From NCBI RefSeq assembly GCF_040564635.1, contig NZ_CP159837.1:2483001-2547000 (forward strand): a stretch of 64,000 nucleotides of DNA, given 5' to 3'. The DNA is from Planktothricoides raciborskii GIHE-MW2. GTDB taxonomy: Bacteria; Cyanobacteriota; Cyanobacteriia; Cyanobacteriales; Laspinemataceae. Below the pieces are notes generated by a model that ran no database searches, had not been told where the DNA came from, and saw nothing but the letters and a program-made list of their open reading frames with translations. Shown in pieces: positions 1 to 64,000 of this stretch; position 1 is the stretch's first letter; every line of letters starts with the position of its first letter. The position numbers and the translations under genes are program-made.

Positions 1-1
1 C

Positions 2-706
2 GTTAGCGATCCCCTACCTCAGCGAAGAGAATATTTAAGTGAAAAATATCAGGTTCAGGTGACATCTGATAATCAGGCTGTCGCCTTGGCAGATCGGGTG
101 CTCTTATTGGCAATTAAGCCCCAAGTATTTGATGCAGTAGTTGCCCAGTTATCTGCCGGTGATGCTAAAGACCAGTTGGTGTTGTCTATTCTCGCCGGGG
201 TGCCTCTGCGGAAATTGGAGGCGGCATTTCCCCAACAGCCTGTGATTCGGGCAATGCCCAATACTCCGGCAACGGTGGGGGCAGGTATTACCGCGATCGC
301 CCCTGGGAAACTGGTTACACCGTCGCACTTGCAACAAGGTCAGCAGATATTGCAAGCAGTGGGGGATGTGGTGGAAGTCCCCGAATCCATGATGGATGCA
401 GTGACGGGGCTTTCCGGTTCTGGCCCTGGTTATGTCGCGATCGCCATTGAAGCCTTAACTGATGGCGGTGTTGCGGCTGGTTTACCAAGGGCGATCGCCG
501 CCAAACTAGCCCTAAACACCGTATTAGGCACCGCGCAACTACTCAAAGAAACGGAAATGCACCCAGCAGAACTCAAAGATCGAGTCACCAGTCCAGGGGG
601 AACCACCATTGCCGGAATTGCCCAACTAGAAAGCGCCGGATTTCGTTCCGCCTTAATTGAAGCCGTCCGCAAAGCCGCCCAAAGGTCTCAAGAACTCGGC
701 AGCTAG
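2..706 (+). CDS. proC: Pyrroline-5-carboxylate reductase, 5'-truncated by window edge
   Basis: Last step of proline synthesis: NAD(P)H reduction of pyrroline-5-carboxylate in the cytoplasm. The frame is open from the first bases of the window, so the N-terminal Rossmann start is missing. Visible are LLAIKPQVFD, the PNTPATVGAG segment, and the C-terminal family signature GLSGSGPGYVA followed by DRVTSPGGTTIAG, which forms the dimeric active site. The internal GTG at 59 is probably not the start because homologous sequence continues upstream. The gene ends directly against a palindrome array, which may supply its transcript end. Confidence 0.95.
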   Translation, partial: VSDPLPQRREYLSEKYQVQVTSDNQAVALADRVLLLAIKPQVFDAVVAQLSAGDAKDQLVLSILAGVPLRKLEAAFPQQPVIRAMPNTPATVGAGITAIAPGKLVTPSHLQQGQQILQAVGDVVEVPESMMDAVTGLSGSGPGYVAIAIEALTDGGVAAGLPRAIAAKLALNTVLGTAQLLKETEMHPAELKDRVTSPGGTTIAGIAQLESAGFRSALIEAVRKAAQRSQELGS

Positions 707-710
707 AGCC

Positions 711-1016
711 CCAGAAACCGGGTTTCTTGAAGCGGCCCAGAAACCGGGTTTCTTGCGTCAACCCTTGCCACCCACCAACAACGCTCATAGAAACCCGGTT
801 TCTTGTCGGCCGAAGTCCAAGGACCCCTGAAACCGGGTTTCTTGCGTCAACCCTTGCCACCCACCAACAAACATCATAGAAACCCGGTTTCTTGTCCCTG
901 GGGCTAGAAACCTGGAGAGGTTAGAAACCGGGTTTCTATGTAAGGGCCGGTGGGGAGGCCGAGATTTCTTAGAGAAACCCGGTTTCTTGTCCAGGAGTCC
1001 AGAAACCGGGTTTCTT
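711..1016. repeat. Palindrome (REP/BIME-like) array 1
   Basis: About eight copies of the 15-bp palindrome AGAAACCCGGTTTCT or its reverse complement, starting just after proC. Arms are 7 bp around a central C or G, so orientation can be read from the centre base. Copies alternate in orientation and are separated by recurring linkers, for example a tract containing CAACCCTTGCCACCCACCAAC and a short TGTCCCTGGGG linker. No gene of its own is seen in it. Confidence 0.9.
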
Positions 1017-1027
1017 TCCTGCTGAAT

Positions 1028-1315
1028 TCAAATTGCCTGACAATTTTTCGGAAACAAACTAATCAAAGTGCGTAAAGCCCTATTCACCGTTTCAGCATCA
1101 GGAAAATATTCCCGCACATCTGGATCAAGCATAATTGCTCCATCTTCCAGAGTAAAATATTGAACAATATCCTTGCCATCGGTTTGATGAATGGTCACAG
1201 TATGTCCTTGCCGATAGGCTTGGTAATGCTTGCCGCGTATGCCCCCGGTAAAATCATATTCTGGAAGCATTTCATCATCAGTGATATCTGGCTGGTCAAA
1301 ATTATGATTGTTCAT
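1028..1315 (-). CDS. Antitoxin-like partner of BrnT-type toxin
   Basis: A 95-residue acidic protein. Its C-terminal part, DPDVREYFPDAETVNRALR, resembles the short C-terminal DNA-binding helices of BrnA-like antitoxins, and its middle part (HYQAYRQGHTVTIHQTDG) looks like a small beta domain. It starts within the last 14 bases of the toxin gene upstream, so the two are translationally coupled in the toxin-first order usual for brnTA. Inferred role: neutralise the toxin and autorepress the operon. No clear family match was recognised, so the function rests mainly on position. Confidence 0.6.
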   Translation of the reverse strand: MNNHNFDQPDITDDEMLPEYDFTGGIRGKHYQAYRQGHTVTIHQTDGKDIVQYFTLEDGAIMLDPDVREYFPDAETVNRALRTLISLFPKNCQAI

Positions 1316-1580
1316 AGATTTTCCTCTCTGTTTTGGTGGCTTTCCGACAACTAATAATCCGAATGTTTGCTTGACGTTCTGTGTAAACTACAACAAGTAA
1401 CTGACCTTGACTGGACCGACCAATATCAATATAGCGATCTTCATTATCCGAGTGCTGGGAATCAGCGATCGTTATCGATAATGGGTCATTGAAAACGGTT
1501 TTTGCTTCCTCAAAACTAATTCCGTGTTTTTTGAGGTTATTTTCGGCTTTTTCTTCATGCCATTCAAACCTCAACTGCAT
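1302..1580 (-). CDS. BrnT-family (DUF497) toxin
   Basis: A 92-residue protein beginning MQLRFEWHEEKAENNLKKHG, followed by SFEEAKTVFNDP, DRYIDIGRS and a C-terminal IRIISCRKATKTERKIYE. This order (FEWDxxKxxxNxxKHGxSFEEA, then RxxxIG, then IRIISAR) is the DUF497/BrnT signature; characterised BrnT proteins are ribonuclease toxins of RelE-like fold. The frame stays open upstream through palindrome repeats to 1751, but the ATG at 1580 matches family starts and the upstream peptide is only translated repeat. The antitoxin-like gene overlaps its 3' end by 14 bases. Confidence 0.85.
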   Translation of the reverse strand: MQLRFEWHEEKAENNLKKHGISFEEAKTVFNDPLSITIADSQHSDNEDRYIDIGRSSQGQLLVVVYTERQANIRIISCRKATKTERKIYEQS

Positions 1581-1649
1581 ATCATCGCCTCTTGAAAATT
1601 GAGAAACCGGGTAATTGACGAAAATCTCGGTTAGGATAGATAAATTATC

Positions 1650-2262
1650 GCCGAAACCCGGTTTCTTGTCCCCCCAGAAACCCGGTTTCTTTTTTCGGCC
1701 CAGAAACCGGGTTTCTTGCGTTAACCCTTGCCACCCACCAACAACTCTCATAGAAACCCGGTTTCTTCTTTGCCGAAGTCAAATGGCCCCAACACCTGAA
1801 GCGGTTAGAAACCCGGTTTCTTGTCCCTGGGGCGGTGGGAAGCCGGGAGAGGTTAGAAACCGGGTTTCTTGTCCCTGGGGCGGTGGGAAGCCGGGAGAGG
1901 TTAGAAACCGGGTTTCTATGTAGGGGCCTGTGGGGTGGCAAAGGTTAACTTAAGAAACCCGGTTTCTTGTCCCTGGGGCGGTGGGAAGCCGGGAGAGGTT
2001 AGAAACCGGGTTTCTATGTAAGGGCCTGTGGGGTGGCAAAGGTTAACTTAAGAAACCCGGTTTCTTGTCCCTGGGGCGGTGGGAAGCCGGGAGAGGTTAG
2101 AAACCGGGTTTCTATGTAGGGGCCTGTGGGGTGGCAAAGGTTAACTTAAGAAACCCGGTTTCTTGTCCCTGGGGCGGTGGGAAGCCGGGAGAGGTTAGAA
2201 ACCGGGTTTCTATGTAGGGGCCTGTGGGGTGGCAAAGGTTAACTTAAGAAACCCGGTTTCTT
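1650..2262. repeat. Palindrome array 2 with 48-bp and 98-bp tandem units
   Basis: About fourteen copies of the 15-bp palindrome. Between 1807 and 1903 copies recur every 48 bp. From 1953 a larger composite unit recurs at 1953, 2051, 2149 and 2247, giving a 98-bp period made of two palindromes in opposite orientation plus a GTCCCTGGGGCGGTGGGAAG linker and a TAGGGGCCTGTGGGGTGGCA linker. The near identity of units points to recent tandem amplification. The array ends about 65 bases before the kinase start. Confidence 0.92.
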
Positions 2263-2328
2263 GTCCCTTCTATGCTACTCTAGACTATGTGGCAAAGCTG
2301 ATCTAAACAAGCCCGGTTTCTCACTCCC
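2263..2328 (+). promoter_or_regulatory. Duplicated leader upstream of kinase genes
   Basis: The 66 bases before the kinase-FGE start recur almost unchanged, on the opposite strand, before the kinase-GUN4 start (about 30594-30660). Part of the leader is also fused to the deleted kinase copy near 27605. It contains a half palindrome (GCCCGGTTTCTC) just before the start codon. Conservation with the coding part suggests that promoter and ribosome-binding region travelled with the kinase domain. No consensus promoter boxes are assigned. Confidence 0.5.
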
Positions 2329-4065
2329 ATGACCCAAATCTGGCAACCCGTCATCTGGCAACCCAACCAGCAACTCGACAAAGGCAAATACACCATCACC
2401 GGCATCCTCGGAGGCGGTGGCTTCGGCAGCACCTACACCGCTAAAGACAAAAGCGGCAAAACCTTCGCCATCAAAACCCTCAACACCCAACAACAAACCA
2501 ACAAAACCATCGCCGAATTTACCAGCCTCCAGGTCAGTTTTGTCAACGAAGCATTACGGCTGGCAAGATGTCATCATCCCCACATTGTCCAAGTGTATGA
2601 AGTGGTGGAACATCAAGGACTCATGGGTATGGTCATGGAATATATCCAAGGGCAGAACTTAGCGGAATTCGTAGAAGACAATGGCCCCATGTCCCACCAG
2701 CAAGCCCTAAAAATTATGGAGCAAATTGGGGCGGCTTTGACTTTGGTACATAGCCAAGAATTATTACACCGGGACATTAAACCCCAAAATATAATGTTGC
2801 GCCGTAGTGATAGTAGCGCGGTGTTAATTGACTTTGGGTTAGCCAGACAGTTTGCCTACGGACAAACCGGCACCATGACCAACTCCAGAACCGAGTGTTA
2901 TGCTCCCATTGAGCAATATAAACGGCAAGGAAAATTCGGTCCCTATACTGATGTCTATGCTTTGGCCGCTACGCTATATAATTTGCGGACAGGTAAAAGC
3001 CCGATCCCCGCTAATTTTCGGGATGAGTTGAAACTTCCCTTGCCGGAACCGAAACAGCATAATCCGCAAATCCCTGACTGGGAAAATGCCGCCATTCTCA
3101 AAGGCTTGGAACTAGAAGCCGCAAACCGTCCCCAGTCCGTCGCTGAGTGGTTAAAATTACTAGGTCCTTTTACCACCTTTACCTTTAACATCGTCAAAGT
3201 CAACGCCCAGGGGAAAGAAATCAGCCGCAGTCAAGGGCAAGCGAAACAAATCATCACCGACCTGGGCAATGGCATCACCCTGGAAATGGTTTATATTCCT
3301 GGGGGTACATTTATGATGGGTTCCCCTGCTGGTGAAGGATATGATGATGAAAAGCCGCAGCATCAAGTCACCATCAAACCTTTCCTGATGGGCAAATATC
3401 CCGTGACCCAAGCCCAATGGCGGCAAGTGGCCAGTTTTCCCAAGCTGCAAATAGACCTCGACCCCAACCCGTCATATTTTAAAGGAGAAAATCTTCCCGT
3501 TGAATGTGTTTCATGGTATGACTGCATCGAATTTTGTGCGCGGTTAAGTCAAAAAACTGAGAAAAACTATCGCTTGCCCAGTGAAGCTGAGTGGGAATAT
3601 GCGGCACGAGCCGGAACGACCACAGCCTTTCACATCGGCGAAACCCTGACAACCGACCTGGCCAACTATGATGGCAATTATACCTATGGCTCAGGTGCTA
3701 AAGGCGTTTACCGCGAAAAAACTACTCCCGTCGGTCATTTTCAACACGCCAATGCTTTTGGCTTGTATGACATCCACGGGAATGTTTGGGAGTGGTGTTT
3801 AGACGATTGGCACGACAGCTATACTGGCGCCCCGACTAATGGTTTGGCGTGGCTAAATGAGAATGATAATGATTATCATTTTGAGCGTAATTGGATCCAT
3901 TGGTTGAAAGAAATTTTTACCCATAAAAATAATAAGCTGTTGCGTGGCGGATTCTGGTTCGACGGTCCCAGGGCTTGCCGTTCGGCGCATCGTTACTACC
4001 TCGATCCGGGCTATCGGTATCTCATTATTGGCTTCCGTATTGGGATCTCCCTGCCGAGAACTTAA
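2329..4065 (+). CDS. Ser/Thr protein kinase fused to FGE-sulfatase-like domain, probable DGR target
   Basis: A 578-residue two-domain protein. Kinase domain (about 20-275): glycine loop GGGGFGS at 28-34, AIK lysine near 49, catalytic HRDIKPQN at 147-154, DFG at 168-170, then an APE-like YAPIEQY. A linker leads to an FGE-sulfatase/C-type-lectin-fold domain (about 315-575): [46 protein letters not shown]. The paired active-site cysteines of true formylglycine enzymes are not both present, so it is more likely a ligand-binding lectin-like module. The C-terminus (537-572) has the layout of a DGR variable region. No transmembrane segment or signal peptide is seen. The ATG at 2329 is shared with the near-identical kinase-GUN4 gene. 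Confidence 0.93.
   Translation: MTQIWQPVIWQPNQQLDKGKYTITGILGGGGFGSTYTAKDKSGKTFAIKTLNTQQQTNKTIAEFTSLQVSFVNEALRLARCHHPHIVQVYEVVEHQGLMGMVMEYIQGQNLAEFVEDNGPMSHQQALKIMEQIGAALTLVHSQELLHRDIKPQNIMLRRSDSSAVLIDFGLARQFAYGQTGTMTNSRTECYAPIEQYKRQGKFGPYTDVYALAATLYNLRTGKSPIPANFRDELKLPLPEPKQHNPQIPDWENAAILKGLELEAANRPQSVAEWLKLLGPFTTFTFNIVKVNAQGKEISRSQGQAKQIITDLGNGITLEMVYIPGGTFMMGSPAGEGYDDEKPQHQVTIKPFLMGKYPVTQAQWRQVASFPKLQIDLDPNPSYFKGENLPVECVSWYDCIEFCARLSQKTEKNYRLPSEAEWEYAARAGTTTAFHIGETLTTDLANYDGNYTYGSGAKGVYREKTTPVGHFQHANAFGLYDIHGNVWEWCLDDWHDSYTGAPTNGLAWLNENDNDYHFERNWIHWLKEIFTHKNNKLLRGGFWFDGPRACRSAHRYYLDPGYRYLIIGFRIGISLPRT
3936..4044 (+). other. Putative DGR variable region (VR)
   Basis: This stretch encodes the last beta strands of the FGE domain. 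It keeps the fixed framework LLRGG-x-W, PR-x-CRSA-x-R, DP-x-x-R and IGFR, while intervening positions hold F, D, G, A, H, Y, Y, L, G, Y, Y, L and I. In unmutated cyanobacterial DGR templates these positions are mostly asparagine AAC/AAT codons. Here they are TTC, GAC, GGT, GCT, CAT, TAC, TAC, CTC, GGC, TAT, TAT, CTC and ATT, which fits adenine-directed mutagenesis. No template repeat or reverse transcriptase was found in the window. Confidence 0.7.
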
Positions 4066-4098
4066 TTTCCCTCTACTCTTTTTCTCTTTTTCCCTTTT

Positions 4099-4124
4099 GG
4101 CGCGAAGCGCCTTTTTTTTTTTTT
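4099..4124 (+). terminator. Rho-independent terminator of kinase-FGE gene
   Basis: GGCGC-GAA-GCGCC hairpin (4099-4111) followed by 13 T, 34 bases after the stop codon. A hairpin shortly after a VR is also a known DGR target feature, so it could have a second role. Two short direct repeats (GTAAAGTTTT, and TATGTTGACTAAAAAATCAA) follow before the next palindrome array. Confidence 0.85.
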
Positions 4125-4212
4125 GTAAAGTTTTGTAAAGTTTTAAGAACAATTATGTTGACTAAAAAATCAATCTTATGTTGACTAAAAAATCAAGTAT
4201 TAATGCAGGGGC

Positions 4213-4520
4213 AAGAAACCCGGTTTCTTAAGTCAACCTCTGCCACCCCACCGGCCCCTCCATAGAAACCCGGTTTCTAACCGCTTCAGGTGTTGAGGCC
4301 TTTCGACTTCGGCTTTCCAAGAAACCGGGTTTCTATGACATTTGTTCGTTGGTGGCTTTCGATGGTCGAAAGAAACCCGGTTTCTGCGCCCCTGGACAAG
4401 AAACCGGGTTTCTCTAAGAAACCTCTGCCACCCCACCGACCCCTCCATAGAAACCCGGTTTCTAACCCCTCCAGGTTTCCCACCGCCCCAGGTTTCTGCG
4501 CCCCTGGACAAGAAACCCGG
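4213..4520. repeat. Palindrome array 3
   Basis: Six full palindromes plus a partial AAACCCGGTTTGATG near 4511 that leads into the RAYT leader. Linkers include a TTTGTTCGTTGGTGGCTTTCGA tract and CCCCACCGACCCCTCCA. The final copy is joined to a leader (about 4522-4565) that is repeated almost exactly before the second RAYT gene, so palindrome and leader appear to be one unit. Confidence 0.9.
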
Positions 4521-4565
4521 TTTGATGCGATAATTTTTCTCGGTTTTCTTATCCTAAATCCTGAT

Positions 4566-5126
4566 ATGCCACGTCGCGAAGTTATCTTTCAAGCGGGTAA
4601 TTATTACCATGTTTATAACCGAGGTAATAACCGTCAGCTAATCTTCTTTGAACAAGATAACTATACTTATTTTTTACGCCAATTAAGAACCCATTTGATG
4701 CATCGCGGCGTGGATATTATTGCGTATTGTTTGATGCCCAATCACTATCATTTATTAGTCTATCTGAACACTGAAAATTTTTCTAAGCTGATGCAGGCAT
4801 TTACTTTGTCTTATGCTAAGGCGATTAATCAACGGTATAAAAGGGTAGGGTCACTATTTCAAGGACGGTTTCAGGCGATTCATGTAGATAAAGACGAATA
4901 TTTATTAAATCTAACTCGTTATATTCACTTAAATCCCGTCGAGGCTAATTTAGTGGAGAAAGCAGAGGATTGGGAGTTTTCCAGTTATCAAGAATATGTT
5001 GATTTGCGTCGGGGTAGTTTGCCGAAATTGGATGGATTGGAGTTGGTTTCAGCGGATGCTTATCGGGATTTTTTAGAAGATGTAAATATGGAGAATATAA
5101 GCGAGGATTTAACTTTTGAAGAATAG
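4566..5126 (+). CDS. REP-associated tyrosine transposase (RAYT), copy 1
   Basis: A 186-residue Y1/HUH transposase of the TnpA-REP type. Visible are YHVYNRGNNR, the HUH motif inside LMPNHYHLLVYL, a tract resembling the family's RYxRxGxxFQGRF (RYKRVGSLFQGRF), and YLLNLTRYIHLNPVEANLV, which carries the catalytic tyrosine region. Such enzymes cut and rejoin single-stranded REP palindromes. The frame is open upstream through repeats, but ATG 4566 gives the same N-terminus (MPRREVIFQAGNYYHVYN) as copy 2. It is flanked on both sides by the palindromes it probably acts on, and it is intact, so it may be active. Confidence 0.93.
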   Translation: MPRREVIFQAGNYYHVYNRGNNRQLIFFEQDNYTYFLRQLRTHLMHRGVDIIAYCLMPNHYHLLVYLNTENFSKLMQAFTLSYAKAINQRYKRVGSLFQGRFQAIHVDKDEYLLNLTRYIHLNPVEANLVEKAEDWEFSSYQEYVDLRRGSLPKLDGLELVSADAYRDFLEDVNMENISEDLTFEE

Positions 5127-5129
5127 CCC

Positions 5130-5560
5130 CAGAAACCGGGTTTCTTGCGTCAACCTTTGCCACCAAGGAAAAAACATCATAGAAACCCGGTTTCTTCTTT
5201 GCCGAAGTCAGTTAACCCCAAAACCTGAAGCGGCCCAGAAACCGGGTTTCTTGCGTCAACCTTTGCCACCAACCCCAGAAACCGGGTTTCTTAAGTTAAC
5301 CTTTGCCACCAACGAACAAATATCATAGAAACCCGGTTTCTTGCCCCGGTTTCTGGTTTGCCGAAGTCAAGGGGTCCCAACACCTGAAGCGGTTAGAAAC
5401 CGGGTTTCTATGTAAGGGCCGGTGGGGTGACAAGGGTTGTCTAAAGAAACCCGGTTTCTTGTCCCTGGGGCGGTGAGAAACCGGGAGAGGTTAGAAACCG
5501 GGTTTCTATCTAAGGGCCGGTGGGGTGACAAGGGTTGTCTAAAGAAACCCGGTTTCTTGT
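5130..5560. repeat. Palindrome array 4
   Basis: About nine palindromes in both orientations between RAYT copy 1 and the FHA-kinase gene. The recurring 'GCCGAAGTC...CAACACCTGAAGCGG' linker appears here twice. The array begins 4 bases after the RAYT stop codon and ends about 30 bases after the convergent FHA-kinase stop. Confidence 0.9.
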
Positions 5561-5590
5561 CCCTGTGTCCCTGGTTTCTTGTCCCTGGGG

Positions 5591-6958
5591 TTAGGTTGCT
5601 TTTTCGATCGCCCCTTTAAATTCTGCCGCCGTTTTATAATATAATTCTGGTTGATCTAATAAGGCGCGATCTATGATTTTGGCCAAAGATTCGGGAATCC
5701 AGGAAGCGCGATCGCGAATGGGCACCGGATTATTTTTCAACACCGCCAAAAATGGGTCTTGCCCACTCAAATCGCGGGGAATAAAACCTGTTAACATAAA
5801 ATACAAACAAGCCGCCACAGCCCACACATCAACCGCCGGATCTGCATACTTAAAATCAATCACTTGTTGCCGGGGCATAAACGCCGGAGAACCTGCTTTA
5901 TCACCACTCATGGTAAAGCCACTTAACCCCGCCAAATCAAACGCTTTTGATAACCCATAATCGCCGATTTTGGCCTGAAATTTTCCCCCTTCATGCACTA
6001 AAAAAATATTCGGCGGCTTAATATCCCGATGCACCAGACCGCGACCTTTACCAAAACCACCACCGGCCAATTTTACCGCCGGAATTTCCGCTTGATGAGC
6101 ATAAATTAACCCATCCAAAACTTGTCGAGTAATTGTCAAAGCTTCATCAATTGATAAAGTTCGGCCAAGTTGTTGCATCAAATCACAAACATTGCCACCA
6201 TTACAATATTCTAAAGTAAAAAAGAAATTGCCATCGGCAAAACCCGCATCTTTTAGTTTGACAATATTGGGATGATTTAACACCCTAGTATTTTCAATTT
6301 CTCGCTGAAACATTTCCACGGCGCGGGGACTGGCTGCGACTTGCGGTAACATGATTTTAAGGGCAACTTCTTCCCCGGTTTGCTCATTTTTGGCTAAATA
6401 AACTTCCCCAAAACCACCTTCACCCAATTTACGCAATAGGGTATAATGTTTAATCGACCTTAAATTTTCCTCACCAGCTTTTGCCCGCTTTAATAAACCT
6501 TTTAACCAGTCCCATAAATTCGGTTTTGGCGAATGAACTGTAGCACGATAAAGTGGCACTTTATCTACATTCGGGGTTGGTAAAAATTCCGGGTCGGAGA
6601 CAATATCTACCGAAAAAATCGTATTACTGAGTTTAATTTTATCTCCGGGATTTAAGTCATATTCAGGAAACTTGATTTTTGCTCCTTCTTCGGGGCTGTG
6701 ATGTGCTTCTCGTTGGCCAATTTTTTGGTCATTGACAAACGTGCCATTTTTGCTGCCAAAATCCCGCACCCGGATATTTGGGGGGTTAATATCCAGCAAA
6801 CAATGATAACGGGAAATTGTGCGATGATATTCATCATCGGGTATTTTCGGATAGCAATCATCAGCCCGACCGATAATACAAGTAGCGCGGGAATCAAACT
6901 CAAATTTTTGTCCCGCTAGGTTGCCTTTGGTGATGGTTAAAATAACTTTTGCTGACAT
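5591..6958 (-). CDS. FHA domain-Ser/Thr protein kinase
   Basis: A 455-residue protein. The N-terminal FHA domain (about 1-115) has GRADDC, ISRYHC and a DFGSKNGTFVND core that binds phosphothreonine. A linker is followed by a kinase domain (about 155-450): LGEGGFGEVYLAK, ALKIM lysine, HRDIKPPN, and DYG (GDYGLSK) in place of the usual DFG, then GSPAFMPRQQ. Soluble, inferred signalling protein that may recognise phosphorylated partners or itself. The start is set at ATG 6958 (MSAKVILTITKG) because upstream in-frame sequence to 7447 is only translated palindromes. Both ends abut palindrome arrays. Confidence 0.9.
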   Translation of the reverse strand: MSAKVILTITKGNLAGQKFEFDSRATCIIGRADDCYPKIPDDEYHRTISRYHCLLDINPPNIRVRDFGSKNGTFVNDQKIGQREAHHSPEEGAKIKFPEYDLNPGDKIKLSNTIFSVDIVSDPEFLPTPNVDKVPLYRATVHSPKPNLWDWLKGLLKRAKAGEENLRSIKHYTLLRKLGEGGFGEVYLAKNEQTGEEVALKIMLPQVAASPRAVEMFQREIENTRVLNHPNIVKLKDAGFADGNFFFTLEYCNGGNVCDLMQQLGRTLSIDEALTITRQVLDGLIYAHQAEIPAVKLAGGGFGKGRGLVHRDIKPPNIFLVHEGGKFQAKIGDYGLSKAFDLAGLSGFTMSGDKAGSPAFMPRQQVIDFKYADPAVDVWAVAACLYFMLTGFIPRDLSGQDPFLAVLKNNPVPIRDRASWIPESLAKIIDRALLDQPELYYKTAAEFKGAIEKAT

Positions 6959-6979
6959 AATTTCCTTTTTGAGAGAGAC

Positions 6980-7475
6980 GTTAGAAACCGGGTTTCTTAA
7001 GTTAACCTTTGCCACCAACCCCAGAAACCGGGTTTCTTTAGATAACCTTTGCCACCAACAAACAAATGTCATAGAAACCCGGTTTCTTGCCCCGGTTTCT
7101 TGCGCTGGTTTCTTCTTTGCCGAAGTCGAAGGGTCCCAACACCTGAAGCGGTTAGAAACCGGGTTTCTATGTAGGGGCTGGTGGGGAGGCAAAGGTTGTC
7201 TAAAGAAACCCGGTTTCTTGTCCCTGGGGCGGCCCAGAAACCGGGTAATTAACGTTAACCTTTGCCACAAACGAAAAAACATCATAGAAACCCGGTTTCT
7301 TGTCCCTGGGGCTAGAAACCTGGAGAGGTTAGAAACCGGGTTTCTATGTAGGGGCCTGTGGGGAGGCCGAGATTTCTTAGAGAAACCCGGTTTCTTGTCC
7401 CTGGGGTTAGAAACCGGGTTTCTCTGTAGGGGCTGGTGGGGTGGCAAAGGTTGTCTAAAGAAACCCGGTTTCTTG
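6980..7475. repeat. Palindrome array 5
   Basis: About ten palindromes plus a decayed AGAAACCGGGTAATTAACG copy near 7235. After 7475 the linker TGTCCCTGGGGTTTCT is repeated three times without a full palindrome, apparently slippage products. The array separates the starts of the FHA-kinase from the 3' end of ccmO. Confidence 0.9.
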
Positions 7476-7527
7476 TCCCTGGGGTTTCTTGTCCCTGGGG
7501 TTTCTTGTCCCTGGGGTTTCTTTTCCC

Positions 7528-8361
7528 TTAAAGTAATTCTGAGCGATCTAAATATTGTTTTTTCTTTTCCATAACAGGTTTTGACTCCTCGATCGCCAAG
7601 GGAACTTTTTCGATTTCGGGAAGTTTTAACGGTTGTTTTTCCACTTCTTGTTTAAGCGCTTTCGGCGTTAACACGGGCAACGGTTCCGGTTTTTCGATCC
7701 AGCAGCTTGCTATGGGTAAAGTATGTTCTAGGTCTTCCAACGGTCGAGGAATCACCATCACCGCATTCAATTCGCCAATCCTCTCCGCTTCATACATCCC
7801 CGCTTCCACCGCGACTGCGACATCAGCCACGCGACCCCGAATAATTGCCGTACATAAACCATCCCCAATGGTTTCATAAGCAGCCATTTGCACGTTGGCA
7901 GCCTTCAGCATGGCATCAGCAGCGCCGACCATTGCCGGAAATCCGCGAGTTTCCAGCAGCCCGATCGCCTGATTACTTAAACGGGATGACCCTTGCTGTT
8001 CAAACGCCAACTCTGCCAACCGACTCCCCAGAGGAAACACCACTTCCATATTCGGCATTGGTCTAGGAATCACGGACTTAGAAACAAATTGGCCAAACTG
8101 TTCGGCAACCCGGGCGCCTTCTTCCACCGCCAACCGCACATCCGCTACTTTGCCTCGGATAATTGCCGTACAATAACCGCTGCCAATTTTCTCATAACCC
8201 ACGAGGATTACACCAGCGGACTTTAACATCATATCCGCTGTGCCAATAATTGCCGGGAAACTCCTGGTTGAGACTAAACCTAAAGCACTTTCGCGAATAT
8301 TTTCGATTTGTCTGATTCGCCGGGAATTACCTGGGAGTTTCCTTTGTACTTTCATAGACAT
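7528..8361 (-). CDS. ccmO: Carboxysome shell protein CcmO (tandem BMC domains)
   Basis: A 277-residue protein with two bacterial-microcompartment domains, about 27-110 (ALGLVSTRSFPAIIGTADMMLKSA ... IIRGKVADVRLAVEEG) and 130-215 (AIGLLETRGFPAMVGAADAMLKAA ... IIRGRVADVAVAVEAG). Each repeats the K/R-x-A-D-V-x-x-A-V-E-x-G pattern of shell proteins. Tandem BMC without a circularly permuted fold is CcmO, required for beta-carboxysome shell assembly. The C-terminal tail of about 55 residues is charged and proline-rich. It is divergent from raf1 across a 236-bp gap. Confidence 0.92.
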   Translation of the reverse strand: MSMKVQRKLPGNSRRIRQIENIRESALGLVSTRSFPAIIGTADMMLKSAGVILVGYEKIGSGYCTAIIRGKVADVRLAVEEGARVAEQFGQFVSKSVIPRPMPNMEVVFPLGSRLAELAFEQQGSSRLSNQAIGLLETRGFPAMVGAADAMLKAANVQMAAYETIGDGLCTAIIRGRVADVAVAVEAGMYEAERIGELNAVMVIPRPLEDLEHTLPIASCWIEKPEPLPVLTPKALKQEVEKQPLKLPEIEKVPLAIEESKPVMEKKKQYLDRSELL

Positions 8362-8439
8362 TGACGTATTACCTTACTTATAAAAATATCTTAGACTGGT
8401 CAAATTTGAATTAATTTTCTGGCTGGTGGTTGGGGTGTA

Positions 8440-8500
8440 ATTGATAATTGATAATTGTTAATTATCAATTATCAATTGTCAATTGTCAATTGTTAATTGT
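8440..8500. repeat. TAATTGATAATTG-type short repeats
   Basis: A run of TAATTGA/TCAATTA heptamer-like repeats folding into an AT hairpin, in the ccmO-raf1 divergent intergenic region. This short tandem repeat type is common between cyanobacterial genes. Promoters for both genes must lie around it, but no consensus box is convincing. Confidence 0.6.
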
Positions 8501-8597
8501 TTTCCCCCACACCCCCGCTCCCTATGATTTAATTTTTCTCTGCGGATGAGGACTGGCTGTGAGAAACTGAGAGAGGTATTGTTTTTCTCTTCGTTTT

Positions 8598-9683
8598 ATG
8601 ACTCAAATGCCTCACGACACTTCGGCAAATTCTCAACCCTCGGAAGAAACGATCGCTGAGTTATTACAACTCCTGATTTATAAACAAGGAACTTGGGTAG
8701 ATTGGGGAAATGCTTGTCAAGAGTTAAAAAAAGCTGGCTATACGCCACAAAAGATTTTTGAAGAAACTGGATTTCAACCGCAGCAGCAAAATTTAATTAT
8801 CGTTGCCTCCCAAGTCTATGATAGTTTAATTAAAGGGCAAGTGTCTGAAGCGGTGGCTGAGTATTTCTTAGGGCCACGCAGTGATGTTTTGCATGAGTTG
8901 CGGGTTTTGAACCAGGCCGATCGCGTGACAGCGGCAGAATTTGCGATGGAAAAAAATCTGGATGTGGATGCAGCCCATGAAATGGCCAAAGCGATGAAAG
9001 AATATGCGGTTTTGGCCAAAAAACCAGCGGGATTTTCTGCCCATCCTGGGGATACAATGGCTTATCAATATTGGAAAGTTGCGCGAGAAAAAAAGGATCT
9101 GCAACAGCGATCGGTTTTAATTGCCAAGGGTTTAAAGTTTGCCTATTCTCAAACAGCCCGACAAGAAATTGAGAAATTGCTGTTAGATTTTACCGTAGTG
9201 CCCACCCGGAAAGCCCCTTTGTTGCCGGTTTATCGCTTAGAGTCTGACGATGATTTATCTCAGATTATTCCCGTGTTGCGATCGCTGGATGCATCTCCCC
9301 AAGAATTTGCCGCTATGCCAATTTTAGAGAAAACTGGCGATTTTATGGTGGTGAATTTTTCCGGTTCTTGTGCTTTGGTTTCCTTACCGGGATGGCAAGT
9401 GATTTTGAATATCAGTGAACCCGTGGGCATATTATGCTCTAGCGAACAGTTACCTCAACCACTGCCCGGAAAACCGGAAGAGATTTTGGTGGTGGTCGAT
9501 CGCACTTTACGGGAATGGAGTAGTCAGAGTTATTTCTTAGTTGCTAATGGGGACAAATTAGAAATTAACTGGTTTGATTCTGCCCCAGAAAGTCCCATTC
9601 TCGGACAAGTTATCGTGGTTTTACGACCGAAAAAGATTTTTGATGAGAATGCCGTGACTGAACCTTGGCAAATGGATGATTAA
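8598..9683 (+). CDS. raf1: RuBisCO accumulation factor 1
   Basis: A 361-residue assembly chaperone that binds folded RbcL dimers after GroEL release and helps form the L8 core. The N-terminal helical domain (about 20-205) shows the family pattern LLQLLIYKQGTWVDWG, GYTPQKIFEETGFQP, LGPRSDVLHELRVLNQ and HPGDTMAYQYWKVAREK. A linker precedes a C-terminal beta domain (about 220-350). Length matches cyanobacterial Raf1. Its placement beside ccmO fits a CO2-fixation function for the locus. Confidence 0.93.
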   Translation: MTQMPHDTSANSQPSEETIAELLQLLIYKQGTWVDWGNACQELKKAGYTPQKIFEETGFQPQQQNLIIVASQVYDSLIKGQVSEAVAEYFLGPRSDVLHELRVLNQADRVTAAEFAMEKNLDVDAAHEMAKAMKEYAVLAKKPAGFSAHPGDTMAYQYWKVAREKKDLQQRSVLIAKGLKFAYSQTARQEIEKLLLDFTVVPTRKAPLLPVYRLESDDDLSQIIPVLRSLDASPQEFAAMPILEKTGDFMVVNFSGSCALVSLPGWQVILNISEPVGILCSSEQLPQPLPGKPEEILVVVDRTLREWSSQSYFLVANGDKLEINWFDSAPESPILGQVIVVLRPKKIFDENAVTEPWQMDD

Positions 9684-9714
9684 CGGTTAACTAGCAATTA
9701 ACTAGCCAGTAGCC

Positions 9715-9783
9715 TTCAAGATTCGCATACATACATAATTTGTGTTTTATCTATGTTTTATTTATGTTTTTGCGAATCTTGAA
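9715..9783. repeat. 13-bp inverted repeat downstream of raf1
   Basis: TTCAAGATTCGCA (9715-9727) and its exact complement (9771-9783) flank a T-rich 43-base loop. It lies 32 bases after the raf1 stop. It may form a transcript-end structure, but there is no clean U-tract. Confidence 0.5.
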
Positions 9784-9893
9784 TCCCTCGATAGACTCCG
9801 ATGGACAATTGATGATTTTTGTCTAAAAAAATCAGAGCAAATCAATGGTGATTTTGTCTAAAATCGGCGAAAAAATTAGGGGTTTTTATCGGG

Positions 9894-10307
9894 CTAAAAT
9901 AGCCATTTTTGCACTTGAAGTAAGCTTTTCCATTCCGGTTTTCTGGTCAAGCCATCGGCGATATTTTGTTTCACTTCATCGTGCAATTCTGAGGAAGCGA
10001 TGATTAGTTGTTGGGTTAATTCAATATGCGGACGAACCCCTTTTTCGCCACTGTCGAGCATGGCTACCGCTAGGTTTACCCGGGCTTGTGGATCTTGAGG
10101 ATTCAGTTTTACGGCTTTTTGAGCCGCTTTATAAGCATTTTTCGGTTTATCGACTAATAAGTATAGCCAAGCTAAACAAGTCCAAGCATTGCTATTTTTG
10201 GGGGTGCGATCGCACAGGTCTTTAAATACAGGAATCAGGGTAGCTGGGTCTTCCCCCGCTTGATAGCGTTGTAAACCCTCATTAAACAGTTCGTCGATTT
10301 GAGTCAT
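9894..10307 (-). CDS. Small TPR-repeat protein
   Basis: A 137-residue helical protein with tetratricopeptide-like segments: NAWTCLAWLYLLVDKPKNAYKAAQKAVKLNPQDPQARVNLAVAMLD spans one complete TPR with the consensus W-LG-Y-A-A-P pattern, preceded by a half repeat ending DRTPKNS. TPRs mediate protein-protein binding, and no partner can be named. It lies downstream of the IscA/SufA gene on the same strand but is separated by about 190 bases of repeats, so co-transcription is uncertain. Confidence 0.8.
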   Translation of the reverse strand: MTQIDELFNEGLQRYQAGEDPATLIPVFKDLCDRTPKNSNAWTCLAWLYLLVDKPKNAYKAAQKAVKLNPQDPQARVNLAVAMLDSGEKGVRPHIELTQQLIIASSELHDEVKQNIADGLTRKPEWKSLLQVQKWLF

Positions 10308-10349
10308 GTCTTTAATTAGATAATTCGATTCGTGGATAATTTTTCTGGT

Positions 10350-10465
10350 CTGGTTATTGGTTGATTGTTGTTGGTTGTTGGTTATTGGTTATTTGCTGTT
10401 CGTTTTGAAAATCCAATCACAAACAACCAACAACAACAAACAACCAACCAATAACGATAACCGCG
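10350..10465. repeat. TTGGTTGTTG-type inverted repeat tract
   Basis: A GGTTGTTGGTTATTGG tract followed by its complementary AACCAACAACAAACAACC tract, able to fold into a large imperfect hairpin between two minus-strand genes. Similar low-complexity repeats recur near 23590, 32190 and 54890. Confidence 0.6.
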
Positions 10466-10500
10466 ATCGCGGTTAATAACCAACAGTCAAGATACCAGAT

Positions 10501-10857
10501 TTAAGCCGAAAAGGAATTACCACAGCCACAAGTTTGGGTGGCGTTGGGGTTGGTAAACTGGAAACCACCGCCAATCATGGCATTTTTATAATCCAGGACA
10601 AGGCCATAGAGATAAAGTAAACTTTTAGGGTCGCAAACCACCTTAAAGCCCTCGTAATCGTAAACTTCGTCTTTCTCGGTGATTTGGCTGGCGTCTTCAA
10701 AGTCCATTGTGTAGGACATACCAGAGCAACCCCCTTGACGGACTCCCACACGCAAGCAGAGGTCTTTTTCTTGTTGCTTACGCAGTAGTTGAATCTGCTG
10801 GAGAGCGCTTTCGGTCATTTGGATGCCTTTTTGCGACGACTGAGTTGCTGTTGCCAT
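10501..10857 (-). CDS. Iron-sulfur cluster assembly A-type carrier (IscA/SufA family)
   Basis: A 118-residue HesB/IscA-type protein. The three conserved cysteines that hold the cluster are present: one in GGCSGMSY and two in the C-terminal CGCGNSF. The rest (ITLTESALxxI-like start, [15 protein letters not shown]) follows the family. Role: transient Fe-S cluster carrier for apo-targets, in cyanobacteria often photosystem I or other chloroplast-type clients. The N-terminal extension [11 protein letters not shown] is typical of cyanobacterial SufA. The symbol is left blank because SufA and IscA cannot be told apart here. Confidence 0.92.
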
Positions 10858-11280
10858 CAGGTTCTAAGACTCCTTCTTGAATATAGGATAATGAGTTATT
10901 TTCATTTTAGCCCCATTGCTGCTTTGTGCCACTGGACTCGATATGTCAAAATGAAAGCGGTTCCTTAACCCGATAAAATGGTGAAAATGGTGAAAAGGGT
11001 GAAAGCAGAATGGTTGAATGGGGTCAAATCCTCTGCTGGGCGCCAAGTCATGGCTGGTTGCCAAGTCATTGGGCTAGGCAAAACGTCAGAAGTCGTCAAT
11101 AATACTGATTGTAATTTTGAACCACTTTGTAGGATGTTAGGTAAGGAATGTGACTCCATATTTCTCGATCGCGATAATTGCTGCGGAAAAAGATCCTCAC
11201 TAGGTCTATTGTTGTCCTCTACAAACTCCCGGATTTATTCCCTAACTGGTTCCATAATTCGTTAATTTATTTATAAATTT
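10858..11280. other. Intergenic region, no gene supported
   Basis: About 420 bases between the divergent IscA/SufA-type gene and the 549-residue protein gene. A reading frame at 10978-11265 (MVKMVKRVKAEW...) lacks a convincing ribosome-binding site and has no recognisable pattern. It presumably holds both promoters. Confidence 0.5.
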
Positions 11281-12930
11281 ATGGCTGCATTGAATCGCTC
11301 CACTCGTCGTCGCTTAAAAAAACTGCCACAAATTCCCAACAGCGTGTGGGAGGGCGATCGCCGTCGGTTAGCTCAACCGTTACCGATGGGCTATATAGAT
11401 GACCCACAAAATCCAGACGGTGGCGGCGATTGTATTTTGTGGGTGGATGGATCCCAAGGAATTGTCCGAGCAATGGATGTGGTGTCCCCACAAACTGGAC
11501 CTGCGGCAGTTGTCCGCACGTTGTTGCGAGGGATGGAGCATCCTCACAGTCCCGGAAATCCGGCTCGTCCGCAGAAAATTGTGGTCAAAGACCGGGAAAT
11601 TCAGTTTTTCTTGCGGGGAGTGCTGCAAGAACTGGACATTGATATTGAATATGTCCCGGACTTACCTTTAATTGATGAAATCTTTCGCGGTTTTTCCGAG
11701 GCGATGGATAATCGACCGGAAGCGTTACCCCGGAAATATGCCAGCTTATTGCTAGAGAAAAGCTATCAAATTTGGCAAGATGCCCCTTGGGAATTCCTGG
11801 GAGATCACCAAATTTTGACAGTGGAAATCAATCAGTGGGATGTGGACAATATTTATATTTGTGTGATGGGGATGCTGGGCCTCGATTATGGCATTTTGTT
11901 ATATCGGTCTTTGGATTCCCTGAAGCAGTTTCGCCAACGCGCCATTGAAAGAGAGTCTGGGGAAGATATCGAAGAAGCTTTTCTCTCCCAAGATTGTTTA
12001 TTTGTCACCTTTGAAAGCGCTGAAGAATTAGACGATGATGATGAGATCGATCTGGCGAATGCAGATGTAGAAGATATTGAGCCTTCGTTTGGCAATTTGC
12101 ATCCCCTGGAAGGACTGCGGTCAATTCTTTATGAAGAGGAAGCACTGATTACCCTAGTTTCCCTGGAAGCTTTGCATCGCTTTATTAAATCCTATCGCCG
12201 CAAATTGGCCGATAATGAGTTTCCGACGTTAAGTAGTCGCTATAGAATTCCGGTGCCCCCAGAAGCGGAATTGGGCAAAAGGGAAATATCGGTGCAAGTG
12301 GCTACCCTGCCAGAGGTGTCTGAAGAACTCTATCAAATGAGTCTGATTGCTCAACGTCAACGGGAAGAGATGGAGGCGCCGCCTCGGTTACAAGATGACC
12401 TGGTGCCGGAAAATTCTTTTTTGGGTTTAGGGTTGATTCCTTGGGATGTTGTGGAGCTACTGCGGCAAAGGTTGAGTTGTTATCAGTCCGCTGATGTGAC
12501 CCAAGATGGGGATGGGTTGCCGGTGATTTTGATTCAAACCACGCGACCCAAGGCGAAAAAGTTGATTGCCGATTTGGATCGGGTCGGCCCGATTCAAGGA
12601 ATTGGATTTAATCAGGGAGAGGAACCGGGAATCGATCAGCGTTATGACCTGGGCATTTTACAGAGCAAAAACGGTGATTTACATTTGTTTGGGGAATTTT
12701 TAGAGGATGACCCGGTTCATCAAGAGGCGCGGAAAAAGTGGGACGATCGCTGCCAAAAAACTCAGGGCTATTGCGGATTGTTAATTGCTATGGGTTTAAC
12801 CGGGGCTTCCCGAGGCAATCCCCAACTGAAAGATATGATGGGCCTGTTTGAGGTGCGATCGCTCTCGGAAAAAGACTTAGGACTCGGTGTGCTCCGCCGA
12901 ATGCCGATTATACCGATGCCTCCCCTTTAA
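11281..12930 (+). CDS. Conserved cyanobacterial protein of unknown function
   Basis: A 549-residue soluble protein, possibly of the cyanobacterial DUF6930 type (recollection, not checked). The N-terminal half contains GDCILWVDGSQGIVRAMDVV and a REIQFFLRGVLQELDIDIEY segment. There is an acidic stretch (EELDDDDEIDLANADVEDIE, about 240-265). The C-terminal half has VILIQTTRPKAKKLIADLD and a final GLLIAMGLTGASRGNPQLKDM. There is no signal peptide or membrane segment. Start ATG 11281 begins MAALNRSTRRRLKKLPQ. It converges on the aldo/keto reductase with a 17-base gap. Confidence 0.85.
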   Translation: MAALNRSTRRRLKKLPQIPNSVWEGDRRRLAQPLPMGYIDDPQNPDGGGDCILWVDGSQGIVRAMDVVSPQTGPAAVVRTLLRGMEHPHSPGNPARPQKIVVKDREIQFFLRGVLQELDIDIEYVPDLPLIDEIFRGFSEAMDNRPEALPRKYASLLLEKSYQIWQDAPWEFLGDHQILTVEINQWDVDNIYICVMGMLGLDYGILLYRSLDSLKQFRQRAIERESGEDIEEAFLSQDCLFVTFESAEELDDDDEIDLANADVEDIEPSFGNLHPLEGLRSILYEEEALITLVSLEALHRFIKSYRRKLADNEFPTLSSRYRIPVPPEAELGKREISVQVATLPEVSEELYQMSLIAQRQREEMEAPPRLQDDLVPENSFLGLGLIPWDVVELLRQRLSCYQSADVTQDGDGLPVILIQTTRPKAKKLIADLDRVGPIQGIGFNQGEEPGIDQRYDLGILQSKNGDLHLFGEFLEDDPVHQEARKKWDDRCQKTQGYCGLLIAMGLTGASRGNPQLKDMMGLFEVRSLSEKDLGLGVLRRMPIIPMPPL

Positions 12931-12947
12931 ATTCCCTTTAAATTGTT

Positions 12948-13958
12948 TCAAGTCCAAGCCCGGAAAAAGGTGTTGTCTTCCCATTGGGCTGCGGTGCGTT
13001 GTTCAATTTGGGCGATCGCGGTTTGACTCAGGGGTTGAAACCCTTGGGCAACCGCCACATTCGCCGCCAACTGTGCCACACTATCTGCGGCGACGATACA
13101 ACAATGCACTCCGGGCTGAGAGAGGCTATAGCCCATTGCTTGCGCCATGCCATCGAGAACCCCAGAGGTCAAAAGTTTGCCGTAAGCGGGGACTTTCATG
13201 GCAATGACGCCAATATTTTTCCGTTGGGCAACGGGTAAGACTTGGGAAATAAAGGAACGGGGATGATGGCGTTCGGCGGCATTCACGGGAATTAATGTGG
13301 TGTCAAAGGGATACCGCTCTAATCCTTTGACAATAATATCCGGTTCGTGGTGTCCGGTGATGCCGCTAAACCGGATAATTTTTTGGGCTTTGGCTTCTTC
13401 GATCGCTTTGATCGCCCCGTTAGACTGAAAAATTTGGTCTAATTCCGAGTCAAAGGATACATGGTGCAGTTGCCACAGGTCGAGATAGTCCGAGTTCAAG
13501 CGTTGCAGCGATCGCTCTAATTCTCGCCAAGCCCCATCCCGATCTCGGGCAGAAGTTTTCGAGGCGAGGAATATCTGCGATCGGTACGGTGGCAAGACTT
13601 TTCCTAAATAATCTTCACTCGGCCCATAACTTGGTGCCGTATCAAAATAGCGAATGCCTAATTCCAGGGCTTGTTCAATAATTTTGACGGCGGCTGATTC
13701 TTGATCCAATTTAGACAAAGGAGTTTGTCGAGAAGCACCGCCAAGGCCAAAAATCGGCAGGGACTGCCCCGTATTACCTAATAATCGTTCTGGTATGGTT
13801 GGGTTGACCGGCAGAGTTAAAGGTATGTTGCTGCTGGGGGGGACATTCGCGGATTTTTCCGGTTGACTTGAGGCAGAACAAGCGATCGCCCCTCCAGCCG
13901 CCATCATACTTAGGGTTAAAAAAGACCGGCGCGTGGTTTTTATGGCTTTTTTCGTCAT
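12948..13958 (-). CDS. Exported aldo/keto reductase with Tat-type signal
   Basis: A 336-residue protein. The N-terminus KTTRRSFLTLSMMAAGG is a twin-arginine signal, and AIACSAS resembles a lipobox, so it may be a membrane-anchored lipoprotein outside the cytoplasm. The aldo/keto reductase barrel follows with the catalytic set: Asp/Tyr in YFDTAPSYG, Lys in LASKTS, and His in LWQLHH. NAD(P)H-dependent reduction of an unknown carbonyl substrate is inferred. Cyanobacterial relatives with Tat signals are common. Confident family, unknown substrate. Confidence 0.9.
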   Translation of the reverse strand: MTKKAIKTTRRSFLTLSMMAAGGAIACSASSQPEKSANVPPSSNIPLTLPVNPTIPERLLGNTGQSLPIFGLGGASRQTPLSKLDQESAAVKIIEQALELGIRYFDTAPSYGPSEDYLGKVLPPYRSQIFLASKTSARDRDGAWRELERSLQRLNSDYLDLWQLHHVSFDSELDQIFQSNGAIKAIEEAKAQKIIRFSGITGHHEPDIIVKGLERYPFDTTLIPVNAAERHHPRSFISQVLPVAQRKNIGVIAMKVPAYGKLLTSGVLDGMAQAMGYSLSQPGVHCCIVAADSVAQLAANVAVAQGFQPLSQTAIAQIEQRTAAQWEDNTFFRAWT

Positions 13959-14210
13959 TTTGTCCTCTTTATTTTATTTTGTTTCAGTTTTTTATTTTTC
14001 TATATTTTATTTATAATTCCCTTCCCTTTGATTTTGTCTTGGTTTAATGGTGATGAAAATCAGTTTAACTAATGATCTCCATCACATAAACTTTGGATTT
14101 ATGTCACGAAAATTACTGCGTAAAATCACCAGGGTGGCTGCTTAAAATCACCAAAATTATTAAAAAAATATTAGAGAATATATGGTGAATAGTCAATTGA
14201 AGTCACGATC

Positions 14211-14414
14211 ATGATGCCAGATCAAAGTTATCTCATCTATTCTCAGGTGAGTAAGCTATTTAGCAAAATCTGGAGTCAAGGCGGTTTAACTGCGAGCGAT
14301 CGCCAACGACTGATGTTTGCCCTGCTGAAAACCTCCCTGTGTGAAGAAGAACTGTCTACCATCGATCGCATACTCCATGCGGTTCGGCGCGGATGGCTGC
14401 AAATCATCGATTAA
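14211..14414 (+). CDS. Small HxVRRGW-family protein, copy A
   Basis: A 67-residue protein of unknown function. Its C-terminus, IDRILHAVRRGWLQIID, matches those of two other small genes in this window (34893-35072 and 35258-35449), as does the general layout: a short N-terminal LF helix, then T-x-x-D/S-x-x-x-L, then L-x-x-E/D. Start ATG-ATG 14211 or 14214. The basic amphipathic C-terminal helix could bind nucleic acid, membrane or a partner protein. No enzymatic motif. Confidence 0.7.
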   Translation: MMPDQSYLIYSQVSKLFSKIWSQGGLTASDRQRLMFALLKTSLCEEELSTIDRILHAVRRGWLQIID

Positions 14415-14612
14415 TCTCAAGTTCTCGGATTCAACTTCTCGGACTCAAGTTCTCGGAATTCATTGATCAAGAAAATAGAGCCGAAAATAGGGAGCAATTT
14501 TCCCGACTCGCTGACCGGAAATTGCCCATGTTAAACCCTAATTTTTGGTAAATTATTACCATAAAATTTAACGGATATTTTATGGGACATGACTAAAGCT
14601 TTACATTCAGGA

Positions 14613-15086
14613 TTAACTTAGACGAGCGGTGCATTCTAGGATCAGTTTTTGGTTGATCAGTGAATAAGGCTGAACCTCTAAAGCTTGACGAAAAGCTGCG
14701 ATCGCGGCTCGATATTCTCCCACCGCTGCATAAGATAATCCCAACCCATGCAGCGCCCCAAAATGAACGGGATTCAGTTGTAAGACCATTTCACAGTCTT
14801 TGATGGCTTTTTGATATTTGCCCACACTGTAATACAGCACCGCTCGTCGATTCCATGCTTCCGCAAAATCCGGTTGGTCTTTAATCAATTCATTCAGGAT
14901 CGCTTCCGCTTCTTGTATTTTGCCCAACTCTAATAACATTTGCGATCGCTGAAGAAATTCTAAGCCATAGACGCCCTTTTGATGAAACCAAATATGCCAC
15001 AACTGATGAGTGGCATTGGCTCTAACTTGTTCTTCGGGATTTTTTAAGTCTTGCAGTAATTTGTCTAAGGATGGATGATTCATCAT
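14613..15086 (-). CDS. TPR-repeat protein
   Basis: A 157-residue protein with about three TPR units: EAILNELIKDQPDFAEAWNRRAVLYY, QKAIKDCEMVLQLNPVHFGALHGLGLSY and RAAIAAFRQALEVQPYSLINQKL. The N-terminal part (KNPEEQVRANATHQLWHIWFHQKG) is a cyanobacterial-type cap. Likely a scaffold protein; partner unknown. ATG-ATG at 15086 gives two alternative starts one codon apart. Confidence 0.85.
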   Translation of the reverse strand: MMNHPSLDKLLQDLKNPEEQVRANATHQLWHIWFHQKGVYGLEFLQRSQMLLELGKIQEAEAILNELIKDQPDFAEAWNRRAVLYYSVGKYQKAIKDCEMVLQLNPVHFGALHGLGLSYAAVGEYRAAIAAFRQALEVQPYSLINQKLILECTARLS

Positions 15087-15238
15087 GCTTGAATTACCAT
15101 ATTTTTATCCAAAAGTATAGCACAATCTAACATTCAATTCCACTGCACCTTGAATGTGACGGCAGAAGATAAAGAGGCGACAAAATTATATCAAAATTAT
15201 ATCAAGATTATATCAAGATTATATAATAGAAATATTAT

Positions 15239-15309
15239 ATAATAGACTTTTTGCTTTCCCAAGCTAAAAAGGGAGGATTTTTAGCTTGGGAAAGCAAAAA
15301 GTCTATTAT
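15239..15309. repeat. Perfect 32-bp inverted repeat with 7-base loop
   Basis: The arms 15239-15270 and 15278-15309 are exact reverse complements around the loop GGGAGGA. Just upstream, ATATCAAAATT/ATATCAAGATT direct repeats occur. The stem would be a very stable hairpin in DNA or RNA. It is neither inside a gene nor followed by a U-tract, and resembles a miniature mobile element or a recently inserted palindrome. Confidence 0.8.
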
Positions 15310-15438
15310 CTGAATTACTGAATAGTTTCATCATTAAAAATCATCTAATGTATAAACATATAGCAGAGACAGCAGGTTTTAATTAGTTTCTACAAATCGC
15401 AGATAATGAATTGCAACCTACTGCTCTGGGTTTCCAGA

Positions 15439-15837
15439 TTAAACCCCTTGTCTCAAAGATGCTTCTACCTGTTTAAACTCTTGCTCTAAGCGGTTCTTTA
15501 ATTTCTCTGGCACCGGACGGTTGGGATAGTAATTGTAATGACCGGCCAAACCATTTAAAGCGGTACGCATAGTAGTGAAAGATGGCAGTTTGGCGATATT
15601 CGGATCGCGGACATAGCGAGAAGCATATTCATTAATGACTTGACGTGCTTCTGCTTGAGCGGCGATTTTTTCCTCAGAACCTTCTGGCAATTCAATGGCG
15701 GTTCTTAAGCTGCTCACCAAATTGAGGGTATCTTGAGTGTAATTACCCGTGAGAATTCCCGTACCCCCGGAACAACCCATCAAACCGATCGCCATAACTA
15801 AGACTAAAGCTAGAAGCTTAGAAAATATTTGTTTCAT
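15439..15837 (-). CDS. psb27: Photosystem II assembly lipoprotein Psb27
   Basis: A 132-residue lumenal lipoprotein that binds CP43 of photosystem II intermediates and prevents premature Mn-cluster docking. The signal peptide MKQIFSKLLALVLVMAIG ends in the lipobox LMGC, with Cys as lipid anchor. The mature part has YTQDTLNLVSSLRTAIELPEG, INEYASRYVRDPNI and LNGLAGHYNYYPNRPVPEKLKNRL, the helical bundle pattern of Psb27. Length is as expected. Confidence 0.95.
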   Translation of the reverse strand: MKQIFSKLLALVLVMAIGLMGCSGGTGILTGNYTQDTLNLVSSLRTAIELPEGSEEKIAAQAEARQVINEYASRYVRDPNIAKLPSFTTMRTALNGLAGHYNYYPNRPVPEKLKNRLEQEFKQVEASLRQGV

Positions 15838-16315
15838 AAACCTGATAAACGCAAATCCAAATTCACCACCATCGTAGCTTGGATTGGGATCGGAGCGATC
15901 GCTGTTTCGACATAAACTTCTCTGAATCTATCCACGATCTATCGGTTTTTTGGGGTGTGGGGTGTAGCCCTTCGGCAGGCTCAGGGTAAGAGGTGTGGGG
16001 TGTGGGGAACCGCTGCTCCTCTGCCCCCCACACCGATGGCGGCCCCATACCCTACACCCCACACCCCTGTTGCCAGTCAAAAAACTGTCCCATGTTCTAC
16101 GGAATAAGCAAGGGCGATCGCTCATCCCTGGAAGGAGACAAAAACAAATCACCACAAGACTTTTCCTTGATCACAAAGGTGCGATCGCACCCACCAGTCC
16201 ACAGCAAAAAAATAGTCAGCCAACAAACCTGCACAAGCTCATCACTTGAACTCAAATAGACCACCTAGAGTTGGAATATCAAAAGTTCAGATACAACTCA
16301 AAAGGAACAAACACC
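15838..16315. other. Intergenic region with G/T-rich inverted repeats
   Basis: Nearly 480 bases without a supported gene. It holds GGTGTGGGGTGTGGGG and complementary CCCTACACCCCACACCCC tracts (15950-16070) able to pair, several HIP1 sites, and the ribosome-binding AAAGGAAC before the 16316 start. Reading frames here are by-products of the low-complexity tracts. Confidence 0.6.
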
Positions 16316-16864
16316 ATGAAAAGCTTAATCAAATCCGCAACTCTCTCTGCTTTATCAATCGTCGTTATGGGTTCTACCGTCGTCGCCAGTGGTGCCGCCA
16401 ATGCAATGGATCCAATCACCGGCAAACAAGGTGTCACCACCAATTATATTGGCGCTACAGCCGGTGGCAGCTTTAACACCGTAGAAGACAGTGATCAAAG
16501 TGTCTTCACCGGCGGGCTGCAAGGTCGAATCACCACCCCGAATGCCCCGATATCTTTACGCGGTGCCGCTTTGTTCAATGATAAAGCCGCTGCCCTCGTC
16601 CCGGAAATCACCTACGATTTAGCCGTGACTGACAACGCCAATATTTACGTCGGTGGAGGCTATTCTTTCATCACCAAAGAAGATGAATTAACCGCCCTGG
16701 GAAATCGTAATGCCCCAGTCGTCACCCTCGGAGGAGAAATGCAGTTGCGAAACAATGTGGTCATCTTTGGTAATGGCAAAATGGGGATTAATGCTTATGA
16801 CAATACCAACAGTGACAACGAACTAGCCTTCTCGGTTCAAGCGGGTGCCGCCTTTAGCTTTTAA
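16316..16864 (+). CDS. Secreted beta-barrel-like outer membrane protein
   Basis: A 182-residue protein with signal peptide (MKSLIKSATLSALSIVVMGS ... GAANAM; cleavage near residue 29). The mature part alternates polar and hydrophobic residues, with YIGATAGGSF, ANIYVGGGYSF, VTLGGEMQL, and ends AFSVQAGAAFSF; a terminal Phe is typical of outer-membrane barrels. ATG 16316 follows AAAGGAAC; the frame is open upstream to 16271 but that would bury the signal peptide. Function unknown. Confidence 0.85.
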   Translation: MKSLIKSATLSALSIVVMGSTVVASGAANAMDPITGKQGVTTNYIGATAGGSFNTVEDSDQSVFTGGLQGRITTPNAPISLRGAALFNDKAAALVPEITYDLAVTDNANIYVGGGYSFITKEDELTALGNRNAPVVTLGGEMQLRNNVVIFGNGKMGINAYDNTNSDNELAFSVQAGAAFSF

Positions 16865-16920
16865 GGCGATCGCTCACCAGGGGAGTGTGGTGTCAGCAAA
16901 TCATCATTAAATCATCATAA

Positions 16921-16957
16921 ACCAATCGGGGGTGCAGCGTCACCCCCGATTGGTTTT
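16921..16957 (+). terminator. Rho-independent terminator
   Basis: A perfect 14-bp stem (16921-16934 with 16941-16954) around the loop CAGCGT, followed by TTTT. It lies 57 bases after the outer-membrane protein stop. Confidence 0.85.
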
Positions 16958-17142
16958 CCCGCAGAAATCTCCAGAAAAGATTTATTTTTGGCAGAAATAT
17001 CGCGTAATTCCAGAAAGCGTTAAAGCGGAAAACAATAATTTTATCATCCACTCATCCTCAATCCAGGAAAATAACCCGTTTCTCCAGATATTTTAGGCAT
17101 AATAGACACAACAACCTTAGAAATTTGCTCAAAATAACCCTT

Positions 17143-17568
17143 ATGAATTTCCCATTTTCTCCCCAACATCGGTTTTTTCGTTATCGCCTAGCACTGCTGA
17201 TCAGTATTCTGGCGATCGCTCCCTTGGGCTTAATGATAAAATTCTATCGCGGGCCGGGGCAAGAATGGTTAAATAATAGTTTTGGCGGAGTGCCTTATGA
17301 GATTTTTTGGATCTTGATCGTGGTCTTAATTAGGCCGCAAATTTCCCCAATATGGGCGGCAGTGGGCGTGTGTCTTGCTACCTGTTTATTAGAATTTCTC
17401 CAATTGTGGCAACCGCCATTTTTACAAGCCATTCGCGCCACTTTAATCGGGCGTTTGGCTTTGGGCAATACATTTCAGTGGTCAGATTTTCCCTATTATT
17501 TTATTGGCAGTTTTATTGGTTGGGCGGGTATAGCAGTAATTCAACATCAAACCATTAGAAAAAAATAA
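17143..17568 (+). CDS. DUF2809 family membrane protein
   Basis: A 141-residue integral membrane protein with about four hydrophobic segments: LALLISILAIAPLGLMI, IFWILIVVLI, IWAAVGVCLATCLLEFLQLW and FPYYFIGSFIGWAGIAVI. The segment FYRGPGQEWLNNSFGGVPYEIFW is the DUF2809 hallmark. Function unknown. ATG 17143 is preferred over an upstream TTG (17125). A terminator precedes the gene, so it has its own promoter. Confidence 0.85.
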   Translation: MNFPFSPQHRFFRYRLALLISILAIAPLGLMIKFYRGPGQEWLNNSFGGVPYEIFWILIVVLIRPQISPIWAAVGVCLATCLLEFLQLWQPPFLQAIRATLIGRLALGNTFQWSDFPYYFIGSFIGWAGIAVIQHQTIRKK

Positions 17569-17682
17569 AATTTAACCAAAATATTAATAATACTATAAAC
17601 TTTGGTGATTAATATTATTTAATTATCAAATATAAATAATATAAGGTTCACAGACAGAGCGATCGCCTAGGGTTGATTTGTG

Positions 17683-17763
17683 AGTAGGGTTGATTCGGGA
17701 GTAGGGTTGATTCGGGAGTAGGGTTGATTCGCCAGTAGGGTTGATTCGCGAATCAACCCTACT
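17683..17763. repeat. 17-bp tandem repeat ending in a 30-bp palindrome
   Basis: Four units of AGTAGGGTTGATTCGGG-type start at 17683, 17700, 17717 and 17734. The last one is followed by its own reverse complement, so 17734-17763 is a perfect 30-bp palindrome. It lies between convergent genes and may end transcription on both strands. Confidence 0.85.
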
Positions 17764-17810
17764 GAATGCTTACAATATATATAGGAATTACGCCCAAATC
17801 TGACGAATGA

Positions 17811-18665
17811 TTAAGCAAAAACGACGGTGCGATCGCCATAGACTAAGACGCGATTTTGTAAGTGCGATCGCACTGCCCGGGCTAACACCATTCGCTCTAA
17901 ATCTTTGCCTTTGCGGATTAAATCATCAACATCATCCCGGTGGCTGACTCTGACCACATCTTGCTCAATAATTGGCCCTGCATCTAGGTCTGGGGTGACA
18001 TAATGAGCGGTTGCGCCAATAATTTTGACGCCCCGCTGATAAGCTTGATGATACGGTTTCGCCCCGGCAAAGGCGGGCAAAAATGAGTGATGAATATTAA
18101 TCACATTATTAAAGCTGCTCAAGAAATCCGCACTCAATACCTGCATATATTTGGCCAGGACAACTAAATCAATCTGGTAATAGTTTAATAGTTCTAATTG
18201 TTTGGCTTCTTGTTCGGCTTTATTGGCTTTGGTAATCGGCATATGGTAAAAATCTGCCCCAAATTGACTGGCGATCGCTTTTAAATCCGGGTGATTACTA
18301 ATAATCAGGGGAATTTCCGCTAAAAATTCTTTTGCTTCATGTCGCCATAGCAAATCTAACAAGCAATGGTCTTGGCGACTAACCCAAATTGATAGTCTAG
18401 GCACCCGATCGGAAAAGTGCAGTTGCCAAGTAGCATCGAGGGATTTAGCTAAACTTGCCACCGTCGGGGCGATCGCCTCTCTGGACAAATCAAATCCCTC
18501 TAATTGCCACTCAATCCGGGTCAGAAATAACCCAGCGGCAAAATCCGTATGATGGTCAGCATGAATAATATTACCATTATGGCAATAGATAAAATTGGCA
18601 ATTTTTGCCACTAATCCACGTTGGTCTGGGCAAGAAAATAGTAAAGTTGCTGTTGGTGATTTCAT
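17811..18665 (-). CDS. purU: Formyltetrahydrofolate deformylase
   Basis: A 284-residue enzyme hydrolysing 10-formyl-tetrahydrofolate to formate and THF, balancing one-carbon pools. The N-terminal ACT domain (about 1-80) starts TATLLFSCPDQRGLVAKIANF. The C-terminal formyltransferase fold has VLAKYMQVLS, INIHHSFLPAFAGAKPYHQA, and DLDAGPIIEQ containing the catalytic Asp and His. Length is normal. The one-carbon link with gcvP (49.4 kb) is metabolic, not operonic. Confidence 0.95.
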   Translation of the reverse strand: MKSPTATLLFSCPDQRGLVAKIANFIYCHNGNIIHADHHTDFAAGLFLTRIEWQLEGFDLSREAIAPTVASLAKSLDATWQLHFSDRVPRLSIWVSRQDHCLLDLLWRHEAKEFLAEIPLIISNHPDLKAIASQFGADFYHMPITKANKAEQEAKQLELLNYYQIDLVVLAKYMQVLSADFLSSFNNVINIHHSFLPAFAGAKPYHQAYQRGVKIIGATAHYVTPDLDAGPIIEQDVVRVSHRDDVDDLIRKGKDLERMVLARAVRSHLQNRVLVYGDRTVVFA

Positions 18666-18721
18666 ATTTAATTTTAGTCTAACAAGCTTAATTTTTGGTT
18701 AGATTACGGGTAATTACCTGA

Positions 18722-19783
18722 TTATTCATAATTTTCCTCTGGGAGACTTTCTGGATTCATGGGTTCCGTCGTTTCTGGATTTGGCGCCGAACTTTCCGGG
18801 GTTGGTTCTAATGTTTCTGGTTCAGGGTTATTTTCCGGGGCGGGATTTTCCGTTTCATTGCTGGGCGGCAAAGTTTCTGGCGTTTGTTCTGGATTTAATT
18901 TGGCAGGACTCTCCGGAGTTGTGGCTGGATTTTCTTCTAAAACTGCCGCTGGTTGTTTCCAGTCTTCTAGGGTGCGATCGACCGCATACTCAAAATTTTT
19001 GGAAACCACTAAAACCGTTTGATTTTCGGTTTCTGGCAGCGGTGGATTCACTTGAGCATAAATAGCGTTGCCGCTAAATTCTGATTTGCCCAGAATCATT
19101 TGATAAATTCTCTGGTCTTTGAGGATCACTTCGATAATGGCAACCGGAGGATTTAACCCATATTCTTTAACTTGTTCCGGGGTAGCGGTCAAAGTTTGCT
19201 GACTGCGATCGCTGACTAATTGTTCTAATAAAAACGATACATAAGCCTCATTAGCATAAACTTTTTCCTGAAATGTCTGGGTTGACTTCTCTGGCATTCG
19301 ATCGGGACTTTGACTATTTTCCGTAGCCGCAGTTTCTTCTGCGTTGACGGTTTCTTCAGCGGTTTCGGCGGGAGTTTCTGCCCCATTTTCTTCAGCAGTT
19401 TCGGCGGGAATTTCTGCCGCTGTTTCTTCAAGAGTTCCCGTTTCGGCGGGAGTTTCTGCCGCTGTTTCTTCAGGATTTGCCGTTGCTTTCGGGGTGGCTT
19501 TTGGGGATGGCTTTTCTTCCTTTGCTTCTGCCACTTCTAGAATTTGCATTAACCAGAGGTCTTGGGGCGTAGATAAATCCGATGCGCGTTCAAAGCGTAA
19601 TGTTTGGCTTTGAGTTTTGACGAATAAAGCTTGAACATCTTCTTCTTTAAATTTAAATAGTTTTCTGGCAAAAGCTTCTTTCGCTTCTTGGGCGGGGATA
19701 ATTAAAGTTTCATAGTAATAGAACGCTCCACCCATAAGCAGAGCACCGAACAGCAATATTATCGTAGAACGCTGAAATTTCAT
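18722..19783 (-). CDS. DUF4340 family membrane-anchored protein with Pro/Glu/Thr repeats
   Basis: A 353-residue protein: an N-terminal membrane anchor (TIILLFGALLMGGAFYYYE), a DUF4340-like core (KLFKFKEEDVQALFVKTQSQTLRFER; then VSDRSQQTLTATPEQVKEYGLNPP and YQMILGKSEFSGNAIYAQV), interrupted at about 95-165 by ETAAETPAET-type repeats. The C-terminal 80 residues are again rich in Pro, Glu and Asn. The repeats are probably disordered and slippage-prone. Function unknown; likely periplasmic. The disordered insertions differ from typical family length. Confidence 0.8.
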   Translation of the reverse strand: MKFQRSTIILLFGALLMGGAFYYYETLIIPAQEAKEAFARKLFKFKEEDVQALFVKTQSQTLRFERASDLSTPQDLWLMQILEVAEAKEEKPSPKATPKATANPEETAAETPAETGTLEETAAEIPAETAEENGAETPAETAEETVNAEETAATENSQSPDRMPEKSTQTFQEKVYANEAYVSFLLEQLVSDRSQQTLTATPEQVKEYGLNPPVAIIEVILKDQRIYQMILGKSEFSGNAIYAQVNPPLPETENQTVLVVSKNFEYAVDRTLEDWKQPAAVLEENPATTPESPAKLNPEQTPETLPPSNETENPAPENNPEPETLEPTPESSAPNPETTEPMNPESLPEENYE

Positions 19784-19945
19784 TTTGATCCTTTTTTATC
19801 CTTTTTTATCCTTGGGTTGGGCGATTTGTGGTTAAGTTGTTGTTGCTGGACAGGAAGAGGGATTGTTTCAGTGGATCCCTAGATTTGGAGGCGCAAAGCA
19901 TGGCCAACCGAATCTTGACTCTGTGCGATCGCTTATTCCTCGCGA

Positions 19946-20902
19946 TCACAGATCGCGATCTGTTGAGGATCTTACCTGATTTCGTCCGTTGCTTTTCGCT
20001 CGATACAAAGCGCGATCGGCCATTTCAATTAAATTGTTGGCAGAGGTTTCATCGTTGGGAATGACTGTGGCAACTGCTAGACTCAAGGTGACATAATCAG
20101 AAACCTGGGAAATCACATGAGGCAGATGCAAGGATGCCACATTTTGGCGAATTTGCTCGGCAATTGCTGTGGCTGAATCGAAATTAGTTTCTGGTAGAAT
20201 CACCGCGAATTCTTCGCCCCCATACCGAGCCACAAAATCCGCTGCACGTTGGACTGAACTGGCTAATGTTTGTGCCACTGTTCTCCGACACTGATCCCCA
20301 GATACATGGCCATAGGAATCATTAAAATTCTTAAAGTAATCAATGTCGATCATAATCAACGCCGAGGAGGTTTCCCGGCGTTGCGATCGCCTCCATTCTC
20401 CCTTCAGGACGCGATCGAACTGACGACGATTGGGGATTTCGGTGAGTCCATCAATTTCTCCCAGACGCTCTAATAGCTCTTGCTTGCGCTTCAGTGATAG
20501 ATGGGTTTTGACCCGTGCTAATACCTCTCTTTGTCCAGATGGTTTAGTAATATAATCTACTCCCCCCGCATCAAATGCTTTGACTTTACTATCTTCATCA
20601 TCTATGGCCGTGATAAATATAACCGGAATAGCTTGAGTGGCTGGTTCTGATTTTAAAAGGTGACAAGTTTCAAACCCATCAATACCGGGCATCATCACGT
20701 CCAGCAAAATCAGATCGGGAAGTACAAACAACCCTCGCTTGATTCCCATTTCCCCATTGCGAGCCGAAATGACGGTCAATCCTGCTGGTTTGAGAATTCC
20801 AATAATTACTTTGATATTTGTTTGATCGTCATCAATAACTAAAATCACACCATCATCGCGACGATCTGGCATCGTATTCTCCCAAATATGATCTTTTTTC
20901 AT
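19946..20902 (-). CDS. Response regulator-diguanylate cyclase (REC-GGDEF)
   Basis: A 318-residue protein that should make cyclic di-GMP from two GTP when phosphorylated. The REC domain (about 18-135) has DDDQ acidic residues, the phospho-acceptor Asp in LLDVMMPG, and a conserved Lys in TKPSG. The GGDEF domain (about 150-310) has DGLTEIPNRR, IDIDYFKNFND and the active-site loop RYGGEEF, and is catalytically complete. No membrane segment. The start ATG overlaps the stop of a small upstream gene as ATGA. No sensor kinase is adjacent. Confidence 0.93.
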   Translation of the reverse strand: MKKDHIWENTMPDRRDDGVILVIDDDQTNIKVIIGILKPAGLTVISARNGEMGIKRGLFVLPDLILLDVMMPGIDGFETCHLLKSEPATQAIPVIFITAIDDEDSKVKAFDAGGVDYITKPSGQREVLARVKTHLSLKRKQELLERLGEIDGLTEIPNRRQFDRVLKGEWRRSQRRETSSALIMIDIDYFKNFNDSYGHVSGDQCRRTVAQTLASSVQRAADFVARYGGEEFAVILPETNFDSATAIAEQIRQNVASLHLPHVISQVSDYVTLSLAVATVIPNDETSANNLIEMADRALYRAKSNGRNQVRSSTDRDL

Positions 20903-21069
20903 CTACTATTATTATTGGTATTGATGTATTTAGTCAACAACTCTAAAATTGGCTCTTCCTCTAGTTTCTCCGCATATTCCCGGATAGTCTGAGTAAAAGC
21001 CCGATATTGGTGGCTGATTTGCGCCATTTCATTCACCTTGGCTTGGACTTTTTGCAGATCGCCGAACAT
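20899..21069 (-). CDS. 56-residue protein coupled to REC-GGDEF gene
   Basis: Short reading frame starting MFGDLQKVQAKVNEMAQISH with ...REYAEKLEEEPILELLTKY, predicted mostly helical/coiled coil. The start codon follows CTAGGAATTAACC, a usable ribosome-binding site. Its TGA overlaps the ATG of the downstream response regulator (ATGA), a strong sign of a real translated gene. It could be a partner or a truncated sensor remnant; no family recognised. Confidence 0.6.
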   Translation of the reverse strand: MFGDLQKVQAKVNEMAQISHQYRAFTQTIREYAEKLEEEPILELLTKYINTNNNSR

Positions 21070-21126
21070 GGTTAATTCCTAGAGTGCTTCTAAATCCTCA
21101 ATGCGGGGATATAATTGGTAAATTAT

Positions 21127-21155
21127 AAAACGCCACTTGAAACAGCAGTGGCGCT
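21127..21155 (-). terminator. Hairpin terminator upstream of the 56-residue gene
   Basis: CGCCACT/AGTGGCG stem (21131-21137, 21147-21153), read on the minus strand as GCGCCACT-loop-AGTGGCGTTTTATAA. It would insulate the small gene and REC-GGDEF from the decayed gene upstream. Confidence 0.55.
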
Positions 21156-21171
21156 TTATATATTATCTTAA

Positions 21172-21846
21172 TCAGACAATTCCTTCAGCAACTCCGAGTA
21201 AATCATCGCAGCCACCTTTCGCATAGTTGCACCACGGGCGGCATAAAGTGCTTTTCCGCTAAGTTTTTGCAAGGAACCATCAGGCAGTAATTGATAAGCA
21301 CGGTTCAGCCAATATTAGAGAATTCGGCGAATGGTGTTTCAACAAACTTTTTGTTGAATTTGCCGTTCTCTGTAAGAGCCATTTCAAAATTGTTATTGAC
21401 GTACAGCCACATTATCGATCGCGCCATTCCTGACCCTTTTGCCTTGGACTTTGAATTGACAGTCGCGCCTGATTTTCGGACAACTTCTCCCAGCCCTAAA
21501 GCTTGTCGGAAGCGCCGCTGCGATTTTTTTTAGTCAGATGCTTCGGGTCTTTTTTCTCTTGTCCTATCGTATAGTCAATAATTGGTTTCCCATCTTTAAG
21601 GTATTTAGAAAAAGGGAAAATGCGAATCAAAATCCAAGCCCGCGACCGATGGCCAAACATACATTTAGAAAATACACGATGGTAGGGGACAAAAAGTGGA
21701 TCGGCAAGTAGCTTTAGCAATCGCTCCTCCAACCGCGCCTCACTGGAATGCATCAAGCAGATGATGTAGGCAAGCTCGCGGGTTTCGTCAGAAATTCCGG
21801 TCGCACTGCCAAATTCTAGCGCTTCGTTGTACTCTCTTGCGACCAA
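21172..21846 (-). pseudogene. Frameshifted gene of unknown family
   Basis: Read on the minus strand, three frames make one continuous-looking protein: ...SDETRELAYIICLMHSSEAR ... KKDPKHLTKK, then SQRRFRQALGLGEVVRKSG ... MARSIMWLYVNNNFEMAL ... EFSNIG, then NRAYQLLPDGSLQKLSGKA ... YSELLKELS. The first shift is at the T8 run near 21526, the second near 21300. The upstream end stops abruptly at a TGA beside a tail-fibre fragment. The content resembles the C-terminal part of a mobile-element or unknown helical protein, but the family is not recognised. Confidence 0.55.
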
Positions 21847-22408
21847 TCATTGAGACTTCTGAGACCCACGCCCCAAACCACGCAATCGAGGTCACTGACC
21901 CGCTTACCCCAGGTGTGATCGGTGCTGCCGCTGCATCGCATACTCATACCGGCGCTCAAATTTCTGGGAATACTTCCGGGAGTTCTGGGAATGTTACCGG
22001 GATAGCTGCGATCGCGAATGGGGACACCGGGCCTAGTACCGTTGCTGCGGCACGTAGTAATTTGAAGGTAGAATAAGTGAAATTTCTATTACTTTTAGTA
22101 CAGGATGGTCAAATTATGGCTCTTATTGGCCGTTAAAAATTAATAAATTCTCAAATCTAATTATTATCAATGGACTGGTAACTCGTACAACAGGAACCAA
22201 TTATATAATTTTTACCTTGCCAACGGATGCTAGACCTGTAGTATTTATTTTATCAAATTGTTGGGGGTTTTGGAACGGAATCTACCAACAATGTCGAGTA
22301 GATTTTTACCTTAATGGCAATGTAAGCTTGATATATGCCACCCAAACAATTCCCTCAGTAATTCCCTGGCTTCAAATTAACGCTACTTTTGTCACCGCTA
22401 ATCCTTAA
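21837..22408 (+). pseudogene. Tail-fibre-like protein fragment, frameshifted
   Basis: The first part, AAAASHTHTGAQISGNTSGS followed by IAAIANGDTGPSTVAAARSN, resembles collar/tail-fibre repeats of phages. After a frameshift at about 22070 the frame continues as ISEISITFSTGWSNYGSYWP ... CRVDFYLNGNVSLIYATQT ... INATFVTANP, a small beta-rich C-terminal domain. No complete gene surrounds it. A second degenerate copy of the last 160 bases lies at 31012-31168. Confidence 0.6.
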
Positions 22409-22477
22409 CCCAAATGGATCCTATTTTTGTTGGTTAGGGATTCCTGTCGCATTAAGGTTCCTTGCAATTTTTTAAGT

Positions 22478-23578
22478 GCGATCAATGAGTTATTGAATAA
22501 AGTCAAAGCTTTTGAGGTGGGAGCTTCGGATTTTATTACTAAACCGTTCCATGTGTAATTTTAGTCATAATCGAAAATAAATTAACGATTCAAAGACAAA
22601 AATAACAGTTAAAGCAAGAAATTAAGGAACGATAAAAAAACTAACAAGCTTTGGCAAATTATAGAGCGGAGCGTTTTTAGCCAGTTTTTTAAATAGTTTC
22701 ATCGAAGGGATTGCCGCATTTCATGCGGTGCGCGATCGCGATGGTAAAATTGTTGATATTGTTCAGCTTGAGTGTTTTTTGGCCAATCATGTGACCAACA
22801 AAATATTAGGCATAGCCCCAGATAATTTACCCAGAAAAAGATTATTAAAGTGATATCCTAATTTGCGGTAATAACAAAAAAATATTGGTTATTTTTTGTT
22901 TAAAAATAATTAAATTTTTAAACAATTGTCTTAATAAAATCGCCTAAATTAAAGTAATTATTCATGGATTATTCATCAAGTTATGCGATATTTTTGTGAT
23001 TAATTTCCGCGATATTAGTCAACATAAACAGATCAAAGCTGAATTAAAGCGTCTGGCAAATGTAGATGGCTTAACTCAGGTGGCAAATCAACGGCGATTT
23101 GATGAATGTTTGCAAAATGAATTGCGCCGCTGTATGCGGGAAAAACATCCTTTATCTTTAATTTTATGTCATGTGGATTCGTTTAAAGCTTACAATGATA
23201 CTTATGGCCATCAAGCTGGAGATAAAAGACGCAAGTCGCCCAAGCTATTGTTAAGAGTGTGAAACGAGCCGGAGATTTAGTAGCTCGATATGGGGGCGAA
23301 GAGTTTGCGGTGATCTTGCCGAATACTCACGCCCCTGGAGCAATGGAAGTTGGGGAAATCATTCGCACTCATGGGCAAAAATTGCAAATTGCTCACCGAA
23401 AATCAAGCGTCAGTGGATCTGTCACTGTCAGCTTGGGGGTTATTCAACGGTTTCTACGGTTGTTCCCACGAATCAATTTTCCTCAGAATTGCTGGTTGCC
23501 GCTGCGGATCAAGCTCTTTATCAGGCAAAATCTCAAGGACGCGATCGCGTTTTGTTTGAGCAATTGTCTCCTAGTTAG
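22478..23578 (+). pseudogene. Decayed REC-PAS-diguanylate cyclase
   Basis: Broken remains in order: a REC tail (KVKAFEVGASDFITKPFHV then stop), a PAS-like piece (FHAVRDRDGKIVDIVQLECF, about 22718), then a GGDEF domain in at least three frames: DGLTQVANQRRFDECLQNEL ... CHVDSFKAYNDTYGHQAGD (22996-23262), VARYGGEEFAVILPNTHA (23259 on), and SELLVAAADQALYQAKSQGR (to the TAG at 23576). Frameshifts lie near 23230-23260 and 23440. The GGEEF residues survive, but no intact enzyme can be made. Confidence 0.8.
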
Positions 23579-23834
23579 ATATTGTTGATTATTGATTGGT
23601 GATTATTGATTGTTGATTATTGATTATAAAAAATAACAAGTGACAAATAACAGACAACAGATAAATTTTAGGGCAAATAAATTTTTTATTTGGAGTTCAC
23701 AAATGTTTGCCCGTTTTAATAAACTAATGGGATAAGCAAGGCTTTTGGGTTTGGGCAGATCAGTCATCCCATAAAACCCGATCGCGCTCATAATGACGAA
23801 ATCGTTTAGTTGATAGTACCTAGAGATAAGTTTC

Positions 23835-24383
23835 ATGGAACAGATCGATACTTCTATCGGTGTTCATGCTCCAGATTTTGAATTACCGGGAACCGATGGT
23901 AAAGTTCACCACTTAGGTCGTTATTTGCGAGAGGATCTGGCGGTGGCCGTGGTCTTCTTGGCCAATCAATGTCCTAATGTCCAACAATATATCGAACGGT
24001 TAAAGCAGCTTCAGGCTGAATTCGGCGATCGCGGCTTGTTGGTAATTGGAATTAATTCCAACGATGGCAGCGAATCTCCCGAAGATAGTTTAGAAGCAAT
24101 GAAGCGCTTTGCAGCGGAGCATCAACTTAATTTTCCCTATCTACGGGATGCCAATCAGGATGTCGCCCGTAGTTTCCAAGTCTGCCAAACCCCCGAATCT
24201 TTTCTGTTAGACCAAAAAGGGGTGATCCGTTATCACGGGGCAATTGATGATAGTCCCGGAAATTCCCATGAGGTAGATTCCGCTTATTTACAGCAGGCGA
24301 TCGCCCAACTGCTGGCCAAAGAATCCATTACGATTAACTCTACCGAAACCAAAGGTTCATCGGTGAAATGGCGCTCACCCTAA
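23835..24383 (+). CDS. Thioredoxin-like/peroxiredoxin-like protein
   Basis: A 182-residue AhpC/TSA-type thioredoxin fold: APDFELPGTDGKVHHLGRYL, VVFLANQCPNVQQYIERL, VIGINSND, and cis-Pro region QTPESFLLD. Only one active-site cysteine is seen (NQCPNV, single-Cys position); a second Cys (FQVCQTP) lies near the cis-Pro, as in cyanobacterial relatives of unknown role. Cytoplasmic, probably redox. It stands alone, upstream of pyrH by about 160 bases. Confidence 0.85.
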   Translation: MEQIDTSIGVHAPDFELPGTDGKVHHLGRYLREDLAVAVVFLANQCPNVQQYIERLKQLQAEFGDRGLLVIGINSNDGSESPEDSLEAMKRFAAEHQLNFPYLRDANQDVARSFQVCQTPESFLLDQKGVIRYHGAIDDSPGNSHEVDSAYLQQAIAQLLAKESITINSTETKGSSVKWRSP

Positions 24384-24540
24384 ATGCAGAATCCACTCTT
24401 GGCTATAGTTTTATTACTAATATGCAATTAATAATAAAAAGGATCAAAGCCTAGAGATTGATGGGATTAATCGCCGAAAAATGCTCTCAGACTGCTATGT
24501 TATGGGGGTGGGAATTAATAAGTGAGAAAGTAGTCACTCG

Positions 24541-25269
24541 ATGAGTACGGTTTATCGGCGGGTTTTGCTGAAATTAAGCGGTGAAGCGTTGATGGGCGAT
24601 CTAGCTTATGGCATCGATCCATCAGTGGTTCATGGCATTGCTGAGGAAGTCGCCCATGTGGTCGGCCAGGGCATTGAAGTCGCCATCGTGGTCGGTGGTG
24701 GAAATATATTCCGAGGAGTCAAAGGGGCTTCTGCGGGCATGGATCGCGCCACCGCAGATTATATTGGCATGATTGCCACAGTGATGAATTCTTTGACTTT
24801 ACAAGATGCCTTAGAACAAATGCAGATTCCGACGCGAGTCCAGACGGCGATCGCCATGCAGGAAATCGCTGAACCTTACATCCGTCGTCGGGCCATGCGG
24901 CATCTAGAAAAAAAACGAGTGGTCATTTTTGCAGCAGGCAGCGGTAATCCCTTTTTTACCACGGATACCACCGCTGCGCTCAGGGCGGCGGAAATTGACG
25001 CTGAGGTCATCTTTAAAGCCACTAAAGTCGATGGGATTTATGATAGCGATCCTCATCAAAATCCCCAAGCGCGACGCTATGAAACCTTGACTTATTCGGA
25101 AGTTTTAACCCAAGACTTACGAGTAATGGATGGCACGGCGATCGCCTTGTGTAAAGAAAATAATATCCCAATCATTGTATTTGATCTTTCGGTTAAAAAT
25201 AACATCCGCCGAGCTTTGATGGGAGAAAAAATTGGAACCATAGTCGGAGGTTTGCGTGAAACTGTCTGA
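24541..25269 (+). CDS. pyrH: UMP kinase
   Basis: A 242-residue hexameric bacterial uridylate kinase converting UMP to UDP with ATP. Family motifs: [63 protein letters not shown]. Length is typical. The 3' end overlaps frr by 14 bases, the conserved pyrH-frr operon of bacteria. Start ATG 24541. Confidence 0.97.
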
Positions 25270-25804
25270 AGTAGAAAGTCACATGAAAAAAGCGATTGAG
25301 GCGGCTCAACGCTCTTTTAACACCATTCGCACCGGACGGGCAAATGCGTCTCTGCTCGATCGGATTACCGTAGATTATTATGGGGCAGAAACTCCGCTAA
25401 AACAATTAGCAAATATCAACACCCCAGATGCCACCACGATTACGATTCAACCCTACGATCGCAGTAGCTTGAACATGGTGGAAAAAGCGATTAATATGTC
25501 AGATTTGGGCTTAACCCCCAACAATGATGGATCAGTGATTCGCTTAAATATTCCGCCATTAACCAGCGATCGCCGTAAAGAATTGGTCAAACTGGCAGGC
25601 AAACTTGCCGAAGAGCAAAAAGTCTCCATTCGCAATATCCGTCGCGATGCTGTAGACTCAGTGCGGAAACAAGAAAAAAGCAAAGAAATCTCTGAAGATG
25701 AAGCCCGCGATCTTCTGGATAAAATTCAAAAAATGACGGACAAATACATTGCCAAAGTTGACGAACTTTTGGCAATCAAAGAAAAAGACATTACCACCAT
25801 CTAA
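25256..25804 (+). CDS. frr: Ribosome recycling factor
   Basis: A 182-residue protein that, with EF-G, splits post-termination ribosomes. It has [27 protein letters not shown] at the start, [35 protein letters not shown], and a C-terminal coiled helix [24 protein letters not shown] start at 25256 inside the 3' end of pyrH indicates translational coupling. Downstream lies a GTAGGGTGGGCAA palindrome. Confidence 0.97.
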
Positions 25805-25831
25805 ACCCTTTCCATCGCGTTTCCCGCATTC

Positions 25832-25861
25832 GTAGGGTGGGCAAAATATTGCCCACCCTAC
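25832..25861. repeat. Palindrome after frr
   Basis: GTAGGGTGGGCAA and its complement around a short AATAT centre, 28 bases after the frr stop. This is a known type of dispersed cyanobacterial palindrome. It may end the pyrH-frr transcript, but no T-run follows. Confidence 0.7.
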
Positions 25862-25885
25862 AACTACAACCAACAACAAACAACA

Positions 25886-25960
25886 AAAGAATCCCTACCC
25901 AAAGAATCCCTACCCAAATAATCCCTACCCAAATAATCCCTACCCAAAGAATCCCTACCC
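25886..25960. repeat. 15-bp tandem repeat, five units
   Basis: Five perfect or near-perfect copies of AAAGAATCCCTACCC (two units have AAATAATCCCTACCC). It lies 29 bases before the geranylgeranyl-reductase-family start. Confidence 0.9.
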
Positions 25961-25988
25961 AACAAAAAATTCAGTCAGGGGTAAAAAA

Positions 25989-27122
25989 ATGATGTTCGAC
26001 TGTATTATTGTCGGTGCGGGTCCCGCTGGGGGCACCGCTGGTTATCACCTAGCAAAACGTGGCTATTCAGTTTTAATTTTAGACAAAGAATCTTTACCTC
26101 GATATAAACCCTGTGGCGGTGGAGTTTCTCCGGAAATTGCTCAATGGTTTGATTTTGATTTTAGTCCGGCGATTTCCCAAAAAGTGACACAAATTCGCCA
26201 TACATGGAAAATGACTAATCCGGTGGATGTTTGTTTGGATGAATCAGAAACAATTTGGATGGTACGGCGCAATATTTTCGACCATTTCTTAGTGCAAAAA
26301 GCCCAAGTTCAAGGGGCTGAATTGCAGGATAAAACGGAAGTGACCGGCATAGAATTTAAGTCCGATGCTTGGCAGGTGAAAACCGCTGCCGAGGTGTTTA
26401 CTGGTCGCTATTTAATTGCTGCCGATGGCTCAAAAGGAATGATGGCAAAATGGTTGGGTTTCAAAAACCGCAAACAATTCGCTTGCGGGGCTTTGGAAAT
26501 TGAACCCACTATGCCAGAAGTAAAAAACGGTCATATCGCTCATTTTGAGTTTGGTATGGTTAGGAATGGTTATGCTTGGAATTTTCCTAAAGCCGATGGA
26601 TATTCCATTGGTGCAGCAATATTTCGCGGTCAGGAGAAAAAGTCCCAAAACTTGAGGGAATGTATTGCTGAATATTCCCATCTGTTTGATTTGGAAGTTA
26701 AAAGTATTAAACATTACGGTCATCCGATTTTTGCCTGGAATGGTTCTCAAATTCTGCATACTCAGAATGCAGTGTTGGCAGGAGAAGCGGCTTGTGTGGT
26801 GGATCCGTTTACCGCTGAGGGGATTCGCCCGTCTATGTTTAGCGGTCTGAAAGCAGCAGAGGCGATCGCCTCTGCCTTATCTGGAGACTTGGACGCTTTG
26901 CCCCGTTACACTCAAGTGATGGAGGAGGAATGGGGCAAAGAAATGATTTGGGCCCAACGGCTGACCCAAGTTTTTTATAAAATGCCTAAAATTGCCTACG
27001 AAGTCGGAGTGAAACATCCTAGCGCCACTAAGCGCATGGCCCAAATTCTCACAGGTCAAGTGCGTTACTCGCAGGCGGTGAAAAGTGCCCTCAAGCGCTT
27101 GAGTGGGGGCATTATGGGTTAG
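25989..27122 (+). CDS. Geranylgeranyl reductase family FAD-dependent oxidoreductase
   Basis: A 377-residue flavoprotein. The dinucleotide motif GAGPAGGTAGYHLAKRG is at residues 8-24, followed by DKESLPRYKPCGGG (typical GGR), and LAGEAACVVDPFTAEGIRPS as the second FAD motif. Family members reduce geranylgeranyl chains of chlorophyll, tocopherol or archaeal-type lipids. ChlP is longer and has a distinct signature, so this is a paralogue, possibly hydrogenating an isoprenoid. ATG-ATG at 25989/25992; the GGGG just before may act as ribosome-binding site. Confidence 0.88.
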   Translation: MMFDCIIVGAGPAGGTAGYHLAKRGYSVLILDKESLPRYKPCGGGVSPEIAQWFDFDFSPAISQKVTQIRHTWKMTNPVDVCLDESETIWMVRRNIFDHFLVQKAQVQGAELQDKTEVTGIEFKSDAWQVKTAAEVFTGRYLIAADGSKGMMAKWLGFKNRKQFACGALEIEPTMPEVKNGHIAHFEFGMVRNGYAWNFPKADGYSIGAAIFRGQEKKSQNLRECIAEYSHLFDLEVKSIKHYGHPIFAWNGSQILHTQNAVLAGEAACVVDPFTAEGIRPSMFSGLKAAEAIASALSGDLDALPRYTQVMEEEWGKEMIWAQRLTQVFYKMPKIAYEVGVKHPSATKRMAQILTGQVRYSQAVKSALKRLSGGIMG

Positions 27123-27148
27123 GGCTGATTCACAGAAACTAGGCTTTC

Positions 27149-27611
27149 TCATTCAGCTTCACTAGGCAATCGGTAGGGTTTGCCGATTTTTTTAGAGAGG
27201 CGGGCACACCACTCAACTGCGTCATCCCAGAAAACATCTGCAATGGGAAGATTTTCTCCTTCAAAATTTGACAGGTTGAGGTTGTCACCTCTCCGCCTTC
27301 GGCACCTCCCCTGACTAAGGGGAGGCTGGGTGGGGTTCCCAATAACTTTAACCACTCAGCGACGGACTGGGGACGTTTTGCTGCTTCTAATTCCAACCCT
27401 TTGAGAATGGCGGCATTTTCCCAGTCAGGGATTTGCGGATTAAGCTGCTTCGGTTCCGGTAAGGGAATTTTCAACTCATCCCGAAAATTAGCGGGTATCG
27501 GGTCTTTCCCCGTCCGCAAATTATATAGCGTAGCGGCCAAAGCATAGACATCCGTATATGGGCCAAATTATGGGCCAAATTTTCCTTGACGTTTATATTG
27601 CTCAATAGAAG
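27149..27611 (-). pseudogene. Deleted copy of the kinase-FGE gene
   Basis: Read on the minus strand: a leader end (TTGTCCCTTCTAT), then directly the kinase C-terminal third (AATLYNLRTGKDPIPANFRDEL ... [10 protein letters not shown]), then a C/T-rich inverted repeat from an unrelated element (GTGCCGAAGGCGGAGAGG), then an FGE piece in another frame ([28 protein letters not shown]), stopped by TGA at 27149. The N-terminal two-thirds of the kinase and most of the FGE domain, including the variable region, are gone. Confidence 0.85.
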
Positions 27612-27616
27612 GGACA

Positions 27617-27726
27617 AGAAACCGGGTTTCTTAAGTCAACCCTTGCCTCCCCACCGGCCCTTACATAGAAACCCGGTTTCTAACCTCTCCCGGCTTCCCA
27701 CCGCCCCAGGGACAAGAAACCCGGTT
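27617..27726. repeat. Palindrome array 6
   Basis: Two full palindromes and a partial AAACCCGGTTTGATG copy which, as in array 3, is fused to the RAYT leader. The linker CCCCACCGGCCCTTACATAG is shared with other arrays. Confidence 0.9.
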
Positions 27727-27769
27727 TGATGCGATAATTTTTCTCGGTATTCTTATCCTAAATCCTGAT

Positions 27770-28330
27770 ATGCCACGTCGCGAAGTTATCTTTCAAGCGG
27801 GTAATTATTACCATGTTTATAACCGAGGTAATAACCGTCAGCTAATATTCTTTGAACGAGATAACTATATTTATTTTTTACGTCAGTTAAGAACCCATCT
27901 GATTGAGCGCGGCGTGGATATTATTGCGTATTGTTTGATGCCCAATCACTATCATTTATTAGTGTATCTGAAAAATGAGTATTTTTCTAAGCTGATGCAG
28001 GCATTTACATTGTCTTATGCTAAGGCGATTAATCAACGGTATAAAAGGGTTGGGTCACTGTTTCAGGGACGGTTTCAGGCAATTCATGTAGATCGAGAAG
28101 AATATTTATTGAATCTGACTCGCTATATTCACTTAAATCCCGTTGAGGCGAATTTAGTGGAAAAAGCAGAGGATTGGGAGTTTTCCAGTTATCAAGAATA
28201 TGTTGATTTGCGTCGGGGTAGTTTGCCGAAATTGGATAGAGTGGAGTTATTTTCAGCGGATGCTTATCGGTATTTTTTAGAAGATGTAAATATAGAGAAT
28301 ATAAGTGAGCATTTAACTTTTGAAGAGTAG
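27770..28330 (+). CDS. REP-associated tyrosine transposase (RAYT), copy 2
   Basis: A 186-residue protein about 92% identical by eye to copy 1 (4566-5126), with all motifs kept: LMPNHYHLLVYL (HUH), RYKRVGSLFQGRF and YLLNLTRYIHLNPVEANLV. Differences cluster at the C-terminus (LDRVELFSADAYRYFLED). The leader before ATG 27770 is nearly identical to copy 1 over more than 40 bases. Palindromes lie on both sides. Both copies are intact, so recent duplication or transposition is likely. Confidence 0.93.
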   Translation: MPRREVIFQAGNYYHVYNRGNNRQLIFFERDNYIYFLRQLRTHLIERGVDIIAYCLMPNHYHLLVYLKNEYFSKLMQAFTLSYAKAINQRYKRVGSLFQGRFQAIHVDREEYLLNLTRYIHLNPVEANLVEKAEDWEFSSYQEYVDLRRGSLPKLDRVELFSADAYRYFLEDVNIENISEHLTFEE

Positions 28331-28332
28331 CC

Positions 28333-28952
28333 CCAGAAACCGGGTGCGGCCCAGAAACCGGGTTTCTTCTTGCGGCCCAGAAACCGGGTGCGGCCCAGAA
28401 ACCGGGTTTCTTTAGACCATCTTTGCCACCAACGAAAAAACATCATAGAAACCCGGTTTCTTCTTTGCCGAAGTCGAAGCAGCCCAAAAACCCCAGAAAC
28501 CGGGTTTCTATGGAGGGGCCGGTGGGGAGGCAGACATTTCTCAAAGAAACCCGGTTTCTTCTTGCGGCCCAGAAACCGGGTTTCTTCTTGCGGCCCAGAA
28601 ACCGGGTTTCTTTAGACCATCGAAAGCCACCAACGCACAAATGTCATAGAAACCCGGTTTCTTGTTGGCCGAAGTCAATTGGCCCCAACACCTGAAGCGG
28701 TTAGAAACCGGGTTTCTATGTAGGGGCCGGTGGGGTGGCAAAGGTTAACGCAAGAAACCCGGTTTCTTGTCCAGGGGCGCAGAAACCGGGTTTCTTTAGA
28801 CCATCGAAAGCCACCAACGAACAAATGTCATAGAAACCCGGTTTCTTTTTTGCCGAAGTCGAAGGGTCCCAACACCTGAAGCGGTTAGAAACCGGGTTTC
28901 TATGGAGGGGTCGGTGGGGTGGCAAAGGTTGACTTAAGAAACCCGGTTTCTT
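28333..28952. repeat. Palindrome array 7
   Basis: About fourteen palindromes in both orientations, plus short degenerate ones (AGAAACCGGGTGCGGCCC repeated at 28336 and 28378). The linkers GCGGCCCAGAAACCGGG, ACCATCGAAAGCCACCAACG and the AACACCTGAAGCGG linker recur. The repeated GCGGCCC unit suggests local slippage. Confidence 0.9.
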
Positions 28953-28970
28953 GTCCCTGGGGCGCTTAGT

Positions 28971-29128
28971 GGTAGGATGTGTTAGGCGTGCAGTTATTTC
29001 TCGGTATAAACCAACAAGTTTTATTCAAGCCGTAACTAACGCACCAATATGAGCAAGTGGTGCATTACCGCCTGAAAAAGATTAGTTGTTTCAACCGTCA
29101 ATTTATGGCGAGCCTAACGCACCCTACC
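28971..29128. mobile_element. 158-bp MITE-like element with terminal inverted repeats
   Basis: The ends GGTAGGATGTGTTAGGC (28971-28987) and GCCTAACGCACCCTACC (29112-29128) are complementary with two mismatches. The interior has no coding frame. Elements with GTAGGGTGCGTTAGGC ends are widespread non-autonomous repeats in cyanobacteria. It sits next to palindrome array 7 and the 3' end of the kinase-GUN4 gene. Confidence 0.7.
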
Positions 29129-29144
29129 AGACCTACTTTAGGTG

Positions 29145-30593
29145 TTAAAGTCCACAAGTCTCGACGCGACATAAGATAGGGAACCCTTGACCTGTAGGCA
29201 AAGTCCAACCGACCTCAGTAAGAAAAGGAAGGTGAGGAAGGTGACCGGAAGGGGCTTTCATATCAAAAGTAATATCACTGTAATTCAACCACTCTTCTCT
29301 TTTTCTCCGCTCTTCTCCTTTTCTCCACCCTACTCTGTTTATAAATTCTTGCCATTTCGGATAGACGAATTTCTCATCGGTTATATTACCTGTTTGAAGC
29401 AAACTTCGATAAATGCGACTCTGCACCGAAAAGCCAAAGCGCCCATTGCTGTATTTAACCCACAATTGGTCAATGGTTCGCAGGTCAGTACAAGGAAAAT
29501 TGCCCAGATGAGAATTTGCCCCCCAGCCTCTGCGTCCCCCTATTTGGTCGGGACTGAACTCCAATATTTCGTAAACGGTGAGCCGGTCAATGCCAGGAAG
29601 ATTATCCCTGAAATTCAGCCAGAAATCTTCTTCTTCTACGCCCATCACTTTCAACATCACTCGCGCTGTTTCCACGTCTGCGGCTTTCCACTCTTGCGCT
29701 TTTAAATAGTCTCGCAAGCGATGATAGTCCAATCCTTTATCTGAGCTCAAATCGTCTTCCAATAACTTCAACCACTCAGCCACGGACTGAGGACGTTTTG
29801 CTGCTTCTAACTCCAAGCCTTTGAGGATGGCGGCATTTTCCCCGGCTGGGATTTGCGAATTATGCTGTTTCGGTTCCGGCAGGGGGATTTTCAACTCATC
29901 TTGATAATTAGCCGGTATCGGATTTTTTCCCGTCCGTAAATAATATAGAGTAGCGGCCAAAGCATAGACATCAGTATAGGGACCGAATTTTCCTTGCCGT
30001 TTATATTGCTCAATGGGAGCATAACACTCGGTTCTGGAGTTGGTCATGGTGCCGGTTTGTCCGTAGGCAAACTGTCTGGCTAACCCAAAGTCAATTAACA
30101 CCGCGCTACTATCACTACGGCGCAACATTATATTTTGGGGTTTAATGTCCCGGTGTAATAATTCTTGGCTATGTACCAAAGTTAAAGCCGCCCCAATTTG
30201 CTCCATAATTTTCAGGGCTTGCTGTTGGGACATGGGGCCATTGTCTTCTAGCAGTTCCGCTAAGTTCTGCCCTTGGATATATTCCATGACCATGCCCATG
30301 AGTCCTTGATGTTCGACCACTTCATACACTTGGACAATGTGGGGATGATGACATCTTGCCAGCCGTAATGCTTCGTTGACAAAATTGACCTGGAGGCTGG
30401 TAAATTCGGGGATGGTTTTGTTGGTTTGTTGTTGGGTGTTGAGGGTTTTGATGGCGAAGGTTTTGCCGCTTTTGTCTTTAGCGGTGTAGGTGCTGCCGAA
30501 GCCACCGCCACCGAGGATGCCGGTGATGGTGTATTTGCCTTTGTCTAGTTGCTGGTTGGGTTGCCAGATGACGGGTTGCCAGATTTGGGTCAT
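29145..30593 (-). CDS. Ser/Thr protein kinase fused to GUN4 domain
   Basis: A 482-residue protein. The kinase domain (1-280) is about 95% identical to that of the kinase-FGE gene, with HRDIKPQN and DFG intact. After WLKLL it switches to a GUN4 domain (about 285-430): LSSDKGLDYHRLRDYLKAQ, WKAADVETARVMLKVMG, LGNFPCTDLRTIDQLWVKYS, NGRFGFSVQSRIYRSL. GUN4 binds porphyrins and stimulates Mg-chelatase, so this kinase may sense tetrapyrroles. C-terminal residues after GUN4 are unassigned. The start and upstream leader match the other kinase. Confidence 0.92.
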   Translation of the reverse strand: MTQIWQPVIWQPNQQLDKGKYTITGILGGGGFGSTYTAKDKSGKTFAIKTLNTQQQTNKTIPEFTSLQVNFVNEALRLARCHHPHIVQVYEVVEHQGLMGMVMEYIQGQNLAELLEDNGPMSQQQALKIMEQIGAALTLVHSQELLHRDIKPQNIMLRRSDSSAVLIDFGLARQFAYGQTGTMTNSRTECYAPIEQYKRQGKFGPYTDVYALAATLYYLRTGKNPIPANYQDELKIPLPEPKQHNSQIPAGENAAILKGLELEAAKRPQSVAEWLKLLEDDLSSDKGLDYHRLRDYLKAQEWKAADVETARVMLKVMGVEEEDFWLNFRDNLPGIDRLTVYEILEFSPDQIGGRRGWGANSHLGNFPCTDLRTIDQLWVKYSNGRFGFSVQSRIYRSLLQTGNITDEKFVYPKWQEFINRVGWRKGEERRKREEWLNYSDITFDMKAPSGHLPHLPFLTEVGWTLPTGQGFPILCRVETCGL

Positions 30594-30657
30594 GGGAGTG
30601 AGAATCCGGGCTGGTTTAGATCGGCTTTGCTACATGGTCTAGAGTAGCATAGAAGGG

Positions 30658-30976
30658 ACAAGAAACCGGGTTTCTTAAGTTAACCTTTGCCACCCCACAG
30701 GCCCTTACATAGAAACCCGGTTTCTAACCTCTCCCGGCTTCCCACCGCCCCAGGGACAAGAAACCCGGTTTCTAACCTCTCCCGGCTTCCCACCGCCCCA
30801 GGGACAAGAAACCCGGTTTCTAACCTCTCCCGGCTTCCCACCGCCCCAGGGACAAGAAACCCGGTTTCTAACCTCTCCCGGCTTCTAGCCCCAGGGACAA
30901 GAAACCGGGTTTCTTAAGTTAACCCTTGCCACTCCACCGGCCCTTACATAGAAACCCGGTTTCTAACCCCCCTTGC
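30658..30976. repeat. Palindrome array 8 with 48-bp tandem units
   Basis: About seven palindromes. Between 30713 and 30860 a unit of 48 bp recurs, containing one palindrome and the linker CTAACCTCTCCCGGCTTCCC, the reverse complement of the 48-bp unit in array 2. It shows that the tandem unit was carried with the kinase duplication or spread between arrays. Confidence 0.9.
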
Positions 30977-30984
30977 TCTCTATG

Positions 30985-31168
30985 TTTGAGCAACTTTCAC
31001 CACAATAGTTGGGGGTTATTCAACAGTATTGGAATAGCACTTATTATTCCTGTCGAGTAGATTTTTACCCTAATGGTACTGTAGCCTTGGTATATGCCAC
31101 CGGAACAATTCTTTCCGTAATTCCCATTCCTCAAATTAACGCTACTTTTGTCACCGCTAATCCTTAAA
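30985..31168 (+). pseudogene. Fragments of tail-fibre-like domain and GGDEF tail
   Basis: The last part encodes QYWNSTYYSCRVDFYPNGTV ... YATGTILSVIPIPQINATFV ... TANP stop, the same C-terminal domain as at 22240-22408. The bases before it (TGTTTGAGCAACTTTC, then GTTGGGGGTTATTCAAC) match pieces of the decayed diguanylate cyclase at 23430-23575. The sequence after the stop also matches about 60 bases after 22408. No intact gene. Confidence 0.65.
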
Positions 31169-31211
31169 CCAAATGGATCCTATTTTTGTTGGTTAGGGAT
31201 TCCTGTCCCAT

Positions 31212-32180
31212 TCAGGTTCCTTGCAATTCCCTAATATCCAGCAAAACTTTAAGCACTCCCCGTGTTTGGGCGTGTTTAAAGGCAGCGATCGCTTCTTTTA
31301 AGGGATAACGGGCTTGAATCAACGGCTGAACATTAATTTTATTTTTAGATAAGATTTCTAGGGCTTGGGGAAAAGGGCCACAACGAGAACCAATTAGGGT
31401 AATTTCATCCACCACTAACCCCGAAGCATCAAAGGTGAGATTGCCCTTATAGGTACTTTTCAGCACCAACGTGCCCCTGGGACGTAAAGCGCGACGGGCG
31501 ATCGCGAATCCTTCCGGGTTGCCAGTACATTCCACCGCAATATCAAAACTTCTATCTTTGACCAAATCCGCAAATCCGGTTTGAATTCCTTCCGCTTCCA
31601 GGTTGGCCAATTTCTCACCATGACGCCCGATCGCCAATAAGTCGCAAGCAGTCAACGCCAAGGTTTGCGCCACCAACTGACCCAACTTGCCATCCCCGAC
31701 CACCAACACGCGATCGCCGGGTTTAATCTCCACTTGCTGCTGAATTTCCAACGCGGCAGCCACAGGTTCCGTAAAAGTCGCCACATCTGTGGAAATGTTA
31801 TCCGGTACTCGGTGCAAATTTTTGACTGGCAAAGCCAGATAATCCGCAAAAGCGCCATTCCGATTCACAATCCCCAACACCGTGCGATTTTCACAGTGAG
31901 TCGGTTGTCCCTTTTGACAAAAGCGACACCAACCGCAAGCGGCATTAATTTCGCCCACCACCCGCTGATTAATCAAATTTTCCGGCCCTTGTTCCACCAC
32001 CCCAACAAATTCGTGGCCCAAAATGCCATTGTAAGGATAATAGCCTCTGACCAATTCCAAATCCGTATTGCAAATACCTGCCCGCAAAACCCGCACTAAA
32101 GCTTCTCCCGGTGCAGGTTCAGGAATTGGCAGATTTTGCCGCAGTTCTAATGTTTGATTTTCTAACCAGAGTCCTTGCAT
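31212..32180 (-). CDS. Zinc-dependent MDR alcohol dehydrogenase
   Basis: A 322-residue medium-chain dehydrogenase. Catalytic zinc ligands: Cys in GICNTDLELVRG, His-Glu in GHEFVG. Structural zinc: four Cys in CGWCRFCQKGQPTHC. The cofactor motif VVGDGKLGQLVA (GxGxxG variant) marks NAD(P) binding. Polyol or sugar dehydrogenase-like substrate is probable but not determinable. The 3' end abuts the relic at 30985-31168, with the last codons in the duplicated tract, so the C-terminus (LLDIRELQGT) could be slightly altered. Confidence 0.88.
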   Translation of the reverse strand: MQGLWLENQTLELRQNLPIPEPAPGEALVRVLRAGICNTDLELVRGYYPYNGILGHEFVGVVEQGPENLINQRVVGEINAACGWCRFCQKGQPTHCENRTVLGIVNRNGAFADYLALPVKNLHRVPDNISTDVATFTEPVAAALEIQQQVEIKPGDRVLVVGDGKLGQLVAQTLALTACDLLAIGRHGEKLANLEAEGIQTGFADLVKDRSFDIAVECTGNPEGFAIARRALRPRGTLVLKSTYKGNLTFDASGLVVDEITLIGSRCGPFPQALEILSKNKINVQPLIQARYPLKEAIAAFKHAQTRGVLKVLLDIRELQGT

Positions 32181-32189
32181 AGTTTGTTA

Positions 32190-32300
32190 TTTGTTGGTTG
32201 TTGGGTAGGGATTCTTTGGTTGCCCCTCTTTGAAGGGGGTTGGGGGGTTGTTTGGTTGCCCCCCTTTGAAGGGGGTTGGGGGGTTGTTGGTTGGTTTTTT
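32190..32300. repeat. Low-complexity direct repeats
   Basis: Two copies of CCCCTTTGAAGGGGGTTGGG spaced about 41 bases, plus TTGGTTGTTGGGTAGGGATTC, which also occurs near 54900 and whose complement forms the 25886-25960 tandem unit. A single decayed palindrome pair follows at about 32475-32515. No gene. Confidence 0.65.
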
Positions 32301-32526
32301 CGATAACTCCTGTTAAAAAAAGCGAAACCGCTACCTTAAATTTGGTGCGGTTTAGTTCGGCAGTTATACCACTACCCTTGGGTCGAACCCTACTCATTTG
32401 ATACCCTACTCATTTGATACTCAATTAAACCCAGACTGTCAAGTAGCTTGTGGGAGAATGTACCACTTAGCCTCAGAAACCAGAGAAACCCGGTTTCGCC
32501 GAAGTTACCGGGTTTCTGGTTTGTAA

Positions 32527-33321
32527 TCAAGCTTTCTTGAAAAAGCGAATAATTTCCCGGACATGGTTGAGAAATTCCCCATCTTCGGTAATTTGCGCGA
32601 TCGCATTTTGAGACTCTTTGGCTAACTGTTCATGCTGCGCTTGATTGGTACTTTTGAGGGATTCCATCGCCGCTGCAAGCTGGGTTAAATCATGGCGAAT
32701 GGCCTCAAAATTGCGGTTTTGCTTTACCGCTAAAGCTTGGGGATTTTCTAAGTTAAATTCTTGTTGAATTGCATTTAGATTTGCTTCCAGGGAATCGACT
32801 CTGCCGCGCAATTCCCACACATCTTCACGGGGATAAAGAAACTCTTGTCTGACCATCCCTAGGCGGACTAAAATATACTCATAAGCCCGGATTGCTGGCC
32901 GTAATACCGTTAATAATAAAGCCGCCCCAGACCCGACATACCCGACGGCACTAATGCCGGTAATCGCCAAAGTATAAAGGGCGATCGCAGAGAGGATATG
33001 CAGCAAAATTGCTAAAGGCAGCGATCGCTGGGCTAAAGTTTGCACATAATTCAGTTTTTTCTGATCGATCGGAATACTTTTATCCTGACTTTTCTCCTGA
33101 GACTGTTCCGCTTCCGCTAAAACTTGCTTCGCTTGAAAATAAATATTCCAAGGCACCGTTACAATCACCATTAACCACCAAAACGTTGCCCCACCAATCA
33201 CCCAATCTAAAAAAGTGCCCGCACTAACATCTAGCCATTGCAACAAGCCAAATGTCCCCAGCACTAACACTACCAATCCCACAGTAAAACTGGCAAAAAC
33301 ATTTAAATACATAGATTTCAC
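32527..33321 (-). CDS. Membrane protein with C-terminal coiled coil
   Basis: A 264-residue protein of unknown function. Hydrophobic segments: VFASFTVGLVVLVLGTFGLL, ATFWWLMVIVTVPWNIYF, LPLAILLHILSAIALYTLAI and VGYVGSGAALLLTVLRPA. After about residue 165 it is cytoplasmic-like coiled coil (REDVWELRGRVDSLEANLN, LTQLAAAMESLKSTNQ), ending REIIRFFKKA. Probable scaffold or regulator at a membrane. Start ATG 33321. Confidence 0.75.
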   Translation of the reverse strand: MKSMYLNVFASFTVGLVVLVLGTFGLLQWLDVSAGTFLDWVIGGATFWWLMVIVTVPWNIYFQAKQVLAEAEQSQEKSQDKSIPIDQKKLNYVQTLAQRSLPLAILLHILSAIALYTLAITGISAVGYVGSGAALLLTVLRPAIRAYEYILVRLGMVRQEFLYPREDVWELRGRVDSLEANLNAIQQEFNLENPQALAVKQNRNFEAIRHDLTQLAAAMESLKSTNQAQHEQLAKESQNAIAQITEDGEFLNHVREIIRFFKKA

Positions 33322-33658
33322 CGTTTTTTGCTAACTTTTTTCGAGTCAATTTTTACAGTCAATTTAATGATCGCCACTCTCTGAATGAAAAAATTTCACT
33401 CTGTGACAGTTTGATGACTGGCATAAGCGAGAAAAAAACCAATGGTTACATTTTTAATCAATTTTACTCAATATGATATATTTTATTTGAATTTTTTCAT
33501 TTAACTTCATTTATTTTTGTTGAAAATATAAAAAAATGGAATCGCCCCACGCCCCGATCGCGATTTCGGTTAATGTGGGGGTTTGAATCAAAAAAAATTT
33601 TTTTATATGACCAGAATAGGTCGTTAAATTATTTGGTTTAATTATCTTTTTCAGGAAA
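33322..33658. other. AT-rich intergenic region
   Basis: Some 340 bases of AT-rich sequence between two minus-strand genes. It must contain the promoter of the 264-residue protein gene. I see no further gene, hairpin or clear repeat. Confidence 0.5.
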
Positions 33659-33904
33659 CTAAAAAATATCACATTTCCAACCACTCATCGACCGATTAAT
33701 TAAAAAATTATTGGTCGCTGGTTCAGAAATATGACCTGGGATATCTTTCCCTAATAAGGTCAAAAGATATACTAAGCTGAAGCCATACATTAATATTGAT
33801 ATACCAAGAGCAATTTTATTGAAATTAAAAGCATAATATTGAGGCGAATTTGCTTCGCTGTATCTAAAGAATCTATTGGCTTGGTTTAATAAATTAGAAA
33901 TCAT
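33659..33904 (-). CDS. Small membrane protein
   Basis: An 81-residue frame with one clear hydrophobic segment (IALGISILMYGFSLVYLLTLL), a charged N-terminus MISNLLNQANRFFRYSE and a C-terminal polar part. Start ATG 33904. Upstream of it lies about a kilobase of repeats. No family recognised; codon use looks normal. Confidence 0.55.
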   Translation of the reverse strand: MISNLLNQANRFFRYSEANSPQYYAFNFNKIALGISILMYGFSLVYLLTLLGKDIPGHISEPATNNFLINRSMSGWKCDIF

Positions 33905-34167
33905 GGCGACAATTCTCTGGTATTTCAGTTGATATTTGTTTGATACCTACAGAATACCAAGATATTTTTTTCGGGACTGCGATCGCGCTAATCACTTGTG
34001 GTGATAATCTCGGCGATGATTCGTGATTAAACCAGTACCAAACTGTAACCACATCCACCAAGTTGAGTGATTTCTATCACAGATCATTACTTGTTATTTG
34101 GGAACGGGGTGTAGGGTGCTTCTGGTGCGGGGGAGCTTTCGGAGCAGGGGTGCTTCTGGTGCAGGGG

Positions 34168-34344
34168 AAAGTGAAAAGTTAAAAGTGATGCATTCGTAGG
34201 GGCTTTCTGGCCATATAGCCTGACGGATTATGCTTCGCAAGGACGCCCGTACAAGTGAAAAGTTAAAAGTGATGCATTGAAAAGTCGTAGGGGCTTTCTG
34301 GCCATATAGCCTGACGGCATGGGCTTCGCAAGGACGCCCGTACA
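34168..34344. repeat. Two ~85-bp direct repeats
   Basis: Units at about 34168-34252 and 34254-34344 share AAGTGAAAAGTTAAAAGTGA, GTAGGGGCTTTCTGGCCATA and CTTCGCAAGGACGCCCGTAC. The second unit carries a 6-base insertion and substitutions. Non-coding, probable dispersed element. Confidence 0.75.
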
Positions 34345-34354
34345 AAAGAATTAT

Positions 34355-34484
34355 CACTATTTACTATTTACTATTTACTATTTACTATTTACTATTTACT
34401 ATTTACTATTCACTATTCACTCTCTCCTCATCTCCTCATCTCCTCATCTCCTCATCTCCTCATCTCCTCATCTCCTCATCTCCT
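34355..34484. repeat. Heptamer and octamer microsatellites
   Basis: About eight copies of the 7-base unit ACTATTT (34355-34410) are followed by seven or eight copies of the 8-base unit CTCCTCAT (34424-34484). Short tandemly repeated repetitive sequences of this kind are common in filamentous cyanobacteria and mutate rapidly. Confidence 0.85.
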
Positions 34485-34602
34485 CTGCCGACGGCGGTGG
34501 CGGGTTCCGAAAGCTCCGAAAGCCCCTACACCCTACACCCAAGGGTCAACAAAAATTTTTAGATTTATACCTAGACGTAAATAGAAAAAATATGTATAGT
34601 GA

Positions 34603-34632
34603 AGGAGAATGTATATTAAAATACATTCTCCT
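34603..34632. terminator. Perfect 12-bp hairpin
   Basis: AGGAGAATGTAT and its complement around the loop ATTAAA. It has a short T-containing tail on the plus strand. The stem contains AGGAG, so in RNA it could also hide a ribosome-binding-like sequence. Its target is uncertain. Confidence 0.5.
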
Positions 34633-34892
34633 GAGTTCCTAAATTTTCTATTTTTTTTAGAATCTCCCAAAACCTACTCTAGAACTGAAATCCTTTTGGT
34701 GATTGGCATAGCCGCCTCAGTATATGCCAACCATATCGGTATAATATCCGTAAAAACACGGATAAAACATCGGTGAATATACGCAGAAAAAAAGATCCGG
34801 GAATATACTGAACAAAAACTCGCAACATTACTGATGCACTTCAAAAGAAGAAGATGCAGTATGTATATATGGAACAGTTCAGGAGACGGAAT

Positions 34893-35072
34893 ATGCAATT
34901 CACTAATATCCAAGATTTATTTATTAAAGGTTCTATTTCTCATCAAATTAACCGGATTGACTGGGAAAAAATCAATACTCTCTCTGGCAGCAACCTTTCC
35001 GCAGAAGATGAACTAATGATTAAGAGAATTCGCCATAGTGTTCGTCGCGGCTGGATTAACGTTTTCTCTTAA
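34893..35072 (+). CDS. Small HxVRRGW-family protein, copy B
   Basis: A 59-residue protein. The ATG at 34893 is preferred because AGGAGA lies 6 bases before it; the frame is open further up. Sequence MQFTNIQDLFIKGSISHQIN ... LSAEDELMIKRIRHSVRRGW ends INVFS. It aligns with copy C (35258) and copy A (14211) in the C-terminal RI-x-HSVRRGW-IQI block. Copies B and C lie in tandem 185 bases apart on the same strand, suggesting a local duplication. Function unknown. Confidence 0.7.
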   Translation: MQFTNIQDLFIKGSISHQINRIDWEKINTLSGSNLSAEDELMIKRIRHSVRRGWINVFS

Positions 35073-35257
35073 TGAGTACCAAGGATCACGCTTCAGGAAA
35101 CGCTTCAGGATATTTAGGCAAAGCCTAAAGTAATCCAAGATCCAATGATTCAACCGACTTGAATTAAGTTGGTGATTTCTCACAACAGCTTTTTCCTCTT
35201 TGATGGATTTTTTTGAGAATTATACCGATAAACAACGAGAAACAGCGAGGAAAGATT

Positions 35258-35449
35258 ATGTCTATCAAGTCATTTAGCGCTAAAATTGAGCAGATTTTTA
35301 TCGATACTTCCCTGACTCAACAAATGACGGTTCAAGACTGGCAGCAACTTAATCAGTTGGCACAAGCTTCGTTGCCTCAAGATGATGAACGAATTGTTAG
35401 GAGAATTATGCATAGTGTGCGTCGAGGTTGGATTCAGATTCTTAATTAA
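35258..35449 (+). CDS. Small HxVRRGW-family protein, copy C
   Basis: A 63-residue protein beginning MSIKSFSAKIEQIFIDTSLT and ending RIVRRIMHSVRRGWIQILN. GCGAGGAAAG just before the ATG at 35258 is a good ribosome-binding site, so an upstream ATG (35213) is less likely. Its last 8 bases overlap the 3' end of the convergent cobA-hemD gene, so the two transcripts are antisense at their ends. See copies A and B. Confidence 0.75.
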   Translation: MSIKSFSAKIEQIFIDTSLTQQMTVQDWQQLNQLAQASLPQDDERIVRRIMHSVRRGWIQILN

Positions 35450-37106
35450 TCTGTTTGTCGCGGTGAGATGCCCATTTGACAATGGTTTGGGTTAGCCCGT
35501 CTAGGGTGTATTCTTCCGCCTCTATGTCTACTCTGCCCAGCAGTTTGATACAGGTTTGAGAAGTTTGCGGGCCAATAGAGGCAAAGTAAACATTAGATAA
35601 TACATCTGATAACAAATTGTCCAGGTTTTGGTCTTTTTTGGTTTGTGGGTAATCGGTTTGCTGGTCTTGATTCAAGTTTTGATTAGATGCTAGTTCTTGG
35701 GTTAATAGCTGACAGAAATATTGTACGGTTTTGGAACTGGCAAAAGTAATTACATCTACCTGGCGTTGTAACAGTAAGTTAGCAACGGCAGGGTCTATTT
35801 TTTTGGGACAACCGGACTGATAGGCGGCGACTTCGGTGACGTTGGCACCAGCAGCAGTAAATTCGGCCACGAGCACTTCTCGTCCCCCGGTTTCGACGCG
35901 GGGAAATAAGATATTTTTGCCAGCAACCGATTCGGGAAATTCTGCGACTAAGGAGTCGGCAACAAAGTTGGGGGGAATAAAATCTGCTTGCAAACCCCTT
36001 TGTTTCAGACTGGCGGCGGTTTTTTTGCCAACGACGGCTATTTTAATTCCGGCTAAGTGACGAGTATCTTTGCCTTGGGTCAGTAGTCTGTCAAAGAAAT
36101 AGTCTACGCCATTGGTGGAGGTGAGGATTAACCAGTGGTAGCTGTCTAGGTTGGCGATCGCCCGATCTAGTTCTTGCCAACTGGACGGTGGACCAATTTC
36201 TAGGGCAGGCATTTCGGCGACGATCGCCCCGAATTCTTCTAGGCGATCGCGAAATTCATTATTTTGTCCGGCAGCACGAGTGATTAAAATAGTGATTCCG
36301 GCAAGAGGGAGAGACTGATCGGACATGGCAAATTTATTTAGGAAGCCCGGGCTACCCGGTGGACACAAATAATCTCGCAGCCCCACCACTTCGCCGATCG
36401 CAATGACTGCGGGAGAAAGGGACAAACCGCGAGTTGTTTCTAGAATATCTCCTAAAGTACCCGTCCATACAGTTTGTTTGGGAGTGCCCCCAGCCTGAAT
36501 AATGGCAATGGGAGTTTTGGGGCTGCGATCGTGCCGGAGTAATTGGTGGATAATTTCCGGTAATTGTTGGGTTCCCATTAAGATCACCAAAGTTTCTAGC
36601 TGAGAAAAGATTTCCCAATTTAAATCGGCGGGTTCGTGACCAGTCAATACGGTAAAACTGCGACTCAGAACCGGATCCGTTAAAGGAATGGCAGCTAATT
36701 CTGGGGCGGCTAAAGCGGAAGAAATTCCCGGCACCACTTCAAAGCAGCAACCCGCTTCCTGTAAGGCCATAATTTCCGCCGTACAACGACCAAAAATAAA
36801 CGGATCTCCCCCTTTGAGGCGGACTACCTGTTTTCCCGCCTGACATTCTGACACGAGTAATCTATTGATGTCTGTTTGTAGCCAACTCGCTTGTCCACCG
36901 CGTTTTCCCACATGGAAAAGTTGACAATTTGCCGGGGCAAATTGCAAAATTTGTTCGTCTACCAGAGCATCATAAATAATCACTTCGGCCTGTTTGAGCA
37001 ATTCCTCAGCCCGTCGAGTTAGGTAAGCAATGTTTCCCAGTCCGGCACCTACCAAATAAACTTGGCCATACATTCGGTCACTTTTTCGGTTACTTTTATC
37101 CGTCAT
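35442..37106 (-). CDS. cobA-hemD: Uroporphyrinogen-III C-methyltransferase/uroporphyrinogen-III synthase fusion
   Basis: A 554-residue bifunctional enzyme. The SUMT domain (about 13-260) has YLVGAGLGNIAYLT, KGGDPFIFGR, PGISSALAAPELAAIPLTD, and makes precorrin-2 from uroporphyrinogen III using SAM, feeding siroheme and cobalamin. The HemD domain (about 275-554), ITILITRAAGQNNEF ... SFASIGPQTS-type end, closes hydroxymethylbilane to uroporphyrinogen III. A Gln/Asn/Asp-rich insertion (SNQNLNQDQQTDYPQTKKDQ, about 480-505) interrupts HemD, probably a surface loop. The fusion is known in cyanobacteria and some other bacteria. Confidence 0.93.
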   Translation of the reverse strand: MTDKSNRKSDRMYGQVYLVGAGLGNIAYLTRRAEELLKQAEVIIYDALVDEQILQFAPANCQLFHVGKRGGQASWLQTDINRLLVSECQAGKQVVRLKGGDPFIFGRCTAEIMALQEAGCCFEVVPGISSALAAPELAAIPLTDPVLSRSFTVLTGHEPADLNWEIFSQLETLVILMGTQQLPEIIHQLLRHDRSPKTPIAIIQAGGTPKQTVWTGTLGDILETTRGLSLSPAVIAIGEVVGLRDYLCPPGSPGFLNKFAMSDQSLPLAGITILITRAAGQNNEFRDRLEEFGAIVAEMPALEIGPPSSWQELDRAIANLDSYHWLILTSTNGVDYFFDRLLTQGKDTRHLAGIKIAVVGKKTAASLKQRGLQADFIPPNFVADSLVAEFPESVAGKNILFPRVETGGREVLVAEFTAAGANVTEVAAYQSGCPKKIDPAVANLLLQRQVDVITFASSKTVQYFCQLLTQELASNQNLNQDQQTDYPQTKKDQNLDNLLSDVLSNVYFASIGPQTSQTCIKLLGRVDIEAEEYTLDGLTQTIVKWASHRDKQIN

Positions 37107-37304
37107 TACTCGCAGTTCTCCCTGATTTTCGGCTGATTATTCTGTTGTTGCCTTTGAAGGGGGGGTTGGGGGGGTTAGACGCCGGGAACGCCCGTAGGGT
37201 GTTGTTCCGTGCGAGAACCCATTCCTGACCAGTCCTATCAAAAACCAGTCCCATCAAAAATGATAAACTTAAACGAGTTGGCGGAAAATAAAGTCAAATG
37301 AAAA

Positions 37305-37925
37305 ATGTCAGAGTCCCTGCTTAATATACAGTTTGATAAACTCAACCTTGACCAGACCAGTAGTCAGGCGATCGAACAGCTACTTGCTTATAGTCTGTCG
37401 CTAATCGATCCAGCAAAAGAACCAGAGGCGATTGCCTACTTATCCCAACTTCAAAAACAGATCGTCCAACTGAGAAGTCAGAAAGGCAACTTCGGTTCTA
37501 AGAAAATTCATGTCGGGGTGAGCGAGTTAAGGCAAGCTTTTCATGCTCATAGTCAATCGGCTGCTGCTGAACAAATTAAACAGATTTCGGCTTATTTACT
37601 CCTATTCTATGCCGTTGAATGTGGCCTCAAGAGTATTTGGCTGAAACAAAACAAGTTGCAAACCACTGAACAGATTCCCGACCGAACCCTTTTATCTAAA
37701 GATGGTCATAATCTAGATAGATGGGTCAAAGAACTGAAAATTTCCGCCAGCCAAGTGAGCGCAACTCCCGATTTTCATCTGGAAAAAGGGGGTTTCAGTT
37801 TAAACATAGAAAAGGCTCATCAAGCGTGGCGATATAACATTCGCCTCAAAGGTGAAGATGAAAAAGTTTTAGTCGAGTGGTTAAACAGTATTTGTAATTG
37901 GATTAAGGAGAACATCAACCGATGA
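37305..37925 (+). CDS. Helical protein, HEPN-like, partner of dual NTPase
   Basis: A 206-residue, mainly alpha-helical protein. The segment QISAYLLLFYAVECGLKSIWL followed by DGHNLDRWVKEL, and the C-terminal HQAWRYNIRL, resemble HEPN-type folds seen in toxin and defence proteins, but the RX4-6H ribonuclease motif is not clearly present. The stop overlaps the start of the next gene by 4 bases (ATGA at 37922-37925), so the two proteins are probably made in equal amounts and may form a complex. ATG 37305. Confidence 0.7.
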   Translation: MSESLLNIQFDKLNLDQTSSQAIEQLLAYSLSLIDPAKEPEAIAYLSQLQKQIVQLRSQKGNFGSKKIHVGVSELRQAFHAHSQSAAAEQIKQISAYLLLFYAVECGLKSIWLKQNKLQTTEQIPDRTLLSKDGHNLDRWVKELKISASQVSATPDFHLEKGGFSLNIEKAHQAWRYNIRLKGEDEKVLVEWLNSICNWIKENINR

Positions 37926-40582
37926 TTCCATCAGATATTCGTCTTTATACTTGGGTTGACGTAGAAGAAGTTTTACTGCGGAAACAAAAGCAAAATGACT
38001 GGCCAAACTGGTTGGTTTGGGCGCGAACCTACTGGGACGGGTTAACGATGGGAATTCGTCCGGGAACTCAAGCAGAAGCCCAAAATTGGCTGAGTGAAAT
38101 CTACGATCCTCGCTTCCGAAATAAGTCTCAGTCGGACAGTCTAGATAGTTATATTATTTTAGAAAGTGTTGCTGATAATCAACGGATTTTGTCGATTTTT
38201 TTGGAGGAAACCGAGGAAGCCCCCCCAACTCCTAGACTTACTCCCAGTTTATCCAGACCGGGTGTGCTTTGGCCTCCCAGTGAAAATATCGAACCTCCGG
38301 CTATTATGCCATTAGATTTTCCCCCAGTGGTGGCATTTCATTCTTTTAAAGGTGGGGTGGGACGGACTACTCATGCGATCGCTTTAGCAAAAGCTTTAAC
38401 CGCGAAAAAACAAAAAGTTCTGTTAGTTGATGGGGATTTAGAAGCACCGGGAATTAGTTGGTTATTTGAGCGAAGATTGCCCAATCCCCCGGTTTCTTTT
38501 GCGGACTTTTTAGCCCTGGTTCATGGCGATCCATCTCCCCATGCTGAAACCGCCATACAATTAGTGAGCGATCGCCTGCAAGATGCATTCATTGACGGGA
38601 TATTTATCCTGCCCTCATTTCGGTCTACTTCAGGATTTAGCTCGTTAGAAATTAGACCAGAACATCTGATCCAAGGTTCTCAAAATGCGTTTCTATTGAC
38701 CGATATTTTAGCCAGTCTGGGAAAATCTCTAGGGGTCGATGTGGTGTTAGTAGACTTGCGGGCTGGACTCTCAGAATTAGCCACAGGTTTAATTTTAGAT
38801 CCGCGAGTTTATCGGATATTTGTTACTACCTTGACCGGACAATCCATCGCCGGAACGGTGAGAGTTTTAGAATTGATTGGGGAGCGATCGCCTTCCACCA
38901 GAGAAGAAGACCCATTACCCGCCTTAATTTTCAGCCAAGTTCCTGAAGATAAAAAATTAAGCGATTTGGTCATAGAACCTGAACAAAAACTGCTGGAAGC
39001 AGCCAGACCATTTTTAGGAGAAGATGGGGATATTCTGAGAGTAATTACCCCCTTTGCTGATAGTTTGCTGGTTTTACCTCCTAGTTGGGAAGAGGTGATG
39101 AATAAGCTGGAGCGATCGGGGATGGTGGATGCAGTAATTCCCCTGTTGGATTGGTTGCCTAGTCAAAGTGGTGAATCGCTCCAAGAAAGTCTTTCTAGTT
39201 TTAAATCCCAACGACAACTGATTAAAGAATTGGCGGAAAAATTAGTTTATGCCGAGACAGCAGAAATCGATAATTTTTTAGCTACAATTCCTTTAAAAAA
39301 ATTGTGTTCAGACCATCGAAGACAACTCCCTATTACAGTAGTTGTTGGAGCTAAAGGTTCAGGAAAAACTTATACATTTATGCAAATCGTTCGCAGGGAA
39401 AACTGGGAAAAATTTGTGCAGGAAACTGGGGCGAAAGTGCAAAATAATGCCTTAATAGCTCCTGTGTTAGCCTCAAAAAATTTAGAGGATAATGCTAAAA
39501 AAATAGTTGAGAATGTGCAGAAAAAAAATGCTAAAAAATTAAAATTTGACCGGCCTCAATACTCTAACGATATTCGAGATGATATTAGAAAAAATCTGAC
39601 CCAAAACCTCCATGAAGGGCAGTGGCGAGAATGTTGGCTAGATGTCATGGCTTGGGGGGTTGGTTTTCAACCTAAGCAAGCCGGGGCTGGGCGAGAATTA
39701 GCCGACCATTTATTTCAAGAAAAACAGCAGCTTATTGTCGTCATTGATGGGCTAGAAGACTTATTTCAGAACTTTGATAATGACGAAAATCAACAAAAAG
39801 CTTTACGGGCTTTACTTCAAGAAGTACCGGAATGGTTAGGACAACAGCCCGGTCGTCCTTGGGGAATAATTATTTTTGTCCGGCGAGATATTGTCTTGGC
39901 GGCGGTGCGTCAAAATGCCGCTCAGATGATGGCTCGTTATCAGCCTTATGCTTTAAAATGGAATCGGGAAGAAGCACTTAGATTAGTGGCTTGGGTGACA
40001 AAAAAAGCCATTTCTAATTTTAACATTAATCTTGACAAACTGCAAGATATGAGTGAGGAGGAAATCACCGATACTTTAGTCCCACTGTGGGGGAAAAAAT
40101 TGGGGGGTGAAAAATCTAAAGACGCTCGTTCTGTGCAATTTGTCCTGGCTGCTCTTTCTGATTTCAATGGTCAAATTCAATCGCGAGATTTGGTCAGATT
40201 TTTAAAGATAGCCGCCGATAAATCTATGAATGATAATCGGTGGCAGGATCGAATTCTCATTCCTAAAGCAATTCGGGATGCTTTACCGGAATGTAGTCAG
40301 CGGAAAATCGAAGAAATTGAGATAGAAAATACTGCCTTAAAAAATATTTTTACTAAATTACGGGACTTGGCAGAGGCTAATCGGAAAATTCCTTTTACCC
40401 GCGAAGCTGCTCAGTTATCGATTGAGGAAATTAAAACCTTATTAGATAATGGCGTATTGATTCAAGAAGAAGATGATTATTATATGCCGGAAATATTCCG
40501 TTACGGGTTAAATTTTGGACTGACAGGCAGGGCTCGTCCGCGTGTTTTATCTCTGGCTCGCCGTGCGGGACAGAGTTATTAA
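37922..40582 (+). CDS. Dual-NTPase protein with ParA-like KGGVGR and AAA-type P-loops
   Basis: An 886-residue protein. The N-terminal 130 residues are a unique domain. A ParA/MinD-like NTPase follows, with FHSFKGGVGRTTHAIALAKA (Walker A at 143-150; the deviant lysine position is Arg) and LLVDGDLEAPG (switch/Walker-B-type) about 168-176, LVDLRAGLS about 277. Then a second P-loop NTPase: VVGAKGSGKT at 474-483 and Walker B VVIDGLEDLF about 606-615. The C-terminal region resembles a winged helix (IEEIKTLLDNGVLIQEEDDY). Two NTPases in one chain plus a small partner suggest a defence or conflict switch; the function is inferred. Confidence 0.85.
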   Translation: MIPSDIRLYTWVDVEEVLLRKQKQNDWPNWLVWARTYWDGLTMGIRPGTQAEAQNWLSEIYDPRFRNKSQSDSLDSYIILESVADNQRILSIFLEETEEAPPTPRLTPSLSRPGVLWPPSENIEPPAIMPLDFPPVVAFHSFKGGVGRTTHAIALAKALTAKKQKVLLVDGDLEAPGISWLFERRLPNPPVSFADFLALVHGDPSPHAETAIQLVSDRLQDAFIDGIFILPSFRSTSGFSSLEIRPEHLIQGSQNAFLLTDILASLGKSLGVDVVLVDLRAGLSELATGLILDPRVYRIFVTTLTGQSIAGTVRVLELIGERSPSTREEDPLPALIFSQVPEDKKLSDLVIEPEQKLLEAARPFLGEDGDILRVITPFADSLLVLPPSWEEVMNKLERSGMVDAVIPLLDWLPSQSGESLQESLSSFKSQRQLIKELAEKLVYAETAEIDNFLATIPLKKLCSDHRRQLPITVVVGAKGSGKTYTFMQIVRRENWEKFVQETGAKVQNNALIAPVLASKNLEDNAKKIVENVQKKNAKKLKFDRPQYSNDIRDDIRKNLTQNLHEGQWRECWLDVMAWGVGFQPKQAGAGRELADHLFQEKQQLIVVIDGLEDLFQNFDNDENQQKALRALLQEVPEWLGQQPGRPWGIIIFVRRDIVLAAVRQNAAQMMARYQPYALKWNREEALRLVAWVTKKAISNFNINLDKLQDMSEEEITDTLVPLWGKKLGGEKSKDARSVQFVLAALSDFNGQIQSRDLVRFLKIAADKSMNDNRWQDRILIPKAIRDALPECSQRKIEEIEIENTALKNIFTKLRDLAEANRKIPFTREAAQLSIEEIKTLLDNGVLIQEEDDYYMPEIFRYGLNFGLTGRARPRVLSLARRAGQSY

Positions 40583-40757
40583 TTAGTCCCCAGGATTTAG
40601 TCCCCAGGATAACGATGTATTCGGGAATGGTATTCGGGATAGAGGTTCTTAGGATAGAGGTTGTTAGGATAGAGGAAAATTCTCTATGCATCTCTCCTCT
40701 ATTCTCTCTCCGATTGAAGGGATTAGCCCACATCAAATATAATGGTTTCTCTGTAGT

Positions 40758-40868
40758 AAGCGATCGCAGGAAGAACTGACGGCAAAGTTGGGGGAACAGT
40801 TTAAGGAGTCTGCTCGATTAGAGGCGGCGATTCGGGATAATTTACGAGTTTTGGGTTATGAGTTGTAG
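40758..40868 (+). pseudogene. C-terminal relic of a restriction-type DNA methylase
   Basis: Reads KRSQEELTAKLGEQFKESAR then LEAAIRDNLRVLGYEL stop. This final pattern (ESxKLExxIRxNLxxLGYE) resembles the end of type I or Eco57I-type N6-adenine methylase subunits. Nothing upstream continues it. It lies between the dual NTPase gene and the Uma2 gene, hinting that a restriction system once stood here. Confidence 0.55.
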
Positions 40869-40900
40869 ATTTATATTATTACTTTTGGATTAAGGAGTTT

Positions 40901-41494
40901 ATGGCTATTATAGCAGCACGAGATGAGGAGCGGTACTTTACACCTGAAGAGTATTTTAGTTGGGAAGAGACGCAGCTAGAAAAACACGAACTGATCGATG
41001 GTCGGGTTTATGCGATGGGTGGTGGGACTAGAAATCACAGCGATATCGCGGGAAACTTTTTAGCGATAATCAAGCCCCATCTGCGGGGCAGTGGTTGTAA
41101 AACATACAATTCTGACTGTCGCGTAAATATCCTCAATACTCGCAACTATACCTATCCTGATTTAAGCGTTACTTGCGATCCGCGAGATAATTCTAGCGCC
41201 CAATATATTACTTATCCCTGTTTGATTGTTGAGGTTTTATCCGATAGTACCGAGGCTTACGATCGCGGCAAGAAATTTGAAAAATATCGGCAAAATCCTA
41301 ATCTGGTTGATTATGTGTTGGTGAGTTCTGATGAGATGGCGGTGGATATCTATCATAAAAATGATGCGGGTGAATGGGTGATTCTTAGCTATCGAGAAGG
41401 CGATCGCGTGGAGTTGAAAAGTATTGATTTGAGTGTGGCGATCGAGCAATTCTATGAGGAGATCGTTTTCGAGCCTCAGCCTGATGTGGTTTAG
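40901..41494 (+). CDS. Uma2 family (DUF820) nuclease-fold protein
   Basis: A 197-residue PD-(D/E)XK-fold protein, a family hugely expanded in cyanobacteria. Visible: YFTPEEYFSWEETQLEKHELIDG, GGTRNHSDIAGN, NYTYPDLSVTCDPRD, CLIVEVLSDSTEAYDRGKKF and YRQNPNLVDYVLV. The PDLSV-Asp and EVLS-Glu with the Lys of KKFEKY resemble active-site residues. Role uncertain (possibly mobile-DNA related). Start ATG 40901, 32 bases after the methylase relic. Confidence 0.9.
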   Translation: MAIIAARDEERYFTPEEYFSWEETQLEKHELIDGRVYAMGGGTRNHSDIAGNFLAIIKPHLRGSGCKTYNSDCRVNILNTRNYTYPDLSVTCDPRDNSSAQYITYPCLIVEVLSDSTEAYDRGKKFEKYRQNPNLVDYVLVSSDEMAVDIYHKNDAGEWVILSYREGDRVELKSIDLSVAIEQFYEEIVFEPQPDVV

Positions 41495-41755
41495 TGTTGG
41501 CAACTTGGGAGAATTGGCGGGGGGTTTGCACATGAGTTCTGAGATTGTCCCGGAAAGTTTTGGTTAGCATCCCCTGTATTATAGAGCGCGATCTTGACCG
41601 GAGGAAATTTGTGTTTTTTACTATGTCAGGGCGAAGCATTCCGCCATGAAATTTCTGCTTTTAACCATCGAATGCCGAAATGTTTCGCTCCTACCAATCG
41701 GGTTTGTCCCCTGCCAAACCCATCGTTGCCAATTAAAGAGATAAAATTGATAATT

Positions 41756-43081
41756 CTAGGCAAATATTGACCCATAAATTAAGCCGCTGATGGTGGCCAT
41801 GATCACAACTAAGGCCACAAAAACAATGGTTTTTTTCGTGCCCATAATACTTCTAATTACTAACATACTGGGCAGGGATAAAGCGGGGCCAGCTAATAGT
41901 AAAGCTAAAGCAGGGCCTTGACCCATGCCACTGCCAATTAATCCTTGGACAATGGGCACTTCGGTTAAGGTGGCGAAGTACATAAAAGCACCAGCGATCG
42001 CGGCAAAAAAGTTGGCAAATATTGAATTACCGCCCACTGCTTGTACCACCCATTCTGATGGGATTAAGCCTTCGTGACCGGGACGACCAAGCAAAGCCCC
42101 GGCAATTAATACGCCAAATAATAATAGGGGTAAGATTTGTTTGGCATAGTCCCAAGAAGTGTTAAACCATTCTCCCGCTTCTGCTTGGTTGATACTGGTT
42201 AGCCACGATAGACCAACGATCGCAACAGAAAAGGGTATGAGGGGTTGATTTTGGAATTGCCAAGAAAGTATCGCGGTGACGATGGTAATGAGGATAACTT
42301 TGCCAGAGTTGAGATGCAACCACTGGCAAGCAATTGCCGCTAAAGCAATGCCTAATAGTCCGGTAATCCACCATTTCAGCCCATAAATGGTTGCCCAAAT
42401 TCCGAGATTTGTTTCCGGTTTTGCCCAGTTAGCAAAAACCAAGATACCCACCATAACGGCAAAAAATACGGCAGTTTGCCAGAGGGGACGGCTGGTTTCT
42501 GAGTCGGATAACAGGGTTTTGGCCTTGATTTTCGGCGGTTCTTCGTCACGGAAAATCAAATGCATGGCGAAACCAATGACGACGCTAAAGGCGATCGCCC
42601 CAATACCCCTGGCGATTCCTAATTGCAGACCTAATATCCGGGCGGTGAGGATGATGGCGAGGACGTTAATTGCTGGACCGGAATAAAGAAAGGCGATCGC
42701 CGGCCCCAAACCCGCCCCCATGCGGTAAATTCCCGCAAATAAGGGCAATACGGTGCAGGAACAGACCGCTAAAATTGTCCCGGATACCGAGGCAACCCCA
42801 TAAGCGAGAAACGGATTGGCTTTATCGCCCAGATATTTCATCACCCCATCTTGGCTGATAAAAATCGCGATCGCCCCGGCAATAAAAAAAGAAGGAATGA
42901 GACATAATAAAACGTGCTCTTGGGCATACCAGCGCAGTAGATATAGGGCTTCCCAAAAGGCATTTTGCAGGCGTTGGGACTTTTGCAACGCTTCCACCGG
43001 CATCAAATAAGAAAGTAAAAATATGCCCACAATTAGGGCAAGAGGTTTCCATTGTTCTCGCCAAAATGGTGCAACTTGCAT
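41756..43081 (-). CDS. Permease of the ArsP/DUF318 family
   Basis: A 441-residue integral membrane protein with about ten transmembrane segments. Both halves carry permease repeats. The first has a CSCTVLPLFAGIYRMGAGLG motif next to FLYSGPAINVLAI; the second LTEVPIVQGLIGSGMGQGPA next to LLLAGPALSLPSMLVI. Cys residues in the first motif suggest handling of thiophilic substrates (organoarsenicals or metals in characterised relatives). It is downstream of a small thioredoxin-like gene and a MerR-type operator, so expression is probably metal- or arsenic-responsive. Confidence 0.88.
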   Translation of the reverse strand: MQVAPFWREQWKPLALIVGIFLLSYLMPVEALQKSQRLQNAFWEALYLLRWYAQEHVLLCLIPSFFIAGAIAIFISQDGVMKYLGDKANPFLAYGVASVSGTILAVCSCTVLPLFAGIYRMGAGLGPAIAFLYSGPAINVLAIILTARILGLQLGIARGIGAIAFSVVIGFAMHLIFRDEEPPKIKAKTLLSDSETSRPLWQTAVFFAVMVGILVFANWAKPETNLGIWATIYGLKWWITGLLGIALAAIACQWLHLNSGKVILITIVTAILSWQFQNQPLIPFSVAIVGLSWLTSINQAEAGEWFNTSWDYAKQILPLLLFGVLIAGALLGRPGHEGLIPSEWVVQAVGGNSIFANFFAAIAGAFMYFATLTEVPIVQGLIGSGMGQGPALALLLAGPALSLPSMLVIRSIMGTKKTIVFVALVVIMATISGLIYGSIFA

Positions 43082-43118
43082 GATATTTTTCCTAATATTT
43101 CCTAATATTAATTAACCT

Positions 43119-43255
43119 CAGAAACCGGGTTTCTCTGAGAAATGTCTGCCGACCCACCAGCCTCTCCATAGAAACCAGGTTTCTAATATGAGGTTTCTAA
43201 TATGATAAATGTCTGCCGATCCACCGGCACCTCCATAGAAACCCGGTTTCTAACC
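43119..43255. repeat. Two-copy palindrome pair inside the Trx-permease operon
   Basis: Palindromes at about 43109, 43169 (degenerate AGAAACCAGGTTTCT) and 43239, with the linker AAATGTCTGCCGA(C/T)CCACC repeated. It lies between the thioredoxin-like and permease genes, so the transcript must read through it; it could act as an attenuator or RNase-stabilising hairpin between the two. Confidence 0.75.
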
Positions 43256-43263
43256 ATCAAGAA

Positions 43264-43506
43264 TTAAACGGTGAGATACTTTTTAATTTGTTCTGGGGTG
43301 GCAACTTGACCCTGACTTACCAGGGTGTCATTGACTACTAAAGCGGGGGTTTTCATTACTCCGCGTTCCACAATTTGCATCGGGTCTTTAATGTGAACCA
43401 CTTCTGCTTCTAAATTTAGGGCAGCGATCGCCTCTTTCGCGTTAGCTTCTAATTGCTGGCACTTCTTGCAACCCGTTCCTAAGACTTCTACTTTAATGGC
43501 ACTCAT
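43264..43506 (-). CDS. Thioredoxin-like small protein (GCKKC)
   Basis: An 80-residue protein with a thioredoxin fold: VEVLGTGCKKCQQLEANAKE with the CxxC site, and VMKTPALVVNDTLVSQG with the cis-Pro before the PALVV strand. The ATG at 43506 is chosen for the AAAGGAG six to ten bases before it and because an upstream start would place the hairpin arm 43525-43541 in coding sequence. Such proteins frequently accompany ArsP-type permeases, presumably as the thiol redox partner. Confidence 0.85.
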   Translation of the reverse strand: MSAIKVEVLGTGCKKCQQLEANAKEAIAALNLEAEVVHIKDPMQIVERGVMKTPALVVNDTLVSQGQVATPEQIKKYLTV

Positions 43507-43524
43507 GGAAAAACTCCTTTCTAC

Positions 43525-43592
43525 GGGCTTTCGCATTCGGGTATTAAATTTGGGGGTTAACCAGAGAAATTATTGCCCGAATGCGAAAGCCC
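43525..43592. repeat. 17-bp inverted repeat in the 5' leader of the Trx-like gene
   Basis: GGGCTTTCGCATTCGGG (43525-43541) and its perfect complement (43576-43592) flank a 34-base loop. It sits between the MerR-type promoter and the gene, so the mRNA would start with a strong stem. Related GCATTCGTAGGGGC-type repeats occur elsewhere, so it may be an inserted element. Confidence 0.75.
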
Positions 43593-43627
43593 CTAAGACT
43601 TTAACGGTGAATTTAATCCCAGCTTAA

Positions 43628-43652
43628 TCCTTATACCTAGGTATAAGGTCAA
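43628..43652 (-). promoter_or_regulatory. MerR-type promoter/operator
   Basis: Perfect 20-bp dyad CCTTATACCTAGGTATAAGG at 43629-43648. On the minus strand TTGACC (43652-43647) is a -35 box, and the dyad fills a spacer of about 19-20 bases to a weak -10 (TTAAGC/TAAGCT). The overlong spacer carrying a central dyad is the classic layout of MerR-activated promoters. It faces the thioredoxin-like and permease genes. Confidence 0.7.
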
Positions 43653-43743
43653 GGGGTTTTGGCGAAAATTTGGAAAATTTTTATTAAGATTTAGGCAAAC
43701 TTACGATAGACCAACTATCTGGAGGATGTGCGGGGGCAATGTT

Positions 43744-44154
43744 CTAAGAATCTTCTTCGGGTTGTTCAAAGACGATACATTCTTTGGTTTGATTGATTGG
43801 ATCGAGATTAGCCTGACAGCGATCGACTAGAGGCAGGAGTTCATCTCGCAACCGTTGGAGAGAGAGAATTTTTGCTTCAATGTCCTGAACTTTTTGGTGA
43901 AGTCGTTCATACATTGCCTGACAGGTGAGCGATCGCCCATCTTTTAAAGTCAGAATTTCCTTAATTTCATCCAGAGTTAGACCGAAAGACTTGGCGCGAA
44001 CAATAAAACCCAGGCGTTCCACATCCTGCGGACTAAAAAGGCGATAACCCGCTTCTGTGCGTTGCGGGGAGGGAATCAAGCCAATTCGTTCATAAAAATA
44101 GACCGTTTGCGGATTAAGCCCCAAACGTTGGGAAACTTGACCAATTTGGAACAT
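43744..44154 (-). CDS. MerR-family metal-responsive regulator
   Basis: A 136-residue dimeric activator/repressor. The N-terminal wHTH is MFQIGQVSQRLGLNPQTVYFYERIGLI and the wing AGYRLFSPQDVERL. A coiled-coil dimer helix follows, with Cys78, Cys113 and Cys126. The first two are 35 residues apart, as in MerR (82, 117) and ZntR (79, 114), so a thiophilic metal or metalloid inducer is inferred. ATG 44154 gives the usual MerR start; an upstream ATG (44175) would add seven residues. It lies just upstream of the dyad promoter on the same strand. Confidence 0.85.
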   Translation of the reverse strand: MFQIGQVSQRLGLNPQTVYFYERIGLIPSPQRTEAGYRLFSPQDVERLGFIVRAKSFGLTLDEIKEILTLKDGRSLTCQAMYERLHQKVQDIEAKILSLQRLRDELLPLVDRCQANLDPINQTKECIVFEQPEEDS

Positions 44155-44426
44155 GGTTTTCTCTCGACCTTCCATACTGATTCCAGAAACCGGGTTTTTA
44201 GCAATTTACTGATATTTATATTTTCCGATATTTTTTTGATATATATTCGGCATCAATCAGATTTCTGGCAAATTGTTTGAAATCAATTATCTGCCTAAAA
44301 TGCCAGCATTACAATATTAATAGCAAAACTTTTTAGTCATAAAAGCGATCGCGATTCAGTTTTTGTCGGTTGGGCGATCACCACTCAACCCAACCGAAAT
44401 GAACAGGGTCATAAATTACCATGAAA

Positions 44427-45302
44427 CTAACGGAATAAGAATACCGGAATATTGCTAGTTTTCAAAATTTGGTCGGTAGTGCTGCCAATGACTAAATGGC
44501 GAATCCGATTATGGCCGTAAGCGCCCATGATTAATAGACTGATATTTTTTTCCCTAATATAGTTGGCGATCGCCTTTTCTGGTTCCCCCTCTAGCAAGTG
44601 AGCAACGGGGGCAAATTCCGCCTCTTGTAATAATTTTGCTGCTTGATTTAGTCGGTGCTTCATTATTGGGCGATCGAGCAAACTTTTCGCCACTGTCACC
44701 AGATGCAATTCTAATCCTTGAAACAAGGGAGATGCCTTGATAAATTCCAGCATTTTTTGGCCATTTTTACTGCCATCGTAGGCTAAAAGTAATCGTTCAA
44801 TTGGCTGATATTTTAGGGGAGTAACCAGGCAAGGTTTGCGGCTATTGCGAACAATTTTTTCTAGATTAGCCCCTAAATTACCCGATGCAAAACTAGCATT
44901 TTCACCGCGTTTCCCTAGGACAATTAAATCAAAGTCTTGCTCAAATTCATCTAAGCAATCTAATAAGAAACCTGTTTTATATATCGGGTTAATTCGGTTA
45001 ATTCCTTCGGCTTTCAGAGTCCGCAAAGCGGTTTGTAAAATCAATTTCGCTTGGTGGTGGGTGAATTTTGCTTTTTCATGTTCCAACTCAACCAAACAAT
45101 TTAGTAAATTTTCTGAAGCATCAATGCCAATACTGCGGCAAAAGTTTCCCTTAGAGACTACTTGTTGACTGTTAATATCGGTGACGCATAATACATCAAC
45201 TGCTGCCCCTTGTGCTTTTAGCCGGTTAGCTACATAAGCCCCATACCGATAGCTGGTTTCGGCAAAGGGCGATCCATCGGTGCAAATCAAAATAGTTTTC
45301 AT
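44427..45302 (-). CDS. Tandem universal stress protein (two UspA domains)
   Basis: A 291-residue protein with two UspA domains. The first begins MKTILICTDGSPFAETSYRY and the second IERLLLAYDGSKNGQKMLEF. The C-terminal domain has the ATP-binding pattern G-2x-G-9x-G-S/T: GAYGHNRIRHLVIGSTTDQI. The first domain lacks the clear pattern and may be regulatory. Cytoplasmic; stress role inferred. Confidence 0.9.
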   Translation of the reverse strand: MKTILICTDGSPFAETSYRYGAYVANRLKAQGAAVDVLCVTDINSQQVVSKGNFCRSIGIDASENLLNCLVELEHEKAKFTHHQAKLILQTALRTLKAEGINRINPIYKTGFLLDCLDEFEQDFDLIVLGKRGENASFASGNLGANLEKIVRNSRKPCLVTPLKYQPIERLLLAYDGSKNGQKMLEFIKASPLFQGLELHLVTVAKSLLDRPIMKHRLNQAAKLLQEAEFAPVAHLLEGEPEKAIANYIREKNISLLIMGAYGHNRIRHLVIGSTTDQILKTSNIPVFLFR

Positions 45303-45857
45303 TATTTTGGATTATTTGTCATAATTAGGGGATGGAGATTCGCTGAATGACTGTCTGTTCTCAGACTCAGAATCTTTGCATATTTCTTTTGTAGACAGCT
45401 AATTTATCGTACAATTAATCGCTCGTAGAATGTCGCCCTGGCTTGATTTAATCCCACCAGTTTTAGGGAAGATTCGCGTCTTCTGGGGCGATCGCGAATC
45501 GCCCCTACAGTAGCCTTGATGCCACCAGCGGACAAATGGGTGGCAAATTAGACTGAGAAACACTGGCGAACAGAGACATGATTAACTGTTGAGAATTGGT
45601 ACGGTGTTTAGATTTGGCAGGCTGAGAACGCCGATATAAACTATATCATAAAACCTACCTGTCCCCTGTATCCTATCCAAAGATCGGCAATTGTTGCTCC
45701 TGTTGTTTCCGAAAGTGGATGAAAAAGGTGACATCTCAGGTATAAACGGAAGGTAAGGTCATAAGAGGAAGATAGAGACAAAGATAGATCGAGAGATAGC
45801 GCACCACATAAGAATGCTTGACAATGGGCTTTATGGAGATCGCCCGCTAGATAAAAC
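45303..45857. other. Intergenic region downstream of tnpB
   Basis: About 550 bases with no supported gene. It contains GGGGCGATCGCGAATCGCCCC (inverted repeat near 45485), and the stretch just after the tnpB stop (45700-45857) is where an IS605-type right end and guide-RNA (omega RNA) sequence would be expected, since tnpB is read leftwards. I could not assign its boundaries. Confidence 0.4.
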
Positions 45858-47086
45858 TTACCCAAACTTACCCATCAAGTCTGAAAGCTTGATTTTTACT
45901 AAGCTTGAGTTGGTTTTACTTCCTGCTTCTACCAACGGAGTCGGCTCCAAATTGTCCACAGGCGTAGATTTGGCCGTAGCTCGACCTATTTTTTCAAGAT
46001 TTCTTGCGGCATTTAAATCTCGATCTATTTTGAGATGACAATGCTCGCAGTAAAATACTCTTTCTGATAACGGTAATGAGTCTTTAATTGCACCACAGTT
46101 TGAACAGGTTTTACTCGAAGGATAAAACCTGTCAACAATGATGAGTTGTGACCCATACAGTTCACTTTTATATTCCATCTGTCGCCGAAAGTCATAAAAC
46201 CCCATATCGGCAATTGATTTCGCCAGTTTATGATTCGCTAACATCCCTGATACATTTAAATCTTCTATCACATTGATTGCGTGGTTCTTGCATAAGTGTG
46301 ATGTCAACTTATGTAAAGTATCTTTTCTGATATTAGCGATTTTTCTATGAAGTTTTTGGACTGTAGGGGCGAACGGCCGTTCGCCCCTACATGCCCATTG
46401 GCTGATTTGAATACTTTTCGACTAAATTTTCTTTGAAGTCGTGTCAGTTTTTTCTCGTGTTTTCTATATGATTTTGTTCCTTTTACGATTTCTCCAGTGG
46501 ATAGGGTAGCAAGCACTTTTATCCCCAAATCTATCCCTACTACATCTTTTGTTTTCTCTGTGGGACTAACGGGAACATCGATTTTAAACGAAATAAACCA
46601 TCGGTCAGCCTCTCGACTAATCGTGACATTTTTGGGGTCGGGAACGACCGGCAGCCTTTCATAAGTTTTTAGACAGCCGATAACTGGTACTTTCAGTTTA
46701 TTTGATGATAAAATTTTAATTCTCCCATCCAAGGTAAAGCTGTCTTGTCTACCTTTTTTCTTAAACCTAGGTCGGGCTTTCTTTTTTTTAAAGCAATCTT
46801 GCCACCCTTGGGCGAGATTCCTTAAAGCGTACTGAGGAGCACATTTGGAAACTTCATAGTACCAAGGATTCTCTGGTTTTACCAGCTTATTTAACCATTT
46901 ATGTAAGTCAATGGCTGTAGGAAATTTGATTTTTTCTTCGGGGCTACAATGAGTATTATGAGATAAAATCCCTAAACACAAACCATGACCCCAATTGTAG
47001 GCATGGCGAGCTACTCCTGCATGGCGAGCAAGTTGTTGCTGTTGGGTTTGATTGATTTTAAGTTGTGTTTTAAACCCTAATAACAT
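45858..47086 (-). pseudogene. tnpB: tnpB (IS605-type RNA-guided nuclease), split by a palindrome insertion
   Basis: Two consecutive frames (46304-47086 and 45858-46307, minus) together give a full TnpB: MLLGFKTQLKINQTQQQQ start, RuvC-I Asp in VGIDLGIKVLATLS, RuvC-II Glu in IEDLNVSGM, zinc ribbon CSNCGAIKD ... CEHCH, RuvC-III Asp in DRDLNAARN. The break coincides with the 30-bp palindrome at 46362-46391 and a frameshift (end SLISEKILYIS instead of RKIANIRKDTLHKL). All catalytic residues are still present. No tnpA is adjacent. Probably inactive unless frames are joined. Confidence 0.85.
46362..46391. repeat. 30-bp palindrome inserted in tnpB
   Basis: The left half TGTAGGGGCGAACGG is followed by its reverse complement. 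The same palindrome type, with GAATGGCCATTC centre, occurs at 57047-57074 and in part near 41620. These dispersed cyanobacterial palindromes insert into non-essential sequence; here it disrupts tnpB between its RuvC-I and RuvC-II motifs. Confidence 0.9.
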
Positions 47087-47462
47087 GGAGTCATAATTCC
47101 GACGCGCTTAACCAGATCCAATCTTACCACAACTAATGACCAGATTGAGCATTCAGTTTCTAAAAATATTGCTCGATGCTCTGGAAATTTCTGACGATTT
47201 GAGTAAGTTTGGGTAAGATTGGGTAAGTTTTCGGCTTCTGTAGTTAACCCTCTCAATACTCAAAGCGATTGGAGTAGCGCTTCGGGGCTTCCCTTGAAGA
47301 ACGCTTTTTTCTCCGTCAGGAAGCGAGTTGACTAGATCGCCCACTTGGGAGTATGATTATTCAATACTTAGTAATCACTTAGTCGTCAACCTAAAATAGA
47401 CTCTTAGGTCTTAAGCATAAATTAGCAATACTAAAACAATATTAACAATAGTTGAAAGATTG
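47087..47462. other. Intergenic region upstream of tnpB and methyltransferase
   Basis: About 375 bases, no gene. GTAAGTTTGGGTAAG (about 47203-47217) is the inverted copy of CTTACCCAAACTTAC at the tnpB 3' end (about 45858-45872), so the two flank the tnpB region in opposite orientation; this might mark the ends of the former element. Promoters for the rightward methyltransferase must be here. Confidence 0.45.
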
Positions 47463-48395
47463 ATGTGCCAACAATTGTCTTTAATCGACTGTATAGTTGC
47501 AGGGAATAAACTAGAAATTACTCCAAAAGTTAGAGGATTTCAGCTTCACTTTAGTCATCCTAATGGACAACTTTATCAAGGCGACTCAATTGACTGGTTG
47601 AGTTCCCTTGATTCTGAATCTGTAGACTTAATTTTTGCCGATCCTCCGTATAATATCAAAAAGGCAGAATGGGATAATTTTGCCAGTCAAGAAAAGTATA
47701 TTGATTGGTCAATGCAATGGATTTCACAAGCCGCCCGAATTTTAAAACCTCATGGAACTATGTATGTCTGTGGTTTTTCGGAAATTTTGGCAGACATAAA
47801 ACATCCAGCGATGAATTTTTTTAAATCTTGTCGTTGGTTAGTCTGGCATTATAAAAATAAAGCTAATCTGGGTAACGACTGGGGGCGATCGCATGAAAGT
47901 TTACTCCACCTGAGAAAAACTAAAAAAGTGCAACTAAACATAGATGAGATTCGGATTCCCTATGGAGAACATACTCTGAAGTATCCAGTGCATCCACAAG
48001 CTAAAACCAGTCAATATGGGCAAGGAACAAAGCGGAAAAATTTATGGACTCCTCATCCAAAAGGGGCAAAGCCCAAAGATGTCATTGAGGTTCCTACAAC
48101 CTGTAATGGAATGGGTGAATCAACCCCTCATCCGACGCAAAAACCCGAGGAACTGGTCAGAAAATTTGTCCTGGCTTCTTCTCATAAGGGTGATACTGTG
48201 CTAGATCCTTTTTCGGGTTCTGGAACAACTTTAGTAGTTGCAGAGCAATTAAATCGCAAATGGCTCGGTTGCGAGCTTGATGAAAAATACAATGAATTGG
48301 CGATCGATAGACTAAATCATGTCAAAAGAATGACTGTAGAAGATTGGATTCAGTTCGATCGCAAAGTAGCTGAACGTCGGGAGAAAATTCGATGA
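47463..48395 (+). CDS. DNA (N6-adenine or N4-cytosine) methyltransferase, type II R-M
   Basis: A 310-residue beta-class methyltransferase: catalytic motif IV in LIFADPPYNIKKAEWDNF comes before the SAM-binding motif I in VLDPFSGSGTTLVVAEQL, the beta-class order. HPTQKPEELVRKFVLAS is conserved in the group. The ATG at 47463 is chosen after TTG 47460. The stop overlaps the start of the next gene (ATGA, 48392-48395), so it is coupled to the putative endonuclease. Methylates the cognate site; recognition sequence not deducible. Confidence 0.92.
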   Translation: MCQQLSLIDCIVAGNKLEITPKVRGFQLHFSHPNGQLYQGDSIDWLSSLDSESVDLIFADPPYNIKKAEWDNFASQEKYIDWSMQWISQAARILKPHGTMYVCGFSEILADIKHPAMNFFKSCRWLVWHYKNKANLGNDWGRSHESLLHLRKTKKVQLNIDEIRIPYGEHTLKYPVHPQAKTSQYGQGTKRKNLWTPHPKGAKPKDVIEVPTTCNGMGESTPHPTQKPEELVRKFVLASSHKGDTVLDPFSGSGTTLVVAEQLNRKWLGCELDEKYNELAIDRLNHVKRMTVEDWIQFDRKVAERREKIR

Positions 48396-49297
48396 ATATA
48401 ATGGACATAGTAGAGTGGGTTATTGACAAAGAAAACTTTTGTAAAATTGAAGATTACATAGACTTTACAAAAGATTACTTAGAGTTTGTTAAAGAAGGGT
48501 TACAGGCTGTGATTGTTTCTCAAAACGAAAATCACTACGAATTTTATCAGTATGATCGTCAGGCTGATTTTAGAATTACTCGTCCGTTGAACTCTTCCTT
48601 AATGTATAGTGCTAATGAAGAATCAGAAATTAATGAGTTTTTGGAAATCATAAAAAATATCAGGGATATCCCAAAAAATGACTTTTACAGACGCAAAGTT
48701 ATCATTCGTTCAATTTACACATTTCAACAATGTATTGGAGCGGCACTTGATGCACTTCCGGTAGGCCAGTCTAATAGAGCCAGGAAAATTAATGGTGATT
48801 TATTTGAGAGATTAATTCAACTCTTAATAAAAAGAGTTGGGGTTCATTGTCGCACGGGAACCATCCAAGTTCCTGTTAAAATTGATGGTCAAACAGTATT
48901 TAATATGCAATACCAGCACGATCTACTGATTAACGCTCTGGAAAATCCCCAGGAATTAAGAGCGATTGGTTCAGTAAAAACCTCTAGCAAAGATCGGATT
49001 GGTAAGATATTTGTAGATAAATTACTTTATTCTAAACTAACAGGTACATCTCTACCTCATATTGCTATTTTTCTGAATGATGTTCAAAGAAAAAAAACTT
49101 CTGAAGAAAATGAATATGGGATAAATTCTACTTTTTTATCTGGGCATTTCAAAGGTTACACCGTTAACTTAAACCCTTTAGATGGGGTTTACTACTGTGA
49201 TATTAGACCTAATATGCAAACAGAACCAATACTCAAAGAACATATTAAAACAATCGATCACTTTTTTTGCTCCGATCTTTGGTTGTTAGTTCAATAG
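48392..49297 (+). CDS. Putative type II restriction endonuclease
   Basis: A 301-residue protein of unrecognised family coupled to the methyltransferase by a 4-base overlap. A PD-(D/E)XK-like core is plausible: KINGDLFERLIQLLIKRVGV precedes YQHDLLINALENPQELRAIG and SVKTSSKDRIGKIFVDK, in which Asp and Lys could be active-site residues, with Ser in place of the usual Glu. The gene position strongly suggests the cutting partner. No close named enzyme was recognised. Confidence 0.75.
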   Translation: MNIMDIVEWVIDKENFCKIEDYIDFTKDYLEFVKEGLQAVIVSQNENHYEFYQYDRQADFRITRPLNSSLMYSANEESEINEFLEIIKNIRDIPKNDFYRRKVIIRSIYTFQQCIGAALDALPVGQSNRARKINGDLFERLIQLLIKRVGVHCRTGTIQVPVKIDGQTVFNMQYQHDLLINALENPQELRAIGSVKTSSKDRIGKIFVDKLLYSKLTGTSLPHIAIFLNDVQRKKTSEENEYGINSTFLSGHFKGYTVNLNPLDGVYYCDIRPNMQTEPILKEHIKTIDHFFCSDLWLLVQ

Positions 49298-49373
49298 AGC
49301 CAAACCATTCGCTAACATTGAGTAGGAATAGCAATATTTACTCAGAGGAACAAGAAGAATAAAAATAACAATA

Positions 49374-49406
49374 AAAAACCCGGTTTCTTGAAGAAACCGG
49401 GTTTTT
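49374..49406. terminator. Bidirectional terminator made of two back-to-back palindrome halves
   Basis: A 16-bp perfect stem: AAAAACCCGGTTTCTT (49374-49389), centre G, AAGAAACCGGGTTTTT (49391-49406). It ends in T5 on either strand. It lies between the convergent restriction endonuclease and gcvP genes, so it should end both transcripts. The core is the same palindrome found in the arrays. Confidence 0.85.
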
Positions 49407-49430
49407 CTCGATAATAAACTGGGTTTCTAT

Positions 49431-52364
49431 CTATTCAGAATAGGCGTCCATTGGTACGCAAGAACAGACAAAGTTGCGATCGCCAAAAGCATTATCAATC
49501 CGACCCACGGACGGCCAGAACTTATGGTCTTTAGTCCAAGGGGCGGGATAAGCAGCGGCTTCCCGGCTATAGGGATGATTCCATTCACTGACCATCAATG
49601 ATTCCGCCGTATGGGGGGCATTTTTCAGGGAGTTATCGGCAGCATCCATTTCCCCGGCTTCAATGGCGGCAATTTCTCCACGAATGGCAATCATGGCATC
49701 ACAAAAGCGATCTAATTCTTCCTTAGATTCACTTTCGGTCGGTTCCACCATCATGGTTCCGCCAACAGGCCAAGAGACGGTGGGGGCATGAAACCCATAA
49801 TCCATCAGCCGTTTAGCGATATCATCTACTTCAATATCCGCAGTTTTCTTCACCCCGCGCAAATCTAAGATACATTCGTGGGCGACTAAGCCATTTTTGC
49901 CTTTATATAAAACGGGATAATGCGCCTCTAAACGACGGGCGATATAGTTGGCATTGAGGATGGCTACTTTGGTGGCTTCGGTTAAGCCATCAGCGCCCAT
50001 CATGGCGATATACATCCAAGAAATTGGCAGAATGCTGGCACTGCCCCAGGGGGCGGCGGAAATTGCCCCAATGCTTTCTTTGCCGCCTAAGTCCACTACG
50101 GAATGACCGGGCAAAAATGGCACTAAATGAGACATGACCCCAATCGGTCCCATCCCTGGGCCGCCGCCACCGTGAGGAATACAGAAGGTTTTGTGTAAGT
50201 TGAGGTGGCAAACATCGGCGCCAATGTCTCCGGGACGGCATAGACCCACTTGGGCGTTCATGTTGGCCCCGTCCATATATACTTGACCGCCGTGGCTATG
50301 GATAATTTCGCAGATGTCTTTAATCTGTTCTTCAAAGACTCCGTGGGTGGAGGGATATGTCACCATGAGGGCCGAAAGGGTTTGGCTGTATTTTTCGGCT
50401 TTGGCTGTTAAGTCGTCAATATCTATGTTGCCATCTTTGTCGCAAGCCACGGGGACGACGGTCATGCCGCACATCACTGCGCTGGCTGGGTTGGTGCCAT
50501 GGGCGGAGGTGGGAATTAAGCAAACAGTGCGATCGCTTTCTCCCCGTTGTTGGTGATACTGGCGAATCACCTGTAAACCGGCATATTCCCCTTGAGAACC
50601 GGCATTCGGCTGCAAGGAAATGCCATCAAAGCCGGTGATTTCCGCTAACCATTCTTCCAGTTGTTGGAACATGATTTGATAGCCTTGGGTTTGCGATCGC
50701 GGCGCAAAGGGGTGTAACTTGCCAAATTCTGGCCAAGTCACCGGCACCATTTCCGCTGTAGCGTTCAGTTTCATGGTGCAAGACCCTAAAGGAATCATCG
50801 AACTGTTGAGGGACAAATCTTTGGTTTCCAGGCGATGAATATAACGCAACATCTCGGTTTCCGAGTGATAGCGGTTAAACACCGGATCGGTTAAATATTG
50901 GCTTTGACGGGCAAAGGGGGCAGCAAATTGCACCTTCACTGACCCTTGCAGTTCTTCCAGGGTGAAAGGTAATTCTTCACTTTCGGCAAAAATTTGCCAT
51001 AAGTTGAGCAAGTCGGCGGCGGTAGTGCATTCATCTAAACTAATGCCCACGGAAGTTTCATCAAAGAACCGCAGGTTAATTTGTCGAAATCTTGCCGCTT
51101 CTTTAATTTTGGATAAGTTGCCTTCTGGACAGTTTACCCGCAAAGTATCAAAGAACGGTTCCGAGGCGATCTCATATCCCAACCGCTGCAAACCTTCCGC
51201 CAACAAAACCGTCATCGTATGGACATTTTGGGCAATCCGCTTCAGTCCTGCGGGGCCATGATACACCGCATACATAGAAGCCATCACCGCCAGCAAAACT
51301 TGGGCGGTACAAATATTACTGGTAGCTTTATCCCGGCGGATATGTTGTTCGCGGGTTTGCAGGGCCAACCGTAAAGCAGGCTTACCTTGAGCATCTTTAG
51401 AAACCCCCACAATGCGACCGGGAATTTGCCGTTTATAGGCGTCCCGCGTGGCAAAATAGGCGGCATGGGGGCCACCATACCCCATCGGCACCCCAAAGCG
51501 TTGGGTATTGCCCACTGCAATATCCGCGCCAAATTCCCCAGGAGGCGTAAGTAGGCACAAGCTTAATAAATCCGCAGCCACAGTCACCAAAGCTTTGGCA
51601 TCATGGGCTTTGGCTACAATGTCCCGATAATCATAAATGGCGCCATCGGTGGCTGGATATTGTAATAACACCCCAAACACCGAGTCATCAAAGGTAAATG
51701 TATCGTGATGACCCACTACCACATTAATTCCCAGGGGAATGGCACGAGTTTGCACCACTTCAATGGTTTGGGGATGGCAGTCCTGGGAGACTAAAAAGGT
51801 GTGGGCGGCTTTCTTTTTACATAGACCATAACTCATGGTCATGGCTTCTGCTGCCGCCGTGCCTTCATCCAGGAGGGAAGCATTGGCAATTTCCAAGCCG
51901 GTGAGGTCGATGATCGTGGTCTGGAAATTGAGCAAGGCTTCGAGGCGCCCCTGGGCAATTTCCGCTTGATAGGGAGTGTAAGCGGTGTACCAGCCTGGGT
52001 TTTCCAGGATATTCCGTTGAATCACTGGCGGGGTGATGCAGTCATGGTAGCCCATGCCAATAAATGAGCGGAATACCTGATTTTTACTGGATATTTCTTT
52101 TAAGTGAGCTAATGCGCTGGATTCGCTGCCAGCTTCGGGTAACTTAAGAGATTTTTGTAGCCGGATGACCTGGGGGACGGCGCGATCGATCAGTTCATCC
52201 AAACTGGCAAATCCCAGGAAATCTAGCATGGATTTAATGGCCGCTGCATTGGGGCCAATGTGCCGTTTGGCAAAGCTATCAAAGGCTTCAGCGACTAATT
52301 CGGCGCGATCGCTGCTAGAAGAGTTGAGGGTTTGATCCACAGGGGGTTGTAAAGTTGTTGGCAT
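49431..52364 (-). CDS. gcvP: Glycine dehydrogenase (decarboxylating), P-protein
   Basis: A 977-residue pyridoxal-phosphate enzyme, first step of the glycine cleavage system in photorespiration and C1 metabolism. N-terminal half: [41 protein letters not shown]-terminal half: [20 protein letters not shown] carrying the PLP-lysine (about residue 725-735), then GPIGVMSHL. Full length for a monofunctional homodimeric P-protein. Upstream region (52365-52738) may hold its control; I could not recognise a glycine riboswitch. Confidence 0.96.
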
Positions 52365-52738
52365 TTTAGCGATTCAGTAGGTTGGTTTAGCAGGGTTCTT
52401 GAATTATCAGTCACTTAAGTGAATAAAATGCATTGCATTTTTGTGAGATAAGGGGAGAGATTGTCACCGTCAATGGACAGGCGATCGCCTTTGGACTGAT
52501 TTGGGACTTAAGCACCTAGGCAATCAGGGGACGGGGGGATTGCCCATACCTCAATTTACCCAGTTTTACATATCTCTTTATTTTGTAACAATTCTTGACC
52601 AGATGAGTGGGGCAATATCCCAAGCGGCTTTCGTGATCGCGATCGGTGGTGACAATTTTTTATGTTGAAAAGAGATGTTTCATGGGTGATAAGCTTTTGG
52701 ATGACATATAATCAATCTCTGTCAGAAGAGGCAAAAAA
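52365..52738. other. Divergent intergenic region
   Basis: About 375 bases between gcvP and the LamG protein gene, containing promoters for both. A small GAATAAAATGCATTGCATTTTTG inverted tract (TGCATTGCA-like near 52430) and a HIP1 core are visible. A glycine riboswitch was looked for and not found. Confidence 0.4.
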
Positions 52739-53806
52739 ATGACCCAACCTAAGCATTACTGGGGATTCGACGAGACTGACGGTGTTGCCAAAGACACTAC
52801 AGGCAACGCCAACGGCACCTTAACTAACGCCATCCGTGTTCCTAACGGTCGTGTCAGCGGCGGCGGAGTGGTTCAGATCAATGGTTCCAACAATTCATTT
52901 GTCAGCTTTGGTGGTGGTGTCGGTCAGTTTGGCACCAGCAACTTTACGGTGGCGCTGTGGTTGAAAACTACTGAACAGCATCGGTATTTTGATTTAGTCG
53001 GAAATCGCACAGCGGGCTCCCACGGGAATTTCTTCTGCCTGCGGATGACCGGCAAACATGAATCTGCACCTGCCGGTCGGGTATCTGCGGAAGTCGATCA
53101 AGATGGCAATGGCGCAAATTATATCGGGGTCGAAGCCAGCACCACCGGGTTAAACGATGGCAATTGGCATCATGTGGCGGCAGTTCGCCAAGGCACATCC
53201 CTGAAACTATATATTGACGGCAAATTGTCTGGTCAAGGAACATCGGGTGGTGTTGCTAATATCGCTAATGGCAACTCATTCAAACTCGGTCAGTCATATA
53301 TGGGCGAAAGCAAGTTCGCGCCGAATGCCCAATATGATGATCTGTGCGTTTACGATGTGGCCTTATCAGACCAGGAAATATCCAATTTGTTCACGAATGG
53401 ACCGATTCCGCCAACGGGGGTACAGATTAAAAGTCTCGCTAATGGTGCGGTGTTGGATGTTGCCGGTGGTCAAACCAATCCCCAAACCAATATTTTGGTA
53501 TATGCCAGTAATGGTGGGGACGGCCAAAAATGGGAGATTCAAGCCAATGGCGTGATTAAGAGCAAGTTGGGTAATTATGCTCTGGATATGAAGGATATTC
53601 CCAACTTTGAATGGGCAAAAGAATTAGTGCTTAATCCGATCAATGGTAGCCCCACCCAGCAATGGACAATTGGCGCCGATGGCACGATTAAAAATAAGAG
53701 CAATGGTTTTGCGATCGCCCTCTATGATACCGGCACCTATCAGGTTGCCCTGGTTTGGTATTTGGGTGCTCCTGCCAAACCTTATGAAACATGGCAAGTG
53801 GTTTAA
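52739..53806 (+). CDS. LamG-like and ricin-type lectin protein
   Basis: A 355-residue protein. N-terminal LamG/concanavalin-like jellyroll (about 5-220): HYWGFDETDG, FTVALWLKTTEQ, GNWHHVAAVRQGTSLKLYIDG, YDDLCVYDVALSDQEISNLF. C-terminal ricin-type beta-trefoil (about 225-350): GAVLDVAGGQTNPQTNILVY, DGQKWEIQANGVIKSK, SPTQQWTIGADGTIKNK. No signal peptide is seen at ATG 52739, although related proteins are often exported; ribosome-binding GAAGAGGC precedes the start. Inferred to bind carbohydrate. Confidence 0.85.
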   Translation: MTQPKHYWGFDETDGVAKDTTGNANGTLTNAIRVPNGRVSGGGVVQINGSNNSFVSFGGGVGQFGTSNFTVALWLKTTEQHRYFDLVGNRTAGSHGNFFCLRMTGKHESAPAGRVSAEVDQDGNGANYIGVEASTTGLNDGNWHHVAAVRQGTSLKLYIDGKLSGQGTSGGVANIANGNSFKLGQSYMGESKFAPNAQYDDLCVYDVALSDQEISNLFTNGPIPPTGVQIKSLANGAVLDVAGGQTNPQTNILVYASNGGDGQKWEIQANGVIKSKLGNYALDMKDIPNFEWAKELVLNPINGSPTQQWTIGADGTIKNKSNGFAIALYDTGTYQVALVWYLGAPAKPYETWQVV

Positions 53807-54001
53807 ATCTGCTTTATAGAAGGGTTACGGTATAACTAATCAGATTCAGGTTTGATGGCGCTTTACTTTTTGGGGAAAGCGCCATTTTTACCGAGGAAGC
53901 GATCGCGGTTGAGGTGGTGAGATGCGATCAAGATGGGATAAAATTAACTAAATCTAATGAATCAACGTGAATATTAGACTTACCGTAGTGAGGAAAAAAT
54001 C

Positions 54002-54559
54002 ATGCCAGTCGATTATTTTTTTGGATCTGCCTACATTTTGCAGACTGATTTAGGGTCAATGTTGAATAATCCCACGATCGTCGGGGGTTTAGCTGTCCTA
54101 GGTTTGCTCGTAGGCGGGGGATTTTATCTGCTAAATCAAAAAAAACCCGATGCTCTCGATCCTCTGAAGGATCAAGGAAAACTCATCCAAAGTAAAGCCA
54201 CGAAAATTGGTGAAGTTGCTTTAGACAAAATTGATGATGTATTGGAGCAATACCAAAAAGTATTACCCTATCTAAAAGAATTAGGGCTGAAAGTCGAGGG
54301 TTTGAGTATTGAAGCTGGGTTATTCCCCAAAATTAAAACGTCCTTAATTGCTTCCCTAAGCGCTATTGAAGTGGCAGCAGTCGAACGAGTCAAAGAACAA
54401 AATAAATCCAATCAGTTATTAGTGGCTATTCTCAATGCGGTTTTATTAGCCAAAAAATGTAACGATCGCTTGGATCAGGCTTCGATTTCTTTGTTTAAAG
54501 ATATGATTGTGGATATAGAATTAGGGATTCCTCCCGCGATTTCTGTGCGGTTTAAATAA
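54002..54559 (+). CDS. Membrane-anchored protein of unknown function
   Basis: A 185-residue protein. A hydrophobic segment (NPTIVGGLAVLGLLVGGGFYLL, about 23-44) is followed by a mainly helical domain with DPLKDQGKLIQSKATKIGEV and VLEQYQKVLPYLKELGLKVE. Ribosome-binding GAGGAAAA precedes ATG 54002. Ends GIPPAISVRFK. No known family recognised. Confidence 0.75.
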   Translation: MPVDYFFGSAYILQTDLGSMLNNPTIVGGLAVLGLLVGGGFYLLNQKKPDALDPLKDQGKLIQSKATKIGEVALDKIDDVLEQYQKVLPYLKELGLKVEGLSIEAGLFPKIKTSLIASLSAIEVAAVERVKEQNKSNQLLVAILNAVLLAKKCNDRLDQASISLFKDMIVDIELGIPPAISVRFK

Positions 54560-54770
54560 ATCATATTTTGCACAGAATCCAAGCTGAATCTTAGCGGTTT
54601 AACTCCCCAAATTACCGACTGCGCCTTCCCAGTTAGCGGCAGCGCCGATTTTGTTGATCAAGCGATCGCGGTTGAGGTGGTGAGATGAGATCGCGATCGC
54701 TGACCACGAAGACCACTGACCGCTAACCTGTAAAATTTGCCAAAAACATGAAAAATTTACCACCCACATT

Positions 54771-54878
54771 ATGAACGAAGACTTAGGCATTTTTCTGATT
54801 AGCATCGCCGTTTTGATTCTCTATCTGATTTTTTCTGCCATGACGGAGATGGGAACTAAATGGCCGTGGCGGAAATAA
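54771..54878 (+). CDS. Possible 35-residue single-pass membrane protein
   Basis: MNEDLGIFLISIAVLILYLI then FSAMTEMGTKWPWRK stop. One hydrophobic span with charged ends, resembling small thylakoid or subunit-type proteins, but without a strong ribosome-binding site (CCACCCACATT). No family recognised; it could be fortuitous. Too short for ordinary annotation. Confidence 0.35.
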   Translation: MNEDLGIFLISIAVLILYLIFSAMTEMGTKWPWRK

Positions 54879-55210
54879 ATTTTTTATTTTTTATTTGTTA
54901 TTTGTTATTTGTTGTTGGGTAGGGATTCTTTGGTTGTTGGTTGGGGAAAATAATTAACAATTATGTTGCTTGTTGCCTGTTCTTTACTTGTTTTTTGTTT
55001 ACCCCCCACACAGGAAGCTCCCCCGCGTTCGCGAAGCTCAGGCGAGGGAATCGCGCATCTGGGCAATATGCCTGATGCAAGATAGAAAGATCAGCCAAAT
55101 GGCTGATGTCAAGATTGCCAATATCTAGCTAAAGTCAAGAAAAGCTTTGATCCAGGGAAATTTCAATCGATTAATTTTTTGGTTACTCACTGGAAATATA
55201 GAAAAATTTT
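54879..55210. other. Intergenic repeats
   Basis: About 330 bases with ATTTGTTATTTGTTATTTG repeats, the TTGGGTAGGGATTCTTTGG tract shared with 32200, and a GCTCCCCCGCGTTCGCGAAGC stem-like GC sequence near 55018. No gene seen. Confidence 0.55.
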
Positions 55211-55705
55211 ATGCACAAACAATCAGGGTTCTTTGCATTATTAAGTTCGGCGCTCATGGCTGATGAATCTTCCACCACCGCGATCAGAGAGTCTTTATTA
55301 CCCGATGAACAACAAACTTTAGCTAGATTAACGAATCAGTATCAGCGCTTATTTGAGCGATTAGATAATCTTGAGCCAGGAAATCCCACCACATTAGGGC
55401 AGTCAGATAGTTTAGCTAAACAATATGCTGCGGTATTTTCGGCTTATCAAGAAAACATTGAATGTACTAAGCATTTGTTGTCAAAGCAGCAAGACCTGGC
55501 GGGTCGATATGAAAGATTGTTGCAAAAATATGCCCAAAAACTCAATCAAAATAATTTGTCAGACAAGCAACGGTGTACTTATAAGAAATTGTACAATCAA
55601 TATGCTCAGTTGTGCAAACAACATAGTCAGGCTTGTTCAGCGGTGTCAATTCATCTAAAATTATCAGATTGCTCTGAAACGAATTCGGGCATTTACTTGA
55701 ATTAA
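55211..55705 (+). CDS. Coiled-coil protein of unknown function
   Basis: A 164-residue, mostly helical protein with the heptad-type segments LARLTNQYQRLFERLDNLE, KQQDLAGRYERLLQKYAQKL, YKKLYNQYAQLCKQHSQAC and four Cys residues in the C-terminal half. The start MHKQSGFFALLSSALMADE is not a clear signal peptide. No family recognised. Confidence 0.65.
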   Translation: MHKQSGFFALLSSALMADESSTTAIRESLLPDEQQTLARLTNQYQRLFERLDNLEPGNPTTLGQSDSLAKQYAAVFSAYQENIECTKHLLSKQQDLAGRYERLLQKYAQKLNQNNLSDKQRCTYKKLYNQYAQLCKQHSQACSAVSIHLKLSDCSETNSGIYLN

Positions 55706-55900
55706 AAATTTTGTAGTGGCGATGATTATCGTTCAATAATCTGTTGCTTTTTCTCAGAGATTTATCCCCATAACCTTCGCCCCTACACGCCTATCCTATT
55801 TATCGCCTATTTATATTTACCCCATCATCCTCCCCATCTTTTTGCCTTCTGTCCTCTGCCGTCTATTTCTGATGACTATCACGAAAGTTTAGCCATTAGA

Positions 55901-56320
55901 TTAGCCGTTAAACACTTCAAAAATTTTATGGCAAAAATTTTTTAGCTTTTGGGCTACTTCGGGGGTAGGTGCAGTTGTCCCAACAAATCGCCAATTTTCA
56001 ATAGTGGAAAATCGCCATTGTTGCCCTTGATGATCGTAACCAGCAGCTTCAACCCCGATCGCCCGTCGATGTTTTTCTAAGGGATCTTCATAAAACCGAA
56101 TTTGCACTAAAATACTGCGACTTTGGAAAGAGTGACTGCGCCCTGGAAAATGGAAACCAATATCAATAGAATCTGGATCGACCAGTTCTTTGGTTTCGGG
56201 ATCGTTCATCCAGGGTTTGAGGTCGGATCTGACATCAGGAAACTCTGACTTAAACAGATTGACCACAGCGGCAATTTTGCTGGCGAGTTCAAAGTTTTTC
56301 ACTTGTTCAGCGGCGTTCAC
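55901..56320 (-). CDS. Conserved small protein of unknown function
   Basis: A 139-residue soluble protein: KIAAVVNLFKSEFPDVRSDL, DIGFHFPGRSHSFQSRSILV, RAIGVEAAGYDHQGQQWRFS and VAQKLKNFCHKIFEVFNG. It looks like an alpha/beta fold of cyanobacterial conserved hypotheticals. It is followed by A/T-rich spacer. No function inferred. Confidence 0.75.
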   Translation of the reverse strand: MNAAEQVKNFELASKIAAVVNLFKSEFPDVRSDLKPWMNDPETKELVDPDSIDIGFHFPGRSHSFQSRSILVQIRFYEDPLEKHRRAIGVEAAGYDHQGQQWRFSTIENWRFVGTTAPTPEVAQKLKNFCHKIFEVFNG

Positions 56321-56584
56321 GGTTTATCCTCCGATTAACGAGACTTAAAAATCAGAAATTCGTAAAAAAATTGATAATTTCGGGGGTTCCTGGGTTGGTA
56401 ATTTGTGGATTTTCAGATCGCAAGTCACCAATCGTCGATGTAGGAACTGGGAGGTTGATGTCTGTCTTGAAACAAGAAATGGTATGAGTGATAGATGGAT
56501 ATGTGAGGTTGGCAGTTCACTCTTATCAGCATAAGAGGTGCTGATCGCACTGTTTCTCCCAGCGAGGTACTAGGATCCACTAAC

Positions 56585-56974
56585 ATGGCAATACCCTGTC
56601 ACATCATTATCGAAGGAAATTCGGCGATCATCTATGCTAGTCGCAATGGCGCCCCGGAAAAAGTTAGACGCTTGCTTCAGCCATTTCTAGCAAAATTTTG
56701 GCAAGAAAGAGAAGCGGCTGGGGAATATCACAATACTCCTGAGTGTTTGGCCGCTCAGATTATCGTCCGACTTGGCTTTGAAATCTGTGAGGATGATTAC
56801 TCAAATTTGCGAATCGGCACCAATGTCTATGACCCTGATGTGGAATATCTTTATGCGATCGCCTTGGATCAAAGCGTGACTGTTTGGGTTCCCCAGGAGG
56901 AATATCGGCAAAATCCCAGCTTGGGTTTAGCCGCTTGTCGTCAATTAGAAGCAGAGGGCTGGAAATCTGAATAA
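56585..56974 (+). CDS. Conserved small protein of unknown function
   Basis: A 129-residue soluble protein: PCHIIIEGNSAIIYASRNGA, ECLAAQIIVRLGFEICEDDY and NVYDPDVEYLYAIALDQSVT. The pattern fits an alpha/beta domain of cyanobacterial conserved hypotheticals. The gene stands alone between intergenic spacers. Confidence 0.75.
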   Translation: MAIPCHIIIEGNSAIIYASRNGAPEKVRRLLQPFLAKFWQEREAAGEYHNTPECLAAQIIVRLGFEICEDDYSNLRIGTNVYDPDVEYLYAIALDQSVTVWVPQEEYRQNPSLGLAACRQLEAEGWKSE

Positions 56975-57024
56975 CAATTGCTTGACCTACAGCGCTTTCC
57001 ATTCTTCACGAACCACAAACACTT

Positions 57025-57118
57025 GTAGGGGCGAAGCATTCCGGCAGTAGGGGCGAATGGCCATTCGCCCCTACAATGCTGAAAATATTAATCTTAGTAC
57101 CGGAATGCTTCGCCCTAC
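57025..57118. repeat. Nested palindromes
   Basis: An outer inverted repeat, GTAGGGGCGAAGCATTCCGG (57025-57044) with its approximate complement at 57100-57118, encloses a perfect 28-bp palindrome at 57047-57074 (GTAGGGGCGAATGG and its complement). The same palindrome type splits tnpB at 46362. Confidence 0.85.
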
Positions 57119-57178
57119 CGTGGTTTATTAATCTGAAAAACGCGGTAAACCAATCAAGCAATTGTTCAGAAGTGTTAC

Positions 57179-58954
57179 TTAGGGCAGGACGCGGACACGA
57201 GCAAATTTGAGACCAGTCACTCCTTGGAGAGGTTCAACATTACCGGATTGAATTTTCGGTTCGACCCAACCCTCTCTGGATAAATAACAAAGATATTTTT
57301 GGTATTCTTCCCATTCTTTGTTCGTGGAGTAAACCAAGGTTAACATTCCCGGTTGAGTGATTCGTTCTTGCGATCGCTGATCGACCCCTTTGTCAATGCG
57401 TTTTTTGACAATCTCATAGCGAGTGTCTCGCGTTCCTCCCACATCAAACAACCGTTCCGTCTTTTCGTCGTGAAAAATATCAATGGATGTGTCTTGTACC
57501 AAAACTAAATGGGTCAGTTTCAACTGGGTATCATAATCTTGCTGAATTTTGAAAGCCGTCCGCGCACAATCACAAACTGCTTTCAACTGTTCATAACGTA
57601 AACTCCGCAAATGGAATAAACAAAAGTCCCCGTGAATCGATTTCCCCACATAAATCATGTGATCGATGCCATCAGTGCATTCAATATCACAGTAATGGGG
57701 AATAATTTTTTGCATCTTTTCTTGCCAAGATTCCCAAGTTTCCCGTAAACACTGATTAATCTGATTCACCGCTTCGTCATACCGCGCTCTGGCTTGATAA
57801 ACACATTGATGTTCGTTAGCACAAGCTTCTGTATAGGCTTGCACTGCTTCAGCGGCAGGAATACCACATTCGGCAAAATAATCAAAATAAATTTCTAGAT
57901 TATTTTGTAAATATTCAGTAGCGGTTACTTCTGAATCAACCGTAATCCCTTCTTTTAAATGCTCAATTTGCTCAAGTAAATCAAGGCGCATTTGTTGGAC
58001 TAAATCGCTGTTTTGGTATTCACAAACTGCATCGACAATTTTAATCCCAAGGCCATATTGCGCCAGCAAATCTTTTTGAATTGCCCGATTTCGTTCTTGA
58101 GACGAGCCTCGAATATCGGAAATCCCGTAAAGCGGATAGACATTCTTAAACACAATCGGTTCGGGAGGTAAACCCCAACTTCTTCTTTCCGCTTCTTGTA
58201 AAAATCGCGCTTCTACGGAGGGATGAATATTATTAAAAGAAGTTGTTCTTTGTTGTAAAGCTTGACGCAATGCAGCGGTAAAAGGCGAAATCAGTTGTTT
58301 GGCATTGTGCAAATCCCCCTGATTAAAGTGATTCGGCTGACTACTGGTTAATACCACTAATCCCATCGGCTGCTGATGGTTTTCATCATAGTTTTCATAA
58401 TTATGGCTGATGCCAATGACCAGGGGAATAAGTAATAGAGAGCGAACACCGCTTTCGAGTAGTTGGCGATCGCATTCGGTGGGAGCATCTAAACGCAGAT
58501 CCGGGATCTGACAAATTTGATTGGAGTCTGCGGCTTTTTGGAAATGAGATCCCTGCAAAAATTCTAGGGAATAACTAATCACACTGAGTTCTTGAAATTC
58601 GGTTTCACTAAATAAACGAGCCGGGTCTTGTTCGGCACTGAGAAACAGAGTTTTATCCGCCAGAAATAGCGATCGCATTTCCCGATCGAGTTGGCGAAAT
58701 CCTTCTGGTCTGAGAATAGATTCTCGACCTGTGAGCCTTTGGATAACTTGCTGCATCTGTTGCTCAACGGTGACATCAAAAGCTTCCCAGAGCAAAAAAC
58801 CTTTAACTCGGTAATGATCTAGGTTCAGCTTTTTCATCAAACTTTCTAATTGTTCAGCGTCACTCAATTGATCTGCTATAATTTTTTCTGGGGTTACAGA
58901 TGACGGCAAAAAATTACTTAACTTACTTAATTTATCGGTGAGTTGCTCCGCCAC
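57179..58954 (-). CDS. GAF-domain-like protein, N-terminus uncertain
   Basis: A protein of at least 591 residues if GTG 58954 (VAEQLTDKLSKLSNFL) is the start. The first half resembles a GAF-type signalling domain (LFSETEFQELSVISYSLEFL, ECDRQLLESGVRSLLLIPLV). The second half (EARFLQEAERRSWGLPPEPI, ISDIRGSSQERNRAIQKDLL, LVLVQDTSIDIFHDEKTERL) is of unknown type, ending GLKFARVRVLP. The frame stays open to 59461, but that part is antisense to the integrase gene and unlikely to be coding. Confidence 0.7.
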   Translation of the reverse strand: MAEQLTDKLSKLSNFLPSSVTPEKIIADQLSDAEQLESLMKKLNLDHYRVKGFLLWEAFDVTVEQQMQQVIQRLTGRESILRPEGFRQLDREMRSLFLADKTLFLSAEQDPARLFSETEFQELSVISYSLEFLQGSHFQKAADSNQICQIPDLRLDAPTECDRQLLESGVRSLLLIPLVIGISHNYENYDENHQQPMGLVVLTSSQPNHFNQGDLHNAKQLISPFTAALRQALQQRTTSFNNIHPSVEARFLQEAERRSWGLPPEPIVFKNVYPLYGISDIRGSSQERNRAIQKDLLAQYGLGIKIVDAVCEYQNSDLVQQMRLDLLEQIEHLKEGITVDSEVTATEYLQNNLEIYFDYFAECGIPAAEAVQAYTEACANEHQCVYQARARYDEAVNQINQCLRETWESWQEKMQKIIPHYCDIECTDGIDHMIYVGKSIHGDFCLFHLRSLRYEQLKAVCDCARTAFKIQQDYDTQLKLTHLVLVQDTSIDIFHDEKTERLFDVGGTRDTRYEIVKKRIDKGVDQRSQERITQPGMLTLVYSTNKEWEEYQKYLCYLSREGWVEPKIQSGNVEPLQGVTGLKFARVRVLP

Positions 58955-59212
58955 AGAAACTTTTAATCCTTGAGAATTTAGCCAGAATTTTATTAACCTC
59001 GGTTCTGGATATAAAACACTATTAACGCTGAGGGTAATAGATTCGTCTATGTAGCCCGGTTTGTGGCAAACCAGACTAATTAACTTAAAATTCTGTGATA
59101 CTATTAATTTGTCTAGAGTCAAGCCTTTAGCATCTAACTTTGTAGGTGCTAAAAAGTACACTGTAAGCACCGAAAATGCACCTTTAAAATCTAATAAACA
59201 ATTAGCAACTAT

Positions 59213-60775
59213 ATGACTAAAGTCAAAAATGGCGGCAACCCGGCTAAGTCTTTGGAAGATGTCAAAGCTGAGATTAAAAATCACAACTCTGATATAAAGG
59301 CAAGATACGGTGGTCGGGGTGTCTGTACGCTCAAGGTTAACGATCGCTCGATCAGCAACGCAACCTTGACTTTGATATTTACCTACCCGGTAAACCGTGA
59401 TGGAATTCAGAAACCTGAACAATATAACGTAGGCATGGGTAGCGCTCACATTCCATTGCAAGTAACTAAGGCTAAAAACGCTAGTAACTTACTAACCCAC
59501 GTCTTGAAAAACAATCGCTTTTCTGATAACCCTATTGCATTTTGGGACTATCTTGATTATGATGTGTTGGGAAAGGTAAAAAAAGGGATAGCACCAAAGG
59601 TTATTGGTGACTTAATAGAAGCTTACAAATTAGCTTTTATCGCTGATAATAAGGATGCTAAAAGTTCAGAAAGTAAGTGGAATAATTATCGGGGTCGTTA
59701 TCTTGAAAGCTTACCTAGTGACGCTGTACTGACTTCTAAAGTGTTGATAGATTTTGTTAACTCTTTAGACGATAACAGTCAAGCGACAAAAGCAATTACA
59801 GCAGTCAAAGCATTGCTGCAATATCACGATTTAGAACGCGAGCTTGGTAACGCTTTAAACTGCCGTAAGTTCACTGGTAAGGATAAAGAAGAACGCGAGA
59901 CTTACGTCCCAACGGATGACGAAATCATCTATGTCTGGGAAAATGGTTTTAGTCTTTATAAAAAAGACGGTCATAAAAAAGGTGGTAAGCAGTTACACGG
60001 TACTAAAGCCCATCAATTCGTGTTCGGTATCATGGCTACCTATGGTATTCGCGCTCATGAATTTTGGCACGTTCTAAATTGGCATAACCCGGTTAACATT
60101 TCGTCTAAAGAGTGGGTTCAAGTCGATTCTGATGATTCTGACGATTCTACTGATAGTGAGTACGGCCTAGGCCGGGTTCAAATTGAGAGCGATCGCATAA
60201 TCCCCGCGTTCTTTGACCCCGACAATGAGTTCCCAGTCCTGGTTATCAGTGACGATACTAAGACCGGTAAACGATTGGCTATGCCACTGTCACCTATCGG
60301 CGATAACTGGTTAGAACGTTTTCATCTTAAGGATGAGTTGATATTGCCAGATATCAAAGAACCGTTGAAAGTAAGGAAAGATTATCAATCAAATGGTGCG
60401 GGCGCGATAATTCGTGGGCTAGGTTGTGGCGAAAAATCAACGATCGCGTGGGAATCTTTGAACGTTACCAAGTTCTCATCCCATAAGTTGCGTCACGCCT
60501 ACACCCATCGGGGCCGTTGCCTAGGAGTCAATCCCTGGAAGCTTGCCCAAAGTCAAGGTCACACCTTGTCAACTGCTGAGAGTGTTTACGCTAAAAACTT
60601 AGCGAGTCAACGAACGGCTGCAATGCTAAAAGAGGAGTGGCAACGGGTTTATCAGCAGAACAAATTGCCACAATTGACTAAAGAGCAAGCTGTCAAGATA
60701 TCTGAGAGTTTAAAGGCAGAAACAACAGATATTAACTTGATTGTAAGTAAGTTGCTAGAGGCTATCTACGGATAG
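59213..60775 (+). CDS. Tyrosine recombinase/integrase
   Basis: A 520-residue phage/island-type integrase. The catalytic R-H-R-Y set is visible: first Arg in TYGIRAHEFWHVLNW (about 285), HxxR in FSSHKLRHAYTHRG (about 430), a second His in SQGHTLS, and nucleophilic Tyr in SVYAKNLAS (about 462). The N-terminal region (about 1-240) contains an arm/core-binding helical part with KSSESKWNNYRGRYLESLPS. ATG 59213 is preceded by an AT-rich 260-bp gap. It probably marks one end of an integrated element that runs to or beyond 64000. Confidence 0.92.
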   Translation: MTKVKNGGNPAKSLEDVKAEIKNHNSDIKARYGGRGVCTLKVNDRSISNATLTLIFTYPVNRDGIQKPEQYNVGMGSAHIPLQVTKAKNASNLLTHVLKNNRFSDNPIAFWDYLDYDVLGKVKKGIAPKVIGDLIEAYKLAFIADNKDAKSSESKWNNYRGRYLESLPSDAVLTSKVLIDFVNSLDDNSQATKAITAVKALLQYHDLERELGNALNCRKFTGKDKEERETYVPTDDEIIYVWENGFSLYKKDGHKKGGKQLHGTKAHQFVFGIMATYGIRAHEFWHVLNWHNPVNISSKEWVQVDSDDSDDSTDSEYGLGRVQIESDRIIPAFFDPDNEFPVLVISDDTKTGKRLAMPLSPIGDNWLERFHLKDELILPDIKEPLKVRKDYQSNGAGAIIRGLGCGEKSTIAWESLNVTKFSSHKLRHAYTHRGRCLGVNPWKLAQSQGHTLSTAESVYAKNLASQRTAAMLKEEWQRVYQQNKLPQLTKEQAVKISESLKAETTDINLIVSKLLEAIYG

Positions 60776-61063
60776 GTAGTGATTATTTTTTTGACGAACA
60801 GAGCGCATTTGCTTTAATTGCAAAGAAGTGTCGCTTGACCCGACACACCCGACATCCTCAGTCACGGCAAGGGTTTCATCCGACATTCCACCCGACATTT
60901 CACCCGACATTTCATCCGACATGGGAATCTCGTTAATGCCCAGCATAAACATCGACTTAGCGGGTAAGCGCTCAGAATTGCGATCGCTTTTCTGTTTATC
61001 CAGGTCCAGGATGCAGCTTTGTACAGAAGTTATCCGGGGATGACTCCCCGAACATTGGCCAAC
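60776..61063. other. Intergenic region with CCCGACATTTCA-type repeats
   Basis: About 290 bases after the integrase. Between 60888 and 60925 the unit (CA)TCCGACAT or CACCCGACATTT is repeated four or five times. Both-strand reading frames through it (114 residues minus, 71 residues plus) have no supporting signal. Confidence 0.5.
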
Positions 61064-61088
61064 AAAAAACCCCCCAAGGTAGGGGGGG
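61064..61088 (-). terminator. Minus-strand terminator of the XRE repressor gene
   Basis: CCCCCC-loop-GGGGGG stem at 61070-61088 followed, on the minus strand, by TTTTTT (61069-61064). It lies about 80 bases after the XRE gene stop. Confidence 0.8.
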
Positions 61089-61164
61089 CGATAGCGCATC
61101 CGCGCCGCGAAAGCGATGTTGCATCCGCAACGCTACGCGATCGCATCTCTTAAGTTTTTGGGGG

Positions 61165-61410
61165 TTATGCCGCGTCAGCTTTGTCTGGCACATATTCTAT
61201 TAAATCCATCGGAGTGCATCCCAACGCTCTACATAAGTCGTTTAGATCATCTCCGCTCATGGTGGGCATTTTGTCCTTTTTTAATCTAGGGATGCTGGTT
61301 TCGTGTTTTCCCAACCGTACCGCTAGATCACGATTTGAGATATTGTAACGTGCCATTACCTCTCTGCACTTCCATCTCAGCATTGTAGGTTCACTCATTA
61401 ACTTACTCAT
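61165..61410 (-). CDS. XRE (Cro/C1-type) helix-turn-helix regulator
   Basis: An 81-residue protein if started at ATG 61410 (MSKLMSEPTMLRWKCREVM); an earlier ATG gives 84 to 95 residues. HTH: REVMARYNISNRDLAVRLGK then HETSIPRLKKDKMPTM, then SGDDLNDLCRALGCTPMDLI. Typical of small repressors of mobile elements. It is divergent from the small-gene cluster beyond 61500, consistent with repression of the element's rightward genes; an operator is expected in 61411-61720 but not recognised. Confidence 0.85.
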   Translation of the reverse strand: MSKLMSEPTMLRWKCREVMARYNISNRDLAVRLGKHETSIPRLKKDKMPTMSGDDLNDLCRALGCTPMDLIEYVPDKADAA

Positions 61411-61870
61411 ACTTATCATATCCCTTATGGTCTTTGTATAGTAGTTTAGCATATATCGCTAATTATTTTGACAAAAACTATTAACATTTAGAGAAAATTC
61501 ATATATATTAAGAACATGGCAAGCAACAACACCCCTACCGCAAATGGTCGGGGGGGGCGCGGCTAAGAACCGCAGTTGATGCAACGCCATAAGCCAACCA
61601 AGACTCAACGCCCAAAGATAGCCTTTACACCATCGCCCCTATCCGGGAATCAACTAGATAAACCGTCCAGGGCCGCCGGATAACCAGAAAGCGGGTAAGG
61701 CAGAAAAATCCGATAAGCGGGTACGCTTGCCAAAGTTACGGGTAAGGCCGGATGAGTGCCGTACTGAGTTAGGTTATTTCCACAAAAACTTTAAAACCCG
61801 CATCAGCGCTCATTCTTGGCGGAATACGCTGACACGGGCAATCCTGCACCTAGAAAAAGGTACGTTACCT
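61411..61870. other. Divergent control region with decayed reading frame
   Basis: Contains the promoters between repressor and rightward genes. Short frames (MASNNTPTANGRGG; MQRHKPTKTQRPKIAFTPSP; DNQKAGKAEKSDKRVRLPKL) lie in sequence with shifts between them, including one at a G8 run near 61551, and could be remains of one frameshifted gene that leads into the 61871 frame. Confidence 0.4.
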
Positions 61871-62179
61871 ATGAATATAACACAAACCGTCACCATTCAG
61901 GTATCCCTGGGGGATGAACTTGCGTCTCTCCATGACCTGACAGTGTTTACCTATGACCAGTTAGAGGCACTACTGGAAGCTTGTAGCTCATCTCTGAGAA
62001 CGGGATGCAACATTGCGGCAACGCTTGAAGAATGTGGCACTGCATCATATTTTGATGATGATTTTCTCGAGTCGGTGAATACTTTTGCCTATGACGATCC
62101 GCGCCAAGAATTAATTGAGGCGATCGTCTTTATTGCTGCCCGGTTGCATCAACTGGAAACTGATGAGGTAGCAGCATGA
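61871..62179 (+). CDS. Small acidic protein, element gene 1
   Basis: A 102-residue protein from ATG 61871 (MNITQTVTIQVSLGDELASL), acidic C-terminal part DDDFLESVNTFAYDDPRQEL. The frame is open up to TTG 61727 and further, with RTELGYFHKNFKTRISAHSW preceding it, so a longer form cannot be excluded. Overlaps the next gene by ATGA. Function unknown. Confidence 0.6.
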   Translation: MNITQTVTIQVSLGDELASLHDLTVFTYDQLEALLEACSSSLRTGCNIAATLEECGTASYFDDDFLESVNTFAYDDPRQELIEAIVFIAARLHQLETDEVAA

Positions 62180-62421
62180 GCATCTTAAGTAACGCCTTCT
62201 CTTTTAACAGCACTGAGCAATATTTAGAAGCTTGGGACAAATGTGACCAGGTACTTTCTAATCTGTCTGCACTTATTTCTTATATGGAAAGTGCAGCGAC
62301 TTTAACTGATTGCTCGGAATCATATTTAGCCAAAATCAGAGAATCTGAAGCAACCCTAAGAGAAGCGATGAATTTACTCTGCCAGGACTGTGAACGATTT
62401 ATGAATGGCAAGGATAAATGA
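62176..62421 (+). CDS. Small helical protein, element gene 2
   Basis: An 81-residue protein MSILSNAFSFNSTEQYLEAW ... ISYMESAATLTDCSESYLAK ... MNLLCQDCERFMNGKDK. Coupled to gene 1 by a 4-base overlap and overlapping gene 3 by 17 bases. Three Cys residues in the C-terminal half (TDCSES, LLCQDCE). No family recognised. Confidence 0.65.
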   Translation: MSILSNAFSFNSTEQYLEAWDKCDQVLSNLSALISYMESAATLTDCSESYLAKIRESEATLREAMNLLCQDCERFMNGKDK

Positions 62422-62590
62422 AAAATCATCAGATAAAGAATGCGCTTACGCTGCTAAAATTTCTTCTGAATTGGCTAAGAATTCAGTACCAATTGAAGAA
62501 AGCAGGCATTGTCCCAATTGTGGGTCAAGGGCAGTTGACTTCTCATTTTTCGGGTATTACTGTCCCGATGAAGAATTCGGCAAATATTGA
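62405..62590 (+). CDS. Small zinc-ribbon protein, element gene 3
   Basis: A 61-residue protein with CPNCGSRAVDFSFFGYYCPD. The CxxC plus a third Cys suggests a degenerate zinc ribbon. Start ATG 62405 lies in the 3' end of gene 2. An alternative frame at 62418-62606 overlaps and lacks motifs, so this frame is preferred. Confidence 0.6.
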   Translation: MARINEKSSDKECAYAAKISSELAKNSVPIEESRHCPNCGSRAVDFSFFGYYCPDEEFGKY

Positions 62591-62622
62591 CCGGAAACGG
62601 AAATGAGGCGGCATAACTAACA

Positions 62623-62658
62623 GGGAACACCCTCAAAGCTATTGCCTAGGGTGTTCCC
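62623..62658 (+). terminator. Hairpin after element gene 3
   Basis: GGGAACACCCT (62623-62633) and AGGGTGTTCCC (62648-62658) form an 11-bp perfect stem, loop 14 bases, followed by CTTTG. Probably ends the gene 1-3 transcript, although the T-tail is short. Confidence 0.6.
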
Positions 62659-62682
62659 CTTTGATTCAAGGATTTAAGTATT

Positions 62683-62892
62683 ATGAAAAGACTTTACGCG
62701 GCCTTTAACATCCGACAGTTAAAGGCTAAACTTTCTCATCTCAGTCGGACATCTTTCAGAATCACTCGCAACTTTTTCAAGTCCAGACTAGGCATCGTCA
62801 AGCGGGACTGGTCACGGTTAACCAAGGCTGAAATCATCCGAGTTCTAGATTATTATTACGGTTCTTTAGTGCCTGACTTAGCAAAAACCTAA
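62683..62892 (+). CDS. Basic small protein, element gene 4
   Basis: A 69-residue basic protein, MKRLYAAFNIRQLKAKLSHL ... RDWSRLTKAEIIRVLDYYYG. High Arg/Lys content suggests nucleic-acid contact, but no domain is recognised. An AAGGATTTAAGT sequence just before the ATG gives a usable ribosome-binding site. Confidence 0.6.
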   Translation: MKRLYAAFNIRQLKAKLSHLSRTSFRITRNFFKSRLGIVKRDWSRLTKAEIIRVLDYYYGSLVPDLAKT

Positions 62893-62936
62893 GTGATTAC
62901 CGTTTTCAAGTAACAAGCCCAAACAACTTTCTGAGC

Positions 62937-63284
62937 GTGTTGCCTAAATTACGCCGTGAGTCAGGTCAGCAGTGGCGATTAATAGAACCGGCCAAAAAGA
63001 TAGATGAGTTGAGTAACTCTGGGATTTCCTTATATTTGGCTCAGTTCAAAAAAGTTTACCCCAAAAATTATCAACTGGACATCTGGGATAACCCAGAGTG
63101 TTTTCTGGTAGTTGCTGAGATAGGTACAGACCTTTATATCTATGTCTCTCAACGTCATTTTGACGTGACTGAGTTCTTGGAACAAATCAAGCAAAAGTAT
63201 GCAGAGTTAGTGTTTGAACTGTCATCCCGGTTCATTTCGTTTCGCGGTGACTTTCGCGGTGACTTAGGGGTGATCGTGACCTGA
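62937..63284 (+). CDS. Unknown protein, element gene 5
   Basis: A 115-residue protein from GTG 62937 or TTG 62940 (PKLRRESGQQWRLIEPAKKI). Contains SLYLAQFKKVYPKNYQLDIW and VVAEIGTDLYIYVSQRHFDV, an alpha/beta pattern, ending SFRGDFRGDLGVIVT with a duplicated RGDF/RGDL. No family recognised. No strong ribosome-binding site, so the exact start is uncertain. Confidence 0.6.
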   Translation: MLPKLRRESGQQWRLIEPAKKIDELSNSGISLYLAQFKKVYPKNYQLDIWDNPECFLVVAEIGTDLYIYVSQRHFDVTEFLEQIKQKYAELVFELSSRFISFRGDFRGDLGVIVT

Positions 63285-63378
63285 AAAAGTCACCGTTGCA
63301 CCTTGCCGGTGCAAAAGCTTACACCTTTGATGTGACTAGGTTTCAAGCATTTCAAGGCCACGGTGCGATCGCCAACGG

Positions 63379-63555
63379 TCAAGACGGGTTTTCAATGGCC
63401 TGTCTTATCTCGTTGGCTCGCTGAAGAATAGTAGCAGCAGATACAAAAAAGTTAGTTACAAACTCATTGCCAGTGCCATTAAGTAGCTCTACATAGTTTG
63501 TACCTGTATTGTCTGCTGTTAGCTTTTTGATACTCGTTTTGTACTCAACACCCAT
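63379..63555 (-). CDS. 58-residue protein on opposite strand of the element
   Basis: MGVEYKTSIKKLTADNTGTN ... YVELLNGTGNEFVTNFFVSA ... ILQRANEIRQAIENPS. Regular codon use and a possible TGAGG ribosome-binding sequence 12-16 bases before ATG 63555. It faces the surrounding rightward genes. No family recognised; too short for standard calls. Confidence 0.5.
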   Translation of the reverse strand: MGVEYKTSIKKLTADNTGTNYVELLNGTGNEFVTNFFVSAATILQRANEIRQAIENPS

Positions 63556-63638
63556 AAAAAATAGCCTCAGATAATCGTGTACATCTGTGAGGGGACTAAT
63601 CCCCCGATAGACATTCGTATATCTCCATCCTTAACGCT

Positions 63639-64000
63639 ATGACGGATAACCATCAACTTAATTGCCTCCCCGAAGAGGTCACAGAAGGCTTAACGCCTCA
63701 ACAAATAGAGCAGGTAACAATGATTGCTGTTTACAATTATGAGGCTGCCCTTAAATATGCAGAATTGATTAAAACCGAAAAGTATCAAAAAAAGCTTAAG
63801 CGAATAGGGCGCTACGGCATTGACCCTTTGGTTCCTGATAGTTTCGCTAAGGGCGTGTTGCAAAGACTCCAGAATTACACTCCAGATGTCACGCAATGTT
63901 GTTGCTGTGAAGATAAGGTTCCTAAAGGTCAGAAGTTTTGTTCAGTCCAATGTAGTGACGTAACTGACAAAATACTAAGCGGCAAACAAAAGCAGGTGAA
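63639..64000 (+). CDS. Cys-rich protein, 3'-truncated by window edge
   Basis: Open frame from ATG 63639 through the window end (120 codons): MTDNHQLNCLPEEVTEGLTP ... AVYNYEAALKYAELIKTEKY ... VTQCCCCEDKVPKGQKFCSV ... QCSDVTDKILSG. The cluster CCCC-x(10)-C-x(3)-C resembles a zinc-binding knuckle. It continues past the window, so the true length and function are unknown. Likely part of the integrated element. Confidence 0.6.
   Translation, partial: MTDNHQLNCLPEEVTEGLTPQQIEQVTMIAVYNYEAALKYAELIKTEKYQKKLKRIGRYGIDPLVPDSFAKGVLQRLQNYTPDVTQCCCCEDKVPKGQKFCSVQCSDVTDKILSGKQKQV

Follow-up and report, generated by a model that had tools for sequence, protein, structure and literature searches.

DGRs are retroelements that copy the RNA of a template repeat (TR) with adenine-specific errors and then replace a variable region (VR) in a target gene. 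In cyanobacteria, remote variable proteins (VPs) of DGRs were described by Vallota-Eastman et al. (2020, PMC7517822) in 52 genomes chosen for a complete DGR. In that description they end in a C-terminal CLec/FGE module whose VR lies close to the 3' terminus of the coding sequence, are often fused to Ser/Thr kinases, lie far from the reverse transcriptase (RT) and differ from the TR at adenines. A VP paralogue reported there, all3226 of Nostoc PCC 7120, retains remnant TR-VR homology with no RT nearby, and the authors suggest that the machine was removed after a good variant had been selected; so far it has been a matter of suggestion, made in that article, whether DGRs of cyanobacteria stay active or are dropped once they have served, leaving a favourable variant fixed. 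Adenine mutation has been reported in Nostoc punctiforme, a laboratory cyanobacterium (PMC12691664), while the BPP-1 phage DGR (Guo et al. 2011, PMC3240598) provides the reference for TR/VR layout, adenine-specific change and a hairpin downstream of the VR.

The gene described here lies in a 64,000-nucleotide stretch of the Planktothricoides raciborskii GIHE-MW2 genome, analysed as a whole and referred to as the window (contig NZ_CP159837.1, positions 2,483,001 to 2,547,000). It has all of the above features of the remote cyanobacterial VPs and the three named for BPP-1, and its type, a remote cyanobacterial DGR target, is already known; less described is the state that follows loss of the mutator. 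Unlike the genomes with a complete DGR in PMC7517822, the source genome has four VR genes and no avd, RT or TR that we could find, and whereas PCC 7120 keeps two DGRs, none was found here and the near-identical strain Planktothricoides sp. SR001 shows the expected site. The main text of PMC7517822 makes no mention of Planktothricoides, the words retroelement, reverse transcriptase and kinase are absent from the main text of the SR001 genome paper (PMC5460452), and among the papers listed by a literature search for DGRs in Planktothricoides or for lost, inactive or remote DGR targets there was no report of this pair of genomes.

Architecture of the window gene

The window gene (2329–4065, forward strand, as are all features of this locus given below) encodes a protein of 578 residues. 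Residues 21–231 (2389–3021) match a Hanks-type Ser/Thr protein kinase domain (PF00069, E 1.3e-43), and residues 319–571 (3283–4041), which hold the VR, match an FGE-sulfatase/C-type-lectin-like domain (PF03781, E 1.7e-52). The translated kinase domain contains both HRDIKPQN and DFG, which we take to be the catalytic motifs of a Hanks-type kinase; the gene encodes such a kinase by these matches, and kinase activity is predicted. A catalytic formylglycine-generating enzyme requires a redox-active cysteine pair. An AlphaFold2 model of the FGE domain built from 7 sequences was too poor for use (mean pLDDT 49, residues 119–256 below 50), and the FGE fold of the protein is assigned by profile match. 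Treponema denticola variable protein 1 (2y3c) is among the PDB relatives (E 1.5e-20, covering part of the FGE domain), and, judged from this relationship and from PF03781, the VR sits as in other DGR targets, towards the 3' end of its gene and inside a domain of C-type-lectin-like type.

The variable region and its template

A scan of a collection of genome contigs for the VR backbone pattern returned six stretches, three of them in SR001. One of these three is a TR, hereafter TR2 (contig C88, from position 32014), lying about 140 bp downstream of a DGR-type RT gene. Aligned with TR2, which sets its limits, the VR of the window gene covers 110 bp (3937–4046) and is changed at 14 of the 27 TR2 adenines and at none of the 83 other bases (Fisher p = 1.1e-10 for the adenine bias). 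This distribution rules out chance as the cause of the pattern, and on its strength we regard the end of the window gene as a genuine DGR variable region.

Eleven codons are altered relative to TR2 (3952, 3958, 3961, 3964, 3973, 3994, 4000, 4012, 4018, 4021 and 4024). The adenine-bearing codons of TR2, which leave up to 18 codons of the FGE/C-type-lectin-like domain open to change, comprise eight AAC or AAT together with TAC, CAC, CAT, GAT, ATT, ATC, AGG and GGA. Across five TR2-type VRs (that of the window, that at 997 kb described below and three of SR001), the 135 cells that stand at template adenines hold A in 64 cases, T in 38, G in 28 and C in 5.

A first-pass annotation of this DNA had proposed that the gene ends in a DGR-type VR, that its FGE domain is joined to a Ser/Thr kinase, and that constant motifs alternate with NNY codons at the C-terminus; all three proposals are borne out. 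The details needed adjustment. Its limits for the VR, 3936–4044, were slightly off those set by TR2. Among its 13 variable positions were the GGC codon at 4009 (Gly), which is invariant in TR2 and in all four VRs of the genome, and the CAT at 3988 and one TAC at 3997, which contain TR2 adenines and are the same codons as in TR2; the altered TTC at 3958 had been missed. The AAC/AAT template codons that it assumed are the eight named above, beside which TR2 has the other adenine-bearing codons.

Sequences downstream of the variable region

Positions 4047–4065 hold an IMH-like 3' end, CTCCCTGCCGAGAACTTAA, which is identical in the four VRs of the genome and reads CTCCCTGCCGAGCACTTTT in TR2; in the comparison of IMH and IMH*, the VR ends in GCCGAGAACTTAA and TR2 in GCCGAGCACTTTT. 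To this element we assign a putative homing function. It is followed by a pyrimidine-rich stretch (4066–4098), comparable ones being seen after other VRs, and then by a hairpin with its T tract (4099–4124; DNA fold z -3.4), noted in the first-pass annotation, whose stem-loop GGCGC-GAA-GCGCC occupies 4099–4111 and runs into 13 T.

The hairpin is terminator-like and possibly a homing hairpin. Phage-type hairpins have a stem of 7–10 bp and a 4-nt GRNA loop (PMC3240598), a rule that the window hairpin fails but that is phage-derived and may not apply to cyanobacterial DGRs. Because a stem of only 5 bp and a loop of 3 nt lead directly into T13, it may be only a terminator. At this locus it is identical in the source genome, in SR001 and in a second Planktothricoides species (G001). 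At the 2148 kb locus described below, the GGCGCGAAGCGCC hairpin is missing in both the source genome and SR001, yet the VR there differs between the two.

Related variable regions in the genome, in SR001 and in G001

A search of the source genome with a 139-base query over the gene end gave three more full or near-full-length matches (C1:997 kb, 2148 kb and 6469 kb), all at the 3' ends of kinase-FGE frames, bringing the kinase-FGE VRs found in the genome to four. Among 59 genomes queried with the VR, two had a match, namely the source genome and G001. Variable sites across the four VRs are mostly the first and second bases of NNY codons, with the 6469 kb copy also varying at third positions. 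Three of the four (window, 997 kb and 2148 kb) have a TR2-type backbone. Relative to TR2, the 997 kb VR is changed at 14/27 adenines and 0/83 other bases and the 2148 kb VR at 15/27 and 5/83, while the 6469 kb VR is a poor fit (20/27 and 17/83) and instead agrees well with TR1, the template of G001 (19/29 and 1/81). The four VRs of SR001 are changed at 14, 17, 12 and 12 of the 27 TR2 adenines and at 0, 0, 4 and 0 of the 83 other bases; those of G001, set against TR1, at 18, 13, 16 and 15 of 29 adenines and 0, 0, 0 and 3 of 81 others.

Comparison of VRs between strains, which the first-pass annotation had put forward as a check, proved informative, three loci differing between the source genome and SR001 almost only at template adenines. 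The window VR and its SR001 orthologue differ at 19 positions, every one a TR2 adenine, within flanks showing 9/873 mismatches and a 54-base gap over 900 bp upstream and 0/65 mismatches downstream. At 997 kb all 23 VR differences are on TR2 adenines (flanks 4/900 upstream, 0/65 downstream), and at 2148 kb 21 of 24 are (0/900 and 0/65). The 6469 kb locus shows 35 VR differences, 18 on TR2 adenines, and flanks with 79/879 and 5/65 mismatches. Thus at three loci the VR varies between close strains and its flanks do not, as expected of DGR targets, whereas the fourth is diverged throughout; around the compared loci SR001 DNA is up to 100% identical to that of the source genome.

The G001 orthologue of the window gene likewise has close flanks (28/888 mismatches upstream, 0/65 downstream), and its VR matches G001's own TR1 (18/29 adenines, 0/81 other bases). 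On these alignments, the VR backbone as a whole has been exchanged. A non-target within the same genomes is available for comparison in VP2, a neighbouring kinase-FGE gene lacking the SLPRT ending: its VR-equivalent residues are identical in the source genome, SR001 and G001, and over its final 150 bases the gene differs from that of SR001 at 8 positions.

The 2148 kb VR and its SR001 orthologue (C159) both differ from TR2 at sites 63, 71, 83 and 84, none of them an adenine. As these sites account for all but one of the five such mismatches in the 2148 kb VR, both VRs were probably written by a TR2 variant, now lost, with adenines at two more sites.

DGR machinery in related genomes and in the source genome

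Contig C65 of G001 carries, in order, VP1, avd, RT, TR1 and VP2, and contig C88 of SR001 carries avd, RT and TR2, towards which VP4 is convergent. The SR001 Avd matches NF033474 (E 2e-36), both Avds match PF22296, and both RTs contain GLPIGNLTSQ and YVDD, GNLTSQ being found in Fischerella RTs as well.

The genome searched is a single contig of 7,215,835 bases (7.2 Mb) with a completeness of 99.16%. A PF00078 profile search gave 19 RT stretches, 15 of which have a PQGG/QGAP-type motif (group II maturases and one retron-like TPR-RT). The DGR motif GNLTSQ occurs in none of the 19, four being short pieces (59–66 aa) that do not extend to the motif region. Neither the retron-like TPR-RT nor the maturases of group II introns have this motif, and both are rejected as the diversifier. 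With a Fischerella DGR RT as query, the best hit in the genome was a maturase (E 5e-12, 29%), while near-full-length matches of 67–73% were obtained in 4 of 12 genomes searched, its own included. No Avd was found in the genome (best E 0.45), the SR001 Avd used as query recovering itself at 100% and the G001 protein at 93%. Four queries for a TR (the VR, its all-adenine version, a degenerate pattern allowing up to 3 mismatches, and TR1) returned none, the only full-length matches being the four VRs. We consider the TR and Avd searches to be working, because the same searches found both in SR001 and G001.

The first-pass annotation had attributed diversification to an RT elsewhere in the genome and had made its reading depend on a template repeat beside such an RT. 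Neither was found in the one-contig assembly, and the attribution is not supported; the DGR origin of the VR is nevertheless shown by the SR001 cassette.

Several RT-related sequences were observed alongside these searches. The TPR-fused retron-like RT, at C1:4027629 (979–3216 of excerpt L019), is a 746-aa open frame in which neither the DGR motif nor that of group II elements occurs. Of the group II maturases, three copies (C1:244322–244935, 5332192–5332805 and 5318652–5319265) are each split into two open frames (179 + 400 aa), and the split point looks the same in all three. Two genomes of the same family contain DGR RT matches that look decayed, near-full-length with an in-frame TAG in one (G005, C38:13877–14929) and as two short pieces in the other (G006, C1:7375726 and 4910023); members of this family may have lost DGRs repeatedly. 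In Nostoc sp. CHAB 5844, a TR-like stretch rich in AAC/AAT (4232–4269, reverse strand, of excerpt L078), outside long frames in the part translated, shares part of its backbone with TR2 and lies some 1.5 kb from a gene of FGE type.

The cassette site

SR001 contig C88 and the source genome are collinear as far as the 3' limit of a gene that resembles a regulator and, on visual inspection, an FHA protein, and collinearity resumes about 65 bp past the VP4 stop, the VP4 hairpin included. Between the collinear blocks SR001 has 2066 bp, comprising avd, RT and TR2, and the source genome 533 bp, largely dispersed repeats. The 533 bp begin with a piece of the SR001 spacer between RT and TR that measures 41 nt, with 38 nt falling within the 533 bp and 39/41 identical, occurring once each in the source genome and in SR001 at up to 3 mismatches and absent from G001. 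Identity is about 100% in the outer flanks and falls to 83–93% over the 3' part of VP4.

The 533-bp site looks like a deletion scar, in which avd and RT would have been deleted and TR2 then lost or replaced. Because the 3' part of VP4 is only 83–93% identical, replacement by a related allele was likely involved, and since the tract around the scar is diverged, allelic exchange is possible in either direction. A history of insertion would need avd-RT and TR to have arrived on either side of the 41-nt piece.

Origin and present state of the variable region

We favour the reading, at a probability of roughly 0.8, that the window VR is a trans target of a cyanobacterial DGR, since orphaned and probably frozen. 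An Avd-associated RT would have copied TR2 RNA, inserting bases at random wherever the template has an adenine, and the resulting cDNA would have replaced the VR in trans at the 3' end of the window gene. The cassette (avd, RT and TR) would later have been lost near C1:6.469 Mb, having been deleted, replaced by a related allele, or both, and with its loss from this site the VR would be frozen, changing now by ordinary mutation alone; rewriting since the strain split could have occurred in SR001 alone. We infer that the cassette was lost from the source genome rather than gained by SR001, and that the VR is inactive at present; as to direction, no counterpart of the site appeared among the 40 candidates scored of 741 in G001, a 95% complete draft. 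Also against this reading are the five non-adenine mismatches of the 2148 kb VR, which need a lost TR2 variant, and the 6469 kb VR, which fits TR1 and whose differences from the SR001 orthologue extend far outside the adenines.

A plasmid-borne DGR could be missing because the assembly is one contig, and the DGR may still be active on a plasmid or other replicon outside it. Fischerella NIES-4106 and Anabaena 90 do have plasmid-borne DGR-type loci (also reported in PMC7517822), and two VRs of the genome keep the TR2 backbone with zero non-adenine mismatches. We nonetheless think this improbable, given that the completeness is high and the size near the 7.1 Mb of SR001, and that the flanks of the SR001 cassette contig match the chromosome of the source genome, where the cassette is missing. 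The backbone scan of viral contigs gave 0 hits and a plasmid search with the VR gave no match, in a set from which records very near the source genome may be left out.

It is similarly unlikely, in our view, that SR001 gained the cassette, that the site in the source genome never held one, and that the TR2-type VRs were imported by recombination from DGR-bearing strains. The tract at the site is diverged and recombinant-looking, and the G001 cassette stands at a different locus, so cassettes move; but three separate imports of short VRs would be needed into flanks 99–100% identical to SR001, and the cassette-less site contains part of the SR001 RT-TR spacer. Hardly credible is an origin without any retroelement, through positive selection on a binding surface and gene conversion among paralogues. 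Such a process would account for a VR backbone and 3' ends common to the paralogues, but the changes follow the adenines of a TR beside Avd and a DGR RT in both SR001 and G001, and the window VR is unchanged at its 83 non-adenine sites. Simple selection is refuted by the TR2 match.

The useful part is a near-isogenic pair, apparently without and with the mutator, in which the DNA around three remote targets is 99–100% identical. With such a pair, resequencing and complementation can address the question of whether DGRs are kept or discarded. A further lesson is that mutator-free genomes can contain hypervariable proteins, which RT-anchored DGR searches would miss. In line with the proposal in PMC7517822, the FGE/C-type-lectin-like domain would be a sensor through which the kinase perceives a ligand or substrate.

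DGR cassette loci differ between the two Planktothricoides species, G001 and SR001. We postulate, tentatively and at a little under even odds, that the Planktothricoides DGR is a transient, movable module whose templates turn over (TR1, TR2 and the inferred variant) and re-backbone kinase VRs in trans, after which strains can lose the mutator and fix their sensor-kinase repertoire. Were this so, nature would have provided a knock-out, the source genome, together with an active strain that is nearly isogenic to it.

Other features of the window

GAAACC(C/G)GGTTTC palindromes occur 73 times in the window, mostly in clusters (714–1014, 1653–2260, 4215–4462, 5132–5556, 6984–7472, 27618–28950 and 30662–30963). 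Beside them lie two Y1_Tnp (IS200-like) genes, at 4290–5126 and 27770–28330, which are presumably RAYT genes. A second kinase gene (29145–30593, reverse strand) has an N-terminal translation nearly the same as that of the window gene, and its C-terminus is GUN4 (PF05419) instead of FGE; the two ends on near-identical kinases look like a C-terminal domain swap.
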